Source of the DNA: an uncultured Acidobacteriia bacterium
GTDB lineage: Bacteria; Acidobacteriota; Terriglobia; Bryobacterales; Bryobacteraceae
Direction of reading: 5' to 3'
DNA: 64,000 bases
Assembly (NCBI GenBank): GCA_903851195.1
Contig: CAINNJ010000039.1
Span: 62,001-126,000, forward strand
The notes beneath the pieces were generated by a model. The model ran no database searches. It saw only the letters and a list, made by a program, of their open reading frames with translations, and had not been told where the DNA came from. Positions 1 to 64,000 of the stretch are shown one piece after another. Positions within the stretch are counted from its first letter, which is position 1. Every line of letters starts with the position of its first letter. The position numbers and the translations under genes were made by a program.

Positions 1-261
1 GCGTTTGAAGCCTTCCGGCATATTCACGAGAGCATGTTCGGACAGGTGATTGTGATGCGGCTGTTTCGCGATCAGGGCATTCTGACGCAGATCTGCGGCA
101 ATAACTTCATGGTCCTGAAAGTCGCGCCGCCCCTGGTGGCGAGCGAAGAGCATCTGGATCGCTTCGTCGCCGCCATTCGCGCGGTCACCGAAGAGATGCA
201 CACGTCCAGCTCCTTCTGGACCGAACCCCTCGGTCTGGCACGGCGGGTCCTCAATATATGA
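1..261 (+). CDS. Class III aminotransferase, C-terminal fragment (5' end outside window)
   Basis: Only the last 86 codons are present; the frame is open from base 1. The visible part resembles the C-terminal small domain of PLP-dependent class III aminotransferases (ornithine, acetylornithine and related families). The segment reading VLKVAPPLV, followed by an E-rich stretch and an RFVAAIRAV helix, matches the usual ending in which a substrate-binding strand is followed by a final helix. The PLP lysine and the large domain lie upstream and cannot be seen, so the substrate cannot be assigned. Its stop overlaps the next start by four bases (ATGA), suggesting co-transcription with the FAD oxidoreductase. 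Confidence 0.7.
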   Translation, partial: AFEAFRHIHESMFGQVIVMRLFRDQGILTQICGNNFMVLKVAPPLVASEEHLDRFVAAIRAVTEEMHTSSSFWTEPLGLARRVLNI

Positions 262-1319
262 GCCGCTTCGAGACCGATGTGCTGGTTGTGGGCGGCGGTC
301 CCGCGGGTCTGGCCGCCGCGATTGCCGCCACGCAACAGGGACTCCGTGTGGTCGTGGCGGACGGCAGTCATCCTCCCATCGACAAAGCGTGTGGCGAGGG
401 CCTCATGCCGGACGCGCGCCAGGCCGCCGCGCGCATCGGCATCCACATTCCGGATACCTGCGGCTACGCCTTCCGCGGCATCCGTTTCCTGAGCCGGCGC
501 CGCTCCGTGGCAGCCGATTTCCCCGAGGGCCAGGGCGTGGGGCTGCGCCGCACCGCGCTGCATGAACTGCTTGTCGCCACCGCGGAGAGGGCCGGTGTCA
601 CACTGCGCTGGGACACGCCGATCACCAGCCTCGACTCCATTCGGGCTCGCTGGGTGATCGGGGCCGACGGCTCCGCCTCCCGCGTGCGCCACTGGGCCGG
701 GCTCGACAGCTACCGACTCAACACGCACCGGTTTGCCTTCCGGCAGCATTTCGCGATTGCGCCCTGGACCCGTTATATGGAGATGTACTGGAGCAACGGC
801 TGCCAGTTGTACGTGACCCCGACCAATGAGCGGGAAGTCTGCGTGGCGCTCATCTCCGGCGACCCGCATCTTCGGCTGCAGGACGCGCTGCAGCGATTCT
901 TTCCCGTGGTGGCCGACCGTCTGGCGGGCGTGCCGGCAGCCAGCAGAGAGCGCGGCGCCATTACCGCTATGCTCCGGCTGCACAACGTCGCGGGGGGCCG
1001 TGTCGCACTGATCGGCGACGCCTCCGGCTCCGTGGACGCCATCACCGGCGAAGGGATCTGTCTGACCTTCCGGCAGGCGTTTGTTCTTGCCCGCGCCATC
1101 GCCGCCGGCGATCTCTCCGCCTACAACAAAACGCATCCGCGGCTTCTGCTTCGCCCGCATTTTATGGCGCGGCTCATGCTGCTGATGGATAACGGACCTC
1201 TCATCCGAGAGAGCGCTCTGGGTCTGCTCTCGGGCGCGCCCGTAATTTTTCGCAAGCTGCTTGCGGTCCATGTCGGTTCGCCGATCTTCCGCTCGTCACA
1301 GCTTCCGGCCGGCTTATGA
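258..1319 (+). CDS. FAD-dependent oxidoreductase (geranylgeranyl-reductase/FixC-like)
   Basis: A 353-residue flavoprotein. A Rossmann dinucleotide-binding motif with G12, G14 and G17 sits right at the N-terminus. It is followed by the ACGEGLMP segment seen in flavin monooxygenase/reductase-like proteins, a VIGADGSASRVR motif in the middle and a second FAD motif, VALIGDASGSVDAITGEG, near residue 250. These are the marks of the geranylgeranyl reductase/aromatic hydroxylase superfamily. The family hydroxylates or reduces aromatic or isoprenoid substrates, but the sequence does not say which. It overlaps the aminotransferase fragment upstream and the YceI gene downstream by four bases each, so all three are probably one transcript. 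Confidence 0.8.
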   Translation: MSRFETDVLVVGGGPAGLAAAIAATQQGLRVVVADGSHPPIDKACGEGLMPDARQAAARIGIHIPDTCGYAFRGIRFLSRRRSVAADFPEGQGVGLRRTALHELLVATAERAGVTLRWDTPITSLDSIRARWVIGADGSASRVRHWAGLDSYRLNTHRFAFRQHFAIAPWTRYMEMYWSNGCQLYVTPTNEREVCVALISGDPHLRLQDALQRFFPVVADRLAGVPAASRERGAITAMLRLHNVAGGRVALIGDASGSVDAITGEGICLTFRQAFVLARAIAAGDLSAYNKTHPRLLLRPHFMARLMLLMDNGPLIRESALGLLSGAPVIFRKLLAVHVGSPIFRSSQLPAGL

Positions 1320-1867
1320 AATTCCTCCTTTTCCTGATTGCTTCGGTTACCTTACTCCCGGCGGAACAGAAGCTGGTGTTCACGCCGGAAAATACAAAGA
1401 TCGAGTGGACGCTGACCGATCCGCTGCACACGGTCCACGGTGTCTTCAAACTCAAACGCGGCAACATTACGTTCGACACCGGCACCGGCGCCGCCTCCGG
1501 AGAAGTGGTCGTCGACGTGAAAAGCGGCGAAAGCGGCAGCGGCGCGCGGGACAGCCGCATGCATGCGTCCGTGCTGGAATCGGCGAAGTATCCCGAAGCG
1601 GTCTTCACCCCGGATCGCGTGGAAGGGCAACTCGCGCCGCAGGGGCCTTCCTCGCTTCGGCTGCATGGCAGTTTTCAGATTCACGGCGCGTCGCACGAAG
1701 TCACCATGACGGTCGCGGCGAAAGCCTCCGCCGGACAGTTCGATACCACCGCGACGCTCGACATCCCCTACGTGGCGTGGGGCATGAAAGACCCGAGCAA
1801 CTTCCTGCTGAAGGTGGGCAAAACGGTGCAGATGTCGATTCACAGCACCGCCGTGCCTCAACCCTGA
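1316..1867 (+). CDS. YceI family periplasmic lipid-binding-like protein
   Basis: A 183-residue protein with a short hydrophobic signal peptide (about residues 1-16, ending LLPA). The mature part follows the YceI lipocalin-like pattern: an early TKIEWTL strand, [15 protein letters not shown], the D/E-rich [21 protein letters not shown] region, and AVFTPDR. YceI proteins are periplasmic beta-barrels that bind polyisoprenoids or other amphiphiles. The start codon overlaps the upstream stop in an ATGA. The 3' end overlaps the convergent MFS gene by ten bases, so no intergenic terminator fits between them. Confidence 0.85.
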
Positions 1868-3402
1868 GGATCCTTCCGGATCATGCCGAAAGCAGTTGCC
1901 GAACTCGCCACCGCCAGACCCGCGGCCACCCACAGAATCACCCGATAGCCGTCCACGAAGGACTCGTCAATCGCCCGCCGCACGCGCTGGTCATTGCTTG
2001 TGGCGGCGGCGAGGCGGGATCTTTGGCTGTCCACCTCCGCGCGCTCGGCCTTCGGCAGCGCAAGAGTATCGAGGCGGCGATCCAGTTGGCTGTTGAAGAC
2101 AGTGACGAGGATCAACCCCAGCACCGCGACAGCCAGCAGGCCCGCGATTCTCGACACCGCGTTATTGATTCCCGAAGCCACGCCCGCGCGGTTCTGCGGC
2201 ACCGCGCTCATCACCGTGGTGGTGAGGGGCGCCACGCTGATCGCCATGCCGATCCCCAGCACCAGAACCGCGGGGAAGAAGGTGGTCCAGTAGCTGCCGC
2301 CGATGCCCGGCCGGGCAAACAGCGCGAAGCCGACTGCGGCAACCAGCGGTCCGACGGTGAGCGGCGCTCGCGGTCCGTACCGCGCGACGAGTCCGCCCGA
2401 CCAGCGGGAAAGAAAGAACATCAGCAGAATCAGGGGCAGCAGCGCCGCGCCCGCGGCCGCGGGGGAATAATGTTGCACCTGGATCAGATCGAGCGGAAAG
2501 AAGAACAGGATGCCGCCGAGCGCCGAATAGAGAAAGAAGGTCAGCAGATTGGCGCCGCTGAAATTCCATGAGCGGAACAGCGCGATGGGGATCATCGGGG
2601 CCGCCGAGCGGCTTTCCACAATCAGGAAGGCGATCAGGGCCGACACGCCGAGCAAGGCTGTCAGCCAGATCAGCGGCCCTCCGCGCCCGGCTTCGATGAG
2701 GGCGAATGTGGCCGCGCCCAGACCCACGGTGGCGAGGAGCGCGCCCGGCCAGTCCAGGTTGGGCGAAGCCTGCGGATTGCGGCTCTCCGGAACGCGCCAG
2801 AGCGTAAGCAGCAACACCGCGGCGGCCATCGGTAAATTGAGGAAGAACACCCAGCGCCACGAGGCATGCTCCACCAGCCACCCGCCCAGAACCGGCCCCA
2901 TCGCGGACGTAATGGATGTGAAACCGGACCACGTTCCGATCGCGCGGCCACGTTCCTCAGGCGGAAAGGAAGCGCTGATCAGAGCCAGGCTGCCTGGCAC
3001 CAGCAGGGCCGCTCCCGCGCCCTGCACGGCCCGCGCGACGATCAGCGTAAGCACGGAAGGCGCCAGCCCGCACCAGGCGGAAGCGGCCGCGAAGATCGCC
3101 ACACCCCACGCAAAGACCTTCCGGCGTCCGTAAAGATCGCCCAGCGCGCCGCCGGTCAGCAGCAACGCCGCCAGCAGCAGCGCGTACGATTCGACCACCC
3201 ATTGCACGTCGCTGACTCCCGCATGGAGGGCGTTCTGCAACGCGGGCAGGGCGACATTCACCACAGTCCCGTCGATAAACGCCATGCTGGATCCGAGGAT
3301 CGTCGCCGCAAGAACCCATGGCCCGCGGGAACCGCTCTCTTCGACCGGTGAGGCGGACGGGGCTGTGGACAGGATTGTCGCTTCGTCGCAGGGAGTCTTC
3401 AT
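1858..3402 (-). CDS. MFS multidrug exporter, DHA2 (EmrB/QacA) family
   Basis: A 514-residue integral membrane protein with many hydrophobic segments, the size of 14-helix DHA2 drug:proton antiporters. Diagnostic segments are [18 protein letters not shown] in helix 1 (DHA2 motif D region), GDLYGRRK in the first cytoplasmic loop (MFS motif A) and [20 protein letters not shown] (motif C region). The last 80 residues form an extra soluble loop and a final helix. It stands alone with no MFP partner beside it, so it is more likely a single-component exporter than an EmrAB system. The substrate is unknown. Confidence 0.88.
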
Positions 3403-3461
3403 GGAACGTTCAGGTTGCCTGCCGCAGCTTCCCAGTCACTACGCTACCAGTTTCCTGCTCC

Positions 3462-4091
3462 TCATTGTTCCCCTTCGGGGCCGGTTGCGGGGACAAAACT
3501 TCCATCCGCCTGCAACGTCATCAGCACCCCGGAACGAATCGCGAACCATGCGCCGTGAAGCCGGAGTTTCCCTTCCGCCACGCGGCGCGCGATCCACGGA
3601 AACGTCCGCAGATTGGCCAGCGATACCCGGATCACCTCCTGCTCGCACAATTGCTGCCTCGCTTCGGGCGATTCGACGTGGGCTGTCCGCTGTCGCGCCG
3701 ATTCGGCAATCGACATCCACGCCGCGACGAAATCGTGCGCATTCTCCGGCGCCCCGTGCAGCAGCGCCCGCACGCCGCCGCACATCCCGTGGCCGAGCAC
3801 GATGATGTCGCGTACTTCGAAGACCTGCACGGCCAGTTCGAGCGCCGCGCTGGTCCCGTGATACGCCTTGTCCGGTGCGTACGGCGGCACCAGGTTGGCG
3901 ACGTTGCGGATGGTGAGCATCTCGCCGGGCGCCGCGTCGAAGATCATCGCGGGATCCACGCGGCTGTCCACGCAGGCAACGATCAGGGCTTTCGGCTGCT
4001 GCCCGCTTTCCGCCAGAGTCTCGAACGTGGTGCGCTGCTTTATCCATCCGGCCCCGCGAAAGCGCCGGTAGCCCGCAATCAATTTATCCAC
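3462..4091 (-). CDS. Beta-class carbonic anhydrase
   Basis: A 209-residue enzyme that interconverts CO2 and bicarbonate. All the expected zinc and catalytic residues are visible: C40, D42 and R44 in the CVDSRVDP motif, and H101 and C104 in GHGMCGG. Length and order match bacterial beta-carbonic anhydrases (Can/CynT). The gene is divergent from the Trm112-like gene, with about 120 bases between them. No signal peptide is seen, so it should act in the cytoplasm, supplying bicarbonate to carboxylases. No cyanase gene is near, so a cyn operon role is not supported. Confidence 0.93.
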   Translation of the reverse strand: MDKLIAGYRRFRGAGWIKQRTTFETLAESGQQPKALIVACVDSRVDPAMIFDAAPGEMLTIRNVANLVPPYAPDKAYHGTSAALELAVQVFEVRDIIVLGHGMCGGVRALLHGAPENAHDFVAAWMSIAESARQRTAHVESPEARQQLCEQEVIRVSLANLRTFPWIARRVAEGKLRLHGAWFAIRSGVLMTLQADGSFVPATGPEGEQ

Positions 4092-4110
4092 TGAGGAGAT
4101 TGTCGCGCGA

Positions 4111-4137
4111 CGGCCTGCCGCTTGCCGTGGCAGGCCG
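4111..4137. promoter_or_regulatory. Perfect 9-bp inverted repeat in a divergent promoter region
   Basis: CGGCCTGCC and its exact complement GGCAGGCCG are separated by a 9-base loop, between the divergent carbonic anhydrase and Trm112-like genes. No T-run follows on either strand, so it does not look like an intrinsic terminator. It could be an operator or a 5'-leader hairpin of the carbonic anhydrase, whose start codon is about 20 bases away. Confidence 0.4.
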
Positions 4138-4214
4138 GGACCGCGACGGGAAAAGCAGTGCGGCGCGTTTCCTCACGCCCGCCCCCCGTTCCTTGTTAAA
4201 CTGAGTGTTCTCCC

Positions 4215-4385
4215 ATGGCTATCAGTTCAGACCTCCTCGAAATCCTTATCTGTCCCGCCTGCCGCGCCAAAGTGGAACTGAAGCCCGATTCGAGTGGTCT
4301 GCGGTGCGTGTCCTGCCATCGCCTCTACCCTATCCGGGACGAGATCCCCGTCATGCTGATTGACGAGGCCACCATCGACGAATAG
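4215..4385 (+). CDS. Trm112/YcaR family zinc-ribbon-like small protein
   Basis: A 56-residue gene. The protein has two Cys pairs, C13-P-A-C16 (in LICPACRAKVEL) and C31-V-S-C34, followed by the YPIRDEIPVML segment typical of the Trm112/UPF0434 (YcaR) family. Eukaryotic Trm112 activates methyltransferases; the bacterial role is poorly known. In E. coli ycaR lies in the msbA-lpxK-ycaR-kdsB operon. Here it precedes a GT9 transferase and an MsbA-like exporter, so the link to envelope genes is conserved in spirit. The stop is nine bases before the GT9 start. Confidence 0.85.
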   Translation: MAISSDLLEILICPACRAKVELKPDSSGLRCVSCHRLYPIRDEIPVMLIDEATIDE

Positions 4386-4394
4386 CGGCGCCGC

Positions 4395-5360
4395 TTGCCC
4401 ACGCAAACCGACACCGTTCAGCGACTCGCCGCAGGCAGCCGGGTTGCTTTTGTCCGGCTGCGCTCGCTGGGCGATTGCGTGCTCTCCACCCCCGCGATTC
4501 ATTTGCTGAAACAGGCCCGTCCGGATCTCCAGATCGCTGTTGTGGCGGAACCCCGGTTCGCGGCGGTATTCGAAGGCAATCCGGATGTCGCCCGCGTGCT
4601 TTCGCCTTCCGCGCGAGCCCTGCGTGAGTTTGCGCCGGTCCTGTGTCTGAATCTGCATGGCGGCACGCGCAGCGCGCGTCTGACGCTGCTTTCCGGAGCG
4701 CGCTTCCGCGCGGGATTCGACATCTTCCGCCCGGGCTGGATTTACAACACGCCGGTTCCCACCGCGCAGGAAATCCTCGGCATTACGCGGCGAGTCCATA
4801 CCGCCGAGCACCAGGCGTCCGCTGTCTTTTATCTTGGTGTTCCCGTGCAAGAGGTGCCACGCGCCCGCGTGTACGCCGCGCCCGGCCGGTCCGCTCGTGC
4901 GCCGGCGGAACCGTATGTGGTGATTCATCCCACCGCCGCCACGCCGGAGAAGACCTGGCCCGCGGCTTTTTATCTGGAACTGGCCCGCCATCTCAGCCAG
5001 GATCTGGGGCTCGAACCCGTTATCATCGGCGGCCCCGGCGAAGATCTGTCGCGTTTTCAGATCTGGCGAACCCTGGGCGGCGAGCCGCTGCCCGAGGTCG
5101 CTCGGTTGCTGCGGGATGCGTCGCTGTTCATCGGAAACGACTCCGGACCGGCCCACGTGGCAGCCGCGTTCGGCACCCCCCAGCTGGTTTTTTTCGGACC
5201 CTCCGACGAAGAGGTCTGGTATCCGTGGCGCACCGAATCGCAGGTGCTGAAGGCGGATCCCATTCACGTGATCGGGGTGGACCAGGCAATCGGTGCGGTC
5301 CGAAAACTGGCAGTACCGAAACTCAAAGACACGCGGGTCCGGGAGCTTCGCCCTTTATGA
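4395..5360 (+). CDS. Glycosyltransferase family 9 (heptosyltransferase-like)
   Basis: A 321-residue GT-B enzyme. The N-terminal VAFVRLRSLGDCVLSTPAIH is the classic GT9 opening, the C-terminal domain has YVVIHPTAATPEKTWP, and the nucleotide-sugar site contains FIGNDSGPAHVAAAFGTP. GT9 enzymes add heptose or related sugars to the LPS core. The start chosen is TTG at 4395; the first conserved residues follow at about residue 17, so the exact start is uncertain by a few codons. The stop overlaps the ATG of the ABC exporter (ATGA), tying sugar addition and lipid export into one unit. Confidence 0.88.
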   Translation: MPTQTDTVQRLAAGSRVAFVRLRSLGDCVLSTPAIHLLKQARPDLQIAVVAEPRFAAVFEGNPDVARVLSPSARALREFAPVLCLNLHGGTRSARLTLLSGARFRAGFDIFRPGWIYNTPVPTAQEILGITRRVHTAEHQASAVFYLGVPVQEVPRARVYAAPGRSARAPAEPYVVIHPTAATPEKTWPAAFYLELARHLSQDLGLEPVIIGGPGEDLSRFQIWRTLGGEPLPEVARLLRDASLFIGNDSGPAHVAAAFGTPQLVFFGPSDEEVWYPWRTESQVLKADPIHVIGVDQAIGAVRKLAVPKLKDTRVRELRPL

Positions 5361-7183
5361 AAGACGCCTTGCGCCTGGCTTCCTATGCGCGCCGTTACTG
5401 GCTGCTGCTGCTGCTGTCCGTCGTTCTGATGGCGCTCATGGGCGTGATGACCGCCGCCCGGGCGCTGCTGATCAAGCCGGTGCTGGGCCGTGTGTTGCGT
5501 CCCTCTTTCGACGCCACGCCGGACCCCATCTTCACCGTCTGGCATCATCCCATCTACCTCGAAAGCTTCTTTCCGGCTCAGTTCCACAACGTTTTCACGA
5601 TCGTCGCCATCTCCATCCTCGTGGTGTTTCTGGTGCGCGGCATCTGCGACTATATGGGCGATTACCTGACCAGCTACGTCGGCTTCTCGGCCGTCACGGA
5701 TCTGCGGAATCAGGTTTTCGAAAAAGTGCTGCGGCACGGCGCGGCATTCTTCGAAACCACCTCCACGGGACGGCTGATGTCGTCCGTGATGAGCGATATC
5801 GACAAAATTCAGGTAGCCTGCTCGGACATGTTCGCCGATCTTCTGCGGCAGACCTTCTCGCTGTTCGGCCTCCTCATCGTGATCTTCGGGACCGACTGGC
5901 GCCTGGCCGTCTTCGCGCTGCTGCTCTTCCCGCTGATCCTGTTCCCGACCGCGCGTCTGGGCCGGAAGATCCGCCGCACCAGCCGGCGCACGCAGGACGC
6001 CACCGGCGAACTGAATCAGGTGCTGCAGGAGGCCATCGCCGGCCATCAGGTGGTGAAAGCCTTCGGCGCCGAAAAATATGAGCTCAGGCGTTTTCGCGCG
6101 GCGGGCGAACGGCTGCTGCGGGTCAACGTGCGCAAGGTTCTGATCCAGGGCATTCCCTCGCCGTTCATCGAATTCATGGGTGCGCTGACCTTCATCGGCC
6201 TGCTCTGGTACGGACGCATCGAGATTCGCAACAACGTGCTGAAGCCGGAAGATTTCATGAGCTTTCTGGCGGCGCTGCTGTTCGTCTTTGAACCCGTGAA
6301 GCGCCTGACCAATCTCTACAGCATCTTCCAGCAGGCCATCGGCGCCTCGGAGAAGGTGTTCAGCTATCTGGATCAGCCGGAGGAAATCTCCAGCAACCCG
6401 GGCGCGATCCAACTGGATGCCTTCCGCCGGAGCATCGTGTTCGACAACGTCACGTTCCGCTATCCCACCGCCACCGGGAATCAGCTGGACCGTGTTTCCC
6501 TCACCATCGAGGCCGGTGAAATTGTGGCCCTGGTGGGTCCAAGCGGGGCGGGGAAGACCACGCTCGCCAGTCTGGTGCCGCGCTTCCGGGATCCCGGCGA
6601 AGGCGCCGTGCTCATCGATGGTGTGGACGTCCGCAATCTCTCGCTCGCTTCCCTGCGGAATCTCACCAGCCTGGTGGCGCAGGAAACGTTCCTGTTCAAT
6701 GACACCGTCGCCAACAATGTCGCGTACGGCATGGAAAAGTACGATCCGGCCCGATTGCGGCAGGCCGCTGAGGCGGCTCTGGCGCACGATTTTATCGAGG
6801 CGCTTCCCCAGGGTTACGAAACCGTCATCGGCGACCGCGGGGTCAAGCTCTCCGGCGGACAGCGGCAGCGTCTCGCCATCGCGCGCGCCATTCTGAAGAA
6901 CTCGCCGATTCTCATCCTGGACGAAGCGACTTCGCACCTCGATACCGAGTCCGAGATGCTGGTGCAAAAGGCCCTGGCGAATCTGATGACCGGGCGCACC
7001 GTGATCGTGATCGCTCACCGGATCTCCACCATTCGCCGGGCCGACAAGATCGTCGTGCTGGAAGCCGGCCGCATTGTGGAAACGGGGAATCACGAGGAAC
7101 TGATCCACCACGGCGGGATTTATCACCGGCTGCATGAACTGCAGTATCTGGACGTGGCAACCCCGGCAGCGGTCGATTTGTGA
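5357..7183 (+). CDS. MsbA-like ABC exporter (fused permease-ATPase)
   Basis: A 608-residue half-transporter: a six-helix exporter-type membrane domain (residues about 1-330) joined to an ATPase domain. Walker A GPSGAGKTT is near residue 395, the LSGGQRQR signature near 500, Walker B ILILDEATS near 520, and the H-loop IAHRIST near 552. This is the MsbA/lipid-A flippase layout. The frame is open further upstream, but the ATG at 5357 overlaps the GT9 stop and begins a sensible N-terminus, while the upstream extension only mirrors GT9 coding sequence. With GT9 next to it, export of a glycolipid or LPS precursor is the likely role. Confidence 0.88.
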   Translation: MKDALRLASYARRYWLLLLLSVVLMALMGVMTAARALLIKPVLGRVLRPSFDATPDPIFTVWHHPIYLESFFPAQFHNVFTIVAISILVVFLVRGICDYMGDYLTSYVGFSAVTDLRNQVFEKVLRHGAAFFETTSTGRLMSSVMSDIDKIQVACSDMFADLLRQTFSLFGLLIVIFGTDWRLAVFALLLFPLILFPTARLGRKIRRTSRRTQDATGELNQVLQEAIAGHQVVKAFGAEKYELRRFRAAGERLLRVNVRKVLIQGIPSPFIEFMGALTFIGLLWYGRIEIRNNVLKPEDFMSFLAALLFVFEPVKRLTNLYSIFQQAIGASEKVFSYLDQPEEISSNPGAIQLDAFRRSIVFDNVTFRYPTATGNQLDRVSLTIEAGEIVALVGPSGAGKTTLASLVPRFRDPGEGAVLIDGVDVRNLSLASLRNLTSLVAQETFLFNDTVANNVAYGMEKYDPARLRQAAEAALAHDFIEALPQGYETVIGDRGVKLSGGQRQRLAIARAILKNSPILILDEATSHLDTESEMLVQKALANLMTGRTVIVIAHRISTIRRADKIVVLEAGRIVETGNHEELIHHGGIYHRLHELQYLDVATPAAVDL

Positions 7184-7212
7184 CGGCCCGCGGATTCCGG
7201 CACAATGAACTT

Positions 7213-7599
7213 ATGGCAGATTACAAACCCGCCGGGTTTAACAGTGTGACTCCGTATCTGGTGGTTCCGGACGGAGACCGCGCCGTGCAGTTTCTGAAAG
7301 ACGCTTACGATGCGGTCGAGGTCTCCGTCTATCGCAGGGAAGACCAGATGATCATGCATGCCGAACTGCGCATCGGGGACTCCATGATCGAACTGGGACA
7401 TGCCAACGACAAATGGAAGGCCATGACGGCCAGCCTGCATCTGTACGTCCCCGATACCGACGCCGCGTACCGGAAGGCGCTTGCGGCGGGAGGCACTTCG
7501 CTTTCCGAGCCGACCGACGCCGAATATGGCGACAGAACGGCCGGAATCGTCGATCCCTCAGGCAATCACTGGTTTCTGGCAACCTTCCAGCACCGCTAA
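7213..7599 (+). CDS. VOC (glyoxalase/PhnB-like) family protein
   Basis: A 128-residue single-domain protein of the vicinal-oxygen-chelate fold: [22 protein letters not shown] at the start, [15 protein letters not shown] in the middle and [14 protein letters not shown] at the end, the PhnB/YdcE-like pattern. An in-frame GTG at 7180 would overlap the ABC exporter stop, but the ATG at 7213 gives the usual family N-terminus, so it is preferred. VOC enzymes act on varied small molecules, so the substrate cannot be told. The 3' end overlaps the convergent LOG-family gene by 42 bases. Confidence 0.8.
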
Positions 7600-8115
7600 G
7601 AGGTCCGCTGCACGGGCGGAAGTCAGCAGGTTGGCCCGGTGTCCCGCGCGCAGAAACCCCTCGTTGACGGCATGATCCGCCAGCGCCAGCAGCGGGTCGA
7701 AGTAGCCTTCCACGTTGAGCAGGCCCAGCGCCTTCTCATGCAACCGAATCTGCCGCCAGGTGAGGATTTCGAACAGTTCCTCAAAGGTCCCGAAGCCGCC
7801 GGGCATCGCGATGAAGGCGTCCGCCAGTTCCGCCATCATGGCTTTGCGCTCATGCATGGAGTTGACGATCCGGAGGTGGGTGAGCGCGAGATGCGCGATT
7901 TCACGTTCCACCATGGATTGCGGAATCACGCCGATCACCCGTCCGCCCGCTGCCAAGCACGCATCGGCCGTAACGCCCATCAGGCCCACGTTCCCGCCGC
8001 CATAAACCAGCGTGATGTCGCGTTCGGCCAGTAACCGGCCCACTTCAGCGGCGGCATCGGCGTAAGACTGCCGCCGGCCGAAACTGGAACCGCAGAACAC
8101 ACAGACGGAGCGCAT
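7558..8115 (-). CDS. LOG family protein (TIGR00730 type; nucleoside-monophosphate phosphoribohydrolase)
   Basis: A 185-residue Rossmann-fold protein that begins [10 protein letters not shown] and carries the diagnostic catalytic motif [15 protein letters not shown] proteins cleave nucleoside 5'-monophosphates, such as cytokinin ribotides or AMP, to base plus ribose 5-phosphate. Its ATG directly abuts the stop of ahpD with no spacing, so it is the last cistron of the leftward peroxide operon. The reason for that pairing is not clear from the sequence. Confidence 0.87.
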
Positions 8116-8661
8116 TTAAACGGCGAGCGCGGTCGCTTCTTTCAGAGCCGACTCGGCGTCGAGGACGGCCGCCGCCCCGTGGATCACGCTGGCGATCCGG
8201 ACCGCCGCCAGAATGGTTTCTTCGGTGACGCCCTTTTGCCGCAGCACGCCTTCGTGCGAAGCCACGCAGGTGCCGCAACCGTTGATGGCGGAGACCGCCG
8301 TGCACCACAGTTCGAAATCCACCGGATCGGACCCGTGCGAACGAATTACCTGCATGCGCAGGCGGGCCGGAATCTGGCCGTAGCGTTCGTTGCCGCTCAG
8401 GTGCTGAAAGCGGTAGTAGATATTATTCATGCCCATCACCGCGGCCGCCGCCTTCGCGGCATGCAGGGCTTCGGGACTCAGGTGTTTGCCGGCTTCCGCC
8501 AGCATCGCTTTAATCAGATCGGCATTACGCGAGGCGATGGCCGAAGCCACCGCCGTTCCCCACGTCTGTTGCGCCGTCAGTTCGCTCTGTTTGAGAACGT
8601 TCTGCAGATTCACCTTCAGATCGCGCGCGTAATCCGGAAACAGGCTGTACAGAGTTTCCAT
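8116..8661 (-). CDS. ahpD: Alkyl hydroperoxide reductase D (AhpD)
   Basis: A 181-residue carboxymuconolactone-decarboxylase-fold protein. The redox pair is C129-G-T-C132 with H136 four residues on, the same spacing and nearly the same positions as the Mycobacterium tuberculosis AhpD active site. AhpD passes electrons to AhpC to regenerate it after peroxide reduction. It lies 30 bases downstream of ahpC on the same strand and runs directly into the LOG gene. The pairing with a three-cysteine AhpC makes the assignment strong. Confidence 0.92.
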   Translation of the reverse strand: METLYSLFPDYARDLKVNLQNVLKQSELTAQQTWGTAVASAIASRNADLIKAMLAEAGKHLSPEALHAAKAAAAVMGMNNIYYRFQHLSGNERYGQIPARLRMQVIRSHGSDPVDFELWCTAVSAINGCGTCVASHEGVLRQKGVTEETILAAVRIASVIHGAAAVLDAESALKEATALAV

Positions 8662-8691
8662 GATTTCTTAGAGCAAAGTGAGAGAAGGCGC

Positions 8692-9228
8692 TCAGACCTT
8701 CAGGACTTCTTCGCCTTTCTGCCAGTTGCAGGGGCACAGTTCGTCGGTCTGCAGCGCATCGATCACGCGCAGCACTTCTTCCGGATTGCGGCCCACCGAA
8801 AGATCGGTCACGTAGACGAAGCGGATGATGCCTTCCGGATCCACCACGAACGTGGCGCGCTGGGCGACACCGGCGTTGGGGTCGAGAATACCGAGCGCGG
8901 TGCAGAGTTCGCGCTTCACGTCGGCCAGCATCGGGAAGGGCAGGTCCTTCAGATCGGCATGGTTGTTGCGCCAGGCGAGGTGGACGAATTCGGAATCGGT
9001 GCTGCCTCCCAGAATCTGGGTGTCGCGGTCGGCGAAGTCGCCGTTCATTTTGCCGAAAGCGGCGATCTCGGTCGGGCAGACGAAGGTGAAATCCTTCGGC
9101 CAGAAGAAATAGACTTTCCATTTGCCGGCAAAGTCTTTGTCGGTGATTTTCCTGAATGCCGTCTTCAGATCCGTCGAGACGGTGGCGTCCACTTCGAACG
9201 CGGGAAACTGCTGTCCAATACCAAGCAT
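8692..9228 (-). CDS. ahpC: Peroxiredoxin AhpC (three-cysteine type)
   Basis: A 178-residue 2-Cys peroxiredoxin that reduces H2O2 and organic hydroperoxides. The peroxidatic C51 lies in the motif DFTFVCPTE. The C-terminus has two further cysteines, C165 and C167 (ELCPCNW), as in mycobacterial AhpC, which is recycled by AhpD. The frame is open about 50 codons further upstream, but the ATG at 9228 has a good ribosome site (AAAGGAG, nine to ten bases upstream) and starts the conserved domain, so it is chosen. Second enzyme gene of the PerR operon. Confidence 0.94.
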   Translation of the reverse strand: MLGIGQQFPAFEVDATVSTDLKTAFRKITDKDFAGKWKVYFFWPKDFTFVCPTEIAAFGKMNGDFADRDTQILGGSTDSEFVHLAWRNNHADLKDLPFPMLADVKRELCTALGILDPNAGVAQRATFVVDPEGIIRFVYVTDLSVGRNPEEVLRVIDALQTDELCPCNWQKGEEVLKV

Positions 9229-9277
9229 GTGTGTGATTCTCCTTTGATTGTGTTGCTTAAAATAAGCCTTGTGGCGC

Positions 9278-9535
9278 TTAGAAAAGTTCGTCGATCGCGG
9301 CGGCCAGTTTGTAATCTTTGCCGGAAACGCCGTTGATGGTGTGGGTAAAAAGCGTGACTTCCACCTTGCCCCAGGCAAGAAGGATATCGGGATGATGGTT
9401 CTGGTCTTCCGCGGCCGCGCCGATGCGGTTCACGAAATCCAGAGCCCGAATAAAATCGGGAAACTTAAAAACTTTATGCAGATGGTGGCCGTCCACCAGT
9501 TCCCAGCCTGTCAGTTCTTCCGGCATCGCGCGCAC
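9278..9535 (-). CDS. phhB: Pterin-4a-carbinolamine dehydratase
   Basis: An 85-residue protein with the family signature EDQNHHPDI and the usual start LTGWELVDG. It dehydrates 4a-hydroxytetrahydrobiopterin, recycling the cofactor of aromatic amino acid hydroxylases. No hydroxylase gene is in view. Its start lies inside the end of the perR gene: the overlap is 25 bases with the first ATG, less with the in-frame ATG at 9526. Translation is therefore likely coupled to perR. Its place in a peroxide operon is unusual. Confidence 0.88.
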   Translation of the reverse strand: MRAMPEELTGWELVDGHHLHKVFKFPDFIRALDFVNRIGAAAEDQNHHPDILLAWGKVEVTLFTHTINGVSGKDYKLAAAIDELF

Positions 9536-9945
9536 TCCCCTCTCAGAACCAGTTCATACGTTCGGATGCTGCGGCTGCCCGCTTCGGTTCCGGGAACGGC
9601 GGGAATTTCAAACCAGTCCACATCCTCCACCGCGCCACACCGGTCGCACACAAAATGGTGGTGCCGGTCCAGATTGGCGTCGTAACGCGCGGCCTTGCCG
9701 TCCAGCGTAAACTCGCGCACCAGACCGGCTTCCACCAGCGCATGCAGCGTGTTGTAAACCGTCGCTTTGGAAGCCCTCGCATGACGCTTGTTCAGCGCCT
9801 GCCAGAGTTCTTCCACGGTGGCGTGATCGGGCCGGGTCAGCAAGTGCTCCAGCACGAAATAGCGCTGCGGGGTGCGGCGCACGCCGGCGCGCCCGAAGGC
9901 CTCGCCGATGCGCTCCGCCGTCTCCGATCTGGAAAGCGTCTTCAC
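9511..9945 (-). CDS. perR: Fur-family repressor, PerR-like peroxide sensor
   Basis: A 144-residue Fur-family regulator: winged helix in the first 85 residues, then a dimerisation domain with two structural zinc CxxC motifs (CDRCG and CARC). Against Bacillus PerR the regulatory metal residues line up: an Asp in RYD, followed at the right spacing by the HHH that supplies His91/His93, and a His in PDHATVEEL matching His37. Fur proper has Glu instead of that Asp, which favours PerR. Position at the head of an ahpC-ahpD operon supports sensing of peroxide through metal-catalysed histidine oxidation. Confidence 0.82.
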   Translation of the reverse strand: MKTLSRSETAERIGEAFGRAGVRRTPQRYFVLEHLLTRPDHATVEELWQALNKRHARASKATVYNTLHALVEAGLVREFTLDGKAARYDANLDRHHHFVCDRCGAVEDVDWFEIPAVPGTEAGSRSIRTYELVLRGECARCRKN

Positions 9946-9951
9946 GTATTT

Positions 9952-9979
9952 GAAACGATTCTTACCTTAGAAACAATTC
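9952..9979. promoter_or_regulatory. Candidate PerR operator: near-perfect direct repeat
   Basis: Two ten-base copies, GAAACGATTC (9952-9961) and GAAACAATTC (9970-9979), differ at one base and start 18 bases apart, in an AT-rich patch 7 to 34 bases upstream of the perR start. The inner part also reads as TTCT-n6-AGAA. A Fur/PerR-type site here would give autoregulation of the whole operon and could also touch rsmB, which starts about 70 bases away on the other strand. Confidence 0.5.
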
Positions 9980-10047
9980 GAATATAGCGGCCGCGGAGGA
10001 AAAGCGCAAGTGCCGGCGACGGACCATCCCCTAAACTTGTATTCAGA

Positions 10048-11184
10048 ATGAAACTCGCCCCGGCCCGGCAGGCCGCGTTCGGAGCTCTGCTCGCCGTGGA
10101 TCGCGGCGCCTGGTCGGCCGAAGCGCTGGCCGCCAAATCCGCCCATCTCGATGCCCGCGACGCGGGCCTCGCTTCCGATATCGTCTTCGGCACGCTGCGT
10201 CACCATGGCGAACTCGACGCCGTTATTCGCCTCTGTTCGAACCGTTCCGTCGATCATCTGGATATCGCGGTCCGCATCGCTCTCGAGATGGCCATTTATC
10301 AGCTGATGTTTCTGGATCGCGTGCCGGATCACGCCGTCGTGAACGACTCGGTGGAACTGGCGCGCCGCGCCGGCAAGGAATCGGCCGTGCCCTTCGTGAA
10401 TGCGGTGCTGCGGCGCGTGCTGCGCGATCCGGTGACCGTTCCGGAAAGCGCCGCGACCCCGCCCTGGCTGCTCGCGCGCTGGGTGGCGCAGTACGGTGAA
10501 GAGACTGCGGCGAAGATCGCCCACGCCAGCCTTTCGCCGCCCGAACGATTTATCCGCGTCGGCAAAGCCGAGCCGCCCGAAGGCGCTCTCGCTACCGAAT
10601 TGCCGGGATGTTATCTGCTGCCTTCGGGCGACCCCGGCCCGTTCCGGTTCCAGGACATCGGCTCGCAATCCGTCGTTCCGCTGCTCGACCTTCGCGCGGG
10701 TCAGACGTTCCTCGACGTGTGCGCCTCGCCGGGGAACAAGACGGCGCAGGCGCTGGAGACTCCGCTGCACGCCGTGGCCTGCGACGTGCACCTCAGCCGC
10801 GCGAAACTCCTGCTTGCGCTGGGCATTCCCGTGGTCGCAACCGACGCCTCGAAACCGCTGCCGTTCCGGACACAGTTCGACCGCATCCTGGTGGACGCCC
10901 CGTGTACAGGCACGGGCACGCTGGCGCGAAATCCCGAAATCAAATGGCGGCTGAAGAACGACGACGTTTTCGATCTGCGCCGGCGTCAGAAGGCCATTCT
11001 GAAGAACGCGCTGGAACGGCTCGCGCCCGGCGGCCTGCTGGTCTATTCCACGTGTTCGCTCGAACGGGAAGAGAATCAGGACGTGATCGAAGCCTCCGGC
11101 GCGGCCATCGTCAAAACCATGCAGCGTCTTCCGGGACGCGACCCCGGCGACGGCTTCTTCGCCGCCGTGCTTTCGGCATCCTGA
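10048..11184 (+). CDS. rsmB: 16S rRNA (cytosine(967)-C5)-methyltransferase
   Basis: A 378-residue protein with an N-terminal NusB-like RNA-binding helical domain (about residues 1-130) and a C-terminal Rossmann methyltransferase. SAM-site motif FLDVCASPGNKTAQAL, the DAPCTGTGTLARNPEIKW motif and YSTCSLEREEN carry the two cysteines used by m5C RNA methyltransferases. Somewhat shorter than E. coli RsmB (429 residues), mainly in the linker. Divergent from perR. No other translation genes such as fmt or def are next to it here. Confidence 0.9.
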   Translation: MKLAPARQAAFGALLAVDRGAWSAEALAAKSAHLDARDAGLASDIVFGTLRHHGELDAVIRLCSNRSVDHLDIAVRIALEMAIYQLMFLDRVPDHAVVNDSVELARRAGKESAVPFVNAVLRRVLRDPVTVPESAATPPWLLARWVAQYGEETAAKIAHASLSPPERFIRVGKAEPPEGALATELPGCYLLPSGDPGPFRFQDIGSQSVVPLLDLRAGQTFLDVCASPGNKTAQALETPLHAVACDVHLSRAKLLLALGIPVVATDASKPLPFRTQFDRILVDAPCTGTGTLARNPEIKWRLKNDDVFDLRRRQKAILKNALERLAPGGLLVYSTCSLEREENQDVIEASGAAIVKTMQRLPGRDPGDGFFAAVLSAS

Positions 11185-11196
11185 AACGAACGGGAA

Positions 11197-11571
11197 TTAC
11201 GGTGCGGGCGTGGCGAGCGGCTTGCCCTTTTCCACCACGTAGACGGCCGCCAGTTGCACCGGCACGGTGCCCTTGTTCTGCGCATCGTGCTTCGCGCCCG
11301 CCGGAATCTGAAACGCCTCGCCGGTCTTCACGTGCAGCGGCGGTTCCCCTTCCACCAGCACTTCCAGTTCGCCCGCCATCACATAGCTGATCTCTTCGCC
11401 CGCATGCGTGTGACGCCCGGCCGAACTGCCCGGCGCGATCTCTACCTTCGCCACCACGGCTTCACGCCCGGGCACGGAAATGTCCTTCTTCTGAACGATG
11501 GTGCGCTTGATCCCCGGATTCTGCGCGCAGAGGAGAGCGGCGGCGGCAAGCGACAGAGCAAGAATTTTCAT
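11197..11571 (-). CDS. Secreted cupin-domain protein
   Basis: A 124-residue protein with a signal peptide (MKILALSLAAAALLCA) followed by one cupin domain. The cupin motifs are visible: GRHTHAGEEISYVMAGE, with the metal-binding His/His/Glu, and later GEAFQIPAGAKHDAQN with the second His. An in-frame ATG seven codons upstream exists, but the start at 11571 has GGAGAA at good spacing and begins the signal peptide directly. Function unknown; such proteins are common periplasmic cupins of Acidobacteria. Divergent from nadB. Confidence 0.78.
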   Translation of the reverse strand: MKILALSLAAAALLCAQNPGIKRTIVQKKDISVPGREAVVAKVEIAPGSSAGRHTHAGEEISYVMAGELEVLVEGEPPLHVKTGEAFQIPAGAKHDAQNKGTVPVQLAAVYVVEKGKPLATPAP

Positions 11572-11626
11572 GGGTTCTCCGAATCTGTTCAATCTTACTG
11601 CTTTCGCCCCGCTCGCCGCGTTGCGT

Positions 11627-11716
11627 ACCGCACCGCCCCTACCGCCCCGGCGCCCCGGCCGCCCCGCCCTAACCGCACCGCCCCTGCCGCCCGGGCGCCC
11701 CGCCCGCCGGTTGTTA
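11627..11716. repeat. Imperfect tandem duplication, 45-bp unit
   Basis: Two C-rich copies start with the same ACCGCACCGCCCCT block at 11627 and 11672; only the ninth-plus bases diverge (TACCGCCCCGG against TGCCGCCCGGG). They lie between the divergent cupin and nadB genes, ending about ten bases before the nadB start. Strong strand asymmetry (almost no G/A runs) suggests slippage-prone DNA. Confidence 0.6.
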
Positions 11717-11726
11717 AAATCGGAGT

Positions 11727-13252
11727 TTGGCGACAGACTGCGATTTTCTTGTCATCGGCGCCGGCGTCGCCGGACTCCGCGCGGCCATTGAACTGGCGAA
11801 GGCGGGCAGCGTTCTGGTAATCGCCAAGGACTCGCTTCGGGAGTCCTCCTCCGAATACGCACAGGGCGGCATCGCGGTCGCGCTCAGTGACGACGATGAG
11901 GTCGCGCTCCACGAACAGGACACGCTCTATGCCGGTGACGGCCTCTGCAATCAGACGGCGGTGCACACGCTGGTCGAAGAGAGGGCCCGTCGGATATTCA
12001 GGATCTGATCGACTGGGGCGCCGAGTTCGATCGCGACGGTCTCCGCCTCGCCTTTACCCGCGAGGGCGCCCACAGCCGCAACCGGATCCTGCATGCGCAC
12101 GGGGATTCCACGGGTCGCGAAATCGCGCGCACACTGTTCAAAAAAGCTTCCTCGCTGCCGAACGTGCAGTTCGAAAGCTATGCCGCGATTACCGATCTGT
12201 TGCTCGCGGGCGATCGCGCGGCCGGCGCCGTGGTTTTCGAGGAAAAGCAGAATCGCCTCCGCCACGTGCGGGCCCGCGCGGTCCTGCTGGCCACCGGCGG
12301 TCTGGGCCGCGTGTTCAAAGAAACCACCAATCCCGACGTCGCCACCGGCGATGGAGTCGCCATGGCGTGGCGTGCCGGCGCGCGGATCGGCAATATCGAA
12401 TTCGTCCAGTTCCACCCCACGGCTCTGCATCTGGATAACGCCCCGCGCTTCCTCCTGTCGGAGGCGTTGCGTGGCGAAGGCGCCGTTCTGCGCAACCGCA
12501 AAGGCGAGGCCTTCATGGGCCGTTATCACGAGCTGAAGGATCTGGCGCCCCGGGACGTGGTCTCTCGCGCCATCGTCTCGGAAATGCACCGCACCGGCTC
12601 GCCTCACGTCTGGCTGGATCTCACCTCGCGCGACGCGTCCTTCATTCGGGACCGCTTCCCCCGGGTCTATGAAACCTGCCTGCGCTATGGCGTCGACATC
12701 GCCACGACGCCCGCGCCCGTGCACCCGGCGGCGCACTACGCAATGGGCGGAGTCACCACGGATCTGGAGGGCCGAAGCAGCATCGCGGGCCTCTATGCGG
12801 CCGGCGAGGTGGCCTGCACGGGCGTGCATGGCGCGAACCGCCTGGCCAGCAATTCCCTGTTAGAGGCATTGGTCTTCGGCGCCCGCGCGGGACGCTCGAT
12901 GAGCAAGCTTCCGGCCGGGGATTCCGATGCCCCCGCGTTCCATTCCCCCATGCGAACGCCCGTGTTTACGGAAGACGAACTCCGCGACCTGACCTGGAGG
13001 AACTGTGGCATCGTCCGTGAGCGGGAAGGCCTCGAAACCGTGATTCACCGCATGGAGGCTCTCGAATGGAATCCCGTTACCCAGCCATCGCTCGGAGAGA
13101 TCGAGTTGCGCAATCTTTGCGAGGTAGCCGCTCTGATCGCCCGCGGCGCGTTGTGGCGCGAAGAGAGCCGCGGCGCGCACTACCGCAGTGATTTCCCGGA
13201 GAAGCAGGAGGCGTTTCGCATGGCTTCTTCTTTGGAATCGCTCGGGTTGTAG
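11727..13252 (+). pseudogene. nadB: L-aspartate oxidase, split by a 2-base frameshift
   Basis: NadB oxidises L-aspartate to iminoaspartate, the first step of de novo NAD synthesis. The first part (TTG start, to a stop at 12006-12008) has the FAD motif VIGAGVAGLRAAIELA and the SSEYAQGGIAVAL block. Homology then jumps two bases in frame: after LVEE (about 11979) the sequence should read GPSDIQDLIDWGAEFDRDG, which is found in the other frame. An extra AG in GAAGAGAGGG explains it. The rest is intact: HSRNRILHAHGD, VQFHPTAL, HPAAHYAMGG. Restored length would be 507 residues, normal for NadB. It may be a sequencing error, a true mutation or programmed slippage. Confidence 0.85.
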
Positions 13253-13496
13253 CCGCCGGACACGGCTGAACGGGTTGTTCCGCTGGCTGACGCGCCGCGG
13301 CGGCTCCCGAGCTTTTGAGGAACTCGCGCACAACGGACTCGCTTCCGGCGGCCAAATCCGCCGAGTCCCTCATTCCCCTGGTGCCGCCGAAAGCGGCCTG
13401 TGCGCTTCTCTGGAACTCGCCACCGCCGCGCGCGCGGAATTCGTCCCGTAGTTCCTTTCCTCGCCGGACACACGCCGCAATGATTCAATTGTTGGC

Positions 13497-15329
13497 ATGA
13501 GATTCACGCTTGCGGTCGTCCTCCTGACAGCTCTTCGGCTGAACGCGCAGAACGATTGGCCTGTCTACGGGCACGATCCCGGCGGGCTTCGCTACTCGCC
13601 TCTCACGCAGATCAATCCGAAAAACGCGGGTCGCCTCGAAAGGGCCTGGACATTTCACAGCGGCAAGGCCGGTTCGCAGGTCACTCCGCTCGTGATCGGC
13701 GGCATCATGTACATCACGGCCCCCAACGGCATCTATGCGCTGGAGCCGGAGACCGGCAAGGTGCTCTGGAAATACGCCTTCGCCAGCGTGGTCACGCGGC
13801 GGGGCGTCGCCTACTGGCCGGGGGATAAGACCACGCATCCGCGCGTTTACGCAAGCGCGGGCAGCGACCTGGTGGCCATCGACGTCACCACTGGCAAACT
13901 GGCGCCCGGCTTCGGTGAAGAGGGGCTGGTCGATATGAAGAAAGGCGTGCTCGGCGATCTGCCGGACGCGCGCCTCACCATGGCCTCTCCTCCCGCCGTT
14001 TACAAAGACATCCTCATCACGGGCAGCAACAACAACGAGCCCGCGCCCAGCGCCGGCGCTTACGGCGATATCCGCGGCTGGGACGCCCGCACGGGTAAAC
14101 TGCTGTGGACCTTCCACACCGTCCCCCGGAAAGGCGAACCGGGCAACGAGACCTGGCCCGGCGACAGCTGGAAAAACCGCTCCGGCGTGAACAACTGGGG
14201 CTTCATGACCGTCGACGTGGAGCGCGGCCTTGTCTTCATTCCGCTCGGCTGTCCCACTTCCGATTTTTACGGGGCGGACCGGCCAGGCAACGGTCTCTAT
14301 GGAAATTCCCTGGTCGCGCTGGACGCGGCCACCGGCAAACTGAAGTGGCACCAGCAACTGGTCCATCACGATCTGTGGGATTACGATCTGGCGGCGCCCC
14401 CCGCGCTGTTCGACGTAACGCGGGACGGCCGGAAGATTCCCGCCGTCGCTCAGATCACGAAAATGGGCATGCTGTTCGTCTTTGACCGGACCACCGGCAA
14501 ACCGGTCTACGGGATGGAAGAACGGCCCGTGCCGCAGTCGAAAGTGCCTGGCGAAAAGACGTCACCAACCCAGCCTTTTCCCGTGAAACCCGAGCCCCTC
14601 GCGAAGCTTTCCTTCACCAAAGACCAGCTTTACTCGAAGACACCGGAACATGCCGCCTTCTGCAAGGCTCTCTACGAAGACCAGCACCTCGGCGGCGCCA
14701 GCCCGTACCAGCCGTTTCCCCTCGAAGGCAACGCTCTCACCTGGCCCAGTACCCTCGGCGGCGGCAACTGGAGCGGCGTCTCGGTCGATCCGAAACTGGG
14801 CTACGTTTTCACCAACATTATGAATCTGGCGCAGTGGGGCCATATGGAGAAGAAAACGGATGAGAAGACCGGCGAGGTGACTTACGCGCGGGCGGCGGCC
14901 TTCGGCGGCAGTTATGCGCGCTTCTGGGATCCCGCCAATCACATCCCCTGTCAGGAACCGCCGTTCGGGGAACTCGTCGCCATCAACTCAGCCACCGGCG
15001 ATATCGCGTGGCGCGTCCCGCTGGGAATCGTGGAAGAACTGGAGGAAAAGGGGGTTCACAACACCGGCGCGCTGAATCTGGGCGGCAGCATCGCAACGGC
15101 TTCCGGACTGGTGTTTATCGGAGCCACCAACGACAACCGGATCCGCGCCTTTGAATCGAAAACGGGCCGGGAACTTTGGGCGGGCAAACTGGATGCCGAC
15201 GGTCAGGCCACCCCGATTACCTACATGGGCAAAGACGGCCGGCAATACGTGGCCATTATGGCCGGTGGGGGAAGCTACTGGGGCGCGCCCGCCGGAGACG
15301 CGCTGATTGCCTTCGCGCTTCCGAAATAA
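13497..15329 (+). CDS. Secreted PQQ-dependent dehydrogenase (quinoprotein glucose dehydrogenase-like)
   Basis: A 610-residue protein with a signal peptide (about residues 1-17, ending LNA) and repeated beta-propeller blades: WPVYGHDPGGLRYSPLTQIN at the start, IYALEPETGKVLWKY, IRGWDARTGKLLWTFH, VALDAATGKLKWHQQLVHHDLWDYD, and the closing GKDGRQYVAIMAGGGSYWG. This is the soluble PQQ propeller family, which oxidises sugars or alcohols in the periplasm. No membrane helices of the Gcd type are seen. No pqq synthesis genes are in the window. It is monocistronic, with a hairpin 33 bases after the stop. Confidence 0.88.
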   Translation: MRFTLAVVLLTALRLNAQNDWPVYGHDPGGLRYSPLTQINPKNAGRLERAWTFHSGKAGSQVTPLVIGGIMYITAPNGIYALEPETGKVLWKYAFASVVTRRGVAYWPGDKTTHPRVYASAGSDLVAIDVTTGKLAPGFGEEGLVDMKKGVLGDLPDARLTMASPPAVYKDILITGSNNNEPAPSAGAYGDIRGWDARTGKLLWTFHTVPRKGEPGNETWPGDSWKNRSGVNNWGFMTVDVERGLVFIPLGCPTSDFYGADRPGNGLYGNSLVALDAATGKLKWHQQLVHHDLWDYDLAAPPALFDVTRDGRKIPAVAQITKMGMLFVFDRTTGKPVYGMEERPVPQSKVPGEKTSPTQPFPVKPEPLAKLSFTKDQLYSKTPEHAAFCKALYEDQHLGGASPYQPFPLEGNALTWPSTLGGGNWSGVSVDPKLGYVFTNIMNLAQWGHMEKKTDEKTGEVTYARAAAFGGSYARFWDPANHIPCQEPPFGELVAINSATGDIAWRVPLGIVEELEEKGVHNTGALNLGGSIATASGLVFIGATNDNRIRAFESKTGRELWAGKLDADGQATPITYMGKDGRQYVAIMAGGGSYWGAPAGDALIAFALPK

Positions 15330-15361
15330 AACCGCCGAAATAAGACCGCCGCAAAACAGAA

Positions 15362-15389
15362 AAGGGACAGGCGGCTTCGCTTGTCCCTT
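15362..15389. terminator. Bidirectional terminator-like hairpin
   Basis: A 12-bp stem, AAGGGACAGGCG paired with CGCTTGTCCCTT (one G-T pair), closes on a four-base loop. It lies between the convergent PQQ dehydrogenase and acidic-protein genes. On the minus strand the stem is followed by a T-rich TTCTGTTTT tract, so it best serves the acidic-protein gene; on the plus strand the tail is A-rich. Confidence 0.7.
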
Positions 15390-15433
15390 CTCTGAAAAAA
15401 CGAATACGCAGAAAGGTCTCCCGCGCAGCCCGC

Positions 15434-15706
15434 CTACTCTTCGTCGTCTTCTTCCTCGACGTCCTCTTCCAGATCGTCTTCATCGAAGTCTTCATCTTCC
15501 TCGTCGAGGTCGTCTTCGTCGTCCTCGTCTTCAAGATCGTCCTCGTCTTCGAGATCTTCGTCTTCTTCTTCCTCGTCTTCGTCCTCATCTTCGAGGTCGT
15601 CGTCTTCGGCGGTATCTTCTTCGAGTTCGTCGAAGCCCAAATCGTCAGGGTTGCGCCTGGGCGGACTCAACTCCCATTCATTCGCAAAGTTGTCCAGGTA
15701 TGCCAT
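15434..15706 (-). CDS. Small, extremely acidic hypothetical protein
   Basis: A 90-residue protein. The first 20 residues (AYLDNFANEWELSPPRRN) look like ordinary folded or binding sequence; the remainder is almost only Asp and Glu with a few Leu and Phe. The ATG at 15706 has GAGG four bases upstream and is preferred over the ATG at 15748. The strand bias and repetitive GAN codons would produce spurious open frames on the other strand, but the conserved-looking N-terminus, ribosome site and downstream terminator favour a real gene. Possible roles are nucleic-acid mimicry, histone-like chaperoning or metal buffering; none can be shown here. Confidence 0.65.
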   Translation of the reverse strand: MAYLDNFANEWELSPPRRNPDDLGFDELEEDTAEDDDLEDEDEDEEEEDEDLEDEDDLEDEDDEDDLDEEDEDFDEDDLEEDVEEEDDEE

Positions 15707-15885
15707 ATTTCCTCTTGCCTCAAAATGCTGTGGATTGAAGCCTTGCAAGACCGCAGCCCCATCGCCGGCCCACCGCTGGTCTTTACTGCTCCTTCGTTTG
15801 CAGTTTACACGGTCGCTCGCTCTGGCGGGCGTGAAAACAGGATGCCTCCCGGAATCGCTGCGTTACACTGAAATTTCAACAACAA

Positions 15886-16425
15886 ATGAAGCAAAGAATT
15901 CGCTCCACTACGGTGCTCTGTGTGCGCCGGGACGGCAAGGTCGTGATGGCGGCGGACGGGCAGGTCACTCTGGGCTCGGAAGTGCTCAAATCCAAAGCGA
16001 AAAAGCTGCGGCGCCTGTATAACGATAAAATCCTCGCGGGCTTCGCGGGCTCCACCGCGGACGCTTTTTCCCTCTTCGCCCGGTTCGAAGGCAAACTGGA
16101 ACAATTTAACGGGAATCTGTCGCGCGCCGTTGTGGAACTGGCCAAGGAATGGCGCACCGATAAAATTCTTCGCCACCTCGAAGCCCTGCTGCTGGTGGCG
16201 GACACAAAAAATACCTATATTCTGAGCGGCAACGGAGATGTCATCGAACCGGACGAGAGTATCGCGGCCATCGGCTCGGGCGCGCCCTACGCGCTGTCCG
16301 CTTCCACCGCCCTGCTTCGCCACACGAAACTTTCCGCGCGTCAGATCGTCGATGAAGGTATGAAGATCGCGGGGCAAACGTGTATCTATACAAACGACAA
16401 CGTAACCATCGAGGAACTGGGCTGA
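15886..16425 (+). CDS. hslV: ATP-dependent protease peptidase subunit HslV
   Basis: A 179-residue N-terminal-threonine protease. Mature HslV begins at the first Thr of the TTV motif (T8), so a seven-residue propeptide is removed. The family blocks [25 protein letters not shown] and the G-rich [14 protein letters not shown] segment are all present. Two stacked hexamers form the proteolytic chamber, opened by the HslU ATPase. It is followed after one base by hslU. No clear Shine-Dalgarno sequence is seen before the ATG. Confidence 0.95.
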
Positions 16426-16426
16426 C

Positions 16427-17785
16427 ATGGTGATCTATCTGCCCAGCCAGTCTGTCGAAGGGGGGCCCGTTCTGGACGAACTGACGCCGCGCGAGATTGT
16501 TCGCGAACTCGACAAGTACGTCATCGGCCAGCCCGACGCCAAGCGCGCCGTGGCCATTGCGCTCCGCAACCGCATGCGGCGTCAGAAGCTTCCGCCCGAG
16601 ATGGCGGAAGACGTGATGCCCAAAAATATCCTGATGATCGGGCCCACCGGCGTCGGCAAAACCGAACTCGCCCGCCGTCTGGCCAAACTCGCCAACTCCC
16701 CGTTCATGAAGGTGGAAGCGAGCAAGTTCACTGAGGTCGGATACGTCGGCCGCGACGTGGAATCCATCATCCGCGATCTCGTCGATATTTCCATCGACAT
16801 GGTGCGGGAGGAAAAGCTGGACGAAATCGGCGATCGCGCGGAAACCGCGGCGGAGAACCGCCTGCTCGATCTCCTTGTCCCGCCTTCGCCCGAAAACACC
16901 GACGACAATTCGAAAACCCGCGAGAAGCTGCGCGACCGCCTGCGCGACGGCAAACTCGACGAGCGCATGGTCGAACTGGAAGTGAAAGACCGCGGCCCGT
17001 CGTTTGAAATCGCCAGCAACGTGAACCTGGAAGAGATGGGCATGAACATCAAGGAGATGCTTCCCGCCATGTTCGGCCAGCGCTCCAAACGCCGCAATAT
17101 GCGCGTGGCGGACGCTCTCGATTATCTGATCCAGGAAGAAGAGCAGAAGCTCATCGACATGGATCAGGTCACGCGGATCGCGCTCGAACGCGTGGAAACC
17201 AGCGGCATCGTGTTCCTCGACGAGATCGACAAGATCGCCGGCCGCGAAGGTGGCCACGGCCCCGATGTGAGCCGCGAAGGCGTGCAGCGGGATATTCTGC
17301 CCATCGTGGAAGGCACCACCGTCAATACCCGTTACGGCTTCGTCCGTACGGATCACATTCTGTTCATCGCCGCGGGCGCGTTCCATGTGTCCAAGCCCAG
17401 CGATCTGATTCCCGAACTGCAGGGCCGGTTTCCGATCCGGGTCGAACTGAAATCGCTCTCCGTGGACGATTTTGTCCGCATCCTCAAAGAGCCGAAGAAC
17501 GCGCTCGCCAAGCAGTACACGGCGCTGCTCGAAACCGAGGGGATCAAGCTCAATCTCACCGATGACGCGCTGCAGGAAGTCGCGCGTTTCGCCGCCCAGG
17601 TGAATGAGACGTCCGAAAACATCGGCGCGCGCCGCCTGCATACCATCATGGAAAAGCTGCTCGAAGAGATTTCTTTCGAGGGTCCCGATCTGAAGAAAAA
17701 GAACGTGAAGGTGGATTCGGCCTATGTTCGCCGGCAACTCGCCGACATCGTCAAAGATCAGGATCTGAGCCGCTATATTCTGTGA
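16427..17785 (+). CDS. hslU: ATP-dependent protease ATPase subunit HslU
   Basis: A 452-residue AAA+ unfoldase that feeds substrates to HslV. Visible marks are the [20 protein letters not shown] box, Walker A GPTGVGKT (residues 72-79), the pore motif [11 protein letters not shown], an I-domain insertion (about 120-240), Walker [12 protein letters not shown] and a C-terminal ending in YIL that docks into HslV. Starts one base after the hslV stop. Its own stop is overlapped by the GTG start of the next lipoprotein gene (GTGA). Confidence 0.96.
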
Positions 17786-18774
17786 TCTCCGATCTGGGCC
17801 GGATCGCTCCGGCCGTCTGCCTCGCTTCCGCCGTTTTCGCGCTCGCCGGCTGTGGGTATCCCGGCGAGCCCCTGCCGCCTGCTCTCAACCGGCCGAACCG
17901 CGTCGTCGATTTGTCCGCCGTGGAGCGGGGCGAGAAGATCGTCATCCACTTCACCCTGCCGGCGAAGACCACCGAAGGCCTGCCCGTAAAACAGAATCCC
18001 GGTATCGAACTGCGCCTCGGCCCCATCGCACCCGCCGGCTTCCGTTTGCCGGACTGGGAACGTGGTTCCGAACGCGTTCCGGACTCCTCCGTTCACCTGG
18101 ACAGCCTGTCCGTGTCCGCCGAAATACCGGCTTCGAAATATTACGGCCAAACCCTCGCGGTCGGGGTGCGCGTGCACGGGCCGGGCGGGCGGGATGCCGG
18201 GTGGTCGAATCTGGAAAGTCTCACGGTCGTGCCCGCACTCGCTGTCCCCGAAGGACTCTCCGCGAAGAACGCGCCGGACGCCGTGGCGCTCGAGTGGCAT
18301 GCCACCGCTCCGGAGTTCCGGGTCTTCCGAAAGCTCGCGGAAGAAAAAGACTGGGCACTCCTCGGCACCAGCCCCAAAGCCGCCTATTCCGACACCACGA
18401 TCGAATACGGTAAGTCTTATTCCTACTTCGTTCAGGCCGTGGAAAAAGCCGGAGACAAGTACGCCGAAAGCGAACTCTCGAAAGAGATCTCTTTCACCCC
18501 GGAAGATCACTTCGCGCCCGCCACCCCGTCCGGACTGACCGTGGTGCCCGGCACCCGCACCATCGAACTGGTCTGGGAGCGCAATACCGAAAAGGACCTG
18601 GCCAGTTACCGGATCTACCGCGACGGCGCGAAAGTGTCCGAAGGCCAGGCCGCGCCCGCCTTCAGTGACAAAGACGTGAAGCCCGGTACCCGGTACCGCT
18701 ATGAAATCAGTGCCGTCGATCTGGCCGGCAACGAAAGCGCCCGCTCCGCGCCCGTGGAAGCGGCGATCCCCTGA
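17782..18774 (+). CDS. Lipoprotein with fibronectin type III domains
   Basis: A 330-residue predicted lipoprotein: signal sequence with lipobox LAGC (C24), a first beta-rich region to about residue 150, then two FN3 repeats recognisable by [20 protein letters not shown] and [25 protein letters not shown]3 domains usually mediate binding to polysaccharide or protein partners at the cell surface. It starts with GTG overlapping the hslU stop, so it may be translated from the hslVU transcript. Specific role unknown. Confidence 0.75.
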
Positions 18775-18776
18775 AC

Positions 18777-19172
18777 GTGGCCTTCCCCGACTTTCGAGAT
18801 CCTGTTGTCCTCCGGCTGCTGGCCTGCGGCCTGGTCGTCCTGCTCGCAGCGGCGTTCCTGATCTGGAGGCGTTTCCGTCCCCGGCCCACGCCGGAAGAAA
18901 CCGAACGCCTCCGCCGTCTCGCCGTCCACGCCTCGGGCAAACTGATCGCCGGGCAGGTCGTCGACGTGAACGTGCCCATGGTGAATTACTCGTACATCTT
19001 CGCCGGTGTGGAATACTCGGCCTCCCAGGACACAACGGGTCTCGAATCGCTGATGCCCGCCGACCCGATGCACATCCTCGGCGCGACCGGCGTCAAATTC
19101 GATCCCCGGAATCCCGCGAACTCGATTGTGATCTGCGAGAAGTGGTCGGGCTTCGGCCGCCTGCGTTCCTGA
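18777..19172 (+). CDS. Small membrane-anchored hypothetical protein (DUF3592-like)
   Basis: A 131-residue protein with one N-terminal membrane segment (about residues 11-30, LLACGLVVLLAAAFLIW) followed by a basic stretch, then a small soluble domain. The pattern YSYIFAGVEYSASQD and the late VKFDPRNPANSIV resemble DUF3592-type domains (a Tyr-rich strand pair followed by a YDP-like phrase). It starts with GTG three bases after the lipoprotein stop, so the two are likely co-expressed. Function unknown. Confidence 0.6.
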   Translation: MAFPDFRDPVVLRLLACGLVVLLAAAFLIWRRFRPRPTPEETERLRRLAVHASGKLIAGQVVDVNVPMVNYSYIFAGVEYSASQDTTGLESLMPADPMHILGATGVKFDPRNPANSIVICEKWSGFGRLRS

Positions 19173-19235
19173 CCGGCCCGCGCACCGGGCAACCGGATTC
19201 CGGCGGGTGCGCCCGTTCGGTAGCATGGAACGTAT

Positions 19236-19634
19236 ATGGATCACAAAACAAACGTCAGACGGGCGGGGAAATTCGCCTGCGCCGCGGCGGCCGTGCTGCT
19301 GGTTGCCGGCCTGGTCATGGGCGCCAACAGCTTCAATACACCGTCCACGATTCTGCATGTCGTCACCGTGCAGTGGAAGGCCGATTCCACCCCCGCGCAA
19401 CAGCAGGCCGCCATTGACGGCCTGAAGAAGATGTCGGCGGAAGTGCCCGGAATCCGGAACATCTGGATCAAAAAACTGAAAGTGCAGCCCGCGGCGTTCA
19501 GCACTGTTTTCGCCATGGAGTTCGAGAGCAAAGCAGCCTTCGACGCTTATACAAATCACCCCGCGCACAAGGCCTGGGAGAAGGTTTACCTGCCGGTTCG
19601 CGAAGAGAGCCAGACCCAGGACATTACGAATTAG
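19236..19634 (+). CDS. Exported Dabb (stress-responsive alpha/beta barrel) protein
   Basis: A 132-residue protein: a basic N-terminus and hydrophobic segment (about 14-30) likely acting as a signal peptide, then a single Dabb domain with HVVTVQWKADSTPAQQQAAI, a PGIRNIW block and the FAMEFESKAAFDAYTNHPAHKA ending typical of the family. Dabb domains form ferredoxin-like dimers; some bind small aromatics or act in stress response. Export to the periplasm is the unusual aspect. No clear operon partner. Confidence 0.75.
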   Translation: MDHKTNVRRAGKFACAAAAVLLVAGLVMGANSFNTPSTILHVVTVQWKADSTPAQQQAAIDGLKKMSAEVPGIRNIWIKKLKVQPAAFSTVFAMEFESKAAFDAYTNHPAHKAWEKVYLPVREESQTQDITN

Positions 19635-19682
19635 GATGTAACCAGCTGGTTCTTTGATCGGGTAAAGGTGTTCTCTCGACGT

Positions 19683-19766
19683 GGGGCAGGATGTCCTCCT
19701 GCGGCGGGTTGGAAACCCGCCAAAAGCGCCGGTTACCAACCGGCGCGCGGATTCACAGTCTGCCCC
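19683..19766. repeat. REP-like palindromic element with cloverleaf potential
   Basis: An intergenic element of nested inverted repeats. The outer stem is GGGGCAG (19683-19689) with CTGCCCC (19760-19766). Inside are AGGA/TCCT, GGCGGGTT-gga-AACCCGCC (19703-19721) and a perfect nine-base stem GCGCCGGTT-acc-AACCGGCGC (19726-19746). A related element sits at 62490-62544, sharing GGGTTGGAAACCC. This fits a repetitive extragenic palindrome family. It is not a tRNA: no conserved anticodon or T-loop bases. Confidence 0.65.
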
Positions 19767-19844
19767 CCCATTCGCACCCGATTACACGGTCGAGGAACTG
19801 AACGGAAATCGCGAATTCACTGCACCGTGCATCGCCAGGCAACA

Positions 19845-21233
19845 TTGTTCTCCGACACCCGCACACCCGTCCCCGGCAGTCCCCTCCTCAGGCAACTGGG
19901 GCTGGTGAGCGCCACCGCGCTCGTGGTGTCGAACATGATCGGGACCGTGATCTTCACCACCACTGGCTTCATGGCGGGTGATCTCGGCGATCCCCGCCTG
20001 ATTCTCGCGGTCTGGTTCGCGGGCGCGCTTTTCGCCCTTTGCGGTGCGCTGAGCTACTCGGAACTGGGCGTCAACTTCCCCAGTTCCGGTGGCGAATACG
20101 TCTATCTGACGCGCGCCTTCGGCCCCGCCTGGGGCTTCATGTCCGGCTGGATTTCCTTTTTCGCCGGCTTCTCGGCGCCTGTCGCGGCCGCCGCGCTGGC
20201 CGTCTCGGATTACTTCGGCTACTTCTATCCGGCGCTTCTCCAGTCGAAGGTCTGGTGGGTGGTGGGATCGGGCGCGTTTTCCCTCCATTTTGGAGGAGCG
20301 CAACTGCTCGCCAGCGGCCTGATCGCCATCTTCACCATCCTGAATTTCTTTGGCGTGAAGCGCGTGGCCCGCGTTCAGAACTTCCTCACCGGCATGAAAC
20401 TGCTGGTCATCGGAGGGCTGATTCTGGCGGGTTTCACGTTCGGCAACGGGGACTGGTCCCACCTCGGGATGACCACCACGCGAACCTCCGCCAATACGGT
20501 CCCGATCGCGTTCGTCATCAGTCTGCTTTGGGTGATGGTGGGCTATAGTGGCTGGAACGCCGCGACCTATGTAGGCGAAGAAGTGAAACAGCCCGACCGC
20601 ACTCTCCCGCTCGCGCTGGGCATCGGAACGGCGATCGTCATGATCGCGTATCTTGGCCTGAATCTGCTGTTCATTTACGCTTCCCCGCTGGAACAGATGA
20701 AGAACGTGGTGGCCGTCGGTTCCATGGCGGCGGCGAATCTGTTCGGACCGGATATCGGCGGCGTCTTCGCGGTGCTGATGGCGGTGTCCCTGATGTCGAC
20801 GGTCAACGCGATGGTGACCATCGGCCCGCGCGTCTACTATGCGATGGCCCACAACCGGGCGTTCTTTCCGGCCGCCGGCGTGGTGCACCCGCGCTGGCAC
20901 ACGCCCGTGAACGCGATCGTGCTGCAGGGCATCTGCTCCGTGCTGATGACGCTGACGCCCTTTCCGCAACTGATCATTTACATCGGCTTCAGCCTGACGT
21001 TCTTCACCGTGATGGCCGTTGCGTCTCTCTTCGTTTTCCGCCGCCGGCCGGAATGGCAGCGGCTGCGAGCCGTCAGCTTTTTGTTCCCCCTGATTCCAGG
21101 CGCTTACATCCTGGTGGGGGCCGCCATGATCGTCTACGGTGTGATCTGGGCGCCGGTGCCTTCCATTGCCGCGCTCGCGACGATCCTCGCGGGCGGCGTC
21201 GTCTATCAGGTGAGTGCGCAGCGTGCGCGATGA
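19845..21233 (+). CDS. APC-superfamily amino acid permease
   Basis: About 462 residues with roughly 12 membrane helices. The opening LGLVSATALVVSNMIGTVIFTTTGFM is the unwound helix-1 substrate site of APC transporters; FFGVKRVARVQN and VGYSGWNAATYVGEEVKQPDRTLP are further family motifs. The frame is open upstream to 19668, but that stretch is mostly the palindromic repeat, so the TTG at 19845 (or GTG at 19827) is the likelier start. Substrates are probably amino acids taken up by proton symport or exchanged. The last bases overlap the next gene. Confidence 0.85.
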   Translation: MFSDTRTPVPGSPLLRQLGLVSATALVVSNMIGTVIFTTTGFMAGDLGDPRLILAVWFAGALFALCGALSYSELGVNFPSSGGEYVYLTRAFGPAWGFMSGWISFFAGFSAPVAAAALAVSDYFGYFYPALLQSKVWWVVGSGAFSLHFGGAQLLASGLIAIFTILNFFGVKRVARVQNFLTGMKLLVIGGLILAGFTFGNGDWSHLGMTTTRTSANTVPIAFVISLLWVMVGYSGWNAATYVGEEVKQPDRTLPLALGIGTAIVMIAYLGLNLLFIYASPLEQMKNVVAVGSMAAANLFGPDIGGVFAVLMAVSLMSTVNAMVTIGPRVYYAMAHNRAFFPAAGVVHPRWHTPVNAIVLQGICSVLMTLTPFPQLIIYIGFSLTFFTVMAVASLFVFRRRPEWQRLRAVSFLFPLIPGAYILVGAAMIVYGVIWAPVPSIAALATILAGGVVYQVSAQRAR

Positions 21234-22623
21234 ACGGGTCCGGAAATTCCTGTTCCCCCTGACCGCCGTCTTCCTCCTCGCCTGGTTCCTGTTCTTCACC
21301 TGGCGCAGTCTCTATATCTATTTCGACCAGGACGACATGATGAACCTGTATCTGGCGTGGAGCAAGCCTCTTGGCCAGGTCGTCCGCGCAAACTTTTTTT
21401 TCTGGAGCGATTTCTACCGGCCGATGGGTGCCCTGTTTTATCGCGCGAACTACGCGCTCTGGGGCTTCAACCCGATGCCGTTCCGGGTCGCCTGCCTCCT
21501 GCTCGGTGCCCTGAATATTGCGTTGTGCGGCTGGTTCGTGCGCCTTGTCTCCAACTCCGGCCGTGTGACGGCGCTGGCCAGTCTGCTCTTCGCCTTCCAC
21601 CCGCGCTTGATCGAAGTCTGGTACCGGACCAGCGTCATCTATGACCTGCTCTGCTTCACGTTTCTGTACGCCGGTCTTTGTCTCTATATCGACGCCCGCA
21701 ATCGCGGCGGATTTCCCGGCCGGGGCAGGGCAGCGCTGATCCTCATCTGCCACGTCTGCGCCCTGAATACCAAAGAAATGGGTGTGGTTCTGCCCGTCTT
21801 TCTTTTGGCCTGGGAACTCCTGTTCCAATGGCCAGCTACAGGACGGCAATGGCGCCGGCTGTGGCTGATCGCCGGCCTTGCCCTGCTGAACCTGCCTTAT
21901 ATCTACGGCAAGACTCATGGAGCCAGCGCGCTGGTGGGAAATCCGTACTACGCGCCTTCCTACACCTGGAGCCAGTACCAGGGCTCGTGGAAGGTCTATC
22001 TACAGTATTTGTTTCTGCGGACCGAAATCGAACCGCAGGTCGCCCTGGCGATTCTGCTAAGCCTTCTGTTCCTGTCTCTCCTGGCCCGCTCCCGAATCCT
22101 GATCTTTGCCTGGGTGGTGATCGTCGTCGGCATGCTGCCGGTTTCGTTCATCCCTTATCGAGGTGGCTACGCCCTATACATCTCCTGGGCAGGCTGGGTT
22201 CTTTACGGGGCCACGATATTGGTGGGATTACAGGACCGCCTCACCAGGAATCAGCCCCGTTACCGCCTGCGACTCGCGTGTCTGGTTTTCATTCTGGTCG
22301 GATGGCGCTTCGGGAAGATCAGTCTCCACGATCAGCGCACCGACCCTCGCCGCTGGTTGTACGACCCCGCGGATCAGGTGCGCGCCATGACGACGCAAAT
22401 GCGGGATTTGCAGCCTGTTCTCCCCAAAGGAGCCCGCCTGCTGTTCCTCGACGACTCTTATCCCGCCGGCGAGTGGACGCCCTGGTTCCTCATGAAACTC
22501 GCCTGGCACGATGACACCCTGGTGATCGACCGCCTTAAAATGATGGACCAAAAACCCGCGGACTGGAACGCTTACCTGCACGTGTTTACTTTCGAACACG
22601 GCATTTACAGCCGGCTGAAATAA
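21214..22623 (+). CDS. Polytopic membrane protein, GT-C glycosyltransferase-like
   Basis: A 469-residue protein with about ten membrane helices. An Asp-rich loop after the first helix (YFDQDDMMNLYLAW) and a long C-terminal soluble tail fit the GT-C fold of PMT/ArnT-like mannosyl or lipid-linked-sugar transferases, but no signature is decisive. GTG starts at 21214 and 21223 both overlap the end of the permease gene; neither has a strong ribosome site. Its GC content is slightly lower than its neighbours. Role inferred only from topology. Confidence 0.6.
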   Translation: MRSVRDERVRKFLFPLTAVFLLAWFLFFTWRSLYIYFDQDDMMNLYLAWSKPLGQVVRANFFFWSDFYRPMGALFYRANYALWGFNPMPFRVACLLLGALNIALCGWFVRLVSNSGRVTALASLLFAFHPRLIEVWYRTSVIYDLLCFTFLYAGLCLYIDARNRGGFPGRGRAALILICHVCALNTKEMGVVLPVFLLAWELLFQWPATGRQWRRLWLIAGLALLNLPYIYGKTHGASALVGNPYYAPSYTWSQYQGSWKVYLQYLFLRTEIEPQVALAILLSLLFLSLLARSRILIFAWVVIVVGMLPVSFIPYRGGYALYISWAGWVLYGATILVGLQDRLTRNQPRYRLRLACLVFILVGWRFGKISLHDQRTDPRRWLYDPADQVRAMTTQMRDLQPVLPKGARLLFLDDSYPAGEWTPWFLMKLAWHDDTLVIDRLKMMDQKPADWNAYLHVFTFEHGIYSRLK

Positions 22624-22663
22624 AACACGGCGCTCACGGAAAGGATGAAACGTAAGCGCCGTG
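22624..22663 (-). terminator. Intrinsic terminator for the Oar-like receptor gene
   Basis: CACGGCGCT (22626-22634) pairs with AGCGCCGTG (22655-22663); the stem extends by ACG/CGT beyond one mismatch. Read on the minus strand the stem is followed by TTTTATTT, the expected U-tract, and it lies about 130 bases after the receptor stop. It touches the stop codon of the convergent membrane-protein gene. Confidence 0.65.
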
Positions 22664-22791
22664 CAAAGGAACGGGACAGGGCTCGCACCGCCAAATCGAC
22701 GGATTAAAATTTTGAACCCCGCCACCACCACAGTTCAATGATTCTATCGGCAGGTGGCGGGATTAACTTTAGCTCGGGAAATCATCGGCCA

Positions 22792-25700
22792 TCAATAATT
22801 CAGCCGCAGCGCGAACTGTACCAGCCGGGGCAGGTTGATCTGCGAACTGATCACCCCGAACTGCGCGTTCCCCTTGACCTCTCCCGGCGGCCCGAACTGC
22901 ACCCGGTTCATCACGTTGAAGAATTCCGTGCGGAACTGCAGCTTCATCTTCTCCCGCACCGTCACGCTTTTGAAGACCGAAAAATCGTAGTTGGCGATTC
23001 CCGGCGTCCGCACACCCGTGTACGTACGGCCCAGGTTCCCGAACGTGGACGCCGGCGGCAGCACGAAACAGGCCGTGTTGAACCACTGGTTGATTCGCGA
23101 TTGCGCGGAGCCCGAGATCGCCGGATCGCAACCGCCCACGTAGTTCGGGCGCGAACCGCCGCCGAATGAATTGGTCGCATTGCTCGCCGTCGAAAAGGTC
23201 AGAGGAAAGCCGCCCTGGAAAGTCGAGATGCCGTTCAGTCCCCAGCCGCCGACGAGCGAATCCACCACGGGGTTCGCATTCCCCAGGAACTTTCGGCCCT
23301 TTCCCACCGGCAGATCGTAGACATAACTGAGGATCACCCGGTGCGCCACGTCGAAGCCCGAGGTGGCGCGTTCGCCGCGCAGATTGTTGTTGTCCTGAAT
23401 GCCGGCCAGCGGGCCCGCTTCCAGCCAGCTCATGCCGGTCTCGATGTCCCCGATATTGTGTGACCACGTATACGCCGCCAGAACCGTGCCGCCCTGGTGG
23501 AAGCGCTTTTCCAGCTTGACCTGCAGCGAGTGGTAGACCGTATCGCGGTTGCCGTCGTTCGAAGCCGTAACGCCGGTGTACTGCGGATAGGGCCGCAGCA
23601 GCTGCCCGTAAGCGACGTTGGGCTGCGCCAGCGTCCCGAACGGCACGATGCCGAAGAAGGGGTTCTTCACCTGGTTCTGCAGCACGCCGGTGCCGAGCGA
23701 GAGATACTGATCGGGCAGCTGATTCAGCACCGGGCCGCCCACCAGGTGCGTGCCCTTCGAGCCCGCATAGGCGACTTCCAGCGCCATCCCGTCCATCAGT
23801 TGCCGTTCGATATTGATATTCCACTGCTGCAGATAGCCGAAGTGCTCGGCGGCCGTGCCCACGATCGGCGCACTGATGCTGGTGCCGAGCAGCAGCGTCT
23901 GGTAGTTCGGGCTGCGCTGCGGCGGCTGCAAAAGCCCGGTCGGATACGGATTGCTGAAGGTGGTCACCGGCGTCAGCGAGCCATCCACCGTGGGAACCCA
24001 GGACTGCGTGATGGAGGTCAGCTGGCTTCCACCCGTGCCGTCGTTCTGCACGTAGAAGATGCCATAACCGGAACGGATCACCGTCTCTTCATTCATGCGG
24101 TAAGCGAAGCCGAACCGCGGCGCGAACAGCCGCAGGTGCGTGGCAGCCGCATAACGGCTGGGATTGTCCGCGGAATTGACCAGGCCCAGACGTCCCTGGA
24201 GATTCGGAATGCCGGCCGCCTGCGCGAACGGGCTGGGGGCGTTGGGAAGCAGATTGGTGAACCGGTCATAACGCTCCACCGAAGGGAACGGCAACTCCCA
24301 GCGCACGCCGTAATTCAGCGTCAGCTTGCGGCTCGCCTGCCACGTATCGGAAGCGTAGACGCCGCCATAGTAATTCCGGTACGAGTACGGGCTGGGCGTC
24401 ACGATACTCCCGCCGGAGCCCAGTCCGAGCATGAACGAAGCGAAGCCCACGCCGGTGCCGCCGCCACCCGAAACGAACGGGTTCTGCGACGTAAACAGGT
24501 TGTCGAAGTTATACAGGCCGCTGCCCACATTGCTCTGGATGTAATTCGTGATCTGCCGCCGGATCTCGCCCCCGAATTTCAGCGAGTGCGAGCCCATGAT
24601 CTTCGTCACGCTGGGGTAGACAGCATAACTGTCGTTGCGCTGATGAATCGCGCTGCCGGGCCCCTGCGTGCTCCAGATATCGCTGAAACCGGTTACCACC
24701 GGCGTCGGAATCACCTGAAACGAAACCTGATTATTCAGCGCGGCCGGGAAGCCGAACTTCGTCAGATCCGTCCCCAGCGTGGTCGGCGTGCGGTCGTAAA
24801 CAAATCGCAGGAATGAAAGGCGAAGGTCCGCGATGGTGGTCGGCGAAATCGTATAAGTATCGCCGATTACGATCGCCTTCGACGTCCAGGTCTCCGCGCA
24901 ACGGTCCGCGCAGACCGCGTTGTTATAGGGCTGCACCGGCAGGCTCAGATTCGTCCAGTAGCTGCCCCGCCCGAAGATACGCTGCTTGTCGCTGATGCTA
25001 TGGTCGATGCGCGTGGTGTATTCGTCGTTGCCGCCGCCGATACTGGCATTGTTGCTGTAGTTATTCAGGTTCGTGAACGCGAGACCGGGTGAGTTCGGCT
25101 GTCCCCAGTAGTTCGACATGATCTTCGCGGCGGGGTCCAGACGGCTGGCCGGGATCATGTTGTTCGGAAACGGAGTGCGAATAATGCCGGTGCCGCAATT
25201 TGCGGACGAAGTACAATTATTCGTCATCGGGTCGTAGATCGTGATCAGGCTTCCGTTGGCCGAACGCGTCGCTGAAAAATCCCCGTTTCGCTGCTGCGCC
25301 GTCGGCACCGAGAGCAGATAGGGCTGCCCCTGCCTTTGCCGGAATCCTTCCCATGCGAAGAAGAAGAACGTCTTGTCGTGTTTTATCGGACCACCCACGT
25401 TCGCGCCGTACTGGTTCTGTGTGAAGGCGGGACGTGGCTTACCCGAACTGTTATTGAAAAAAGTATTGGCGTTCAGCACTTTGTTGCGGAGAAACTCATA
25501 GCCGCCCACATGGATGCTGTTCGAGCCCGACTTCGAAGTCAGGTTGATCACGCCGCCCGCGAAACGCCCGAACTCCGGCCCCAGGCTGTTGGTCTGCACC
25601 TTGAATTCCTGCATCGCATCCTGCGTGGGAATCAGCGCGATGAGGCTGCCCTGCGCCACGTTAAGCGGCGCGCCGTCCAGGAAGGTTGCATTCTGCCCCG

Positions 25701-26280
25701 CGATGCCGCCGCCAATCTGGTAATTGCCGAAGGAGAAGATATTCTGCCCGGTGGGATTCGTGAGTGCCTGGCCCTGCGCCACCACGCCCGGCACCAGCGT
25801 CACCAGGTTGATGACATTGCGCCCGTTCAGCGGCATCTCCTGCACCTTGCGTTCATCGACCACGGTGCCGAGCGAAGACGATTCCGTCTGCAGCAGCGGA
25901 GCCGCGGCCGTCACTTCGACCGTCTGGCCCACGTCGCCCACCTGCATGGAGCCATCCACGCGAACCACCGCCTGCACCTGCACCTCGATGTCGTCCCGTG
26001 TCAGATGTTTGAAGCCTTGTTTCTCGACATCCAGCCGGTAATGTCCGGGAACAAGACTTACAAATTCATAGTGCCCGTCGGCATTCGATTGCGCCGCGCG
26101 GCGTTCGCCGGTTCCCGCATTGGTCAGCGTCACGGCGGCAGCGGGAACGGACGAACCCGAAGCGTCGGTCAGTGCCCCGACGATAGATCCGTAAAAGGTT
26201 TGCGCCGTGAGTGGCGGGGAAGCGAGAAAGGCGGATAGGGCTAACGTAACCGCACATGTCCGGAGTCTGGCAGCGATCAT
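22792..26280 (-). CDS. Oar-like TonB-dependent outer-membrane receptor
   Basis: A 1162-residue outer-membrane protein: signal peptide (about 1-27), a carboxypeptidase-regulatory-like (CarboxypepD_reg) domain with GSIVGALTDASGSSVPAAAV and a GHYEFVSLVPGHYRLDV core (about 28-105), then a plug region with VQEMPLNGRNVINLVTLVPGV and a long beta-barrel that ends in an aromatic residue (LRLNY). This is the Oar/SusC-like layout expanded in Acidobacteria, thought to import large nutrients or oligomers with TonB energy. No SusD partner is present. Two similar receptors in tandem suggest duplication. Confidence 0.85.
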   Translation of the reverse strand: MIAARLRTCAVTLALSAFLASPPLTAQTFYGSIVGALTDASGSSVPAAAVTLTNAGTGERRAAQSNADGHYEFVSLVPGHYRLDVEKQGFKHLTRDDIEVQVQAVVRVDGSMQVGDVGQTVEVTAAAPLLQTESSSLGTVVDERKVQEMPLNGRNVINLVTLVPGVVAQGQALTNPTGQNIFSFGNYQIGGGIAGQNATFLDGAPLNVAQGSLIALIPTQDAMQEFKVQTNSLGPEFGRFAGGVINLTSKSGSNSIHVGGYEFLRNKVLNANTFFNNSSGKPRPAFTQNQYGANVGGPIKHDKTFFFFAWEGFRQRQGQPYLLSVPTAQQRNGDFSATRSANGSLITIYDPMTNNCTSSANCGTGIIRTPFPNNMIPASRLDPAAKIMSNYWGQPNSPGLAFTNLNNYSNNASIGGGNDEYTTRIDHSISDKQRIFGRGSYWTNLSLPVQPYNNAVCADRCAETWTSKAIVIGDTYTISPTTIADLRLSFLRFVYDRTPTTLGTDLTKFGFPAALNNQVSFQVIPTPVVTGFSDIWSTQGPGSAIHQRNDSYAVYPSVTKIMGSHSLKFGGEIRRQITNYIQSNVGSGLYNFDNLFTSQNPFVSGGGGTGVGFASFMLGLGSGGSIVTPSPYSYRNYYGGVYASDTWQASRKLTLNYGVRWELPFPSVERYDRFTNLLPNAPSPFAQAAGIPNLQGRLGLVNSADNPSRYAAATHLRLFAPRFGFAYRMNEETVIRSGYGIFYVQNDGTGGSQLTSITQSWVPTVDGSLTPVTTFSNPYPTGLLQPPQRSPNYQTLLLGTSISAPIVGTAAEHFGYLQQWNINIERQLMDGMALEVAYAGSKGTHLVGGPVLNQLPDQYLSLGTGVLQNQVKNPFFGIVPFGTLAQPNVAYGQLLRPYPQYTGVTASNDGNRDTVYHSLQVKLEKRFHQGGTVLAAYTWSHNIGDIETGMSWLEAGPLAGIQDNNNLRGERATSGFDVAHRVILSYVYDLPVGKGRKFLGNANPVVDSLVGGWGLNGISTFQGGFPLTFSTASNATNSFGGGSRPNYVGGCDPAISGSAQSRINQWFNTACFVLPPASTFGNLGRTYTGVRTPGIANYDFSVFKSVTVREKMKLQFRTEFFNVMNRVQFGPPGEVKGNAQFGVISSQINLPRLVQFALRLNY

Positions 26281-26353
26281 GGCAACCTCCCGAGGATTGG
26301 TTGCCCGAAATCATATCAGAATTTCGTTTCCGCGGCGCACGCGCCCCGCCCGT

Positions 26354-29300
26354 CTAAAATACGAACCGGCCGCCCAGCTGAACGCTCCGCGACCGGTTCG
26401 ACTGCGCCGTGATCAGACCGAATGCGGAGTTGGTCGGAGCCACGTTCGGAAAGGCGAAAGTCGGATGGTTCATCACATTGAAGCATTCGAATCGCAGCTG
26501 AAAGTAGGTCTTCTCCCGAATTTCGATACGCTTCAGGATCGAGGCGTTCAACTCATTGGTGCCGTCCCCGCGAATGCTGGAAAACGTCGTCGAGAACGTC
26601 CGCACGTGATAGGCGAACTGGTCCGCCGTCTTCGTGTCGAAAGCCGCGGTGTTGAAGGCCGGGCTGTTCGTCTGGCGCGGGTTGTAGTTGATGCTGCCGC
26701 CGAAGTAAACCAGATCGCCGATGGTGGTGGAACTGGTGCCGATCCAGGTGAGCGGCTGCCCTGTCTGCTTCGTATAAATTCCGTTGACGTGCCAGCCGCC
26801 CAGCGCGAGACGGCTCCACCGCGAGCCGTGTTCGAAAGGCAGTTCGTAACTGACCGCGATCACGCCGCGGTGTGTGTGATCGAACGGCGAAATCCGCTTC
26901 TCCGGCTGTGGATCGGTATCGTTCAGCCAGCTGTCCCGCTCCATCAGCTTCGAAAAGATGTAATTGCCCGTGATCGTCAGACCCTTCGAGAGCCGCCGCT
27001 GCAGGCGAACGTTCAGACTGTGAAAGTACGAACTGCCCACGTTCAGATTCTGTTCCAGCACGCCGCCGCTGCCCGTGAAGCCGCCGTTCGTATAGCCGAG
27101 CGGGAACTCCGGATAACGTGTCAGCAACTGCGCCACGCTCGTCGTCGCGCCGGCCGGTGTTCCCGCCGTGACCAGTCCCTGAAACGGGTTGGGCGTGGAC
27201 GCGTTCAGTGCGGCGATCAGAGTGTTGTCGCGCGTCGGCAGCGTGCTCAGATACTGCCGCGAAATCCCGTTGAGCTGCGTCAGATTGACCGGCAGGTGCA
27301 CCGAGTGGTTCCCGATGTAAGCGACTTCCAGCAGCGTGCTCGGCGAAAGAGAGTGCTGCACACTCAGGTTGTAGCGAAGGGAATAAGGGCTCTTCGCTTC
27401 CGGATTGAGGAACGACACGGTCTGCCCCAGGAACGTCTTCTGGCCTTGCGAACTGCCGGCCGGCTGCAGAATCGCCCCGCCCGGAAAAGGATCGCTCAGC
27501 GTCGCCGGTCCCGGGCTCAGATAGTTGTTGCTGGTCACAGTCATCGTAGTTTCCTGGCTGAAACCCTCCTGGTTAATCAGCGGATTCGACGAGTAGTTCC
27601 CGTTCTGCGACAGATACGCGATGGTCGTGGGCGCCACGAACATGCCGAAGCCCGCCCGAATCGCCGTCCTGCCGTGCATTCTCTCCGGCGTCCAGGCGAG
27701 GCCGATGCGGGGACTCACCAGATGGGAAGAATTCCCGTAAGCCGCGGAATTCCTCTGGTTGGGAAACGTCAGCCCGCCCGGCACCTGGAAACTCCCCGCC
27801 GGAATCTGCGGCACCGGATGCTGGTTATAGTTCGCAATCGCTGCCGTGGCGATCGGATTCGGCGCATCGAACGCGAAGCCGTTTTCCGTTCGCCCGTACT
27901 TTTCTTTGAACGGCCCATCGTGATCGAAACGGATTCCCAGATTGACGGTCAGGTTGCGGCGCAGCCGCCAGTCGTCCTGCAGGAAGCCCGACAGGTAATA
28001 CGAATACCAGGAGCCGTACGTGTTGATGTCGAAGAAGCCCTGGTCGGGTAGTCCGTAAAGGAACTGCGCCATGTCCTGACCCATGGCCACCGTGGAAGAC
28101 GCGCTGCTCGAAGCCCGCACCCAGCTGTTGCTGCCGAAATTGAACGAGCCCGCCGACGCCTGATAGGTGATGGTGCTGAGCCGGTACTGCCGCAGATCCG
28201 CTCCCGTTTTCAGCGTATGATTGCCTTTGATCTTCGTCCAGGACCCGAACAACTGCAGCGATTGCGACGGCCGCTTCGCCGCCGAATTCAGTCCGAGGCT
28301 CTGATAATTGGTGCTCGTGCTGAAGTACATATAAGGCAGCGCGAGGCGGTCGGAATTGGCTGCCATATAGGAGGGAAAGCCCAGGCTGGTCGGATCGAAG
28401 CCTGCGCTCGGATCGGTGGAGCTCTCGTAGAGAAACGTGTAATTCAGACGCAGATTCAGCACGCTGCTCGGGCTGATGGTATAAACCTCGTCGAGGCTCG
28501 AACCCCAGTTTTCGCGCGACGTGATGGTGCCGCTCGCGATGTTCTGGAAATAATCGTTTTTCGTCGCCGCCAGCGCATTGTGCCGGACGTCGAGCGCGAG
28601 CCGGTTCCGGTCGCTCAGATTGTAGTCCAGCCGGCCCAGCTCATTGTTGAAGGCATTCGTGGCCGGCGCCGTAGTGCCGTAATTGTCATAGCCGTCGGCG
28701 CGCGTCGTCGTGGATATCGCCGTTACGTTCGGGGCGGGATAAAACTGCAGATACTTGGCCGCAATCGGATTGATCCGGCTGGCGGGAATCCGGTTGCCCG
28801 GCAGCGGAGCGCGCGTGATCACATTGCCGGCGCCCAGCACGCCGCTGTAAGGGTCGTAAAGCTGCGTGCCGTCCGCCGCCAGAATCTGGCTGAAGTCGCC
28901 TGCCTTTTCCGCCGCCGTGGGAACGCTGATGAAGTTCGTGGTGGGCTGGCTGTTCTTATCGTTCTCCCACGCGAAGAACCAGAAAAGTTTGTTGCGCCCG
29001 TCGAACACTTTGGGCACGAAGACCGGACCGCCCATGGTGAGCCCGTATTGATTGAAGTGCGTCACCGGATTCCCCAGGCCGTTCCGGTTATTGAAGAAGC
29101 TGTTCGCGGTGAAAGGCGAGGGCTGGTTGAATTCGTAGAGCGACCCGTGCAGCGTATTCGTGCCGGTCTTGAGCACCTGATTGATGGTTCCGCCGCGCGT
29201 GTGCCCGAACGCCGCGTCCGTGTCGAGAACCTTCACGCGTACTTCCTGGACCGCATCCTGCGGCGCCGTGTAGGCGGACCGCATATCCCACGTGGCGTTC

Positions 29301-29911
29301 GGCGCGCCGTTCAGCAGCATCTCGCTCGATTGCGTGGGCGTCCCGCCAATGCTGAAATTGTTGCTCGAATCGTACGGCTGCACCACCGTCGACGTGCTGT
29401 TGAACGGGCTCACGATGACGCCGATCGCCAGCTGCGCCAGCATCAGCGGCGAGCGGCCGTTGATCGGAAAATCCTCCACTTCTTTCGTCGTGATCGCCTG
29501 CCCGAGCGACGCGTTGTCGCTGTTGACGAGCGGCGCTTCCGCCGTCACCTCGATGGATTGCGCCGTGTCCCCCAGGGCCAGGCGGACGTCGATATCGATG
29601 TGGTCGCCCGCTCCCACGTGGATCCCGCGGCGTACGGCGGACTGGAAACCGGCCGCTTCCACCGTCACGTCATAGTCGCCCGGCAGCAGGAACTGCGCCG
29701 TATACTGCCCGTTGCCGTCCGTCTCGCTGCGTGTCTTGCTGCCCGTCTGCGTTTCGGCTACGGCTACTTTCGCGGCCGCCACGGACGCCCCCGAGGCATC
29801 CGTCACCGTCCCGCGGATGGTGCCGCGAAACTCCTGAGCGGGAAGGGAAAAAGCGAAGAGACTCAGTACTGCAAGTCGGGGAAGTCGATTGTCTCGTGTG
29901 AAAGGGAACAT
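26354..29911 (-). CDS. Oar-like TonB-dependent outer-membrane receptor (second copy)
   Basis: A 1185-residue relative of the downstream receptor, with signal peptide (ending LPAQ), CarboxypepD_reg domain (GTIRGTVTDASGASVAAAKV), plug motif VEDFPINGRSPLMLAQLAIGV and a barrel ending in GGRFVF. The frame continues 154 codons upstream of 29911, but that stretch is antisense to the SDR gene and lacks a signal peptide, so the ATG at 29911 is chosen. It lies 73 bases upstream of the first receptor and may be co-transcribed with it. The two have clearly diverged, so the duplication is old. Confidence 0.85.
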   Translation of the reverse strand: MFPFTRDNRLPRLAVLSLFAFSLPAQEFRGTIRGTVTDASGASVAAAKVAVAETQTGSKTRSETDGNGQYTAQFLLPGDYDVTVEAAGFQSAVRRGIHVGAGDHIDIDVRLALGDTAQSIEVTAEAPLVNSDNASLGQAITTKEVEDFPINGRSPLMLAQLAIGVIVSPFNSTSTVVQPYDSSNNFSIGGTPTQSSEMLLNGAPNATWDMRSAYTAPQDAVQEVRVKVLDTDAAFGHTRGGTINQVLKTGTNTLHGSLYEFNQPSPFTANSFFNNRNGLGNPVTHFNQYGLTMGGPVFVPKVFDGRNKLFWFFAWENDKNSQPTTNFISVPTAAEKAGDFSQILAADGTQLYDPYSGVLGAGNVITRAPLPGNRIPASRINPIAAKYLQFYPAPNVTAISTTTRADGYDNYGTTAPATNAFNNELGRLDYNLSDRNRLALDVRHNALAATKNDYFQNIASGTITSRENWGSSLDEVYTISPSSVLNLRLNYTFLYESSTDPSAGFDPTSLGFPSYMAANSDRLALPYMYFSTSTNYQSLGLNSAAKRPSQSLQLFGSWTKIKGNHTLKTGADLRQYRLSTITYQASAGSFNFGSNSWVRASSSASSTVAMGQDMAQFLYGLPDQGFFDINTYGSWYSYYLSGFLQDDWRLRRNLTVNLGIRFDHDGPFKEKYGRTENGFAFDAPNPIATAAIANYNQHPVPQIPAGSFQVPGGLTFPNQRNSAAYGNSSHLVSPRIGLAWTPERMHGRTAIRAGFGMFVAPTTIAYLSQNGNYSSNPLINQEGFSQETTMTVTSNNYLSPGPATLSDPFPGGAILQPAGSSQGQKTFLGQTVSFLNPEAKSPYSLRYNLSVQHSLSPSTLLEVAYIGNHSVHLPVNLTQLNGISRQYLSTLPTRDNTLIAALNASTPNPFQGLVTAGTPAGATTSVAQLLTRYPEFPLGYTNGGFTGSGGVLEQNLNVGSSYFHSLNVRLQRRLSKGLTITGNYIFSKLMERDSWLNDTDPQPEKRISPFDHTHRGVIAVSYELPFEHGSRWSRLALGGWHVNGIYTKQTGQPLTWIGTSSTTIGDLVYFGGSINYNPRQTNSPAFNTAAFDTKTADQFAYHVRTFSTTFSSIRGDGTNELNASILKRIEIREKTYFQLRFECFNVMNHPTFAFPNVAPTNSAFGLITAQSNRSRSVQLGGRFVF

Positions 29912-30026
29912 TTCAGCCGGTGAAATCAGCGTACCAGTTCGTCGCCGGAATGCTATTTTGATTGCACGCGTGCCGCGGCGAACCCTGCCTGCGGAGACCT
30001 CGCGGACAAAAAGGAGCACCTGGATC

Positions 30027-30767
30027 TTGAATCCTGAAAAGCTGAGTCTGGAAAACAAAGTCGTTGTTGTCACGGGCGGCACCCGCGGCATCGGCCTCGC
30101 CATCGCCGTTCGCCTCGTCCGCGAGGGCGCGCGCGTCGCGATTTGCGGAACCCGGCAGCAGACTGTCGATGAGGCACTCGCCACGCTCCGGGCGGAGAGG
30201 CCCGGAGCCGACGTATTCGGTATGGTCGCGGATGTCTCGAAGCGGGATCGGGTACAGACCCTGATGACGGCCATTCTGGAACGCTTCGGGCGTGTCGACG
30301 TTCTGGTGAACAACGCCGGCACCGGCACGTTCCGGCCGGTCGGCGACCTGGAACCGGACGAATGGGAGCGCATGATCGGTCTGAATCTTACCGGCGCCTA
30401 CTATTGCTCCCACCAGCTTCTGCCGATATTCAAGCAGCAGCAGGATGGGTTCATCGTCAACATCAGCTCGCTGGCGGGGCGTAATCCTTTCGCGGGAGGG
30501 GCCGCTTACAACGCCTCCAAATTCGGCCTGAACGGCTTCTCGGAAGCGATGATGCTGGACCACCGCAATGACGGCGTCCGGGTTTCCTGCATCATGCCGG
30601 GCAGCGTGGCGACGGAGTTCGGCGGGGGCGACGCCAATAAAGGGTCGGACTGGAAAATCGCTCCGGAAGATGTGGCGGAGGTGGTGGCGATGTTGCTTCG
30701 CATGCCCTCGCGCACAACGGTCAGCCGCGTGGAGATCCGCCCCTCTCGGCCGCCCGTGAAGGGATAG
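30027..30767 (+). CDS. FabG-like short-chain dehydrogenase/reductase
   Basis: A 246-residue classical SDR: cofactor motif TGGTRGIG near residue 15, NNAG in LVNNAGTGTF, and the catalytic triad in NISSLAGRNPFAGGAAYNASKFG (Ser, then YxxxK). The TTG start at 30027 follows AAAAAGGAG by ten bases, which decides it; an in-frame ATG at 29889 would add a stretch unlike SDRs. 3-Oxoacyl-ACP reductase is one possibility, but the substrate cannot be told. Divergent from the receptor gene. Confidence 0.85.
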   Translation: MNPEKLSLENKVVVVTGGTRGIGLAIAVRLVREGARVAICGTRQQTVDEALATLRAERPGADVFGMVADVSKRDRVQTLMTAILERFGRVDVLVNNAGTGTFRPVGDLEPDEWERMIGLNLTGAYYCSHQLLPIFKQQQDGFIVNISSLAGRNPFAGGAAYNASKFGLNGFSEAMMLDHRNDGVRVSCIMPGSVATEFGGGDANKGSDWKIAPEDVAEVVAMLLRMPSRTTVSRVEIRPSRPPVKG

Positions 30768-30879
30768 AACGGTACCGGTATTCAGGCAAAGTAACATTGG
30801 CACGGCGCGTGCTCCTGATGGTTCCGAGACGAGTTGACGTACAGCTTTTGGAGACAGAGCTGTCAGGGGAAGAGGAAAA

Positions 30880-32061
30880 ATGGTCCGGCTGAATAAGAAA
30901 CTGAATCCGACACTGACGGGACAGGACGCAGACAAGCTCCACAACGATCTGCGCAGGCGAATCATCGGGCAGGAGGACGCGGTCACACAGATCGTGAATA
31001 TCTATCAGATGTACCTAGCTGGTATGACCAGCCCGGGACGCCCGATCGGCAACTTCCTGTTTCTCGGCCCGACCGGCACCGGTAAGACCCGCATGGTGGA
31101 AGCCACCGCGGAATCCCTGGTGGGCGATATGCGCGCCGTGATCAAGATCGATTGCGCCGAGTTCCAGCACAGCCATGAGATCGCAAAGCTCATCGGCTCG
31201 CCTCCCGGTTACCTGGGCCATCGTGAAACTCATCCCCTTCTCAGCCAGGAGGTTTTGAATCAGTTTCAAACCGAACGGATCAAAATCAGCTTCGTCCTTT
31301 TCGACGAGATTGAGAAGGCGAGTGATGCGTTGTGGAACCTTCTCCTGGGCATCCTGGACAAAGGTACGCTCACGCTCGGAGACAATCGCCGGGTCGATTT
31401 CTCAAAGGCCATGATCTTCATGACCAGCAATCTGGGCGCTTCGGAAATGAGCTCGATCATGCGCCCCAACCTCGGCTTTGCGGCCTCGGAAAAGGAACAA
31501 CAGTATTCCCAGGGCATCGTCGATGCGGGTCTCGACGCCAAAGTATCCCGCGCGGGCGTGGAGGCGGCGCGCCGAAAATTCACCCCGGAGTTCATGAACC
31601 GCATCGATAAGCTCGTGGTCTTCCGTTCTTTGGGGACGGAAGAACTGCAAAAAATCCTGAACCTTGAACTCGGGATGCTCCAGCAGCGCATCTTCAACGG
31701 GGCGAACACCAGCCCGTTCGTCTTCAATCTGACCAGCGACGCAAAGGCGTTTCTCCTGCAGGAAGGCACGGACCTGAAGTACGGTGCCCGTCACCTGAAG
31801 CGGGCTATCGAACGAAATCTGGTGCATCCGCTCTCCAACCTGATCGCCTCCGAGCAGATCCGTGGCGGCGACTTGCTGCGCGTGGATTTCGACAAGAAGG
31901 AAAGTTCTTTGACTTTTGTGAAACTGGCCGAGGACATGCCCGCCTACGAGATGATCGAAATGGTGGATCCTTCCTCCCACGTCAGAGCCGTACCCGCGGC
32001 GGTTCCTCTGGAGTTCGAATACTCCCGTGTCGCCAACGCGAGAAGCCAGCGCAGCCGCTGA
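30880..32061 (+). CDS. Stand-alone ClpB/ClpA D2-like AAA+ ATPase
   Basis: A 393-residue ATPase that corresponds to only the second ATPase ring (D2) of Clp/Hsp100 proteins. It has the IIGQEDAV opening, Walker A GPTGTGKTR, a GSPPGYLGH pore-loop block, Walker B FVLFDEIEKA, sensor 1 FMTSNLGA and sensor 2 YGARHLKRAIERNLVHPLS. It has no N-domain, no D1 ring and no ClpP-binding loop of ClpX. A tail of about 45 residues is unusual. As an unfoldase it may act with a protease or secretion partner; the nearby SecA paralogue is suggestive but not proof. Confidence 0.75.
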   Translation: MVRLNKKLNPTLTGQDADKLHNDLRRRIIGQEDAVTQIVNIYQMYLAGMTSPGRPIGNFLFLGPTGTGKTRMVEATAESLVGDMRAVIKIDCAEFQHSHEIAKLIGSPPGYLGHRETHPLLSQEVLNQFQTERIKISFVLFDEIEKASDALWNLLLGILDKGTLTLGDNRRVDFSKAMIFMTSNLGASEMSSIMRPNLGFAASEKEQQYSQGIVDAGLDAKVSRAGVEAARRKFTPEFMNRIDKLVVFRSLGTEELQKILNLELGMLQQRIFNGANTSPFVFNLTSDAKAFLLQEGTDLKYGARHLKRAIERNLVHPLSNLIASEQIRGGDLLRVDFDKKESSLTFVKLAEDMPAYEMIEMVDPSSHVRAVPAAVPLEFEYSRVANARSQRSR

Positions 32062-32077
32062 AGACGGGAAGGTCCCC

Positions 32078-32992
32078 TTAATGGGGAAGTGTCGTCTCCA
32101 CGGGAAACTCCTGATGCGCGCTCCAGTCCTGCCAGGAGCCGTCGTAGAGACGCGCATCATAACCGAGGTATCTCGCGGCAAAATAGACGACAGTCGCCTG
32201 CTGTCCGATATGGCAGTAACTAACCACCTGGTCGCCGCTTTTGATCCCCGCCGCCGTGAAAAGCGCCGTAATCGCCTCTTTGGACTTCAGTTTTCCCTGT
32301 TCGTCCACAAGGCTGTTGAAAGGCACGTTCGCGGCGCCCGGAATATGTCCTGCCCGTTGACCGTTGGGAATCTGTTCGCCGCTGTAAAACGCAGGCAGCC
32401 TCGCATCCACGATTCCGATCCCGGAATGGTGCACGCTGGACCGGACATAGCCCGCCTCCACCACAATATCGTGCTGCTCGCAAGGCTGCACATTGCCCCG
32501 ACGCACCGCGGGAACGGCAGTCGTCACCTCGCGCCCTTCGGCCTTCCACAGGTTAAAACCGCCGTTCAGCAGCGAAGTATTCCGGGCAAGACCCATGGCG
32601 TCGAGGGTCAAATACACCCTCGTCGTGGATTGAATCGAACTCTCCATCGTGTAGATCACGATCCTCGACTGGTCCGAAACACCTTTGCCGCGGAAGGTCT
32701 CGGCAAGATCGCCCATCGGAGGTAGTTCCAGGGTGAGAGGAACTCCCTTCGCGCTCACTTCCGCGAGCGTCAGCAGCACGGCTCCCGGAATATGCCCCTT
32801 CCCGTAGCTCTCCGCGGTTCCCACCCCAATCAGCACCAGATCCGGATCTTTCAGATGTTCGGCCAGCCAGTTGGTCGACACCAGCATCGTCGCCGGGTCG
32901 CCATGGCCGCCGCAACCGGCGGCCGCCTGCAACGCGCCGGAACTCAAAACCAGCGACATCAAACCGATTTGGAAGCAGTGAAAACGCATCAT
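32078..32992 (-). CDS. Exported rhodanese-like sulfurtransferase (two-domain)
   Basis: A 304-residue protein with a hydrophobic signal segment ending LQAAAGC, which could be a weak lipobox, followed by two rhodanese domains. The C-terminal domain keeps the active-site cysteine (C260) in SYCHIGQQA; the N-terminal domain (YTMESSIQST region) has no cysteine at that place and is probably structural, as in thiosulfate sulfurtransferases. It transfers sulfane sulfur to an acceptor. Its start lies 31 bases after the stop of the secA-like gene, so it is the likely next cistron of that unit. Confidence 0.83.
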   Translation of the reverse strand: MMRFHCFQIGLMSLVLSSGALQAAAGCGGHGDPATMLVSTNWLAEHLKDPDLVLIGVGTAESYGKGHIPGAVLLTLAEVSAKGVPLTLELPPMGDLAETFRGKGVSDQSRIVIYTMESSIQSTTRVYLTLDAMGLARNTSLLNGGFNLWKAEGREVTTAVPAVRRGNVQPCEQHDIVVEAGYVRSSVHHSGIGIVDARLPAFYSGEQIPNGQRAGHIPGAANVPFNSLVDEQGKLKSKEAITALFTAAGIKSGDQVVSYCHIGQQATVVYFAARYLGYDARLYDGSWQDWSAHQEFPVETTLPH

Positions 32993-33023
32993 CCCCGATG
33001 TTACTGCCTTTACCCGCTTCGTC

Positions 33024-35126
33024 TCACCCCAGCCACGTCTGCACCTTTCGAACAATCCCCTTGCGAATCCGGTCGCTCAGCTTGCCAAACGGGTTGTCCG
33101 TCGTCAGATAGGTCCAGGTCGCGCCGCGCTCACGGGGATCGAGTCCGGAACTCCGCGCCTCCTCAATCCTCTGCTCAATCGCAGCCGGCAGACCCGCCAT
33201 CATGTCGCGGAACATCCGATCGATGCGGGTAAGAAACTCGTACAAAGGATCGCGCCCGCCCCACGCCACCCACTGAATTCCCGAACGCAGTTCCGTTACC
33301 TCGGCCAGATGATCGGACCAGACTTCGTCGAGCGTTCGCAGTGTCACCAGCCGCTCGAATTCCGGCAGATCGCCATGCAGCACCGCCTCCCTGTCCCCGT
33401 GCAGCATCTGCCGTTGTCCCTCGAGCGACCCCTCGTATTTCTGCAGAAACAAACGGATTTCAAGATTCTTGCCTTCCACGATCCGCTGCACCGATTCCGG
33501 CGTATGATGCAACCGCCCCACGTCTTCCCCGTACCGCACCATGATGTCGTCTTCCAGCGACACGATAAACCGCGAACTGCCCGGGTCCCCCTGCCGTCCC
33601 GCGCGCCCCCGCAACTGCAGGTCGATCCGGCGAGCCTCATGCCGGTTCGTGCCGATGATGTGCAACCCGCCGATTTCCGCCACGCCCCTGCCGAGCCGGA
33701 TGTCGGTTCCCCGTCCCGCCATATTCGTGGAAATCGTGACCGCGTCCCGTTCTCCCGCGCGCGCGATCAGAATCGCCTCCCGCTCTTCGTGGCGCGCGTT
33801 CAGAACCTGATGGGGCAGATCGCGGAGCAACGCGCTGAGCCGTTCCGACTCTTCGACGCTTGCCGTGCCGATCAGCACGGGCCGTCCGGTCATATGCACC
33901 GACCGGATCTCCTCCAGAACCGCTCTTTCCTTCTCCCACCTCGTCCGATACACCACATCCGGGTGGTCGACCCGCACCACGGGCCGATTGGTGGGAATCA
34001 CCTCCACGTCCAGGTTGTAGATCTTCAGCAGTTCCGCCGCCTGCGTCGCCGCCGTTCCGGTCATCCCGCTCACGTGCGGGTAGAGAGCGATCAGATTCTG
34101 GAGTGTGATGGATCCCAGAATCCTGCCCTGCGTCTTCAGCGCAACTCCCTCTTTGGCCTCGATTGCCGTGTGTAACCCCGCGGGCCAGCGGCGCTCCTGT
34201 GCGATCCGGCCCTTGAACTCATCCACAGATTCGATCGCGCCCTCTCTGACCAGGTAATCGATGTCACGTCGCAGCAAGGCATGCGCGTGCAGCGCATCCT
34301 GCACGGCGCTGAGCAGGGGAAGATTTTGTTCCAGAAACAGGTTGCCACAGCGAAATTCCGCCTCGGCCACCCGAATCCCCTCGTCGGTCAGCGCGCAATT
34401 CCGAAAGTGCTCTCCGATCGTGAAGTGGATGCCGGGCTGAAACCGCCGCACCACGCGGTCCACCCGCACGGCCAAAACTTCGTCCTCCGCGTTCCCGCCC
34501 GCCATGACCAGCGGGATACGCGCCTCGTCGATCAGGATCGAATCCGCCTCGTCGATTACCGCCGCCGCGAATGGGCGGTGCACCTGATCTTCCGCCCGGA
34601 GCGCCAGCCTGTCGCGCAGGTAGTCGAATCCGATCTCGTTCGCGGTCGCGTAGGTGATGTCACAGGCATACCCTGCCTTCCGTTCCGAGAGCGACATTCC
34701 CTGCTGCACGCATCCCGTGGAGAAGCCGAGGCTCTCGTAAATTCCGCCCATCCATAGGGCGTCGCGCCGGGAAAGATAGTCGTTGACGGTCATGACATGG
34801 ACGCCCTGGCCGGCCTTGGCATGCCAGACGATCGCCGGAACGGCCGCCAGCGTCTTTCCTTCGCCGGTCTGCATCTCGGCAATGCGCCCGTTCGCGAGCG
34901 CCAGCGCGCCCTGCAGTTGCACGTCGAACATTTCCTGTTGCAGAACCCGGGCGGCGACAATCGCAGTCACCGCAATCACCTCGTTCAGGTTGGTGGTGGT
35001 GTGGCAGATTTCGCGCAGGCGGGCGTCGCTGCACGCGACCCACTCCTGGCGCAACTGATTGATAAGACGAACGGAGTTCTGCTCCGCGGAGAAATGCGGA
35101 AGCAGGGAACGAAAGAATTGACGCAT
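33024..35126 (-). CDS. secA2: Short SecA paralogue (SecA2-like translocase ATPase)
   Basis: A 700-residue DEAD-like motor ATPase of the SecA family. Walker A MQTGEGKTL, Walker B VIDEADSILIDEARIPL, the NMAGRGTDI and GLHIIGTNRHEARRIDLQLRGRAGRQGDPGSSRF motifs of the second helicase half, and the WSDHL helix of the scaffold are all present. It is 100 to 250 residues shorter than housekeeping SecA and lacks the C-terminal zinc motif (CxCxSGx8CH) that binds SecB, so it is an accessory copy. Housekeeping secA is expected elsewhere. Which substrates it handles is unknown; the upstream small secreted ORF is a candidate. Confidence 0.85.
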   Translation of the reverse strand: MRQFFRSLLPHFSAEQNSVRLINQLRQEWVACSDARLREICHTTTNLNEVIAVTAIVAARVLQQEMFDVQLQGALALANGRIAEMQTGEGKTLAAVPAIVWHAKAGQGVHVMTVNDYLSRRDALWMGGIYESLGFSTGCVQQGMSLSERKAGYACDITYATANEIGFDYLRDRLALRAEDQVHRPFAAAVIDEADSILIDEARIPLVMAGGNAEDEVLAVRVDRVVRRFQPGIHFTIGEHFRNCALTDEGIRVAEAEFRCGNLFLEQNLPLLSAVQDALHAHALLRRDIDYLVREGAIESVDEFKGRIAQERRWPAGLHTAIEAKEGVALKTQGRILGSITLQNLIALYPHVSGMTGTAATQAAELLKIYNLDVEVIPTNRPVVRVDHPDVVYRTRWEKERAVLEEIRSVHMTGRPVLIGTASVEESERLSALLRDLPHQVLNARHEEREAILIARAGERDAVTISTNMAGRGTDIRLGRGVAEIGGLHIIGTNRHEARRIDLQLRGRAGRQGDPGSSRFIVSLEDDIMVRYGEDVGRLHHTPESVQRIVEGKNLEIRLFLQKYEGSLEGQRQMLHGDREAVLHGDLPEFERLVTLRTLDEVWSDHLAEVTELRSGIQWVAWGGRDPLYEFLTRIDRMFRDMMAGLPAAIEQRIEEARSSGLDPRERGATWTYLTTDNPFGKLSDRIRKGIVRKVQTWLG

Positions 35127-35165
35127 CTCGGCTCCTGGCGATTCAGTTCACACTTCGGCTGTCGT

Positions 35166-35177
35166 TCGTTTAAACGA
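35166..35177. promoter_or_regulatory. Perfect 12-bp palindrome upstream of the secA2-like gene
   Basis: TCGTTTAAACGA is self-complementary and lies 40 to 51 bases upstream of the secA2-like start, just after the stop of the small secreted ORF. The spacing suits an operator or a promoter-proximal site, but no regulator can be named. Confidence 0.35.
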
Positions 35178-35190
35178 CGAGTGCGGGCCG

Positions 35191-35529
35191 CTATGTCGTG
35201 AGCGCCGGAGGAGGCAGTTGAAAACGGTACCGGGTAACAAAACAGGTCTCGCCATGGCGCGCTTCCGCCGACGGCTGTGCCGTTGTCTGAGTCGAAGCCG
35301 GTGGGGAGGTGAGGACGGGAAAGGGGTCGGACGCCGTAAGGCGCAAGGCACTTTCGGTGAAACACTGCTTCTTGCCTGTGCGAACGTTGCTGACAGAAGT
35401 GTCGAATGAAACCGGAATACGACGGGCGTGTTCGCTTTGCCGGGCTTCCCCGGTCGCGCCCAGCGACAACACCACCACAAAAAAGCAAATGAGCCGACGA
35501 GTCCGCACCCGGCTCTGAGTATCACACAT
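35191..35529 (-). CDS. Putative small secreted protein upstream of secA2
   Basis: A 112-residue frame with an N-terminal basic region (RTRR) and a hydrophobic run (LICFFVVVLSLGATGEA) that reads as a signal peptide, followed by a short low-complexity, Thr/Pro-rich mature part with three further cysteines. No family is recognised. It is on the same strand as and 64 bases upstream of the secA2-like gene, and divergent from the methyltransferase if that gene starts at 35599. High GC makes chance frames common, so this is only a candidate gene. Confidence 0.4.
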   Translation of the reverse strand: MCDTQSRVRTRRLICFFVVVLSLGATGEARQSEHARRIPVSFDTSVSNVRTGKKQCFTESALRLTASDPFPVLTSPPASTQTTAQPSAEARHGETCFVTRYRFQLPPPALTT

Positions 35530-35598
35530 CCTGCGGCGCTCAGATACGACCCCGCGAGAAGCCCTCGCGAAAAGATCGGCTTATCCGATAATCGTCGG

Positions 35599-36219
35599 GT
35601 GGCTACATTCTCTTTACAGGAGCAGTTCGGCAATGTCGATATTTACCTCTTCGATCAGTTGCTCCGGGGCCGTATTGCGCCGGGAATGAAGATTTTCGAC
35701 GCGGGTTGCGGGGCCGGTCGCAATCTCGTCTACCTTCTGCGCGAAGGCTACGAAGTCTTCGCCGCGGATCGCGATCCCTTCGCCGTGGAAAGCGTGCGGC
35801 AACTGGCCGCCACGCTGGCCCCCGGCCTCCCGGCCGATAACTTCCGGCACGAATCGCTGGAAGCTCCTTCTTCCTTCCCGGCCGCCTTTGCCGACGTGGT
35901 GATCGGCAATGCGGTACTCCACTTCGCCACCGACGACCACCACTTCCTTGCCATGCTCCGCGGTGCGTGGCGCGCTCTCAAACCCGGCGGACTCTTCTTC
36001 TGCCGCCTTGCTTCCTCCATCGGCATGGAACACCGCATCCAGCCCCTGGGAGACCGCCGCTTCTTACTTCCCGACGGGTCCGCGCGCTACCTGGTTGACG
36101 AAGGTCTGCTTCTGCGAATCACCGCCGATCTGGGAGGCGCCTTGCTCGATCCGCTCAAGACGACCGTGGTACAGAACCAACGCGCCATGACCACATGGGT
36201 CGTTCGAAAAGCGCTGTAG
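35599..36219 (+). CDS. Class I SAM-dependent methyltransferase
   Basis: A 206-residue methyltransferase. Motif I is IFDAGCGAGRNL, with acidic motif II in EVFAADRDPFAVE; DVVIGNAVLHFA and the LKPGGLFFCRLAS motif follow in the right order. The frame is open upstream to 35428, but that part is proline/histidine-rich and antisense to the small secreted ORF. The GTG at 35599, just before SLQEQFGNVDIY, gives a clean N-terminus and is preferred. The substrate is unknown. Resembles small-molecule or tellurite-resistance-type methyltransferases in size. Confidence 0.8.
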   Translation: MATFSLQEQFGNVDIYLFDQLLRGRIAPGMKIFDAGCGAGRNLVYLLREGYEVFAADRDPFAVESVRQLAATLAPGLPADNFRHESLEAPSSFPAAFADVVIGNAVLHFATDDHHFLAMLRGAWRALKPGGLFFCRLASSIGMEHRIQPLGDRRFLLPDGSARYLVDEGLLLRITADLGGALLDPLKTTVVQNQRAMTTWVVRKAL

Positions 36220-36267
36220 AACTGAGAAATTCCGTTCGCCCCGCCACTAATCTCACAGGCCGGCGGG

Positions 36268-37068
36268 ATGAACGAATACGACACCACTCTGAAAGAAGTT
36301 CTGCTGGATTCCGCCGGCCTTACGTTGCGTCGACTGACAGGGCTGGAGATCCGTTCCTGGCGCAATGTCGAACTGCCGAAGGTCACCAATCCCCGAATTG
36401 ACCTCCTGGGCGAAACGGGAATCGGCGATCTGGTCCATATCGAACTGCAAAGCACCAACGATCCAAAGATGCCCGTCCGCATGCTGGCTTATGGCCTGCG
36501 CATCCTCGAGCAGTACGACCGGTTTCCGGTGCAGGTAGTCCTGTATGTCGGCGCCGCTCCGCTCCGGATGAGAAACCGCCTCCGCCTCCCCGGACTGTCG
36601 TTTGAATACCGGCTGATCGACATCCGTACTCTCGACGGGCCGCAACTCTGCGAAAGTCCCGCAATCGGCGATACAATTATGTCTGTCCTGGCCAGATGGC
36701 CGAACCGTCGGGAAGGTATCCGGCGCATCCTCCGGCGCATCGCGGACCAGGAACCCGCCCGGAGAGGAAAGCTTTTGGCGCAGTTGCTGATTCTGGCGGG
36801 TCTTCGCAAACTCGACCGTGTAATCGAACGGGAGGTAAAACAGATGCCCCTACTGAACGACATTCTGGAACATGAAGTTCTCGGCCGCGAATTTAAGCGC
36901 GGCAAACTCGAAGGAGAGCGCGAGCTTCTCCGCCGCCAGGCCGCGAAACGTTTTGGTCCTCTGCCCTCCTGGGCGGAAGAATTCATTGCCAGCCGATCTC
37001 TGCAACAGATTGAGGAACTCGCCGACCGCGTTCTCGAAGTGAGCAGCCTCGACAATCTGCTTCGCTGA
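36268..37068 (+). CDS. Rpn/YadD-like PD-(D/E)XK nuclease with DUF4351 tail
   Basis: A 266-residue protein. The N-terminal half has the PD-(D/E)XK-like core IDLLGETGIGDLVHIELQS (Asp, then E-x-Q), as in Rpn recombination-promoting nucleases. The C-terminal half, from LLRRQAAKRFGPLPSWAEEFI to the end, matches DUF4351. These proteins are related to a transposase family and can cut DNA to promote RecA-independent recombination. Immediately followed by a shortened copy of itself. Confidence 0.8.
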   Translation: MNEYDTTLKEVLLDSAGLTLRRLTGLEIRSWRNVELPKVTNPRIDLLGETGIGDLVHIELQSTNDPKMPVRMLAYGLRILEQYDRFPVQVVLYVGAAPLRMRNRLRLPGLSFEYRLIDIRTLDGPQLCESPAIGDTIMSVLARWPNRREGIRRILRRIADQEPARRGKLLAQLLILAGLRKLDRVIEREVKQMPLLNDILEHEVLGREFKRGKLEGERELLRRQAAKRFGPLPSWAEEFIASRSLQQIEELADRVLEVSSLDNLLR

Positions 37069-37078
37069 ATCGCTCCGG

Positions 37079-37501
37079 TTGCGTCGACTGACAGGCCTGG
37101 CCCGATGGCTGAACCGTCGGGGAGGTATCCGGCGCATCCTCCGGCGCATCGCGGACCAGGAACCCGCCCGGAGAGGAAAGCTTTTGGCGCAGTTGCTGAT
37201 TCTGGCCGGTCTACGCAAACTCGACCGTGTAATCGAACGGGAGGTAAAACACATGCCCCTACTGAACGACATTCTGGAACATGAAGTTCTCGGCCGCGAA
37301 TTTAAGCGCGGCAAACTCGAAGGCAAACGGGAAGGCAAACTCGAAGGAGAGCGCGAGCTTCTCCGCCGCCAGGCCGCGAAACGTTTTGGTCCTCTGCCCT
37401 CCTGGGCGGAAGACTTCATTGCCACACGATCTCTGCAACAGATTGAGGAACTCGCCGACCGCGTTCTCGAAGTGAATAGCCTCGATAATCTGCTGCGCTG
37501 A
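37079..37501 (+). pseudogene. Internally deleted tandem copy of the Rpn/DUF4351 gene
   Basis: A 140-codon frame nearly identical to the C-terminal half of the preceding gene. Its first codons match LRRLTGL of that gene (36325 onward), then jump directly to the ARWPNRREG segment (36687 onward): an in-frame loss of about 345 bases that removes the whole nuclease core. It also has eight extra residues (a duplicated EGKREGKL unit) near the middle. The copy begins ten bases after the first gene's stop. It may still make a nuclease-free DUF4351 protein, but is best read as a remnant. Confidence 0.75.
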
Positions 37502-37574
37502 ACTTCACTCCGAACCCTTTTACGCGACTCGCCGAAAGTATCCAAAAACACTCCTTCGTCACGCTTGCAAATAA

Positions 37575-37590
37575 GTAAGTAATTACTTAC
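37575..37590. promoter_or_regulatory. Perfect 16-bp palindrome, probable TetR operator
   Basis: GTAAGTAATTACTTAC is an exact inverted repeat in an AT-rich patch ending nine bases before the ATG of the tetR-family gene. AT-rich palindromes of 14 to 20 bases are the usual TetR-family targets. It probably mediates autorepression of the whole efflux operon. Confidence 0.7.
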
Positions 37591-37599
37591 AATCGTTTT

Positions 37600-38274
37600 A
37601 TGCCGCCGCCCCGCGTGCCGAGCCACCCCGACACGCCGCCTCCCCAAACCCGCATGTCCGGTGAGGACCGCCGCCGCCAGCTCATCGAAGTCGCCATCGA
37701 CCTTTTCTCCCGCCGCGGCTTCGCGGGCACCACAACCAAGGAAATCGCCGCCGCCGCGGGCGTCACCGAAGCCATCATCTTCCGCCACTTCGCCACCAAG
37801 CAGGACTTCTACAAAGCCATTCTCGACTATAAATGTCAGGGCGAGGGAGCGGGCGGCTGGCTCGCCGAACTCCAGAAATTCATGGACGCCGATGACGACG
37901 AAGGCCTGTTTCGCTTTCTCCTCTCCACTATCATCGGTTTCTATCGCGACGAGCCGCAGTTCGAGCGCCTGCTCCTGCACGCCGCGCTCGAAGGCCACGA
38001 ACTGGCCATCATGCACCACAACCAGCTCAAACTGCCCATCGGCGCCAGATTCAAGGAATATATCGTGCGCCGGCAGCAGCAAGGTGCGCTCCGTCACTGC
38101 GACCCGGCCATCGTGCTTTTCACCTTAGCCGGAATTCCTCAGTTTTACGCGATGCAGAAGTATATCCACCAGAACGGCGAAATGCCATTCAGCGACGAGC
38201 AGGTGGTCGACACCTTCCTGCTGATCCTGATGAACGGCCTGAAAAACCCGGACCCGAAAGAGAACTCCAAATGA
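37600..38274 (+). CDS. TetR/AcrR-family repressor of the efflux operon
   Basis: A 224-residue regulator. The helix-turn-helix is clear: RRRQLIEVAIDLFSRRGF, TTTKEIAAAAGVTEAIIFRHF, ATKQDFYKAIL (about residues 25-75); the rest is the helical ligand domain. The first 18 residues are proline-rich and atypical, so the ATG at 37654 (MSGEDRRRQ) is an alternative start. The stop overlaps the adaptor start (ATGA). A 16-bp palindrome precedes it. It is expected to repress the adaptor/RND/TolC genes until an inducer binds. Confidence 0.88.
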   Translation: MPPPRVPSHPDTPPPQTRMSGEDRRRQLIEVAIDLFSRRGFAGTTTKEIAAAAGVTEAIIFRHFATKQDFYKAILDYKCQGEGAGGWLAELQKFMDADDDEGLFRFLLSTIIGFYRDEPQFERLLLHAALEGHELAIMHHNQLKLPIGARFKEYIVRRQQQGALRHCDPAIVLFTLAGIPQFYAMQKYIHQNGEMPFSDEQVVDTFLLILMNGLKNPDPKENSK

Positions 38275-39548
38275 AACAAGCTGCCTTAGTCATCGCCCTC
38301 GCCACCAGTCTTGCCCTTGCCGGTTGCGGCTCCAAAACCTCCACCGTGCAGGCCACCTCTCCGGACGCCGTAAAGCCCGTCCCGGTCAGCACCGCCACCG
38401 CCACCTCCCGTGAAATTCCCGCCGATTTTGAAGAGACCGGTACCTTCGTTGCCGACGAGAGTTCCGATATCGCCCCCTCCGTCGCTGGTCGCGTGGTTTC
38501 CACGCCGGTCGATGTCGGCGCGCACGTGGAAAAGGGCCAGGTGATCTGTGAACTCGATCATCGCGATGCCCAGTTGAAACTCGACCAGGCCAAAGCGATG
38601 CTCGCCGAATCCACCGCGGCGCTTCGCCAGGCACAGTCGCGCATCGGCTGGAGCAGCGGCACCTTCGACCCCGCCGCCGTGCCCGAAGTCGCCGCCGCCC
38701 GCGCCAACTACCAGTCCGCTCAGGCGCAGGCAAAGATGGCCGCCGCGGATGCCCAGCGCTACGCCAACCTGGTCGCCAGCGGTGACGTTTCGAAGAGCGC
38801 TTACGAAAAGGCCCGCACCCAGCAGGAAACCGCCGAAGCGCAGGCCAACGCCGCCCGCCAGCAGTTCGAAGCGGCCTCCAACGGCGCCCGGCAGAGCTAT
38901 GAGGTGATTTCCACCTCACAGGCCTCGCTCGAAAACGTGAAGGCGCAACTCGCGCAGGCCGAAAAAGCTCTCGCCGACACCACCATTCGCGCCCCGTTCG
39001 ATGGCTTTATAACCGCCCGCCCCGTGGCCGCCGGCGAGTACGTAGCGCTGACGAGCAAGATCGCCACGATTGTCCGCATCGGTTCTCTCAAACTCGAACT
39101 GCAGACGCCGGAACAGCGTGCCGCGCAGGCCCACCTCGGCGACAAAGTGATCGCCCACGTCGTTGCCTATCCGGGCCGCGACTTCGCCGGGAAAGTCTCC
39201 GCCATCAACCAGTCGGTCGATCCCAACTCGCGCGCCTTCATTCTCGAAGCCCGCTTCAACAATCCCGATTCCGCCCTGAAGCCCGGCATGTTCGCCACCG
39301 CCCGCGTCCAGCAGCCTGGCGGCGTGCAGGCCGTCTTCGTCCCGCGCGGCGCCGTCATTCGCGATAAGACCACGGACTCGAACCAGGTCTTCGCCGTCGA
39401 TGGCGGCAAGGCGCATCTGCGCGTCGTCCAGATCGGCGATGCCACCGGGGACACCATCCGCATCGTATCCGGTATCGCCGCCGGCGACGTCGTCGCCACC
39501 AATCGCCAGAATGAACTCTTCGAAGGCGCGCCGGTCTTAGTCAAATAA
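38271..39548 (+). CDS. RND efflux periplasmic adaptor (MFP) lipoprotein
   Basis: A 425-residue AcrA/HlyD-like adaptor. A lipobox LAGC places the lipidated Cys at residue 19. Then come a lipoyl half (GRVVSTPVDVGAHVEKGQVICEL), a long helical hairpin rich in Ala/Gln (about 100-215), the second lipoyl half (TIRAPFDGFITARPVAAGEYV) and the beta-barrel and membrane-proximal domains. It bridges the inner-membrane RND pump and the TolC channel. Operon position: overlaps tetR by four bases, 21 bases before the pump gene. Confidence 0.92.
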   Translation: MKQAALVIALATSLALAGCGSKTSTVQATSPDAVKPVPVSTATATSREIPADFEETGTFVADESSDIAPSVAGRVVSTPVDVGAHVEKGQVICELDHRDAQLKLDQAKAMLAESTAALRQAQSRIGWSSGTFDPAAVPEVAAARANYQSAQAQAKMAAADAQRYANLVASGDVSKSAYEKARTQQETAEAQANAARQQFEAASNGARQSYEVISTSQASLENVKAQLAQAEKALADTTIRAPFDGFITARPVAAGEYVALTSKIATIVRIGSLKLELQTPEQRAAQAHLGDKVIAHVVAYPGRDFAGKVSAINQSVDPNSRAFILEARFNNPDSALKPGMFATARVQQPGGVQAVFVPRGAVIRDKTTDSNQVFAVDGGKAHLRVVQIGDATGDTIRIVSGIAAGDVVATNRQNELFEGAPVLVK

Positions 39549-39569
39549 CGGAGAACTCAGGAGCCCACC

Positions 39570-42733
<3,164 letters not shown>

Positions 42734-42737
<4 letters not shown>

Positions 42738-44443
42738 AGCGCGGAACCACGAAGCTCCTCTCGTTGCTGATCTCGTCCTCGTTCGTTGCAGCCGCCCTTG
42801 CGCAGGATCCGCCGCAGCCGCCCACGCCGACCGCCAAACCGATCGAGGTTCCGGCGCGTATCGGCGTCCTTGGCTCGGCGAAGATTACGCTCGCCGAAGT
42901 CATCCAGCGCGTGCTCGAAAACGACCGCGATCTCGCCGTCTCCCGCATCGCCCGCGAAGAGGCCGTGCTGAACTATCGTGGCGCGCAGGGGGCTTTCGAC
43001 CCGCGTCTCGGCCTGGCCTCCCACAACAGCCGTGTCATTACGCCTGTCAGTTCCTCCCTGGGAGGCGCCACCAACGGCAAGCTGACCACCAAAGAACTCT
43101 ACGCCGATCCGCAACTCAGCGGCGCTTCGCCGTGGCTCGGAACCACCTACAAACTCGATCTCTCGTCGGCCCGGCAGAGCAGCGACAGCACCTTCAACAC
43201 GCTGAATCCGCAGTTCCCCACATCCCTTAACCTCAATCTCAACCAGCCCCTCTGGAGAGGCCTCCGGTATGACGACAACCGCCACCGCATTCAGGTAGCG
43301 AAGAAGAACATCCAGCTCACCGACGAGCAGTTCCGCCAGCGCGTCATCGAAGTGGTCACCCAGGCGATCCAGGCCTACTGGGAACTTGAGTTCGCCTACC
43401 GCAATCTCGACGTCCAGAACGAAGCCGTGCGCCTCGCGCTGCAGCAGGATGCCAGCAACCGCCGTCAGGTGGATCAGGGCCTGCTTGCACCGGTGGACGT
43501 CGTGCAGACCCAGACGCAGATCGCCACGTTCCAGCAGAACCTCTTCTCCGCCCAGGGCGCGCTCACCACAGCCGAGAACGCTCTCAAAGTCCTCATCCTG
43601 GCCGACCGCACCGACCTGATGTGGGGTATGGCCCTCGAACCTGACACCCGCGCCGCGGAAACCCCGGACGCGCTGCCTTCGCTCGATGACGCCGTCAAAC
43701 AGGCCCTCGCCGGCCGCCCGGAGCTGAAAGAAAGCGCCATCGCCCTTGACGTGAACCAGCTCGACGCGCGCCTCAGCCGCGAACAAACCAGGCCGCAGGT
43801 CGACGTCTTCGCGAACGTCAGCACCGTGGGTCTCGCCGGCCATCCGCTGGTGCAGACCGGCGCCAATCCGTTCACGTCGGCGTTCGGCCCGCTGGTCAAC
43901 CAGATCAACCTGCTGTCCACCCAGGCCGGCATTCCGCCGCTGGGCCCCATCTCGTTCGGTAGCAGTTCCGTGCCGCCCGCGCTGATCGGCGGCTACGGGC
44001 AATCTCTGAGCAACCTGGCGAATGCTCATTACACCAGCGCTTCGGTGGGCGTCAATATCTCACTGCCGCTGCGGAACCGCACGGCCAACGCCTCGGCCGC
44101 GGTCTCCGTCGCCGAAGGGCGCCGCCTGCGCACCCAGCGCCAGCAGGTGGAACTCGCCATCGAGCAGGATGTCCGCAACGCCATCCAGTTGGTCACCTCC
44201 TCGCAGGCCCGTCTCGAAGCGGCCAACAACGCGCAGCGCTACGCCGATGAGCAGTATCGCAGCGAGCAGCGCCAGTTCCAGGCCGGCACCACCACGGTCT
44301 TCCTGGTCCTGCAACGCCAGACCGATCTGATTGCCGCCCGCACTCGCCAGGCCCGCGCCGAAGCCGATTTAGGCGAAGCCCGCGCCAATCTCGATCGCGC
44401 GCTGGCCCGCACCATCGAAGCGCGCGGTATCCGAATCCAGTAA
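42734..44443 (+). CDS. TolC-like outer-membrane efflux protein
   Basis: A 569-residue outer-membrane factor with a signal peptide (about residues 1-24, ending AALAQ) and two repeated helical coiled-coil/beta-strand units, the TolC/OEP layout. The heptad-rich segments around residues 200-280 and 440-560 (for example VEQDVRNAIQ-type helices) form the tunnel. Starts with TTG inside the RND stop. A Pro-rich stretch after the signal peptide is common in acidobacterial family members. Completes the tripartite pump. Confidence 0.88.
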
Positions 44444-44468
44444 CCCGGCAGGCTATCATAGCCGGATC

Positions 44469-47363
44469 ATGGCCATCTCGCTGCGGCGCGTCGCGCTTTT
44501 CCTCCTTTTCGAGTCCGCCGCAGCGGTGGCCCAGACCGTCCCCACGCCCGAATCCGTCCTCGGCCATAAGCCAGGCGACGATTTTTATCTCGCCAGTTAC
44601 GACGAATCCCGCGACTGTTTCCGGAAACTCGCCGCTTCTTCCGACCGCGTCCGGATCGTCAACGTCGGCAAAACAACGCGCGGGCTCGATTGGGAAATCG
44701 CCGTCATCTCCTCCCCGAAGAACCTCGCGCAACTCGATCGCTACAAAGACATCTCGCACCGCCTCGCGATGGGACGCGGGCTCGACGACACCACCGCCCG
44801 TGCTCTCTCCCGCGAAGGCAAAGCCATCGTTCACATTGATGGCGGCCTGCACTCCACGGAGGTCGCCGGCGCGCAGCACTCCATCGCGCTGGCGTACAAA
44901 CTCGCCTCCGTCAAAGGCGATCCCCAAATCGACGCCATCCTCGACAACGTGATCCTGATGCTCTGGCCCACGCTCAATCCCGATGGCCAGAACGAAGTCG
45001 TCAAATGGTATCGACAAAACCTCGGCACTCCCTACGAGGTCAGCCCCCTGCCCGATCTCTATCAGGAGTACGTGGGCCACGACAACAACCGCGACGGCTA
45101 CATGAACAACATGCTCGAATCGCGCGACGTCACCCGCACGGAACTGGAATGGGATCCCGTCATTTTCTACTGCCAGCACCAGACCGCCCCGTTTCCCGCC
45201 CGCATCTTCATCCCGCCGTTTGTCGAGCCCATCTCCTCGAACATCCATCCCCTGATGGCGCGCTGGCTCAACGTTCTCGGCATGAACATGGCAGCCTATC
45301 TGGATGGCCATGACATGCCAGGCGCCATTCACCGCACCGGCTTCGACAACTGGTATCCCGGCTTCCTCGACTTCACCCACATCTTCCGCAACAGCATCTC
45401 GTTCTTCACCGAAACCGCTCTCTACCGCTACGCGACGCCGCACTTCTACACCGTGGACGAGTTCCCCAAAGACCGCGCCGGCCTGCGTTCCGAGGTTTTC
45501 TACAGCAGCCCGTGGAAAGGCGGCTGGTGGCGGCTTGCCGATGCCGTCCGTTACATGGAAGGGGCGTCGATGTCGGTCCTCGACACCGCTGCCCGCTATC
45601 ACGAAGAGCTTCTCTTCAACCGCTACCAGGCCGCCCGCGACAACATGGAGCGCTTCCGCAAAGAGCCGCCCTACGCCTATGTGATTCCGCGCGAACAGCA
45701 AGACCTTCCCGAAGCCGCCGCGCTGGTCGATAAGCTTCTGACCAACGGCATCGAAGTGCACCGCGCCACGCGCCCCTTCGTCGCCAGCGGCCGCCAATAC
45801 AAAGACGCGTGGGTTGTCCTGATGGACCAGCCCTTTTCGCCGCTCGTCAAAGAGCTGTTCGAAGCGCAGCGCTACCCCGAAATCCGCGACGGGACCAACG
45901 GTCCGCCCATTCGTCCTTACGACGTTGCCGGGTGGACCCTTCCCCTGCAAATGGGCGTGGAAACCGCGGCAGTCGCGCAGCCGGTCACGGCGGAACAACG
46001 CGAAGGTCTTCGCAGGATTGAAAAGCCGGAAGCCCCGGAAGGCGAACTCCGCGGCAACGACCGCGTTTACCTGCTCAGCCGCCAGACGAACAACAGCTTC
46101 ACCGCTCTGAACGAAGCTCTCGCGGCGGGCGCCCAGGCGGCCATCGGGACGGACGATTTCGTGCTGACCGGCATCGCCCATGACGCGCTTGCCAAAATCG
46201 CCGTCCGCCAGTCCGTTACCGTGCGGACCACCCTCGCGCCGCCCGCCGGAGTTCTGCCCGCGAAGAAGCCCCGCGTGGGACTCTACCGCTCCTGGACGGC
46301 GGCGATCGACGAGGGCTGGACGCGCTGGATCCTCGAAAATTACGGCTTCGCCCCGATTGGCGTCCGCAACGGCGACCTGCAGGCCGGCCACTTACTCGAA
46401 CGCTTCGACGCGATCATCATCCCCGACTCCTCGCCCCGCGCCGTCATGGAAGGCTTCGCCCCCGGCACCGTTCCCGGCGAGTACGCGGGCGGTGTCGGTG
46501 AGGCCGGCGTGGAGGCTCTACGCGCGTTCGTGCGCGGCGGCGGGACGCTGATCGCCTTCAACAATGCTTCGCTGTTCGCCATCGACGCACTCAACCTGCC
46601 CGTCACCAACGTGCTCAGCGGTCTGAAGCCGGAGGAGTTCTTCTGCTCCGGCTCCCTGCTGCACATCGAACTCGCCGAAACTCCCCATATCGCCCTCGGC
46701 GGAATGCCCCGCAACCCCGTGGCGATGTTCGAACGCGGCCCGGCCTTTGACCGCAAACCCGCGTTTCAGGGCAATATTCTGGCGACCTATCCGAAGGACG
46801 TGAATCCTCTCGCCAGCGGCTATCTCCTTCACCCCGAGCGCATCCAGGGCAAGGCCGCCGCGCTCGAAGTCTTCGACGGCAAAGGGCGCGTCTATCTGTT
46901 CGGTTTCAAGCCGCAGTGGCGCGGCCAGTCGCACGGGACATACAAGTTGTTCTTCAACGCGATCTACGATTCGCCCGCGATCGCCAAACCCACGTCGTTC
47001 GAGAAGAGGTCCGCAGCCGAAGTGCCACCGCCCTCTTCTCAGGACTGGACCGCCCTCACCCGCCGCGTCCAGAGCGACTTGGCCGAACTGCTCCGCCTGA
47101 ATCGCATCTTCTTTGCCGCGAAAGGCACCGCCGCCGTGGAAGCCCGCGACAAACTCACCACCGCCGCCGACGCCTTCACCAAAGACCGTCTCCCGGAGGT
47201 GGAATCCTCAGCCCTCGCGCTCGACGAAACCGCCCGCCGGAAGGTGCCGGACTATCTGCGCCAGTTGCGCGCCGCCGCAACGGACCTGCAAACCAAGGAA
47301 GCAGAAGCGTCATTAACGCCGGATACTCTCGCTGCCCGTTATAAGCTCGATCCGCCAAAATAG
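44469..47363 (+). CDS. Large secreted M14 zinc carboxypeptidase-family protein
   Basis: A 964-residue protein with a signal peptide (about 1-21, ending AVAQ). The M14 domain shows the zinc pair H128-x-x-E131 (in GGLHSTEVAG), a TLNPDGQNE substrate block and a later His in FYCQHQTAPFPARIF. The rest (about 400-960) has a glutamine-amidotransferase-like fold segment (IIIPDSS, GGGTLIAFNN) and a helical tail. This is the long M14 type common in Acidobacteria and Bacteroidetes. It probably degrades peptides in the periplasm. It follows tolC by 25 bases and may be co-transcribed with the pump. Confidence 0.85.
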   Translation: MAISLRRVALFLLFESAAAVAQTVPTPESVLGHKPGDDFYLASYDESRDCFRKLAASSDRVRIVNVGKTTRGLDWEIAVISSPKNLAQLDRYKDISHRLAMGRGLDDTTARALSREGKAIVHIDGGLHSTEVAGAQHSIALAYKLASVKGDPQIDAILDNVILMLWPTLNPDGQNEVVKWYRQNLGTPYEVSPLPDLYQEYVGHDNNRDGYMNNMLESRDVTRTELEWDPVIFYCQHQTAPFPARIFIPPFVEPISSNIHPLMARWLNVLGMNMAAYLDGHDMPGAIHRTGFDNWYPGFLDFTHIFRNSISFFTETALYRYATPHFYTVDEFPKDRAGLRSEVFYSSPWKGGWWRLADAVRYMEGASMSVLDTAARYHEELLFNRYQAARDNMERFRKEPPYAYVIPREQQDLPEAAALVDKLLTNGIEVHRATRPFVASGRQYKDAWVVLMDQPFSPLVKELFEAQRYPEIRDGTNGPPIRPYDVAGWTLPLQMGVETAAVAQPVTAEQREGLRRIEKPEAPEGELRGNDRVYLLSRQTNNSFTALNEALAAGAQAAIGTDDFVLTGIAHDALAKIAVRQSVTVRTTLAPPAGVLPAKKPRVGLYRSWTAAIDEGWTRWILENYGFAPIGVRNGDLQAGHLLERFDAIIIPDSSPRAVMEGFAPGTVPGEYAGGVGEAGVEALRAFVRGGGTLIAFNNASLFAIDALNLPVTNVLSGLKPEEFFCSGSLLHIELAETPHIALGGMPRNPVAMFERGPAFDRKPAFQGNILATYPKDVNPLASGYLLHPERIQGKAAALEVFDGKGRVYLFGFKPQWRGQSHGTYKLFFNAIYDSPAIAKPTSFEKRSAAEVPPPSSQDWTALTRRVQSDLAELLRLNRIFFAAKGTAAVEARDKLTTAADAFTKDRLPEVESSALALDETARRKVPDYLRQLRAAATDLQTKEAEASLTPDTLAARYKLDPPK

Positions 47364-47400
47364 TATGCCAGCGGAAATCTGTAGACTCGCCCGGATAAAC

Positions 47401-47871
47401 TCACGTCGTTAGCGTCGGATTCTCTGGATTGGTTACTCGGAAGCCCTCCAACTCAGCCACTGCGCACAGCCTCCGGTCGGCTGCGACGAACACAGGCGCG
47501 AACCCTTCCTGTTTGAGTCTGACGGCTACGGCCAGTTGCAAAGCGTCGAGCGTTCGAAGACTTCGCTCCGTTCCGTGCTTCTTCACCAATAATCTTGCTG
47601 TTCCGAAATGCAGGTCGGAACCGGCAGCCATCCGCAGATGACCGCGGCCCAGATCGGATTCAAGCCGCCGCCTGGCAACGAAAGCCGTACCTCTGTCGAT
47701 CTCCCCGGTCCGAACTCTGGTCGCGAGTGCCGATTCCATTTCGACCATGGTCAATCGCGAAATGACGCGCTGGTCTGCCGCAGCGGCGAAGAGCCGCTCC
47801 ATGAAATCGCTGCCCTCCTCCCGTCGATAGTACTTGACTAACGCACTTGTGTCGACGAAGTACAGCGACAA
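47401..47871 (-). CDS. VapC-like PIN-domain toxin
   Basis: A 156-residue PIN-fold ribonuclease. The four acidic active-site residues are visible in order: D7 in FVDTSALVKYY, E in MVEMESAL, D in LRTLDALQLAVA and D in FVAADRRLCAVA. It starts with TTG directly after the stop of the antitoxin gene (no spacing), the usual coupled arrangement. VapC toxins cut specific tRNA or rRNA when not bound by antitoxin. Confidence 0.88.
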   Translation of the reverse strand: MSLYFVDTSALVKYYRREEGSDFMERLFAAAADQRVISRLTMVEMESALATRVRTGEIDRGTAFVARRRLESDLGRGHLRMAAGSDLHFGTARLLVKKHGTERSLRTLDALQLAVAVRLKQEGFAPVFVAADRRLCAVAELEGFRVTNPENPTLTT

Positions 47872-48132
47872 TCAGCGATCCCGTCGTTCCTCAATGATCA
47901 GTTGAGAAAGAGAACCCGCAATTCCGGATAAGCGATCCCGAACATCGTCCAGCGCGATTTCCTCTCTGGCGGCATCGGCCCATTCGTCCGGTGAAACGAA
48001 CAGCGGCCCGCTTCCCGAAAAGTCCACGTCGTCGGAGACCGTGACTGTGACACGCTGATGCTCCGGAATAGGCAGGGAGTCTGACAGATGCAGAACTCCG
48101 CCTTCATACGTAGCCTCAACCGTGCGCTGCAT
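47872..48132 (-). CDS. Antitoxin, DUF104/AF2212-like
   Basis: An 86-residue protein whose N-terminal half (VEATYEGGVLHLSDSLPIPEHQRVTVTV) has the AbrB-like swapped-hairpin pattern of DUF104 antitoxins; the C-terminal half has an acidic stretch expected to wrap the PIN toxin. It directly precedes the toxin gene on the same strand. DUF104-VapC pairs are known in archaea and Acidobacteria. It probably also represses its own promoter. Confidence 0.75.
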   Translation of the reverse strand: MQRTVEATYEGGVLHLSDSLPIPEHQRVTVTVSDDVDFSGSGPLFVSPDEWADAAREEIALDDVRDRLSGIAGSLSQLIIEERRDR

Positions 48133-48189
48133 ATGCCGAGTTTAGCCTTTCCCTCGACCTCTGGCAAACGCTCCTGTCTCCCCCAACCT

Positions 48190-48378
48190 CCTCCCCTACA
48201 TCCGAACCTGCGCCCGACCCCGCACCCCCCGATACGGATACTTCTTCTCAAATTCCCCGAAATTCACGCGAATTCCGATCCCCGGGCTCGTCCGGCAGCC
48301 GCACTAGCGCCTCCTTCTGCGTCGGATACGTCCCCTCGGTCATTTCCCGGAAGAGATCGTCATCCGCGCCCTCTCACT
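48190..48378 (-). pseudogene. Degenerate copy of the enolase-gene 3' end
   Basis: This stretch is about 90% identical by eye to 49775-49962, the last roughly 60 codons (plus six bases after the stop) of the enolase-superfamily gene. A one-base insertion near 48284 and several substitutions break the frame. The similarity stops abruptly at both ends. It lies just upstream of the antitoxin gene and marks the left edge of the low-GC insert. Confidence 0.85.
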
Positions 48379-48646
48379 GGAAAAGGCCGTCGCGAGCAGT
48401 ACCAATTTAGTGTTCAGACATGGTATACCCGCCAAGCAGCTACGGACGATGACAACGGACGTCAAGTTTTTTTTATAGTGGATCCTTTGTTGTTTCAACG
48501 AGTTGCGGTTGCCTGTGGACGGCGCCGTGATCCGAAAGCTGACCTGAGTCTGATATCTGGAATCAAGAGGTTTAAAGAAATTTTCGGGATTTGTCGATAG
48601 AGTTGGAGAAGCAGAATGTATAATTTGATACCAGAGTACAGCAGAA

Positions 48647-48976
48647 GTGACAAACACGCCATTGACGGACGCCGAGCGCATAGCCGAAATGAAGTCATTC
48701 TGCTTCCGTGTCGTCGACGGCTTACTGCGCGTTGCTGCCGCAATAATTTTTGCGCTTGCCGACAGGCTTGTACAAATTGTACTAGAAAATACAGTATTCA
48801 GGTCGGGTCCGCGCTTTCTGGAACTAGCAGAACAAATTTCAAATGTCGGATTTGTGCTTCTCGACGTATATCTAATGTGGGACATGCTGACGGTCTTCGT
48901 TCCGCAGTTGAAAGGGAAACATGGAATACAAGAAGTCAGGGCAGTGGGAATTGAGGAGCCAACTGATGATCTTTAA
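48647..48976 (+). CDS. Unknown small membrane protein in the low-GC insert
   Basis: A 109-residue protein starting at GTG. It has a charged N-terminus (about 1-20), a hydrophobic stretch near 24-45 (RVAAAIIFALADRLVQIVL), and a second one near 68-85 (VGFVLLDVYLMWDMLTVFV). No family is recognised. It overlaps the next gene, so the two are likely co-translated. Codon usage is much less GC-biased than its neighbours, supporting foreign origin. Confidence 0.5.
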   Translation: MTNTPLTDAERIAEMKSFCFRVVDGLLRVAAAIIFALADRLVQIVLENTVFRSGPRFLELAEQISNVGFVLLDVYLMWDMLTVFVPQLKGKHGIQEVRAVGIEEPTDDL

Positions 48977-49496
48977 CAAAGTGCTTCGATTGTTGCCATC
49001 CCTTGCGATTCTGGCTGCCATAGGCGTTGGCGCTGCTCGCGCTCTTGGAGCCAATGCGCAGGATACGCCAGTTATTGCGGTAGTGCCGGGGATTGTGCTG
49101 TTCGTCCTTTCCCGGGTCGTCCTTTGGATGCGCGTGCCGTCCGAGGAAGAGACGAGAGAGATGCAGCGTCAGATCTCCGGAGCTTCTTTGTTTTTTATAA
49201 AGGTGACTGCGGCGGTCATGCTTATTTGCACCGTATCGACTATTTCTGCCGCCTCGTATGCGGCAATGGGATTCCATACAGCGGCATCTCTAACCTTTCG
49301 TTTCGCCGTCGCGATGCTTTTAATCATACCGGCAAGTGCCTTTATAGTCTTTTGCTTCGCTACTGTCACTCGTCAGTATCGCTCTTGGAGAAAAAGCATT
49401 CCAGCACTAAAACCATTGCTGGCTTGTGCTTTGCTCTCAATTTTTATGGTCCCTACGGTAATCGCGGATCACTCGACGTGGGTACATAAAGGATAG
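48966..49496 (+). CDS. Unknown polytopic membrane protein in the low-GC insert
   Basis: A 176-residue protein with about five hydrophobic segments (LLPSLAILAAIGVGAARAL, IAVVPGIVLFVLSRVVL, and three more). The ATG at 48966 follows GAGGAG at eight-base spacing and is preferred over the ATG at 48921. It overlaps the end of the preceding gene by 11 bases. No family recognised. Paired small membrane proteins next to a toxin-antitoxin unit could be part of a toxin or defence module, but nothing in the sequence proves it. Confidence 0.55.
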   Translation: MIFNKVLRLLPSLAILAAIGVGAARALGANAQDTPVIAVVPGIVLFVLSRVVLWMRVPSEEETREMQRQISGASLFFIKVTAAVMLICTVSTISAASYAAMGFHTAASLTFRFAVAMLLIIPASAFIVFCFATVTRQYRSWRKSIPALKPLLACALLSIFMVPTVIADHSTWVHKG

Positions 49497-49636
49497 CGAA
49501 ACCAGAATGGAGGTCGAGATTGGTTCCATAGGCATGGGCCGCGCCGCACTGGCCTCGGTTCATGGCTTCCTTCCCGGACTCCTCGGCCCGGATCCGTATC
49601 CTTTTCGCTGCGCAAGGAACGGCTGCCCTCTTTGAG

Positions 49637-49664
49637 CCCGCGACAAACTCTAATGAGTCGCGGG
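49637..49664. repeat. Inverted repeat, 8-bp stem
   Basis: CCCGCGAC and GTCGCGGG flank a 12-base AT-rich loop, 140 bases after the last insert gene. The stem is not followed by a T-run on the plus strand (GTGTCTGGGG follows), so it is a weak terminator candidate only. Confidence 0.45.
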
Positions 49665-49714
49665 TGTCTGGGGCAGAGGCGCTGTCTCGCAGTGGCCTCC
49701 TCCCGAATCAAAGA

Positions 49715-49730
49715 CGCGGAGGCCTCCGCG
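49715..49730. repeat. Perfect 16-bp palindrome
   Basis: CGCGGAGGCCTCCGCG is exactly self-complementary and sits 45 bases from the right edge of the insert, near the enolase stop codon. It may be a recombination or protein-binding site. Confidence 0.4.
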
Positions 49731-49780
49731 GTTCAGACACCTTCGGCAATCGTTACAACTCGACCCGGAAATAGCCTCCC

Positions 49781-50986
49781 CTACATCCGAACCTGCGCCC
49801 GCCCCCGCACCCCCCGATACGGAAACTTCTTCTTAAATTCCCCGAAATTCACCCGAATTCCGATCCCCGGCGCCTCCGGCAGCCGCACCAACCCATCCTT
49901 CTGCGTCGGATACGTTCCCTCGGTCATCTCCCGGAAAAGCTCGTCATCCGCGCCTTCCCACTCATGAATCAGACAATTCCGGCAAACCGACATCGCCGCC
50001 AGGGACGCCATATGCGCGACCGGCCCGCTGCACTGGTGCGGCGCCACCTCCACCCCATACGCCTCCGCCAGATTCGCGATCTTCCGCAGTTCCGTAATCC
50101 CGCCGGCGTGCATCACATCCGGCTGAATAATCGCCGCCCCCTTCGCATCCAGCAGCGACTTGAATTCATACCGCGAAAACAGCCCTTCACCGGTCGCAAT
50201 CGGCACCGGACTCTTCGCCGCCACCTCGCCCAAGCCCGCCGGACTCTCCCGCAACACAGGCTCCTCCAGAAACAGCGGATGATACGGCGCAATCGCGTTC
50301 GCGAACTGAACCGCCGACCGCACCGAGAACGTCTCCGCGCACTCCAGCGCGATATCGCCGCGATTGCCGAACACCCCCCGAATCGCCGCCAGTTCCGCCA
50401 CGTTCTTCGCGATGCGCTCCAGTTCGAAATCGCCCTGGGGCAGCGTGTATTTCACCGCCGTCCAGCCCTGTTCACGCGTCTTTGCCGCCAGGTCCGTCAG
50501 CGCCGCCACGTCGCGCTTCTCTTTGGGAATCGACGCATCCCAGTGCGTGAAATACACGCGCTGCTCTTTCCGGATCGGCCCGCCCAGCAGGCGGTGCAGC
50601 GGCACGCCGAGCCGCTTCGCCTCGATATCCCACAACGCCTGATCGATCGCCGAAAGTCCGGTCATCAGCGCCGGGCCGTTGCGCCACCTGGTCGCCACGT
50701 AGTACACGCGATTCCAGTGCTCTTCGGGACCGGAAGGATCGCGCCCCACATACTCCGGTTCCAGCCACCGCAGCACGGCCTCCGCGATATCGGTGCGGCT
50801 CTCCAGCGTCGCCTCGCCAAGGCCGGTGATACCGGCGTCCGTGTAAACCTCCACGAACATCAGGTCGCGCCAGCGAACCGAAACTTTATGAATACCGAAA
50901 CCGGTGATTTTGACGTTTCCCGAAGGCCCGGCCGCGAGCAGCGGCAACGCCCCCAATCCACTCAGCAGCGAACGGCGAGTCAGCAC
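49781..50986 (-). CDS. Enolase-superfamily dehydratase (galactonate dehydratase-like)
   Basis: A 401-residue mandelate-racemase/muconate-lactonizing-type enzyme with a twin-Arg-like start (MLTRRSLLSGLGALPLLAAG), suggesting Tat export. Metal ligands fit the three acidic positions: ALECAE, FLEEPV and ATGEGLF; the catalytic His is in VEVAPHQCSGPVAH, and the Lys in AVKYTLP. The first ligand is Glu rather than the usual Asp. It probably dehydrates a sugar acid. Its 3' end exists in a second degenerate copy 1.6 kb away. Confidence 0.85.
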   Translation of the reverse strand: MLTRRSLLSGLGALPLLAAGPSGNVKITGFGIHKVSVRWRDLMFVEVYTDAGITGLGEATLESRTDIAEAVLRWLEPEYVGRDPSGPEEHWNRVYYVATRWRNGPALMTGLSAIDQALWDIEAKRLGVPLHRLLGGPIRKEQRVYFTHWDASIPKEKRDVAALTDLAAKTREQGWTAVKYTLPQGDFELERIAKNVAELAAIRGVFGNRGDIALECAETFSVRSAVQFANAIAPYHPLFLEEPVLRESPAGLGEVAAKSPVPIATGEGLFSRYEFKSLLDAKGAAIIQPDVMHAGGITELRKIANLAEAYGVEVAPHQCSGPVAHMASLAAMSVCRNCLIHEWEGADDELFREMTEGTYPTQKDGLVRLPEAPGIGIRVNFGEFKKKFPYRGVRGRAQVRM

Positions 50987-51000
50987 TCCGGAATGATATC

Positions 51001-51639
51001 TCAGAGCCCGCGCGGCAGAGCTGCTATAACCGCTTCCAGCCGATCCAGCGCCCCCACAAAAAAGTGATCCGCCGCCTCGATAAACTCCAGCCGCTTCGGC
51101 TCCGCGAACTTCGCGAACGCAGCCTCCAGCTCATCCTTCGGACCATGCACGTCGATCGTGCTGTGCACGAAATACTTCGGCAGCCCGCACCCGCCCAGAT
51201 AATCGAACTTCCCCAGCGTCGTCGGAAAGCCCACGCCGATCAGCCGCTCCGGCCGCGGCTCCGGCATCCGGCAGCCCAGCTTCAGCGCCACCCGCGACCC
51301 AAACGAAAACCCCGCCATCGCGTACGGAAGCTCCGGATACCGCGCCCGCAGAAACTCCAGCGCCGCCCGCGCATCTTCCATCTCGCCCGGCCCGCCGTCG
51401 TGCTTGCCCTCGCTCAGATTGACGCCGCGAAAATTGAACCGCAGCACCACGCTGCCCGATTGCCGCAGCCCGCGCGCCATCCGGTAAACCACCTTGTTGT
51501 GCATGGTGCCGCCGAACAGCGGATGCGGATGGCACACCAGACAAGCCTCGGTCGGCTCGCCATTCTCCGGTTCCTCGAGCAGGGCTTCCAGCCGGCCCGC
51601 CGGACCGGCAATGAAATGCGATTCGATTCGCCGCGGCAT
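51001..51639 (-). CDS. Alpha/beta hydrolase
   Basis: A 212-residue hydrolase: CHPHPLFGGTMHNKVV (oxyanion region), nucleophile elbow GFSFGS, an acidic residue in STIDVHGPKDEL and the final His in AADHFFVG complete a Ser-Asp-His triad. It is the small dienelactone-hydrolase-like subfamily that often lacks a lid domain. Substrate unknown. It lies 14 bases after yajQ, on the same strand. Confidence 0.82.
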   Translation of the reverse strand: MPRRIESHFIAGPAGRLEALLEEPENGEPTEACLVCHPHPLFGGTMHNKVVYRMARGLRQSGSVVLRFNFRGVNLSEGKHDGGPGEMEDARAALEFLRARYPELPYAMAGFSFGSRVALKLGCRMPEPRPERLIGVGFPTTLGKFDYLGGCGLPKYFVHSTIDVHGPKDELEAAFAKFAEPKRLEFIEAADHFFVGALDRLEAVIAALPRGL

Positions 51640-51652
51640 CTCTGAGTGCGGC

Positions 51653-52153
51653 CTAGTTGGTGCGGAAATTCGTGTATTGCAGTTCGATGCCGAAATCCGA
51701 ACTCTTCAGCAGCGCAATCGCCTGCTGCAGGGTGTCCCTGTCTTTGCCGCTGATCCGCACCAGATCGCCCTGAATCGCAGCCTGCACCTTCAGCTTGCTG
51801 TCCTTCATCTTCTTGACGATCTCTTTCGCCTTCTCGGTCGCAATTCCGGAAATCAGTGTGATCTCCTGCTTCACGGTCGAGCCGGACGCCGAATTCACCG
51901 TGCCGTACGTCAGGTTGCGAATCGGCACGCCGCGCTTCACCAGCTTCTGATTCAGAATTTCGATCACGGCTTTGAGCTTAAAATCATCCGCGCTCGTCAG
52001 CACCAGCTTCTTGTCTTTTTCGTTCAGCTCGATGTTGCTCTTCGAGTCTTTCAGGTCGTAGCGGGTCGTGATCTCTTTCATCGCCTGCTGGATGGCATTC
52101 GTCACTTCCGGCAGTTCAATCTGCGATACCACGTCGAAACTGTTATCGGGCAT
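51653..52153 (-). CDS. yajQ: YajQ-family nucleotide (cyclic di-GMP)-binding protein
   Basis: A 166-residue YajQ protein: FDVVSQIELPEVTNAIQQAMKEITTRYDLK at the start, IELNEKDKKLVLTSADDF, and LVRISGKDRDTLQQAIALLKSSDF near the end. These are family blocks across the full length. In Xanthomonas a homologue binds cyclic di-GMP and works with a transcription factor. No cyclic di-GMP enzymes are in this window, so the role here is unassigned. Confidence 0.92.
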   Translation of the reverse strand: MPDNSFDVVSQIELPEVTNAIQQAMKEITTRYDLKDSKSNIELNEKDKKLVLTSADDFKLKAVIEILNQKLVKRGVPIRNLTYGTVNSASGSTVKQEITLISGIATEKAKEIVKKMKDSKLKVQAAIQGDLVRISGKDRDTLQQAIALLKSSDFGIELQYTNFRTN

Positions 52154-52180
52154 TCACAGTTAGTTTACAGAATCTCCCGT

Positions 52181-52972
52181 TTACAGGATGGACCGCACCA
52201 TACCGCCATCCACGGGAATGGTCGCGCCGGTGACATATGCGGCCTGTTCGGACGCCAGAAACGCCACCAGCGCGGCCAGTTCCTCCGGCCTGCCCACCCG
52301 TTTCGCCGGAATCGGCTGCGCGATTTCCGCAAGCGCCGCCGCCTCGTCCATCCCGCGTTCCAGCCTCGGCTGAAGGTGCATCTGCCGCACGCGATCGGTC
52401 AGGATCAGCCCGGAAGCCACGTTGTTCACGGTGATGCCGAACGGCGCTACCTCGTCCGCCAGCAGTTTCGCCATCCCGACCACTCCCAGCCGCGCCGCCG
52501 TCGATAACACCGACCCCGCCAGCACGCTCTTCGTCGACAAGCTCACGATGTTCACGATCCGGCCCCAGCGCGCGTCCTTCATCGCCCCGATCACCAGTCG
52601 CGAAAACCGCACCGTGCTCATCAGATTCAGTTCGAGAGCCTTAACCCATTGCTCGTCACTGAACTGTTCGAAGCTGCCGAACGGCGGCCCGCCGGCGTTG
52701 TTTACCAGAATATCCACGCGGCCAAACGCCTGCACCGCGCCCCGGTAGATCGCCTCGCACTGTGCCGCGTCGGTCACGTCGACGCTCATGGCCCGAACAT
52801 CCGAACCCGTCTGTTCCCGCAGCGCGGCCGCCGTGGCCTCCAGTTCCGCCGCATTGCGCGAACCGATCATCACCCGCGCGCCTTCCTGAGCCAGCGCCAG
52901 AGCGCTCGCGCGCCCCAGCCCCTTGCTCGCGGCGAGCACCAGCGCGGCTTTCCCGCGGAGTCCAAAATCCAT
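52181..52972 (-). CDS. Atypical SDR without the catalytic Tyr/Lys
   Basis: A 263-residue SDR with a normal cofactor motif (LVLAASKGLGRA), NNAGG and a normal C-terminal GATIPVDGGMV. At the YxxxK position, however, the sequence reads STAAR in VLSTAARLG, so Tyr is replaced by Ser and Lys by Arg. It belongs to the divergent SDR group with S/N-x-x-x-R sequences, which may have different chemistry or a structural role. It starts two bases after the receiver protein's stop. Confidence 0.82.
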   Translation of the reverse strand: MDFGLRGKAALVLAASKGLGRASALALAQEGARVMIGSRNAAELEATAAALREQTGSDVRAMSVDVTDAAQCEAIYRGAVQAFGRVDILVNNAGGPPFGSFEQFSDEQWVKALELNLMSTVRFSRLVIGAMKDARWGRIVNIVSLSTKSVLAGSVLSTAARLGVVGMAKLLADEVAPFGITVNNVASGLILTDRVRQMHLQPRLERGMDEAAALAEIAQPIPAKRVGRPEELAALVAFLASEQAAYVTGATIPVDGGMVRSIL

Positions 52973-52974
52973 AA

Positions 52975-53529
52975 CTAAGCCTTTGTGTTGGGTTTGCGTC
53001 CCGCGAGCGCGGCCACTACGCGGTCCGTCATCTGGTCGATCAAGGCCGGCATCGCGGCATCCAGAGCCACCGTGACCGCCGCGCGCACCAGTTCGGGGTC
53101 GATCACCGCCACTGAGCGCGGGGCCTGCGCCACAGGGGCGACCGCCGCCACCGCCGGCGCCGGACGTTTCTTATTCCCCTGCACGAACCGCCCGATCGAA
53201 CTCAGCAGCAGCGTCGCCTCGAACGGCTTCTTCAGTATGCCGTCCGCGCGAACCCGGTCCACCTCGGCCTCGTCGATCCGTTCCACCGCGCCCGCCGTCA
53301 AAATCACCGGCGCGCCGCCGTGCCGCTTCACGTACTCGCAGACTTCATAGCCGGAGACCTCCGGCATCGAAATATCCGCGATAATCAGGTCCGGCTCGGC
53401 GTCCTGCAGACGCAACATGGCCACGCGGCCATCGCTTACCGTGATGACCTCGTGGCCTTCGTCGCGCAGAATTCTCTCCCCCATCCGTTGGGCATGGGGG
53501 CTGTCATCCGCCAGCAGAATCCGGCTCAT
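52975..53529 (-). CDS. Receiver-domain response regulator with a short helical C-terminus
   Basis: A 184-residue protein: a CheY-like receiver (residues 1-120) with D8/D9, phosphorylation site D52 (IIADISMPE), T78 and K101 (KKPFEA), and then a 60-residue tail rich in Ala/Val with a VALDAAMPALIDQMTDRVVAAL helix. There is no DNA-binding domain, so it likely acts by protein contact. It overlaps the BamD-like gene by four bases (ATGA), an unusual neighbour. Confidence 0.85.
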   Translation of the reverse strand: MSRILLADDSPHAQRMGERILRDEGHEVITVSDGRVAMLRLQDAEPDLIIADISMPEVSGYEVCEYVKRHGGAPVILTAGAVERIDEAEVDRVRADGILKKPFEATLLLSSIGRFVQGNKKRPAPAVAAVAPVAQAPRSVAVIDPELVRAAVTVALDAAMPALIDQMTDRVVAALAGRKPNTKA

Positions 53530-54923
53530 TGCTTCGGCGGAGCGGGCGTTTCCGGTACCTTTGCGGCAGGCGTCGTATTCGTCGTCGGTCCCGAAGCCGC
53601 GGCGGCATCCGTTGTCGTCGGCGTCTTGTTCTTCTTGGCGGCTTTCGCGGCCTTGGCCTGCGCCCGGGCCTGCTGCTTCTGGAACTCTTTAATCTGCTGC
53701 GCCGTCGCCGGATGGTTCGTCGGAGGCGGAGCCACGGCCGCCGGCTCGGCCGGTGCCGCGGACTGCCCGTTCGACCCGACGCTGGCCTTCTGCTCTCCGG
53801 TCCCCGCGCCTTCCTTGCCCACCACGCCGTTCTGCGAGCTCATGCGGGCGTCCGGACCCTTGTCCAGATTCTCCGTATTGCCCACCACGCCGCCCACCAC
53901 GTCGCTCACGCCACTGGTCCTGCCCGCCGCCACTTCCGGCACGCTGACGGGCACCGACGGCCGAATCGTCGTCATCGCCGGCGTGCCGGTCTTCGCCGCC
54001 AGACTCATGTCCGGACGGCCCGAAACCATCCCGACCGCCTTGCTGACCAACCCCAGCTTCTTGCGATTCTCCAGTTCGTACTTCTGGTGCGCGTAAGCGT
54101 TCGCGTCCGCCTGCGGCACCGGCCGCTTCATCGCCGTCAGCCGCTCTTTCGCGCCGTCCACATGCTGGCTCAGCGGATAATCCTTCACGATCTTCGTCAG
54201 CGCGTCCGCTTCCTGATTCTCGAAGCGGTCGCCCATCTTCCGGTACGAATCCGCCCCCTGCCAGAGAGCCTGATCGGCGCCGCTGTAAAGCGGATACTGG
54301 CTCGTCACGTAAGCGAAACGGCTCGCCGCCGCCGGGAAGCTGCCTTTGTGGTGATAGAAATCGCCCGCCCGGTATTCCTTGTCCGCCAGCACTTCCTGCA
54401 CCTGCAGCAGCTTTAGCTTGGCGGGTTCCGCGAACTTCGAGTTCGGGAACTGATTCAGCACCTGCCGGCACTCGTCTTCCGCGCGCGTCGCCTGGCTGGC
54501 GTCGCGGTCCGCTTTCTCCATCTGTTTGTAATGGATCTCGCAAACCTTGAACTGCGATTGCGCCGCTTCTTCCATGTTCGGATAGAACAGGATGAAGTCC
54601 TTGTACTCCGCTTCCGCCTGCGCCAGACCGTGCGCCCCGCCCTCGCGGTACCAGCTGTCGGCGATGGCCAGCTTGGCTTTCGCCAGGAATTCGCTGGTGT
54701 CGTACGTGTTGATCAGCGTATTCAGCGTCAGCCGCGCCACTTCGTAATTGCCCTTCTCGATGTTCTTGATGGACCGGTCGAACAGCACCTTATCGGGCTG
54801 CAGCGTGTCTTTCGAGATCGGGGTCTCGTACTTCTTCCGCCGGAACGGAAAACCGAAGCCGGAGAACAGCAGGATGGCGAGCAGGCTCGCGGTGATAACA
54901 AAGAGGGGATTGCGTCGCTGCAT
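53526..54923 (-). CDS. bamD: BamD-like outer-membrane assembly lipoprotein relative with long C-terminal tail
   Basis: A 465-residue protein. Residues about 40-270 form TPR repeats of the BamD/ComL type (DRSIKNIEKGNYEVARLTLNTLI; YKDFILFYPNMEEAAQSQFKVCEIHYKQM; a QYPLYSGADQALWQGADSY repeat). Then follows a roughly 190-residue tail of Gly/Ser/Pro/Ala/Lys low-complexity sequence that normal BamD (about 245-280 residues) lacks. The N-terminus is hydrophobic but no Cys lipobox is evident, so membrane anchoring may differ. BamD serves the BAM complex that inserts outer-membrane barrels. Confidence 0.8.
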   Translation of the reverse strand: MQRRNPLFVITASLLAILLFSGFGFPFRRKKYETPISKDTLQPDKVLFDRSIKNIEKGNYEVARLTLNTLINTYDTSEFLAKAKLAIADSWYREGGAHGLAQAEAEYKDFILFYPNMEEAAQSQFKVCEIHYKQMEKADRDASQATRAEDECRQVLNQFPNSKFAEPAKLKLLQVQEVLADKEYRAGDFYHHKGSFPAAASRFAYVTSQYPLYSGADQALWQGADSYRKMGDRFENQEADALTKIVKDYPLSQHVDGAKERLTAMKRPVPQADANAYAHQKYELENRKKLGLVSKAVGMVSGRPDMSLAAKTGTPAMTTIRPSVPVSVPEVAAGRTSGVSDVVGGVVGNTENLDKGPDARMSSQNGVVGKEGAGTGEQKASVGSNGQSAAPAEPAAVAPPPTNHPATAQQIKEFQKQQARAQAKAAKAAKKNKTPTTTDAAAASGPTTNTTPAAKVPETPAPPKQ

Positions 54924-55060
54924 CAGATATCTTCCATATTATCGTGGTTTGCGCCACCACCCCCTCCGCCCGGCGGATTGGTGCGGCGCGCTGGCCAAAA
55001 AGACGTAAATTCGTGAAGAACACACGCACGCCGGTACCCAGCCCCGGCGCGGCCGTAAAA

Positions 55061-55735
55061 CTAAACCTTCGCCGCCGTGGCCAGTTCCGCGATCTGTTGC
55101 ATTTCCTTCACGGTTGCAGCCGGATCGGCACTCCCGAACACATGGGAACCCGCCACCATCCAGTCGCACCCCGCCTGCACAATCTCCGTCAGATTGTCGT
55201 GATTCACGCCGCCGTCGATCTCAATCGCGAAACCCAGCCTCTGCTCCCGCCGGATCTGGTCCAGCTTCCGGATCTTGTTCAGCGCGTTCGGAATGAACTT
55301 CTGCCCGCCAAAGCCCGGATTCACGCTCATAATCAGCACGTAATCCACGGCGTACAGAATGTCTTCCAGCACGCTCACCGGCGTCGCCGGATTCAGCACC
55401 ACCCCGGCCCGCGCTCCCATACTCTGGATGTGCCGGACCGTCCTGTCCAAATGCCGCGCGGCCTCGTAATGCACGGAAACCTGATCCGCTCCGGCTTCAA
55501 TAAAAATCGGCGCGAACGTATCGGGGTCCGTAATCATCAGATGCACATCCAGCGTCAGCGACGTGATCTGCCGCACCGACTTCACCACCGGCGGCCCCAG
55601 TGTCAGGTTGGGCACAAAGTGCCCGTCCATCACGTCCACGTGGAGCATCGTTGCCCCCCCGCGCTCCACTTTTGCGATATCTTCCCCCAGCCGGGCAAAA
55701 TCGGCCGAGAGGATCGAGGGCAGGATCTGAACCAT
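55061..55735 (-). CDS. rpe: Ribulose-phosphate 3-epimerase
   Basis: A 224-residue TIM barrel that converts ribulose 5-phosphate to xylulose 5-phosphate in the pentose phosphate pathway. Motifs: ILPSILSADFARLGED, LHVDVMDGHFVPN (metal His/Asp), LDVHLMI, VLIMSVNPGFGGQKF, and DGGVNHDN. Separated from the bamD-like gene by about 140 bases with no supported feature. Divergent from the YCII-VOC gene. Confidence 0.95.
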   Translation of the reverse strand: MVQILPSILSADFARLGEDIAKVERGGATMLHVDVMDGHFVPNLTLGPPVVKSVRQITSLTLDVHLMITDPDTFAPIFIEAGADQVSVHYEAARHLDRTVRHIQSMGARAGVVLNPATPVSVLEDILYAVDYVLIMSVNPGFGGQKFIPNALNKIRKLDQIRREQRLGFAIEIDGGVNHDNLTEIVQAGCDWMVAGSHVFGSADPAATVKEMQQIAELATAAKV

Positions 55736-55835
55736 TTTCCAGCGCTATCTTAGCACGCAAAAAGCGCGAATTTTCACCCCATGGCCGGTCGATCCCGCCG
55801 CGTCCCGTTCGATAGTCTTACAGAGGAAAACAAAC

Positions 55836-56687
55836 ATGCGATTCATGGTTTTAGTCAAAGCGAACGGGAATACCGAGGCCGGGGTGATGCCCAGCGAGCA
55901 GCTGATCGCCGAAATGACCGCCTTCAACACGGAACTGGTAAACGCCGGTATCCTGCTGGCGGGTGAGGGATTGCAGCCGAGTTCCAGAGGCGCGCGCATC
56001 CGCTTTTCCGGCACGGAGCGCAGCGTGATCGACGGGCCCTTCGCCGAGACGAGGGAACTCATCGCCGGCTACTGGATCTGGCAGGTGAAATCCCGCGAAG
56101 AGGCTATCGAGTGGGCGAAGCGCTGCCCGAATCCCACCGGTGAAGAGTCGGTGCTGGAACTCCGGCAGATCTTTGAACCCGGGGACTTTGGCGAGGCGCT
56201 CACTCCCGAACTGCGCGAACAGGAAGAAAGCCTTCGCGCGCAGGCCGCGAAACAGACCCAAAGCCCGGCCGCCCCGAAGCTCCAGGTCAGCCCGTATCTG
56301 AGTTTCGACGGCCGGTGTGAAGAAGCCTTCGGCTTTTACGCGCAGGTTCTGGGCGGGAAAATCCAGGGGCTGTTTCCCTACGCGGGAACGCCCGTTGAAT
56401 CGCACGTCCCGGAGGACTTCCGCTCGAAGGTCATGCACGCCACCCTCACCTTCGGCGACCAGACGCTCCTCGGTTCCGACGTGCAGCCGGACCGCTATCA
56501 GAAGCCCGGCGGCATGCAGGTCTCTCTGCAGATCGGCGACCCCGCCGAAGCCGAACGCATCTTTCGTGCGTTCGAACCCGGCGCCACCGTCACCATGCCC
56601 CTCCAGAAAACCTTCTGGTCGGAACGCTTCGGCATGCTCACCGATCGCTTCGGCATCCGCTGGATGTTCAACTGCGAAGGGCGCTGA
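55836..56687 (+). CDS. YCII-domain/VOC (PhnB) fusion protein
   Basis: A 283-residue two-domain protein. Residues 1-115 are a YCII-related domain (MRFMVLVKANGNTEAG, the DGPF signature in VIDGPFAETRELI); residues about 148-283 are a PhnB-like glyoxalase domain (SPYLSFDGRCEEAFGFYAQVLGG, MHATLTFGDQTLLGSD, FGIRWMFNC). The two are often adjacent separate genes. Fusion implies they act together, possibly as enzyme or ligand carrier. Function unproven. Confidence 0.8.
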   Translation: MRFMVLVKANGNTEAGVMPSEQLIAEMTAFNTELVNAGILLAGEGLQPSSRGARIRFSGTERSVIDGPFAETRELIAGYWIWQVKSREEAIEWAKRCPNPTGEESVLELRQIFEPGDFGEALTPELREQEESLRAQAAKQTQSPAAPKLQVSPYLSFDGRCEEAFGFYAQVLGGKIQGLFPYAGTPVESHVPEDFRSKVMHATLTFGDQTLLGSDVQPDRYQKPGGMQVSLQIGDPAEAERIFRAFEPGATVTMPLQKTFWSERFGMLTDRFGIRWMFNCEGR

Positions 56688-56707
56688 AACGGCTACACTC
56701 ATTCTCA

Positions 56708-57559
56708 GTGTCGTCCTCTTTTCCCGGCCGCTTATTCTCTGATCACGCTCTCTCCCGTCGTCTCGAACGCGCCGAAGGCGCCGCCAACGCCGCCTACGTG
56801 GAAGCCCGCGCCCGTCTTCATCCGGAGACGGGCGCCACATGGCAGGATTTCGACGGCGCCTGGGCTATGTTCGACACACCCGACTCGCCGGTAACCCAAA
56901 CCTTCGGTTTGGGCATGTTCGCTGAAGTGACCGCCGCCGCGCTCGATCGCATCGAGGCTTTCTTTCACGGCCGCGGCGCGCCGGTCACCCAGGAAGTCAG
57001 CCCTCTGGCCGATAAATCCGTCTGGCCCCTGCTCACCGCGCGGCGCTATACACCCGTCGAATTCACCAGCATTCTGTTCATGGAACTCGACCCGGACCGC
57101 TTCCCGGCCGAGTTCGGCTGTGGCGACCTGCAGGTTCGTCCGGCATCCCCCGGCGAAGCCGAACTCTGGGCCGCAACCGCCGCCCGCGGCTGGACCGCCG
57201 AACTTCCGGAAATGGCCGAGATCCTCGCCCCGCTCATGACAACTACCTTTCACGTGGGAGGAGTCACGCCCTTTTTCGCGCTGCAGGACGGTAAGCCCAT
57301 CGCCACCGCCGCCCTCAACATCCAGCGCGGCGTCGCGCTTCTCGCCGGAGCCAGCACCGTTCCGGAAGCCCGCAAACAGGGCGCGCAGCGGGCTCTTCTC
57401 GGCGCGCGTCTCCGCTTCGCCGCTGCGGCCGGCTGCGATCTCGCCACCATGGGCGCGGAACCCGGCAGCGCCTCCCAGCGGAACGCCGAGCGCTCCGGCT
57501 TTCGCATCGCGTACACGCGGACCAAATGGAGCCTCCCCGCTCCGGCCCCCCAGGTATAA
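56708..57559 (+). CDS. GNAT-family N-acetyltransferase
   Basis: A 283-residue protein starting with GTG. The N-terminal half (to about residue 140) is unassigned; the C-terminal half has the GNAT strands with an acetyl-CoA loop in LAGASTVPEARKQGAQRALLGARL and the terminal ASQRNAERSGFRIAYTR motif. GNAT enzymes move acetyl groups to amines of small molecules or proteins. It lies 20 bases after the fusion gene, so they may be co-transcribed. Confidence 0.72.
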   Translation: MSSSFPGRLFSDHALSRRLERAEGAANAAYVEARARLHPETGATWQDFDGAWAMFDTPDSPVTQTFGLGMFAEVTAAALDRIEAFFHGRGAPVTQEVSPLADKSVWPLLTARRYTPVEFTSILFMELDPDRFPAEFGCGDLQVRPASPGEAELWAATAARGWTAELPEMAEILAPLMTTTFHVGGVTPFFALQDGKPIATAALNIQRGVALLAGASTVPEARKQGAQRALLGARLRFAAAAGCDLATMGAEPGSASQRNAERSGFRIAYTRTKWSLPAPAPQV

Positions 57560-57589
57560 TTACGGGGAAGCCCGCCAAAGGAAATCAGC

Positions 57590-58027
57590 ATGCCAGAGCC
57601 GCAGAGTTACGCGAAACACGCGAAGTTTGTCCCGCTTTATCACCAGGTGCTTTTCGGAATTCTCCTGCTAACCCTGATCGGTTCGCTGGTAAATCTCTAT
57701 AAATCCCTCGGCGATCATGAACGTATTTACAGCGCCTCGCTCATCGCCGCGCTCACCTTCGCGCTGATTCTGACGGCCCTTTTCGCCCGTGTGTTCGCGC
57801 TGGGCGCGCAGGATCGCGTGATTCGCGCCGAAGAGAACATGCGCCACTACATCATGACCGGAAAAATGCTCGATCCCCGTCTCACCGTCAGACAGATTGT
57901 CGGCCTCCGCTTTGCCTCCGACGGCGAATTTGTCGAACTGGCCCGCAAAGCCGCGGAGCAGGGAATGTCCATAACCGACATTAAAAAATCCGTGAAATCC
58001 TGGCGCGCGGATAACGATCGCCTTTGA
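57590..58027 (+). CDS. DUF6526-like small membrane protein
   Basis: A 145-residue protein with a conserved-looking start (SYAKHAKFVPLYHQVL), two hydrophobic helices (about 22-40 and 48-68) and a soluble C-terminal half (LTVRQIVGLRFASDGEFVELARKA). It matches the DUF6526 pattern. It starts at ATG with AAAGGAAATC upstream. Its stop overlaps the TTG start of the next gene (TTGA). Function unknown. Confidence 0.7.
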   Translation: MPEPQSYAKHAKFVPLYHQVLFGILLLTLIGSLVNLYKSLGDHERIYSASLIAALTFALILTALFARVFALGAQDRVIRAEENMRHYIMTGKMLDPRLTVRQIVGLRFASDGEFVELARKAAEQGMSITDIKKSVKSWRADNDRL

Positions 58028-59034
58028 CCTTGCTGCCCCTCGTCCTCTCCTTCTTTGGCTCGTGCCTTGCCTCCTGCCTGGTCACGTGGCTCGCCATCCT
58101 GGGCTGCCGCCGCTTCGGCGTTTATGACGTGCCCAACGAGCGCAGTTCCCACGTCGCGAAAACGCCCCGCGGCGGCGGCGTGGGCATCTATCTCGTCGTC
58201 CTGATCGCCATCGCCATCTTCTGGCGAACCGGATCCCTCGACCCCGCTCTCGCCGCCTCGCTCCTCATCGGCGGCGCAATCGTCGTCGCCATCGGTCTTG
58301 CCGACGATTTGCGCGGCCTCTCGGTCCTCGTCCGCCTCCCCGCCCACCTGGGCGCTTCCGCCCTCGCCTCCTGGTGGCTGCTGCAGCCCGTTCTGACGTA
58401 TGGCCCCGTTCTCAACGCCCTGCTGCTGGCGTTTTGCACCCTGTTCGTCGCCTGGTCGCTCAACATCTACAACTTCATGGACGGCATCGACGGCATTGCC
58501 GGCGTGCAGGGCGCCTTCGCCGGTCTCGCCCTCATCCTCTTCGCCGGCGCCTTCGGCTTCCTCGGCGCCAGTCTCCTGGGATTCTCCCTGTGCGGTGCCT
58601 GCCTCGGTTTCCTGGTCTGGAACTGGCACCCCGCCCGCATCTTTATGGGGGACGCCGGCAGTGGGTTCCTGGGCTTCGCCATCGGCTGCTTCGCCCTCGC
58701 CTCCGCCGTGCGCAGCCCGGCCTTCTTTTGCACGTGGCTGATCATCCTGGGCGTCTTTACGGCGGACAGCAGTGTCACCCTCGTCACCCGGACCCTGCGC
58801 GGCCAGAAATTCTACCAGGCGCACCGCCTCCACGCCTACCAGCACCTCGCCAAACGCCTGGTCAGTCACGGCAAAGTGTCCGGCGGAGTCGTCGCCATCT
58901 GCGCCCTCTGGCTCCTGCCCTGGGCCTGGCTCAGTGTCTCCCGGCAAGACTACGCGGTACCGATCCTGACCGCCGCTCTCGCGCCTCTTTTATTCGCCGC
59001 GATCCGCCTCCGCGCCGGCCGTGAAGCCCTGTAA
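58024..59034 (+). CDS. WecA/MraY-family polyprenyl-phosphate sugar-1-phosphate transferase
   Basis: A 336-residue membrane enzyme with about ten helices. Active-site motifs of the family are visible: GLADDLRG (the metal-binding DD), NIYNFMDGIDGIAG, HPARIFMGDAGSGFLGF and QAHRLHAYQHL near the end. It transfers a sugar phosphate from a UDP sugar to undecaprenyl phosphate, the first step of O-antigen or exopolysaccharide synthesis. WecA-like rather than MraY-like because mur genes are absent. Starts with TTG overlapping the previous stop. Confidence 0.88.
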   Translation: MTLLPLVLSFFGSCLASCLVTWLAILGCRRFGVYDVPNERSSHVAKTPRGGGVGIYLVVLIAIAIFWRTGSLDPALAASLLIGGAIVVAIGLADDLRGLSVLVRLPAHLGASALASWWLLQPVLTYGPVLNALLLAFCTLFVAWSLNIYNFMDGIDGIAGVQGAFAGLALILFAGAFGFLGASLLGFSLCGACLGFLVWNWHPARIFMGDAGSGFLGFAIGCFALASAVRSPAFFCTWLIILGVFTADSSVTLVTRTLRGQKFYQAHRLHAYQHLAKRLVSHGKVSGGVVAICALWLLPWAWLSVSRQDYAVPILTAALAPLLFAAIRLRAGREAL

Positions 59035-59089
59035 GAAATCCCACTTCCTTGTTTTTCAGGTTGGCGATAATGGCGAAGGAGAACGCATC

Positions 59090-59455
59090 ATGACCACTCA
59101 GGAAGTTGCCGACAAACTCGTCAGTCTCTGTTCGGAAGGCAAGTTTCTCGAAGCCACCCAGGCTCTCTATTCCCCTGACATCGTCAGCCTGGAACCCGTC
59201 GCCCGTCCCGGAGGATCGCGCGAAGCCAAAGGCCTCGAGGCCGTGCTGGCCAAAGGCGAATGGTTCGCCGCCAACCACGACATCCACTCCACAACAGTGG
59301 AAGGGCCGCTCGTCGCCGGCTCGCACTTCGCCGTCACTTTCAAACTCGAAATTACCTTCAAACCGGAAAACAAACGCTTCACCATGGAGGAGATTGGGGT
59401 TTACAAAGTGGCGGACGGCAAAGTCGTGCACGAAGAGTTCTTCTACGCCACGTAG
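59090..59455 (+). CDS. SnoaL/NTF2-fold small protein
   Basis: A 121-residue protein of the NTF2-like superfamily: a helical start (TTQEVADKLVSLCSEGKFLEATQALYSPDIV), a KGEWFAANHDIHS turn, and beta strands (HFAVTFKLEITF; TMEEIGVYKVADGKVVHEEFFY). The frame is open upstream to 59021 inside the previous gene, but the ATG at 59090 has GAAGGAG nine bases ahead. These folds bind or isomerise small hydrophobic molecules; the role here is unknown. Confidence 0.78.
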   Translation: MTTQEVADKLVSLCSEGKFLEATQALYSPDIVSLEPVARPGGSREAKGLEAVLAKGEWFAANHDIHSTTVEGPLVAGSHFAVTFKLEITFKPENKRFTMEEIGVYKVADGKVVHEEFFYAT

Positions 59456-59488
59456 CTCCTGACCGCCGCGCCCCCCGGGGGCCTGCTC

Positions 59489-60823
59489 ATGCCGGACAAT
59501 GTTCTTATGCAGGCGCCCCCCGGTCCGCGCGGTTCCGAAGTCCGCGGCTTCATCCGCCAGACCCTCCCGTTCCTCCACCAGACCGCCCGCCGCTTCGGCC
59601 CCATCTCCTCCTTCCGGCTTCTCAACCAGCGCCTCTACCTGATCGACCAGCCCGACTGGATTCAGGACATTCTCATCACCCGCCAGCACCTCTTCGTCCG
59701 CGACACTGGCGCCACCCTGCTCCGCGAACTTGTCGGCGACGGCCTGCTCACCCGCGACGAACCCGCCCACAAGGAGCGCCGCCGCGTCCTCCAGCCCGCC
59801 TTCCACCGCGCCCAGGTCGCTTCTTACGCCGATATGATGGTCGCCGAAACCCTCCGCCACGCCGCCCCGTGGCAGCCCGATGTCCGGCTCGACATCGTCG
59901 CCGAGATGAAGCGTCTCACCCTCACAATCGTCGGCGCGTCCCTGTTCGGCGCGGACTTCAGCGACAGCGCCGCCCGCATCGCCGCCGTGCTGCAGCGCGT
60001 CATCGACCGCTCCCGCTGCATCGTCCCCGTTCTCGCTCTTCTCGAACCCCTCGCCCTCCGATACCGCCGCCATTTTCCGGCCGGCCCCAGCCTCTTCTTC
60101 CGCTCGGAGCGCGCTGAACTCGAAACCATCCTCGCGCCGGTCATCCGGCAGCGCCGGGAATCGCGGCAGAAGGACATGTTCTCCCTCCTCCTCGCCGACA
60201 TGAACGACCAGGACGCCACCGACGAAATCGTCACCATGGTGCTCGCGGGACACGAAACCACCGCCATCGCCCTCACCTGGCTCTGGTACCTGCTCGGCAA
60301 ACACCCCGCCGTGGAAGCGCACATCCGCGAGGAACTCCTCCACGTCCTCGGCGACCGCGACGCCACCCCCGACGACCTCCCCCGGCTCCCGTACACCGCC
60401 ATGGTCTTCCACGAAGCCCTTCGCCTCTACCCGCCGGCGCCCGCCTTCGGCCGCCGCCCCGTCGAGGACATCGAACTCGGCGGCTACCGCATCCCCCGCG
60501 GCGCCTCAATCCTGCTTAGCCCCTACATCACCCAGCGGAACCCGCTCTGGTTTCCCGATCCCGACCGCTTCCTCCCCGAACGCTGGCGCGGCATCTCGAT
60601 TCCCAAATTCGCCTTCTTCCCCTTCGGAGGCGGCGCCAAGGTCTGCATCGGCGAAGGCTTCGCCCGCATGGAAGCCATGCTCGTCCTCGTTACCCTGCTG
60701 CGCCGCTGGCGACTCCGTCCGGAGACCGACCTCGACGTCGGAACCCAGGCTGCGCTCACCCTCCGCCCCGACCGCCCCCTCTGGATGCTTCCCACCCCGG
60801 TCACCGTTCACACCGCTCCGTGA
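59489..60823 (+). CDS. Cytochrome P450
   Basis: A 444-residue haem monooxygenase. I-helix oxygen motif AGHETT, K-helix ExxR in HEALRLYPP, a PxRF-like FLPERW, and the haem-binding loop FPFGGGAKVCIG with thiolate C386 are all present. No signal or membrane anchor. P450s insert oxygen into varied substrates and need electron donors (ferredoxin and reductase), which are not in the window. No polyketide, terpene or NRPS genes flank it, so a biosynthetic cluster is not supported. Confidence 0.94.
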   Translation: MPDNVLMQAPPGPRGSEVRGFIRQTLPFLHQTARRFGPISSFRLLNQRLYLIDQPDWIQDILITRQHLFVRDTGATLLRELVGDGLLTRDEPAHKERRRVLQPAFHRAQVASYADMMVAETLRHAAPWQPDVRLDIVAEMKRLTLTIVGASLFGADFSDSAARIAAVLQRVIDRSRCIVPVLALLEPLALRYRRHFPAGPSLFFRSERAELETILAPVIRQRRESRQKDMFSLLLADMNDQDATDEIVTMVLAGHETTAIALTWLWYLLGKHPAVEAHIREELLHVLGDRDATPDDLPRLPYTAMVFHEALRLYPPAPAFGRRPVEDIELGGYRIPRGASILLSPYITQRNPLWFPDPDRFLPERWRGISIPKFAFFPFGGGAKVCIGEGFARMEAMLVLVTLLRRWRLRPETDLDVGTQAALTLRPDRPLWMLPTPVTVHTAP

Positions 60824-60899
60824 TAAACTCCGTTAGTTCCGGCCGCTTACCCGGCGCCGTCCGCCTGGATAACGTCCGTTCAAATAAAAGGATCCCTGT

Positions 60900-62030
60900 A
60901 TGTTCCGCCTTTCCGCCATTGTCTTTCTGCTCGGCCTGAGCGCCGGCCCCGGCTGCGCACAGAACCCCGCCACGGCCCCGCCCGCGCGCCCCGCCCGGCC
61001 CGTGCCGCCCACCCGCGACCCCCACACCCCCGGCTACGTCGCCGCGAAGGAACTGCCGGACGGAGCCAACGCCCCCGCTATCGCCGACGGCAACTTCATC
61101 CTCGGCCCCACCCATAACCCCGCGCCCGAAATGTCCGTCCAGGAAGGCGTTCCCCAGGGCACGGTCTACAACTTCACCATGGAGTCCGCCGACAGCAAAA
61201 TCTACCCCGGCATCGCCCGCGAGCCCGGCACCTTCGGCACCCCCGATCCCGCCGAGCCCTCCCGCCTCATCGTCACCACCAGCCACCCAGCCCCCTACAC
61301 GCGCAAAGTCGCCGTCTACGTTCCGAAGCAGTACGTTCCCGGCACCGCCGCGCCCTTCATCGTCGGCGCCGATGGTCCCGACCGCCAGCTCTTCACCTGC
61401 CTCGATAACCTCATCGCACAGCACCGCGTGCCCGTCATGATCGCCATCTCCCTCGGCAACGGCAGCGGCGACGCCCAGGGCAGCCAGCGCGGCCTCGAGT
61501 ACGACACCATGTCCGGCCTCTACGCCGAATTCGTCGAGAAAGAAGTGCTGCCCCTCGTCGAAAAGCAGTACAACGTGAAGCTCACCAAAGATCCCGACGG
61601 CCGCGCCACCATGGGCGGCAGTTCCGGCGGCTCCGCGGCCCTCATCATGGCCTGGTATCACCCCGAGCTCTACCACCGCGTGCTCACTTATTCCGGCACC
61701 TACGTCAACCAGCAGTGGCCCTGGGATCCCAAAGTCCCCCACGGCGCCTGGGAGTTCCACGAACGCCTCATCCCGAACTCCCCCGTGAAGCCCATCCGCC
61801 TCTGGATGGAAGTCGGCGACCGCGACAACTACAACCCGAACATCATGACCGACAACATGCACGACTGGGTTCTCGCCAACGAAAGAATGGCCAAAGTTCT
61901 GGCCGACAAAGGCTACCACTACCAGTTCGTCTTCGCCCGCAACGCGGGACACACCGACCGCACCGTGAAACAGCAGACCTTGCCGGAAGCGCTCGAATAC
62001 CTCTGGCAGGGTTATAAGGAAAAGAAGTAA
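60900..62030 (+). CDS. Exported esterase (enterochelin-esterase-like)
   Basis: A 376-residue alpha/beta hydrolase with a signal peptide (residues about 1-21). The nucleophile is S242 in the MGGSSGGSAALIMAWYHPELY motif; an acidic residue in WMEVGDRDNY and a C-terminal His in FARNAGHTDRT complete the triad. This is the Fes/IroE-type fold. Some relatives hydrolyse siderophore or sugar esters; the substrate here is unknown. A Pro-rich linker follows the signal peptide. Confidence 0.82.
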   Translation: MFRLSAIVFLLGLSAGPGCAQNPATAPPARPARPVPPTRDPHTPGYVAAKELPDGANAPAIADGNFILGPTHNPAPEMSVQEGVPQGTVYNFTMESADSKIYPGIAREPGTFGTPDPAEPSRLIVTTSHPAPYTRKVAVYVPKQYVPGTAAPFIVGADGPDRQLFTCLDNLIAQHRVPVMIAISLGNGSGDAQGSQRGLEYDTMSGLYAEFVEKEVLPLVEKQYNVKLTKDPDGRATMGGSSGGSAALIMAWYHPELYHRVLTYSGTYVNQQWPWDPKVPHGAWEFHERLIPNSPVKPIRLWMEVGDRDNYNPNIMTDNMHDWVLANERMAKVLADKGYHYQFVFARNAGHTDRTVKQQTLPEALEYLWQGYKEKK

Positions 62031-62036
62031 CCCGGC

Positions 62037-62456
62037 ATGACGGCCAAACTCCCCCTCCGCATCGCCGCGGTTGTCCTCTTTCTGTTCGCCCTGGGCCACA
62101 CCCTGGGGTTCCCGGGTTTCCGGCCGGTGGAACGCGCCGCTCTGGACGTGCTCGACGCCATGCACACCGTGCCCTTCAACTTCGGTGGCCGCACCACGCA
62201 CTGGTATGACCTGTATCAGGGTTTCGGGTACGCGATCTCCGTCTCCGGCTTCGTCTTCCCGATCATTGCCTGGCGCCTCAGCACCTCTTCCCCCGCCGAA
62301 GCCGGTCTCGCCCGCTTCATCGCCTGGCTGCTCTGCCTCATCCAGGTGGCCAGCATCGTCCTGAGCCTGGCCTTCTTCGGCCCGGTGCAGGCCGGTTTCT
62401 CCGCCGCCTGCGCCGCAATTCTGGCCTGGGGCGCTCTGCGCCTCCGCCCCGCCTGA
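62037..62456 (+). CDS. Small four-helix membrane protein of unknown function
   Basis: A 139-residue protein with four hydrophobic segments (IAAVVLFLFALGHTLGF, YAISVSGFVFPIIAW, FIAWLLCLIQVASIVLSL, FSAACAAILAWGALRL) and a conserved-looking HTVPFNFGGRTTHWYDLYQGFG loop. It lies seven bases after the esterase stop, so the two are probably co-transcribed. No family is recognised with certainty. Confidence 0.65.
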   Translation: MTAKLPLRIAAVVLFLFALGHTLGFPGFRPVERAALDVLDAMHTVPFNFGGRTTHWYDLYQGFGYAISVSGFVFPIIAWRLSTSSPAEAGLARFIAWLLCLIQVASIVLSLAFFGPVQAGFSAACAAILAWGALRLRPA

Positions 62457-62489
62457 GAATTACCCAATCCCGCTCATTTGAGATGTGGG

Positions 62490-62544
62490 GCCGGATGGAA
62501 TCCGGCACCGGGTTGGAAACCCGGTGCGCTGGTGAAAACCGGCG
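62490..62544. repeat. REP-like chain of three hairpins
   Basis: Three consecutive inverted repeats, the first two with GGA loops: GCCGGAT-gga-ATCCGGC (62490-62506), CACCGGGTT-gga-AACCCGGTG (62506-62526) and CGCTGGT-gaaa-ACCGGCG (62527-62544, one G-U pair). The first two arms have perfect stems. The central arm shares GGGTTGGAAACCC with the element at 19683-19766, so both belong to one repeat family. It lies just after a small membrane-protein gene. Confidence 0.65.
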
Positions 62545-63177
62545 TTGAGTGTGAATGAAGGAGTCACACAGGAAGGGAGCAGCGAACCATTCTGACCCCG
62601 AGGCGTGAAGCGTTGACAGGGGCAAGTGCAGGCTGAGTATCAACGATCACGCGATACCGGGTAACCTGAAGCGGCTGGCCCGTCCGGCGGTGTATAGCAG
62701 CCGCAAAAGCCGGAACGGCGCCACCCGGAAAACGCGGAGCCACAAATGATTCAGAAGAATCGGACGGAAAGAAAGACCGTTCTCGGCAATTTCCCCGGAC
62801 CCGACTTCTTCGGAGTTCGGCTGCCTGTCCCGGTGGCAACGGCTCCGGCTCCCTTACGATCCAGGTGGAGGCGCAAGTGTGCGCGCGTCGCAAACCGGGC
62901 CACGCAAGGTCGCTGATCACGCGGGAGAGCGCCTGACCACGAGCAGCAGCCAGGTCCTGGTTGCACGCAACAGCTTTCCTCAGGATCGGTTGAAACCCAC
63001 AGGTTTTGCTGGTCCGGTCGTCAGTGCTACAATTACCTTCGCAAATCGAAAAGACTGTATTCTCCTGTGGCTTTCCCGCATACCCAACGGATTTTTTTAC
63101 AAAGGTTATGGCCGAGCAGGCGAGAAAGCGGCAATTTGCCGGAATATTCGATTCGGAAAGTTCCCGGGGCTCTGCCG
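62545..63177 (+). other. Gene-free structured region; possible truncated group II intron RNA
   Basis: No convincing gene is seen in this 630-base stretch. It has many short stems: TGTGA/TCACA (about 62550-62569), CCCC/GGGG (62596-62623) and GTTG/CAAC (about 62960-62971), plus phrases such as GGTAACCTGAA and CGGAACGGCGCCACC that resemble domain I of bacterial group II introns. No domain V or maturase is present, so if it is an intron it is a 5' remnant. Alternatively it is a 5'-leader RNA of the kinase gene. Confidence 0.35.
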
Positions 63178-64000
63178 ATGAAATCTTCCGGCGCCGGTTC
63201 CGCTCGTGCTTCGCGCTGTCTGCTTCGTTTCGGCGATCTGCTCGCCGGGCGGTTCCGCATTGCGGTTCTCCTCGGCGAGGGTGGCATGGGACAGGTTTAC
63301 TCAGCCGAAGACACTCTCGTCCGGAGCACGGTCGCTCTGAAGGTAATCCATCCGGAATATGTTGCCGATCCCGACTCGCGCGCCCGTCTGATCCGTGAGC
63401 TCCGGATGGCTAGGATGGTCACCAGTCCGCATGTTTGCCGGCTTTATGACATTGCGGAAACCTGCGTGGACGGGGACAGCCTGCTGTTTCTCACGATGGA
63501 ACTGCTGCATGGCGAAACGCTGTCCGAACGCCTGCGCCGTCTGCCACGCCTGACGTTCGCGGAGGCACGAGCGCTCACGCTGCAACTGGCCGAAGCCCTC
63601 GCGACGCTGCACGGAGCGGGTGTGGTTCACCGCGATTTCAAGCCCGCCAACGTTATGCTCACCGTGCGGAACGGTGCAACCCACGCAGTGGTGATGGACT
63701 TCGGTCTGGCGCAACCTGTGCTGAACCAAAACGCTTCTGCGAGCGTCCCGCATCCGTCGGAAGACCCTCTCACGAAGGCCGGCAAGCTGACCGGAACACC
63801 TGCCTACATGGCGCCGGAACAGGCCGCCTGCGGTTTGGCGACTCCCGCCTCCGACGTTTTTGCGTTTGGTCTTGTCATCACGCAGATGGTGACGGGGCTC
63901 GACTACGCCGCCGCGATCGAAAGGCCGGCGGCAGGAGGCGCAAGGCCCACGCTTGCGGCGAGTGCCGTCCTGAAGCATGCTGGGCGGCCCTGGCCGGAAC
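63178..64000 (+). CDS. Serine/threonine protein kinase, N-terminal part (cut by window end)
   Basis: At least 274 codons of a Hanks-type kinase, open to the window end. The glycine loop LGEGGMGQVYSAED (G33, G35, G38), the VALK lysine K55, catalytic loop HRDFKPANV (D153), DFG at 174-176 and the APE motif after GTPAYMAPEQ are all present, so it should be active. Residues beyond the kinase domain are outside the window. No strong ribosome site precedes the ATG at 63178; an upstream in-frame TTG at 63136 is possible. Such kinases are numerous in Acidobacteria. Confidence 0.88.
   Translation, partial: MKSSGAGSARASRCLLRFGDLLAGRFRIAVLLGEGGMGQVYSAEDTLVRSTVALKVIHPEYVADPDSRARLIRELRMARMVTSPHVCRLYDIAETCVDGDSLLFLTMELLHGETLSERLRRLPRLTFAEARALTLQLAEALATLHGAGVVHRDFKPANVMLTVRNGATHAVVMDFGLAQPVLNQNASASVPHPSEDPLTKAGKLTGTPAYMAPEQAACGLATPASDVFAFGLVITQMVTGLDYAAAIERPAAGGARPTLAASAVLKHAGRPWPE

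Follow-up and report, generated by a model that had tools for sequence, protein, structure and literature searches.

The window, a stretch of 64,000 nucleotides, comes from the 7.7-Mb draft genome (67 contigs) of an uncultured Acidobacteriia bacterium. Within it, a gene for an outer-membrane efflux protein (OEP) and an intact gene of the enolase superfamily (ENO) border a region that holds an M14 peptidase gene, a vapBC pair, a partial copy of the ENO 3′ end (ENO'), two overlapping open reading frames (orfA and orfB), and, beside ENO, a probable remnant of the M14 gene (M14'). The positions of these features are collected in Table 1. For comparison, near relatives were taken from Acidobacteriota metagenome-assembled genomes, several of them labelled Bryobacterales (G-numbers below denote these genomes), all belonging to species other than that of the window.

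Table 1. Features of the OEP-ENO region and of two similar repeats elsewhere in the same genome
Feature	Position	Strand	Remarks
OEP, outer-membrane efflux protein (TolC-like)	42734..44443	+	Left border of gained region; PF02321, E 3.8e-41
M14, zinc-carboxypeptidase-like gene	44469..47363	+	Intact ORF; PF00246
vapC-like PIN-domain toxin gene	47401..47871	-	PF01850
vapB-like antitoxin gene	47872..48132	-	PF01954, AF2212-like; antitoxin name from place beside vapC
ENO', decayed ENO 3'-end copy	48190..48378	-	TGA, +1 shift
Low-GC segment with orfA and orfB	48379..49529	.	GC 0.514 (of 48379-49774)
orfA	48647..48976	+	109 aa; 2 hydrophobic stretches; relative in G071 adjoins another membrane-protein ORF
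orfB	48921..49496	+	191 aa, or shorter if a later ATG near 48966 is the start (by eye); 5 hydrophobic stretches
M14', probable decayed piece of M14 3' part	49530..49702	+	Matches 47041-47209
Repeat, right copy	49775..49962	-	Last 182 bases of intact ENO + 6 bases
ENO, MR_MLE (mandelate racemase / muconate lactonizing, enolase superfamily)	49781..50986	-	Intact ORF; PF13378 (MR_MLE_C), PF02746 (MR_MLE_N)
C46 repeat	51938-52165 / 53253-53480		228 bases, 97.8%; 3' end of 3-keto-disaccharide-hydrolase-like gene
C4 repeat	397617-397719 / 398843-398945		90.3%, across 1,123 bases; 5' part of 2-hydroxyacid dehydrogenase gene

A preliminary description of this locus had noted that about 188 bases at the end of ENO recur with roughly 90% identity. 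Exact local alignment of the two copies reproduces the coordinates and yields 91.0% identity across 189 columns; the copies differ by 16 mismatches and a single-base gap (blastn against the window, E 4.5e-72). The repeat takes in the final 182 bases of the ENO gene and runs 6 bases past its stop codon, and homology between the copies ends at these two edges. The body of ENO has a GC3 of 0.79. The left copy is decayed, since a tryptophan codon has become TGA and one extra base is present. Among the 14 changes between the copies that could be polarised, 10 fall on ENO', including the TGA.

The differences between ENO and ENO' are more often synonymous than neutral change would produce. Nine of 17 are synonymous, compared with a neutral expectation of a fraction of about 0.26 (p 0.018 with kappa set to 2), and an alternative alignment gives 8 of 16 (p 0.036). 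This excess fits a pair of alleles that were still genes for part of their divergence. When changes on the ENO' branch are considered alone, 5 of 10 are synonymous and the excess is not significant (p 0.07-0.13). A chimeric ENO end was also considered. Identity in the last 183 bases is lower than in the sequence before them when ENO is compared with palsa_350 (0.710 vs 0.765) or G011 (0.699 vs 0.762). However, the drop is also present among G009, palsa_350, and G011 themselves, and it is absent between ENO and its G009 counterpart (0.803 in the last 183 bases, 0.780 in the remainder). A drop shared among relatives is explained by a variable C-terminus, and the comparison does not demonstrate a chimera.

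Between the two copies lie 1,396 bases (48379-49774) with a GC content of 51.4%, compared with 62.2% for the window, in line with the earlier report of a 1.4-kb segment of clearly lower GC. The two unknown membrane-protein genes assigned to this segment are orfA and orfB (GC3 0.48 and 0.54, respectively). They have 2 and 5 hydrophobic stretches, respectively, and neither has a Pfam match at E 0.001 or a PADLOC match at E 0.01. Searches of PHROGs and NCBIfam returned only weak rows (E 0.17 or worse and E 0.045 or worse, respectively), and the predicted structures are poor (pLDDT 68 for orfA and 49 for orfB). Rfam yields nothing up to E 1 between 47000 and 51000, and the window has no tRNA.

The insert was also examined as a mobile element in its own right. 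Neither reading frame matches phage records, plasmid records gave one insignificant row (E 0.7), and none of 24 pattern matches in IMG/VR is an orfA relative. The suggestion that the same insert might lie at other gene ends was not borne out, as the stretch was found at a single place in its own genome at E 0.001, in a search whose row may merge overlapping matches, given that the internal repeat had no entry of its own there. On these grounds a mobile insert was rejected.

Relatives of orfA are rare. The gene is present in 1 of 199 other genomes of the family and 1 of 256 other genomes of the order, G071 in both cases, and orfB, searched with its own sequence, is present in 0 of the 199. The G071 relative (35% identity over 93 residues, pair E 2e-17) overlaps a 184-aa membrane-protein ORF that occupies the position of orfB. 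This ORF is 27% identical to orfB in a MAFFT alignment, and the corresponding blastp comparison is not significant. A TIR-domain gene lies upstream of the orfA relative on the same strand, and the 5.7-kb contig that carries them has no ENO match. A search of 395 other genomes of the phylum gave one weak orfA match (G529, E 2e-5) within a longer ORF. The host ORF, as read from its sequence, resembles a mechanosensitive channel, and the match was dismissed as hydrophobic similarity. Judged from these comparisons, orfA and orfB likely constitute a rare two-gene membrane unit.

The same site can be recognized in relatives. In G009, the closest relative, whose ENO orthologue shares 86% amino acid identity, ENO and OEP stand tail to tail with 13 bases between them, and in G011 the genes have the same arrangement with 308 bases between them. 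In the window, this distance is 5,337 bases. The adjacency of ENO and OEP in these two genomes indicates that the gained stretch is the whole gap and not the 1.4-kb segment alone. The 5.3-kb OEP-ENO gap is a mosaic that is absent from the same place in G009 and G011. It had been proposed that relatives might carry ENO and the vapC pair side by side without the insert. The insert is indeed missing from G009 and G011, but the neighbor of ENO in both is OEP. These are the only 2 of 12 relative loci in which ENO lies next to OEP; the others have different downstream content or reach a contig end. A second ENO 3′ end was found at none of the 12 loci at E 1e-5, several of these loci being short contigs.

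The genes within the gap have separate distributions. The five best M14 homologues are in G009, G019, G004, G014, and G017, and neither ENO nor OEP is near any of them in stretches of 5-15 kb. The flanks of the G009 homologue are unlike those in the other four genomes, and because its flanks differ between relatives, the M14 gene too seems to move between sites. Elsewhere in the genus, the best-scoring vapC match is 45% identical (G007), with one short partial match at 55% (G005). A Pfam scan of the five gap proteins recognized no recombinase, in agreement with the earlier remark that no integrase remains.

The feature designated M14' first surfaced in a repeat scan around PIN loci. It aligns with the 3′ part of M14 in the same orientation, with 111 of 174 columns identical (64% at the nucleotide level) and a score of 82. 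No dinucleotide shuffle among 500 reaches this score (maximum 53). Random windows of the same genome reach it in 3 of 3000 cases in a first draw and in 2 of 6000 in a second, where the two cases are M14 itself and the place of M14'. The translated match is short and weak (E 0.005), and the tails of the M14 homologues of G019, G014, and G009 do not beat shuffles when compared with M14'. From the nucleotide alignment, M14' is probably a genuine M14 remnant.

If M14' is accepted, then the gene order reads OEP> M14> <vapC <vapB <ENO' orfA> orfB> M14'> <ENO, and the M14/ENO junction is present twice with one half broken each time. The broken halves differ in divergence. In ungapped columns, M14' differs from M14 at 57 of 168 positions, whereas ENO' differs from ENO at 17 of 182 (p about 2e-8); when gap columns are counted, the figure for M14' is 63 of 174 (p about 1e-9). 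Such unequal divergence does not fit a single duplication event, unless conversion has evened the ENO copies.

Similar repeats are found elsewhere. Direct-repeat pairs of at least 80 nt within 12 kb were surveyed in 1,687,825 bases (22%) of this genome; the survey covers this genome alone, and the repeat rate is not to be called high. It returned 51 pairs, including 12 rows at 80% identity or more. More than 1 kb separates the copies in 5 of these 12 rows, namely the window pair, C46:51938, C4:397617, C46:192002, and C4:194087. The repeat at C46:192002 falls within a pair of neighboring long ORFs; C4:194087 is an 85-nt pair at 81% identity. The other two, C46:51938 and C4:397617, resemble the window repeat. 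Partial-gene repeats flank stretches of 1.1-1.4 kb at these two places and once in the relative G019.

At C46:51938, the interior comprises 1,087 bases and carries a vapC-like PIN gene beside an antitoxin-looking ORF that has no Pfam match; the GC content of the interior (0.608) is like that of the flanks. The genes of the hydrolase-like family in relatives are 67-77% alike in the longer matches. No relative locus retrieved for an empty-site comparison matched both the hydrolase-like gene and the OsmC/sigma block. In G019, 154 bases from the 5′ part of the M14 homologue recur 1,438 bases ahead of the matching stretch in the gene itself, and a 330-aa repeat-rich ORF occupies the interval. Both the C4 and the G019 repeat are located at gene starts, which counts against a mechanism restricted to gene 3′ ends.

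Synonymous differences appear to be in excess at C46 (4 of 5) and in G019 (7 of 9) as well, whereas C4 looks neutral (3 of 12, p 0.67); the G019 and C4 counts include codons at the repeat edges. Pooled with ENO, 22 of 42 differences are synonymous, where 0.27 is expected (p 4e-4), although the pooled cases are unlike one another and were chosen after they had been seen.

The most fitting description of the locus is a mosaic gap whose partial-gene repeat lies at an import seam. We tentatively prefer the reading that the repeat marks the seam between imported M14-vapBC-ENO' and resident DNA and is not an attachment-site pair; it may well be correct, though we stop short of calling it probable. 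A related strain with the order OEP-M14-vapBC-ENO would have donated a segment ending about 183 bases inside its ENO gene, with homology on the OEP/M14 side serving as the anchor. The cut end of the donor ENO would then have been joined by chance to resident DNA carrying orfA-orfB, an old M14 remnant, and ENO. The resident ENO would have remained whole, and the donor ENO end would have been left as a fragment that later decayed. Two haplotypes would meet at the locus, an incoming M14-vapBC-ENO' and a resident orfAB-M14'-ENO. We infer the donor, the anchor, and the direction of transfer, and no genome with the order M14-vapBC-ENO was found among the relatives compared, which are other species.

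Several observations support a seam. The empty site in G009 and G011 counts in its favor, as does the presence of both neighbors twice in matching order (M14...ENO' and M14'...ENO). The unequal divergence of the two remnants and the synonymous excess together favor a seam between two diverged haplotypes. Counting against it are the weak protein match of M14', the TGA and frameshift in ENO', the nonsignificant excess on the ENO' branch, and the neutral-looking C4 repeat.

Known processes offer partial parallels to an import seam. A minimal mobile element has variable gene content between two conserved genes and is exchanged by homology in both flanks. The window is similar in that G009 and G011 have OEP and ENO as neighbors and the content between the two genes varies, but the seam at ENO' is nonhomologous. 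In homology-facilitated illegitimate recombination, foreign DNA becomes linked to the chromosome through homology at one end and at random at the other, and such joining would leave truncated allelic pieces. Both this process and partial duplications made by transformation are known from experiments, and apply here only by inference. Pneumococcal merodiploids were compared as partial duplications made by transformation (PMC3784515).

Another explanation, which we regard as rather unlikely, is that orfA-orfB inserted into the M14/ENO junction with a long target duplication, so that the stretch from the M14 3′ part to the ENO 3′ end was doubled, and that vapBC arrived separately. The order of target, insert, and target would be 47041-48378, 48379-49529, and 49530-49962 if vapBC is left aside. 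This is the closest known kind of event, since it too involves a short gene unit without a recognized recombinase between direct repeats about 100 bp long or longer. For Helicobacter pylori, Nobusato and colleagues reportedly described in 2000 restriction-modification genes that insert in this way. In published accounts, restriction-modification genes insert with duplications that are long, variable, and of the order of 100 bp (PMC3031569, PMC1643837, PMC3874152). In the passages considered, the term "long target duplication" refers to restriction-modification systems or appears among the references, a narrow basis for judging novelty (PMC3874152, PMC2654758, PMC3031569).

The PIN-toxin pair within the gene-end repeat at C46, in the same genome, also speaks for such an insertion. 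However, the window insert consists of two membrane-protein genes, and the supposed target halves differ in divergence. Target halves doubled together should be of equal age, and the strongly unequal values for M14' and ENO' depart from this if M14' is real and conversion has not evened the ENO copies. A single target copy would be expected at the unoccupied site, and the empty site of G009 lacks the entire 5.3 kb, M14 included.

The preliminary description had proposed integration at a gene end with restoration of the gene. Part of this proposal holds, as DNA has been gained beside the ENO 3′ end, ENO is intact, and G009 and G011 are without the added DNA. Site-specificity is unsupported, given the probable decayed M14 piece beside ENO, the lack of a recognized recombinase, the single place at which the insert was found in its genome, and a repeat at a gene's 5′ end elsewhere in the genome. 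Integration is a possible reading, but the seam is preferred over it. In its specific form, which is unlikely, an element would have brought its own version of the ENO 3′ end, pushed the original one out to 48190-48378, and lost its integrase, in the manner of the prophage e14 at icd. For e14, 165 bp of the icd 3′ end, differing by 12 changes, recur on the far side of the prophage (PMC11148124).

The geometry of the window matches this case, with a partial 3′ gene copy beyond the insert (165 bp for e14, 189 in the window) and an intact gene at the opposite side; the low GC and the end of homology 6 bases past the ENO stop codon are also consistent with such an element. In contrast to e14, the window has a 1.4-kb insert in which no integrase or phage genes were recognized, and a second neighbor gene is partly present. 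Neither of the two ORFs of 48379-49774 was recognized as a recombinase gene by Pfam, PADLOC, PHROGs, or NCBIfam. In other hosts, the 199 family genomes offer only the orfA relative of G071 as a counterpart of the element, and the contig of that relative has no ENO match. The presence of M14' inside the supposed element is unexplained, and if M14' beside ENO is real, which we hold with moderate certainty, then the repeated context extends past an attachment region. The comparison of ENO with G009 likewise gives no sign of a chimeric end.

An in-place partial duplication of the ENO 3′ end, followed by unrelated insertions and decay, is improbable. The concentration of polarised changes on ENO' would suit it, and the window does hold a tandem partial gene duplication at 36687-37512. 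Against it stand the synonymous excess between the ENO copies and M14', which it leaves unexplained. An assembly artefact joining two strains is very improbable: the genome is a draft judged from the assembly alone, but ENO' and M14' are both decayed, so that neither is simply a strain's working gene, and partial-gene repeats recur elsewhere in the genome.

Taken alone, this single locus is a modest finding. A broader possibility, which is doubtful at present, is that these Acidobacteriota repeatedly gain units of 1.1-1.4 kb without a recombinase, joined to pieces of 100-230 bases of a relative's allele of a neighboring gene. The units would perhaps be the PIN-toxin pair, the two membrane proteins, and the repeat-rich protein, each with a partial-gene repeat left on both sides. 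If true, recurrent gain would extend long target duplication from restriction-modification systems to toxin-antitoxin and other small modules. If repeats around short inserts are import seams, then they provide a countable record of recombinase-free gene gain in a little-studied group, and such repeats can pass for integrase attachment sites. The C46 locus, with its toxin-antitoxin-like pair inside a gene-end repeat, would be a clean place to test the seam idea.

A link between toxin-antitoxin genes and repeats was considered and rejected. Straddling repeats within 4 kb (less near contig ends) are present at 4 of 39 PIN loci, a list that is possibly incomplete, compared with 13 of 400 randomly chosen places (Fisher p 0.054). 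Strong straddling repeats are present at 1 of 39 and 3 of 400, respectively (p 0.31). One of the four PIN loci with a straddling repeat is the M14/M14' pair itself.

A gene 3′ end is present twice on contig C46 of the genome holding the window (G000), and the stretch between the copies carries a PIN-domain toxin gene together with a probable antitoxin ORF. Judged by eye, the upstream gene at this repeat seems to contain a frame shift in a run of C residues. Within the window, a gene with a DUF4351 domain has its 3′ part repeated in tandem; 18 bases lie between the two copies, and the repeat results in a 140-aa ORF that carries a DUF4351 domain of its own.

Gene starts are also repeated. On contig C4, a gene for a 2-hydroxyacid dehydrogenase has a second copy of its 5′ part upstream, with 1.1 kb separating the copies. 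In the relative G019, a 5′ piece of the homologue of M14, the zinc-carboxypeptidase-like gene of the window, lies 1.4 kb ahead of the gene's own copy, and a repeat-rich 330-aa ORF sits between them.

In the relative G071, a TIR-domain protein (PF13676) is encoded upstream of the pair resembling the membrane-protein genes orfA/orfB; its N-terminal stretch may be HU-like. The orthologue of the enolase-superfamily gene in the relative G011 occupies two frames, with the break near codon 225.

Coordinates of the repeats and genes (L, stretch of the contig or genome named)
Source	Coordinates	Feature	Identity
G000:C46	L167:11938-12165 / 13253-13480	gene 3′ end	97.8%
G000:C46	~L167:11820	C run, apparent frame shift	
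Window	36687-37077 / 37096-37512	tandem copies	90.4%
Window	36268-37068	DUF4351-domain gene	
G000:C4	L144:17617-17719 / 18843-18945	dehydrogenase 5′ part	
G019	L096:4761-4914 / 6353-6506	M14-homologue 5′ piece	
G071	L100:2472-3044	TIR-domain protein	
G011	L039:4549-5752	enolase-superfamily orthologue
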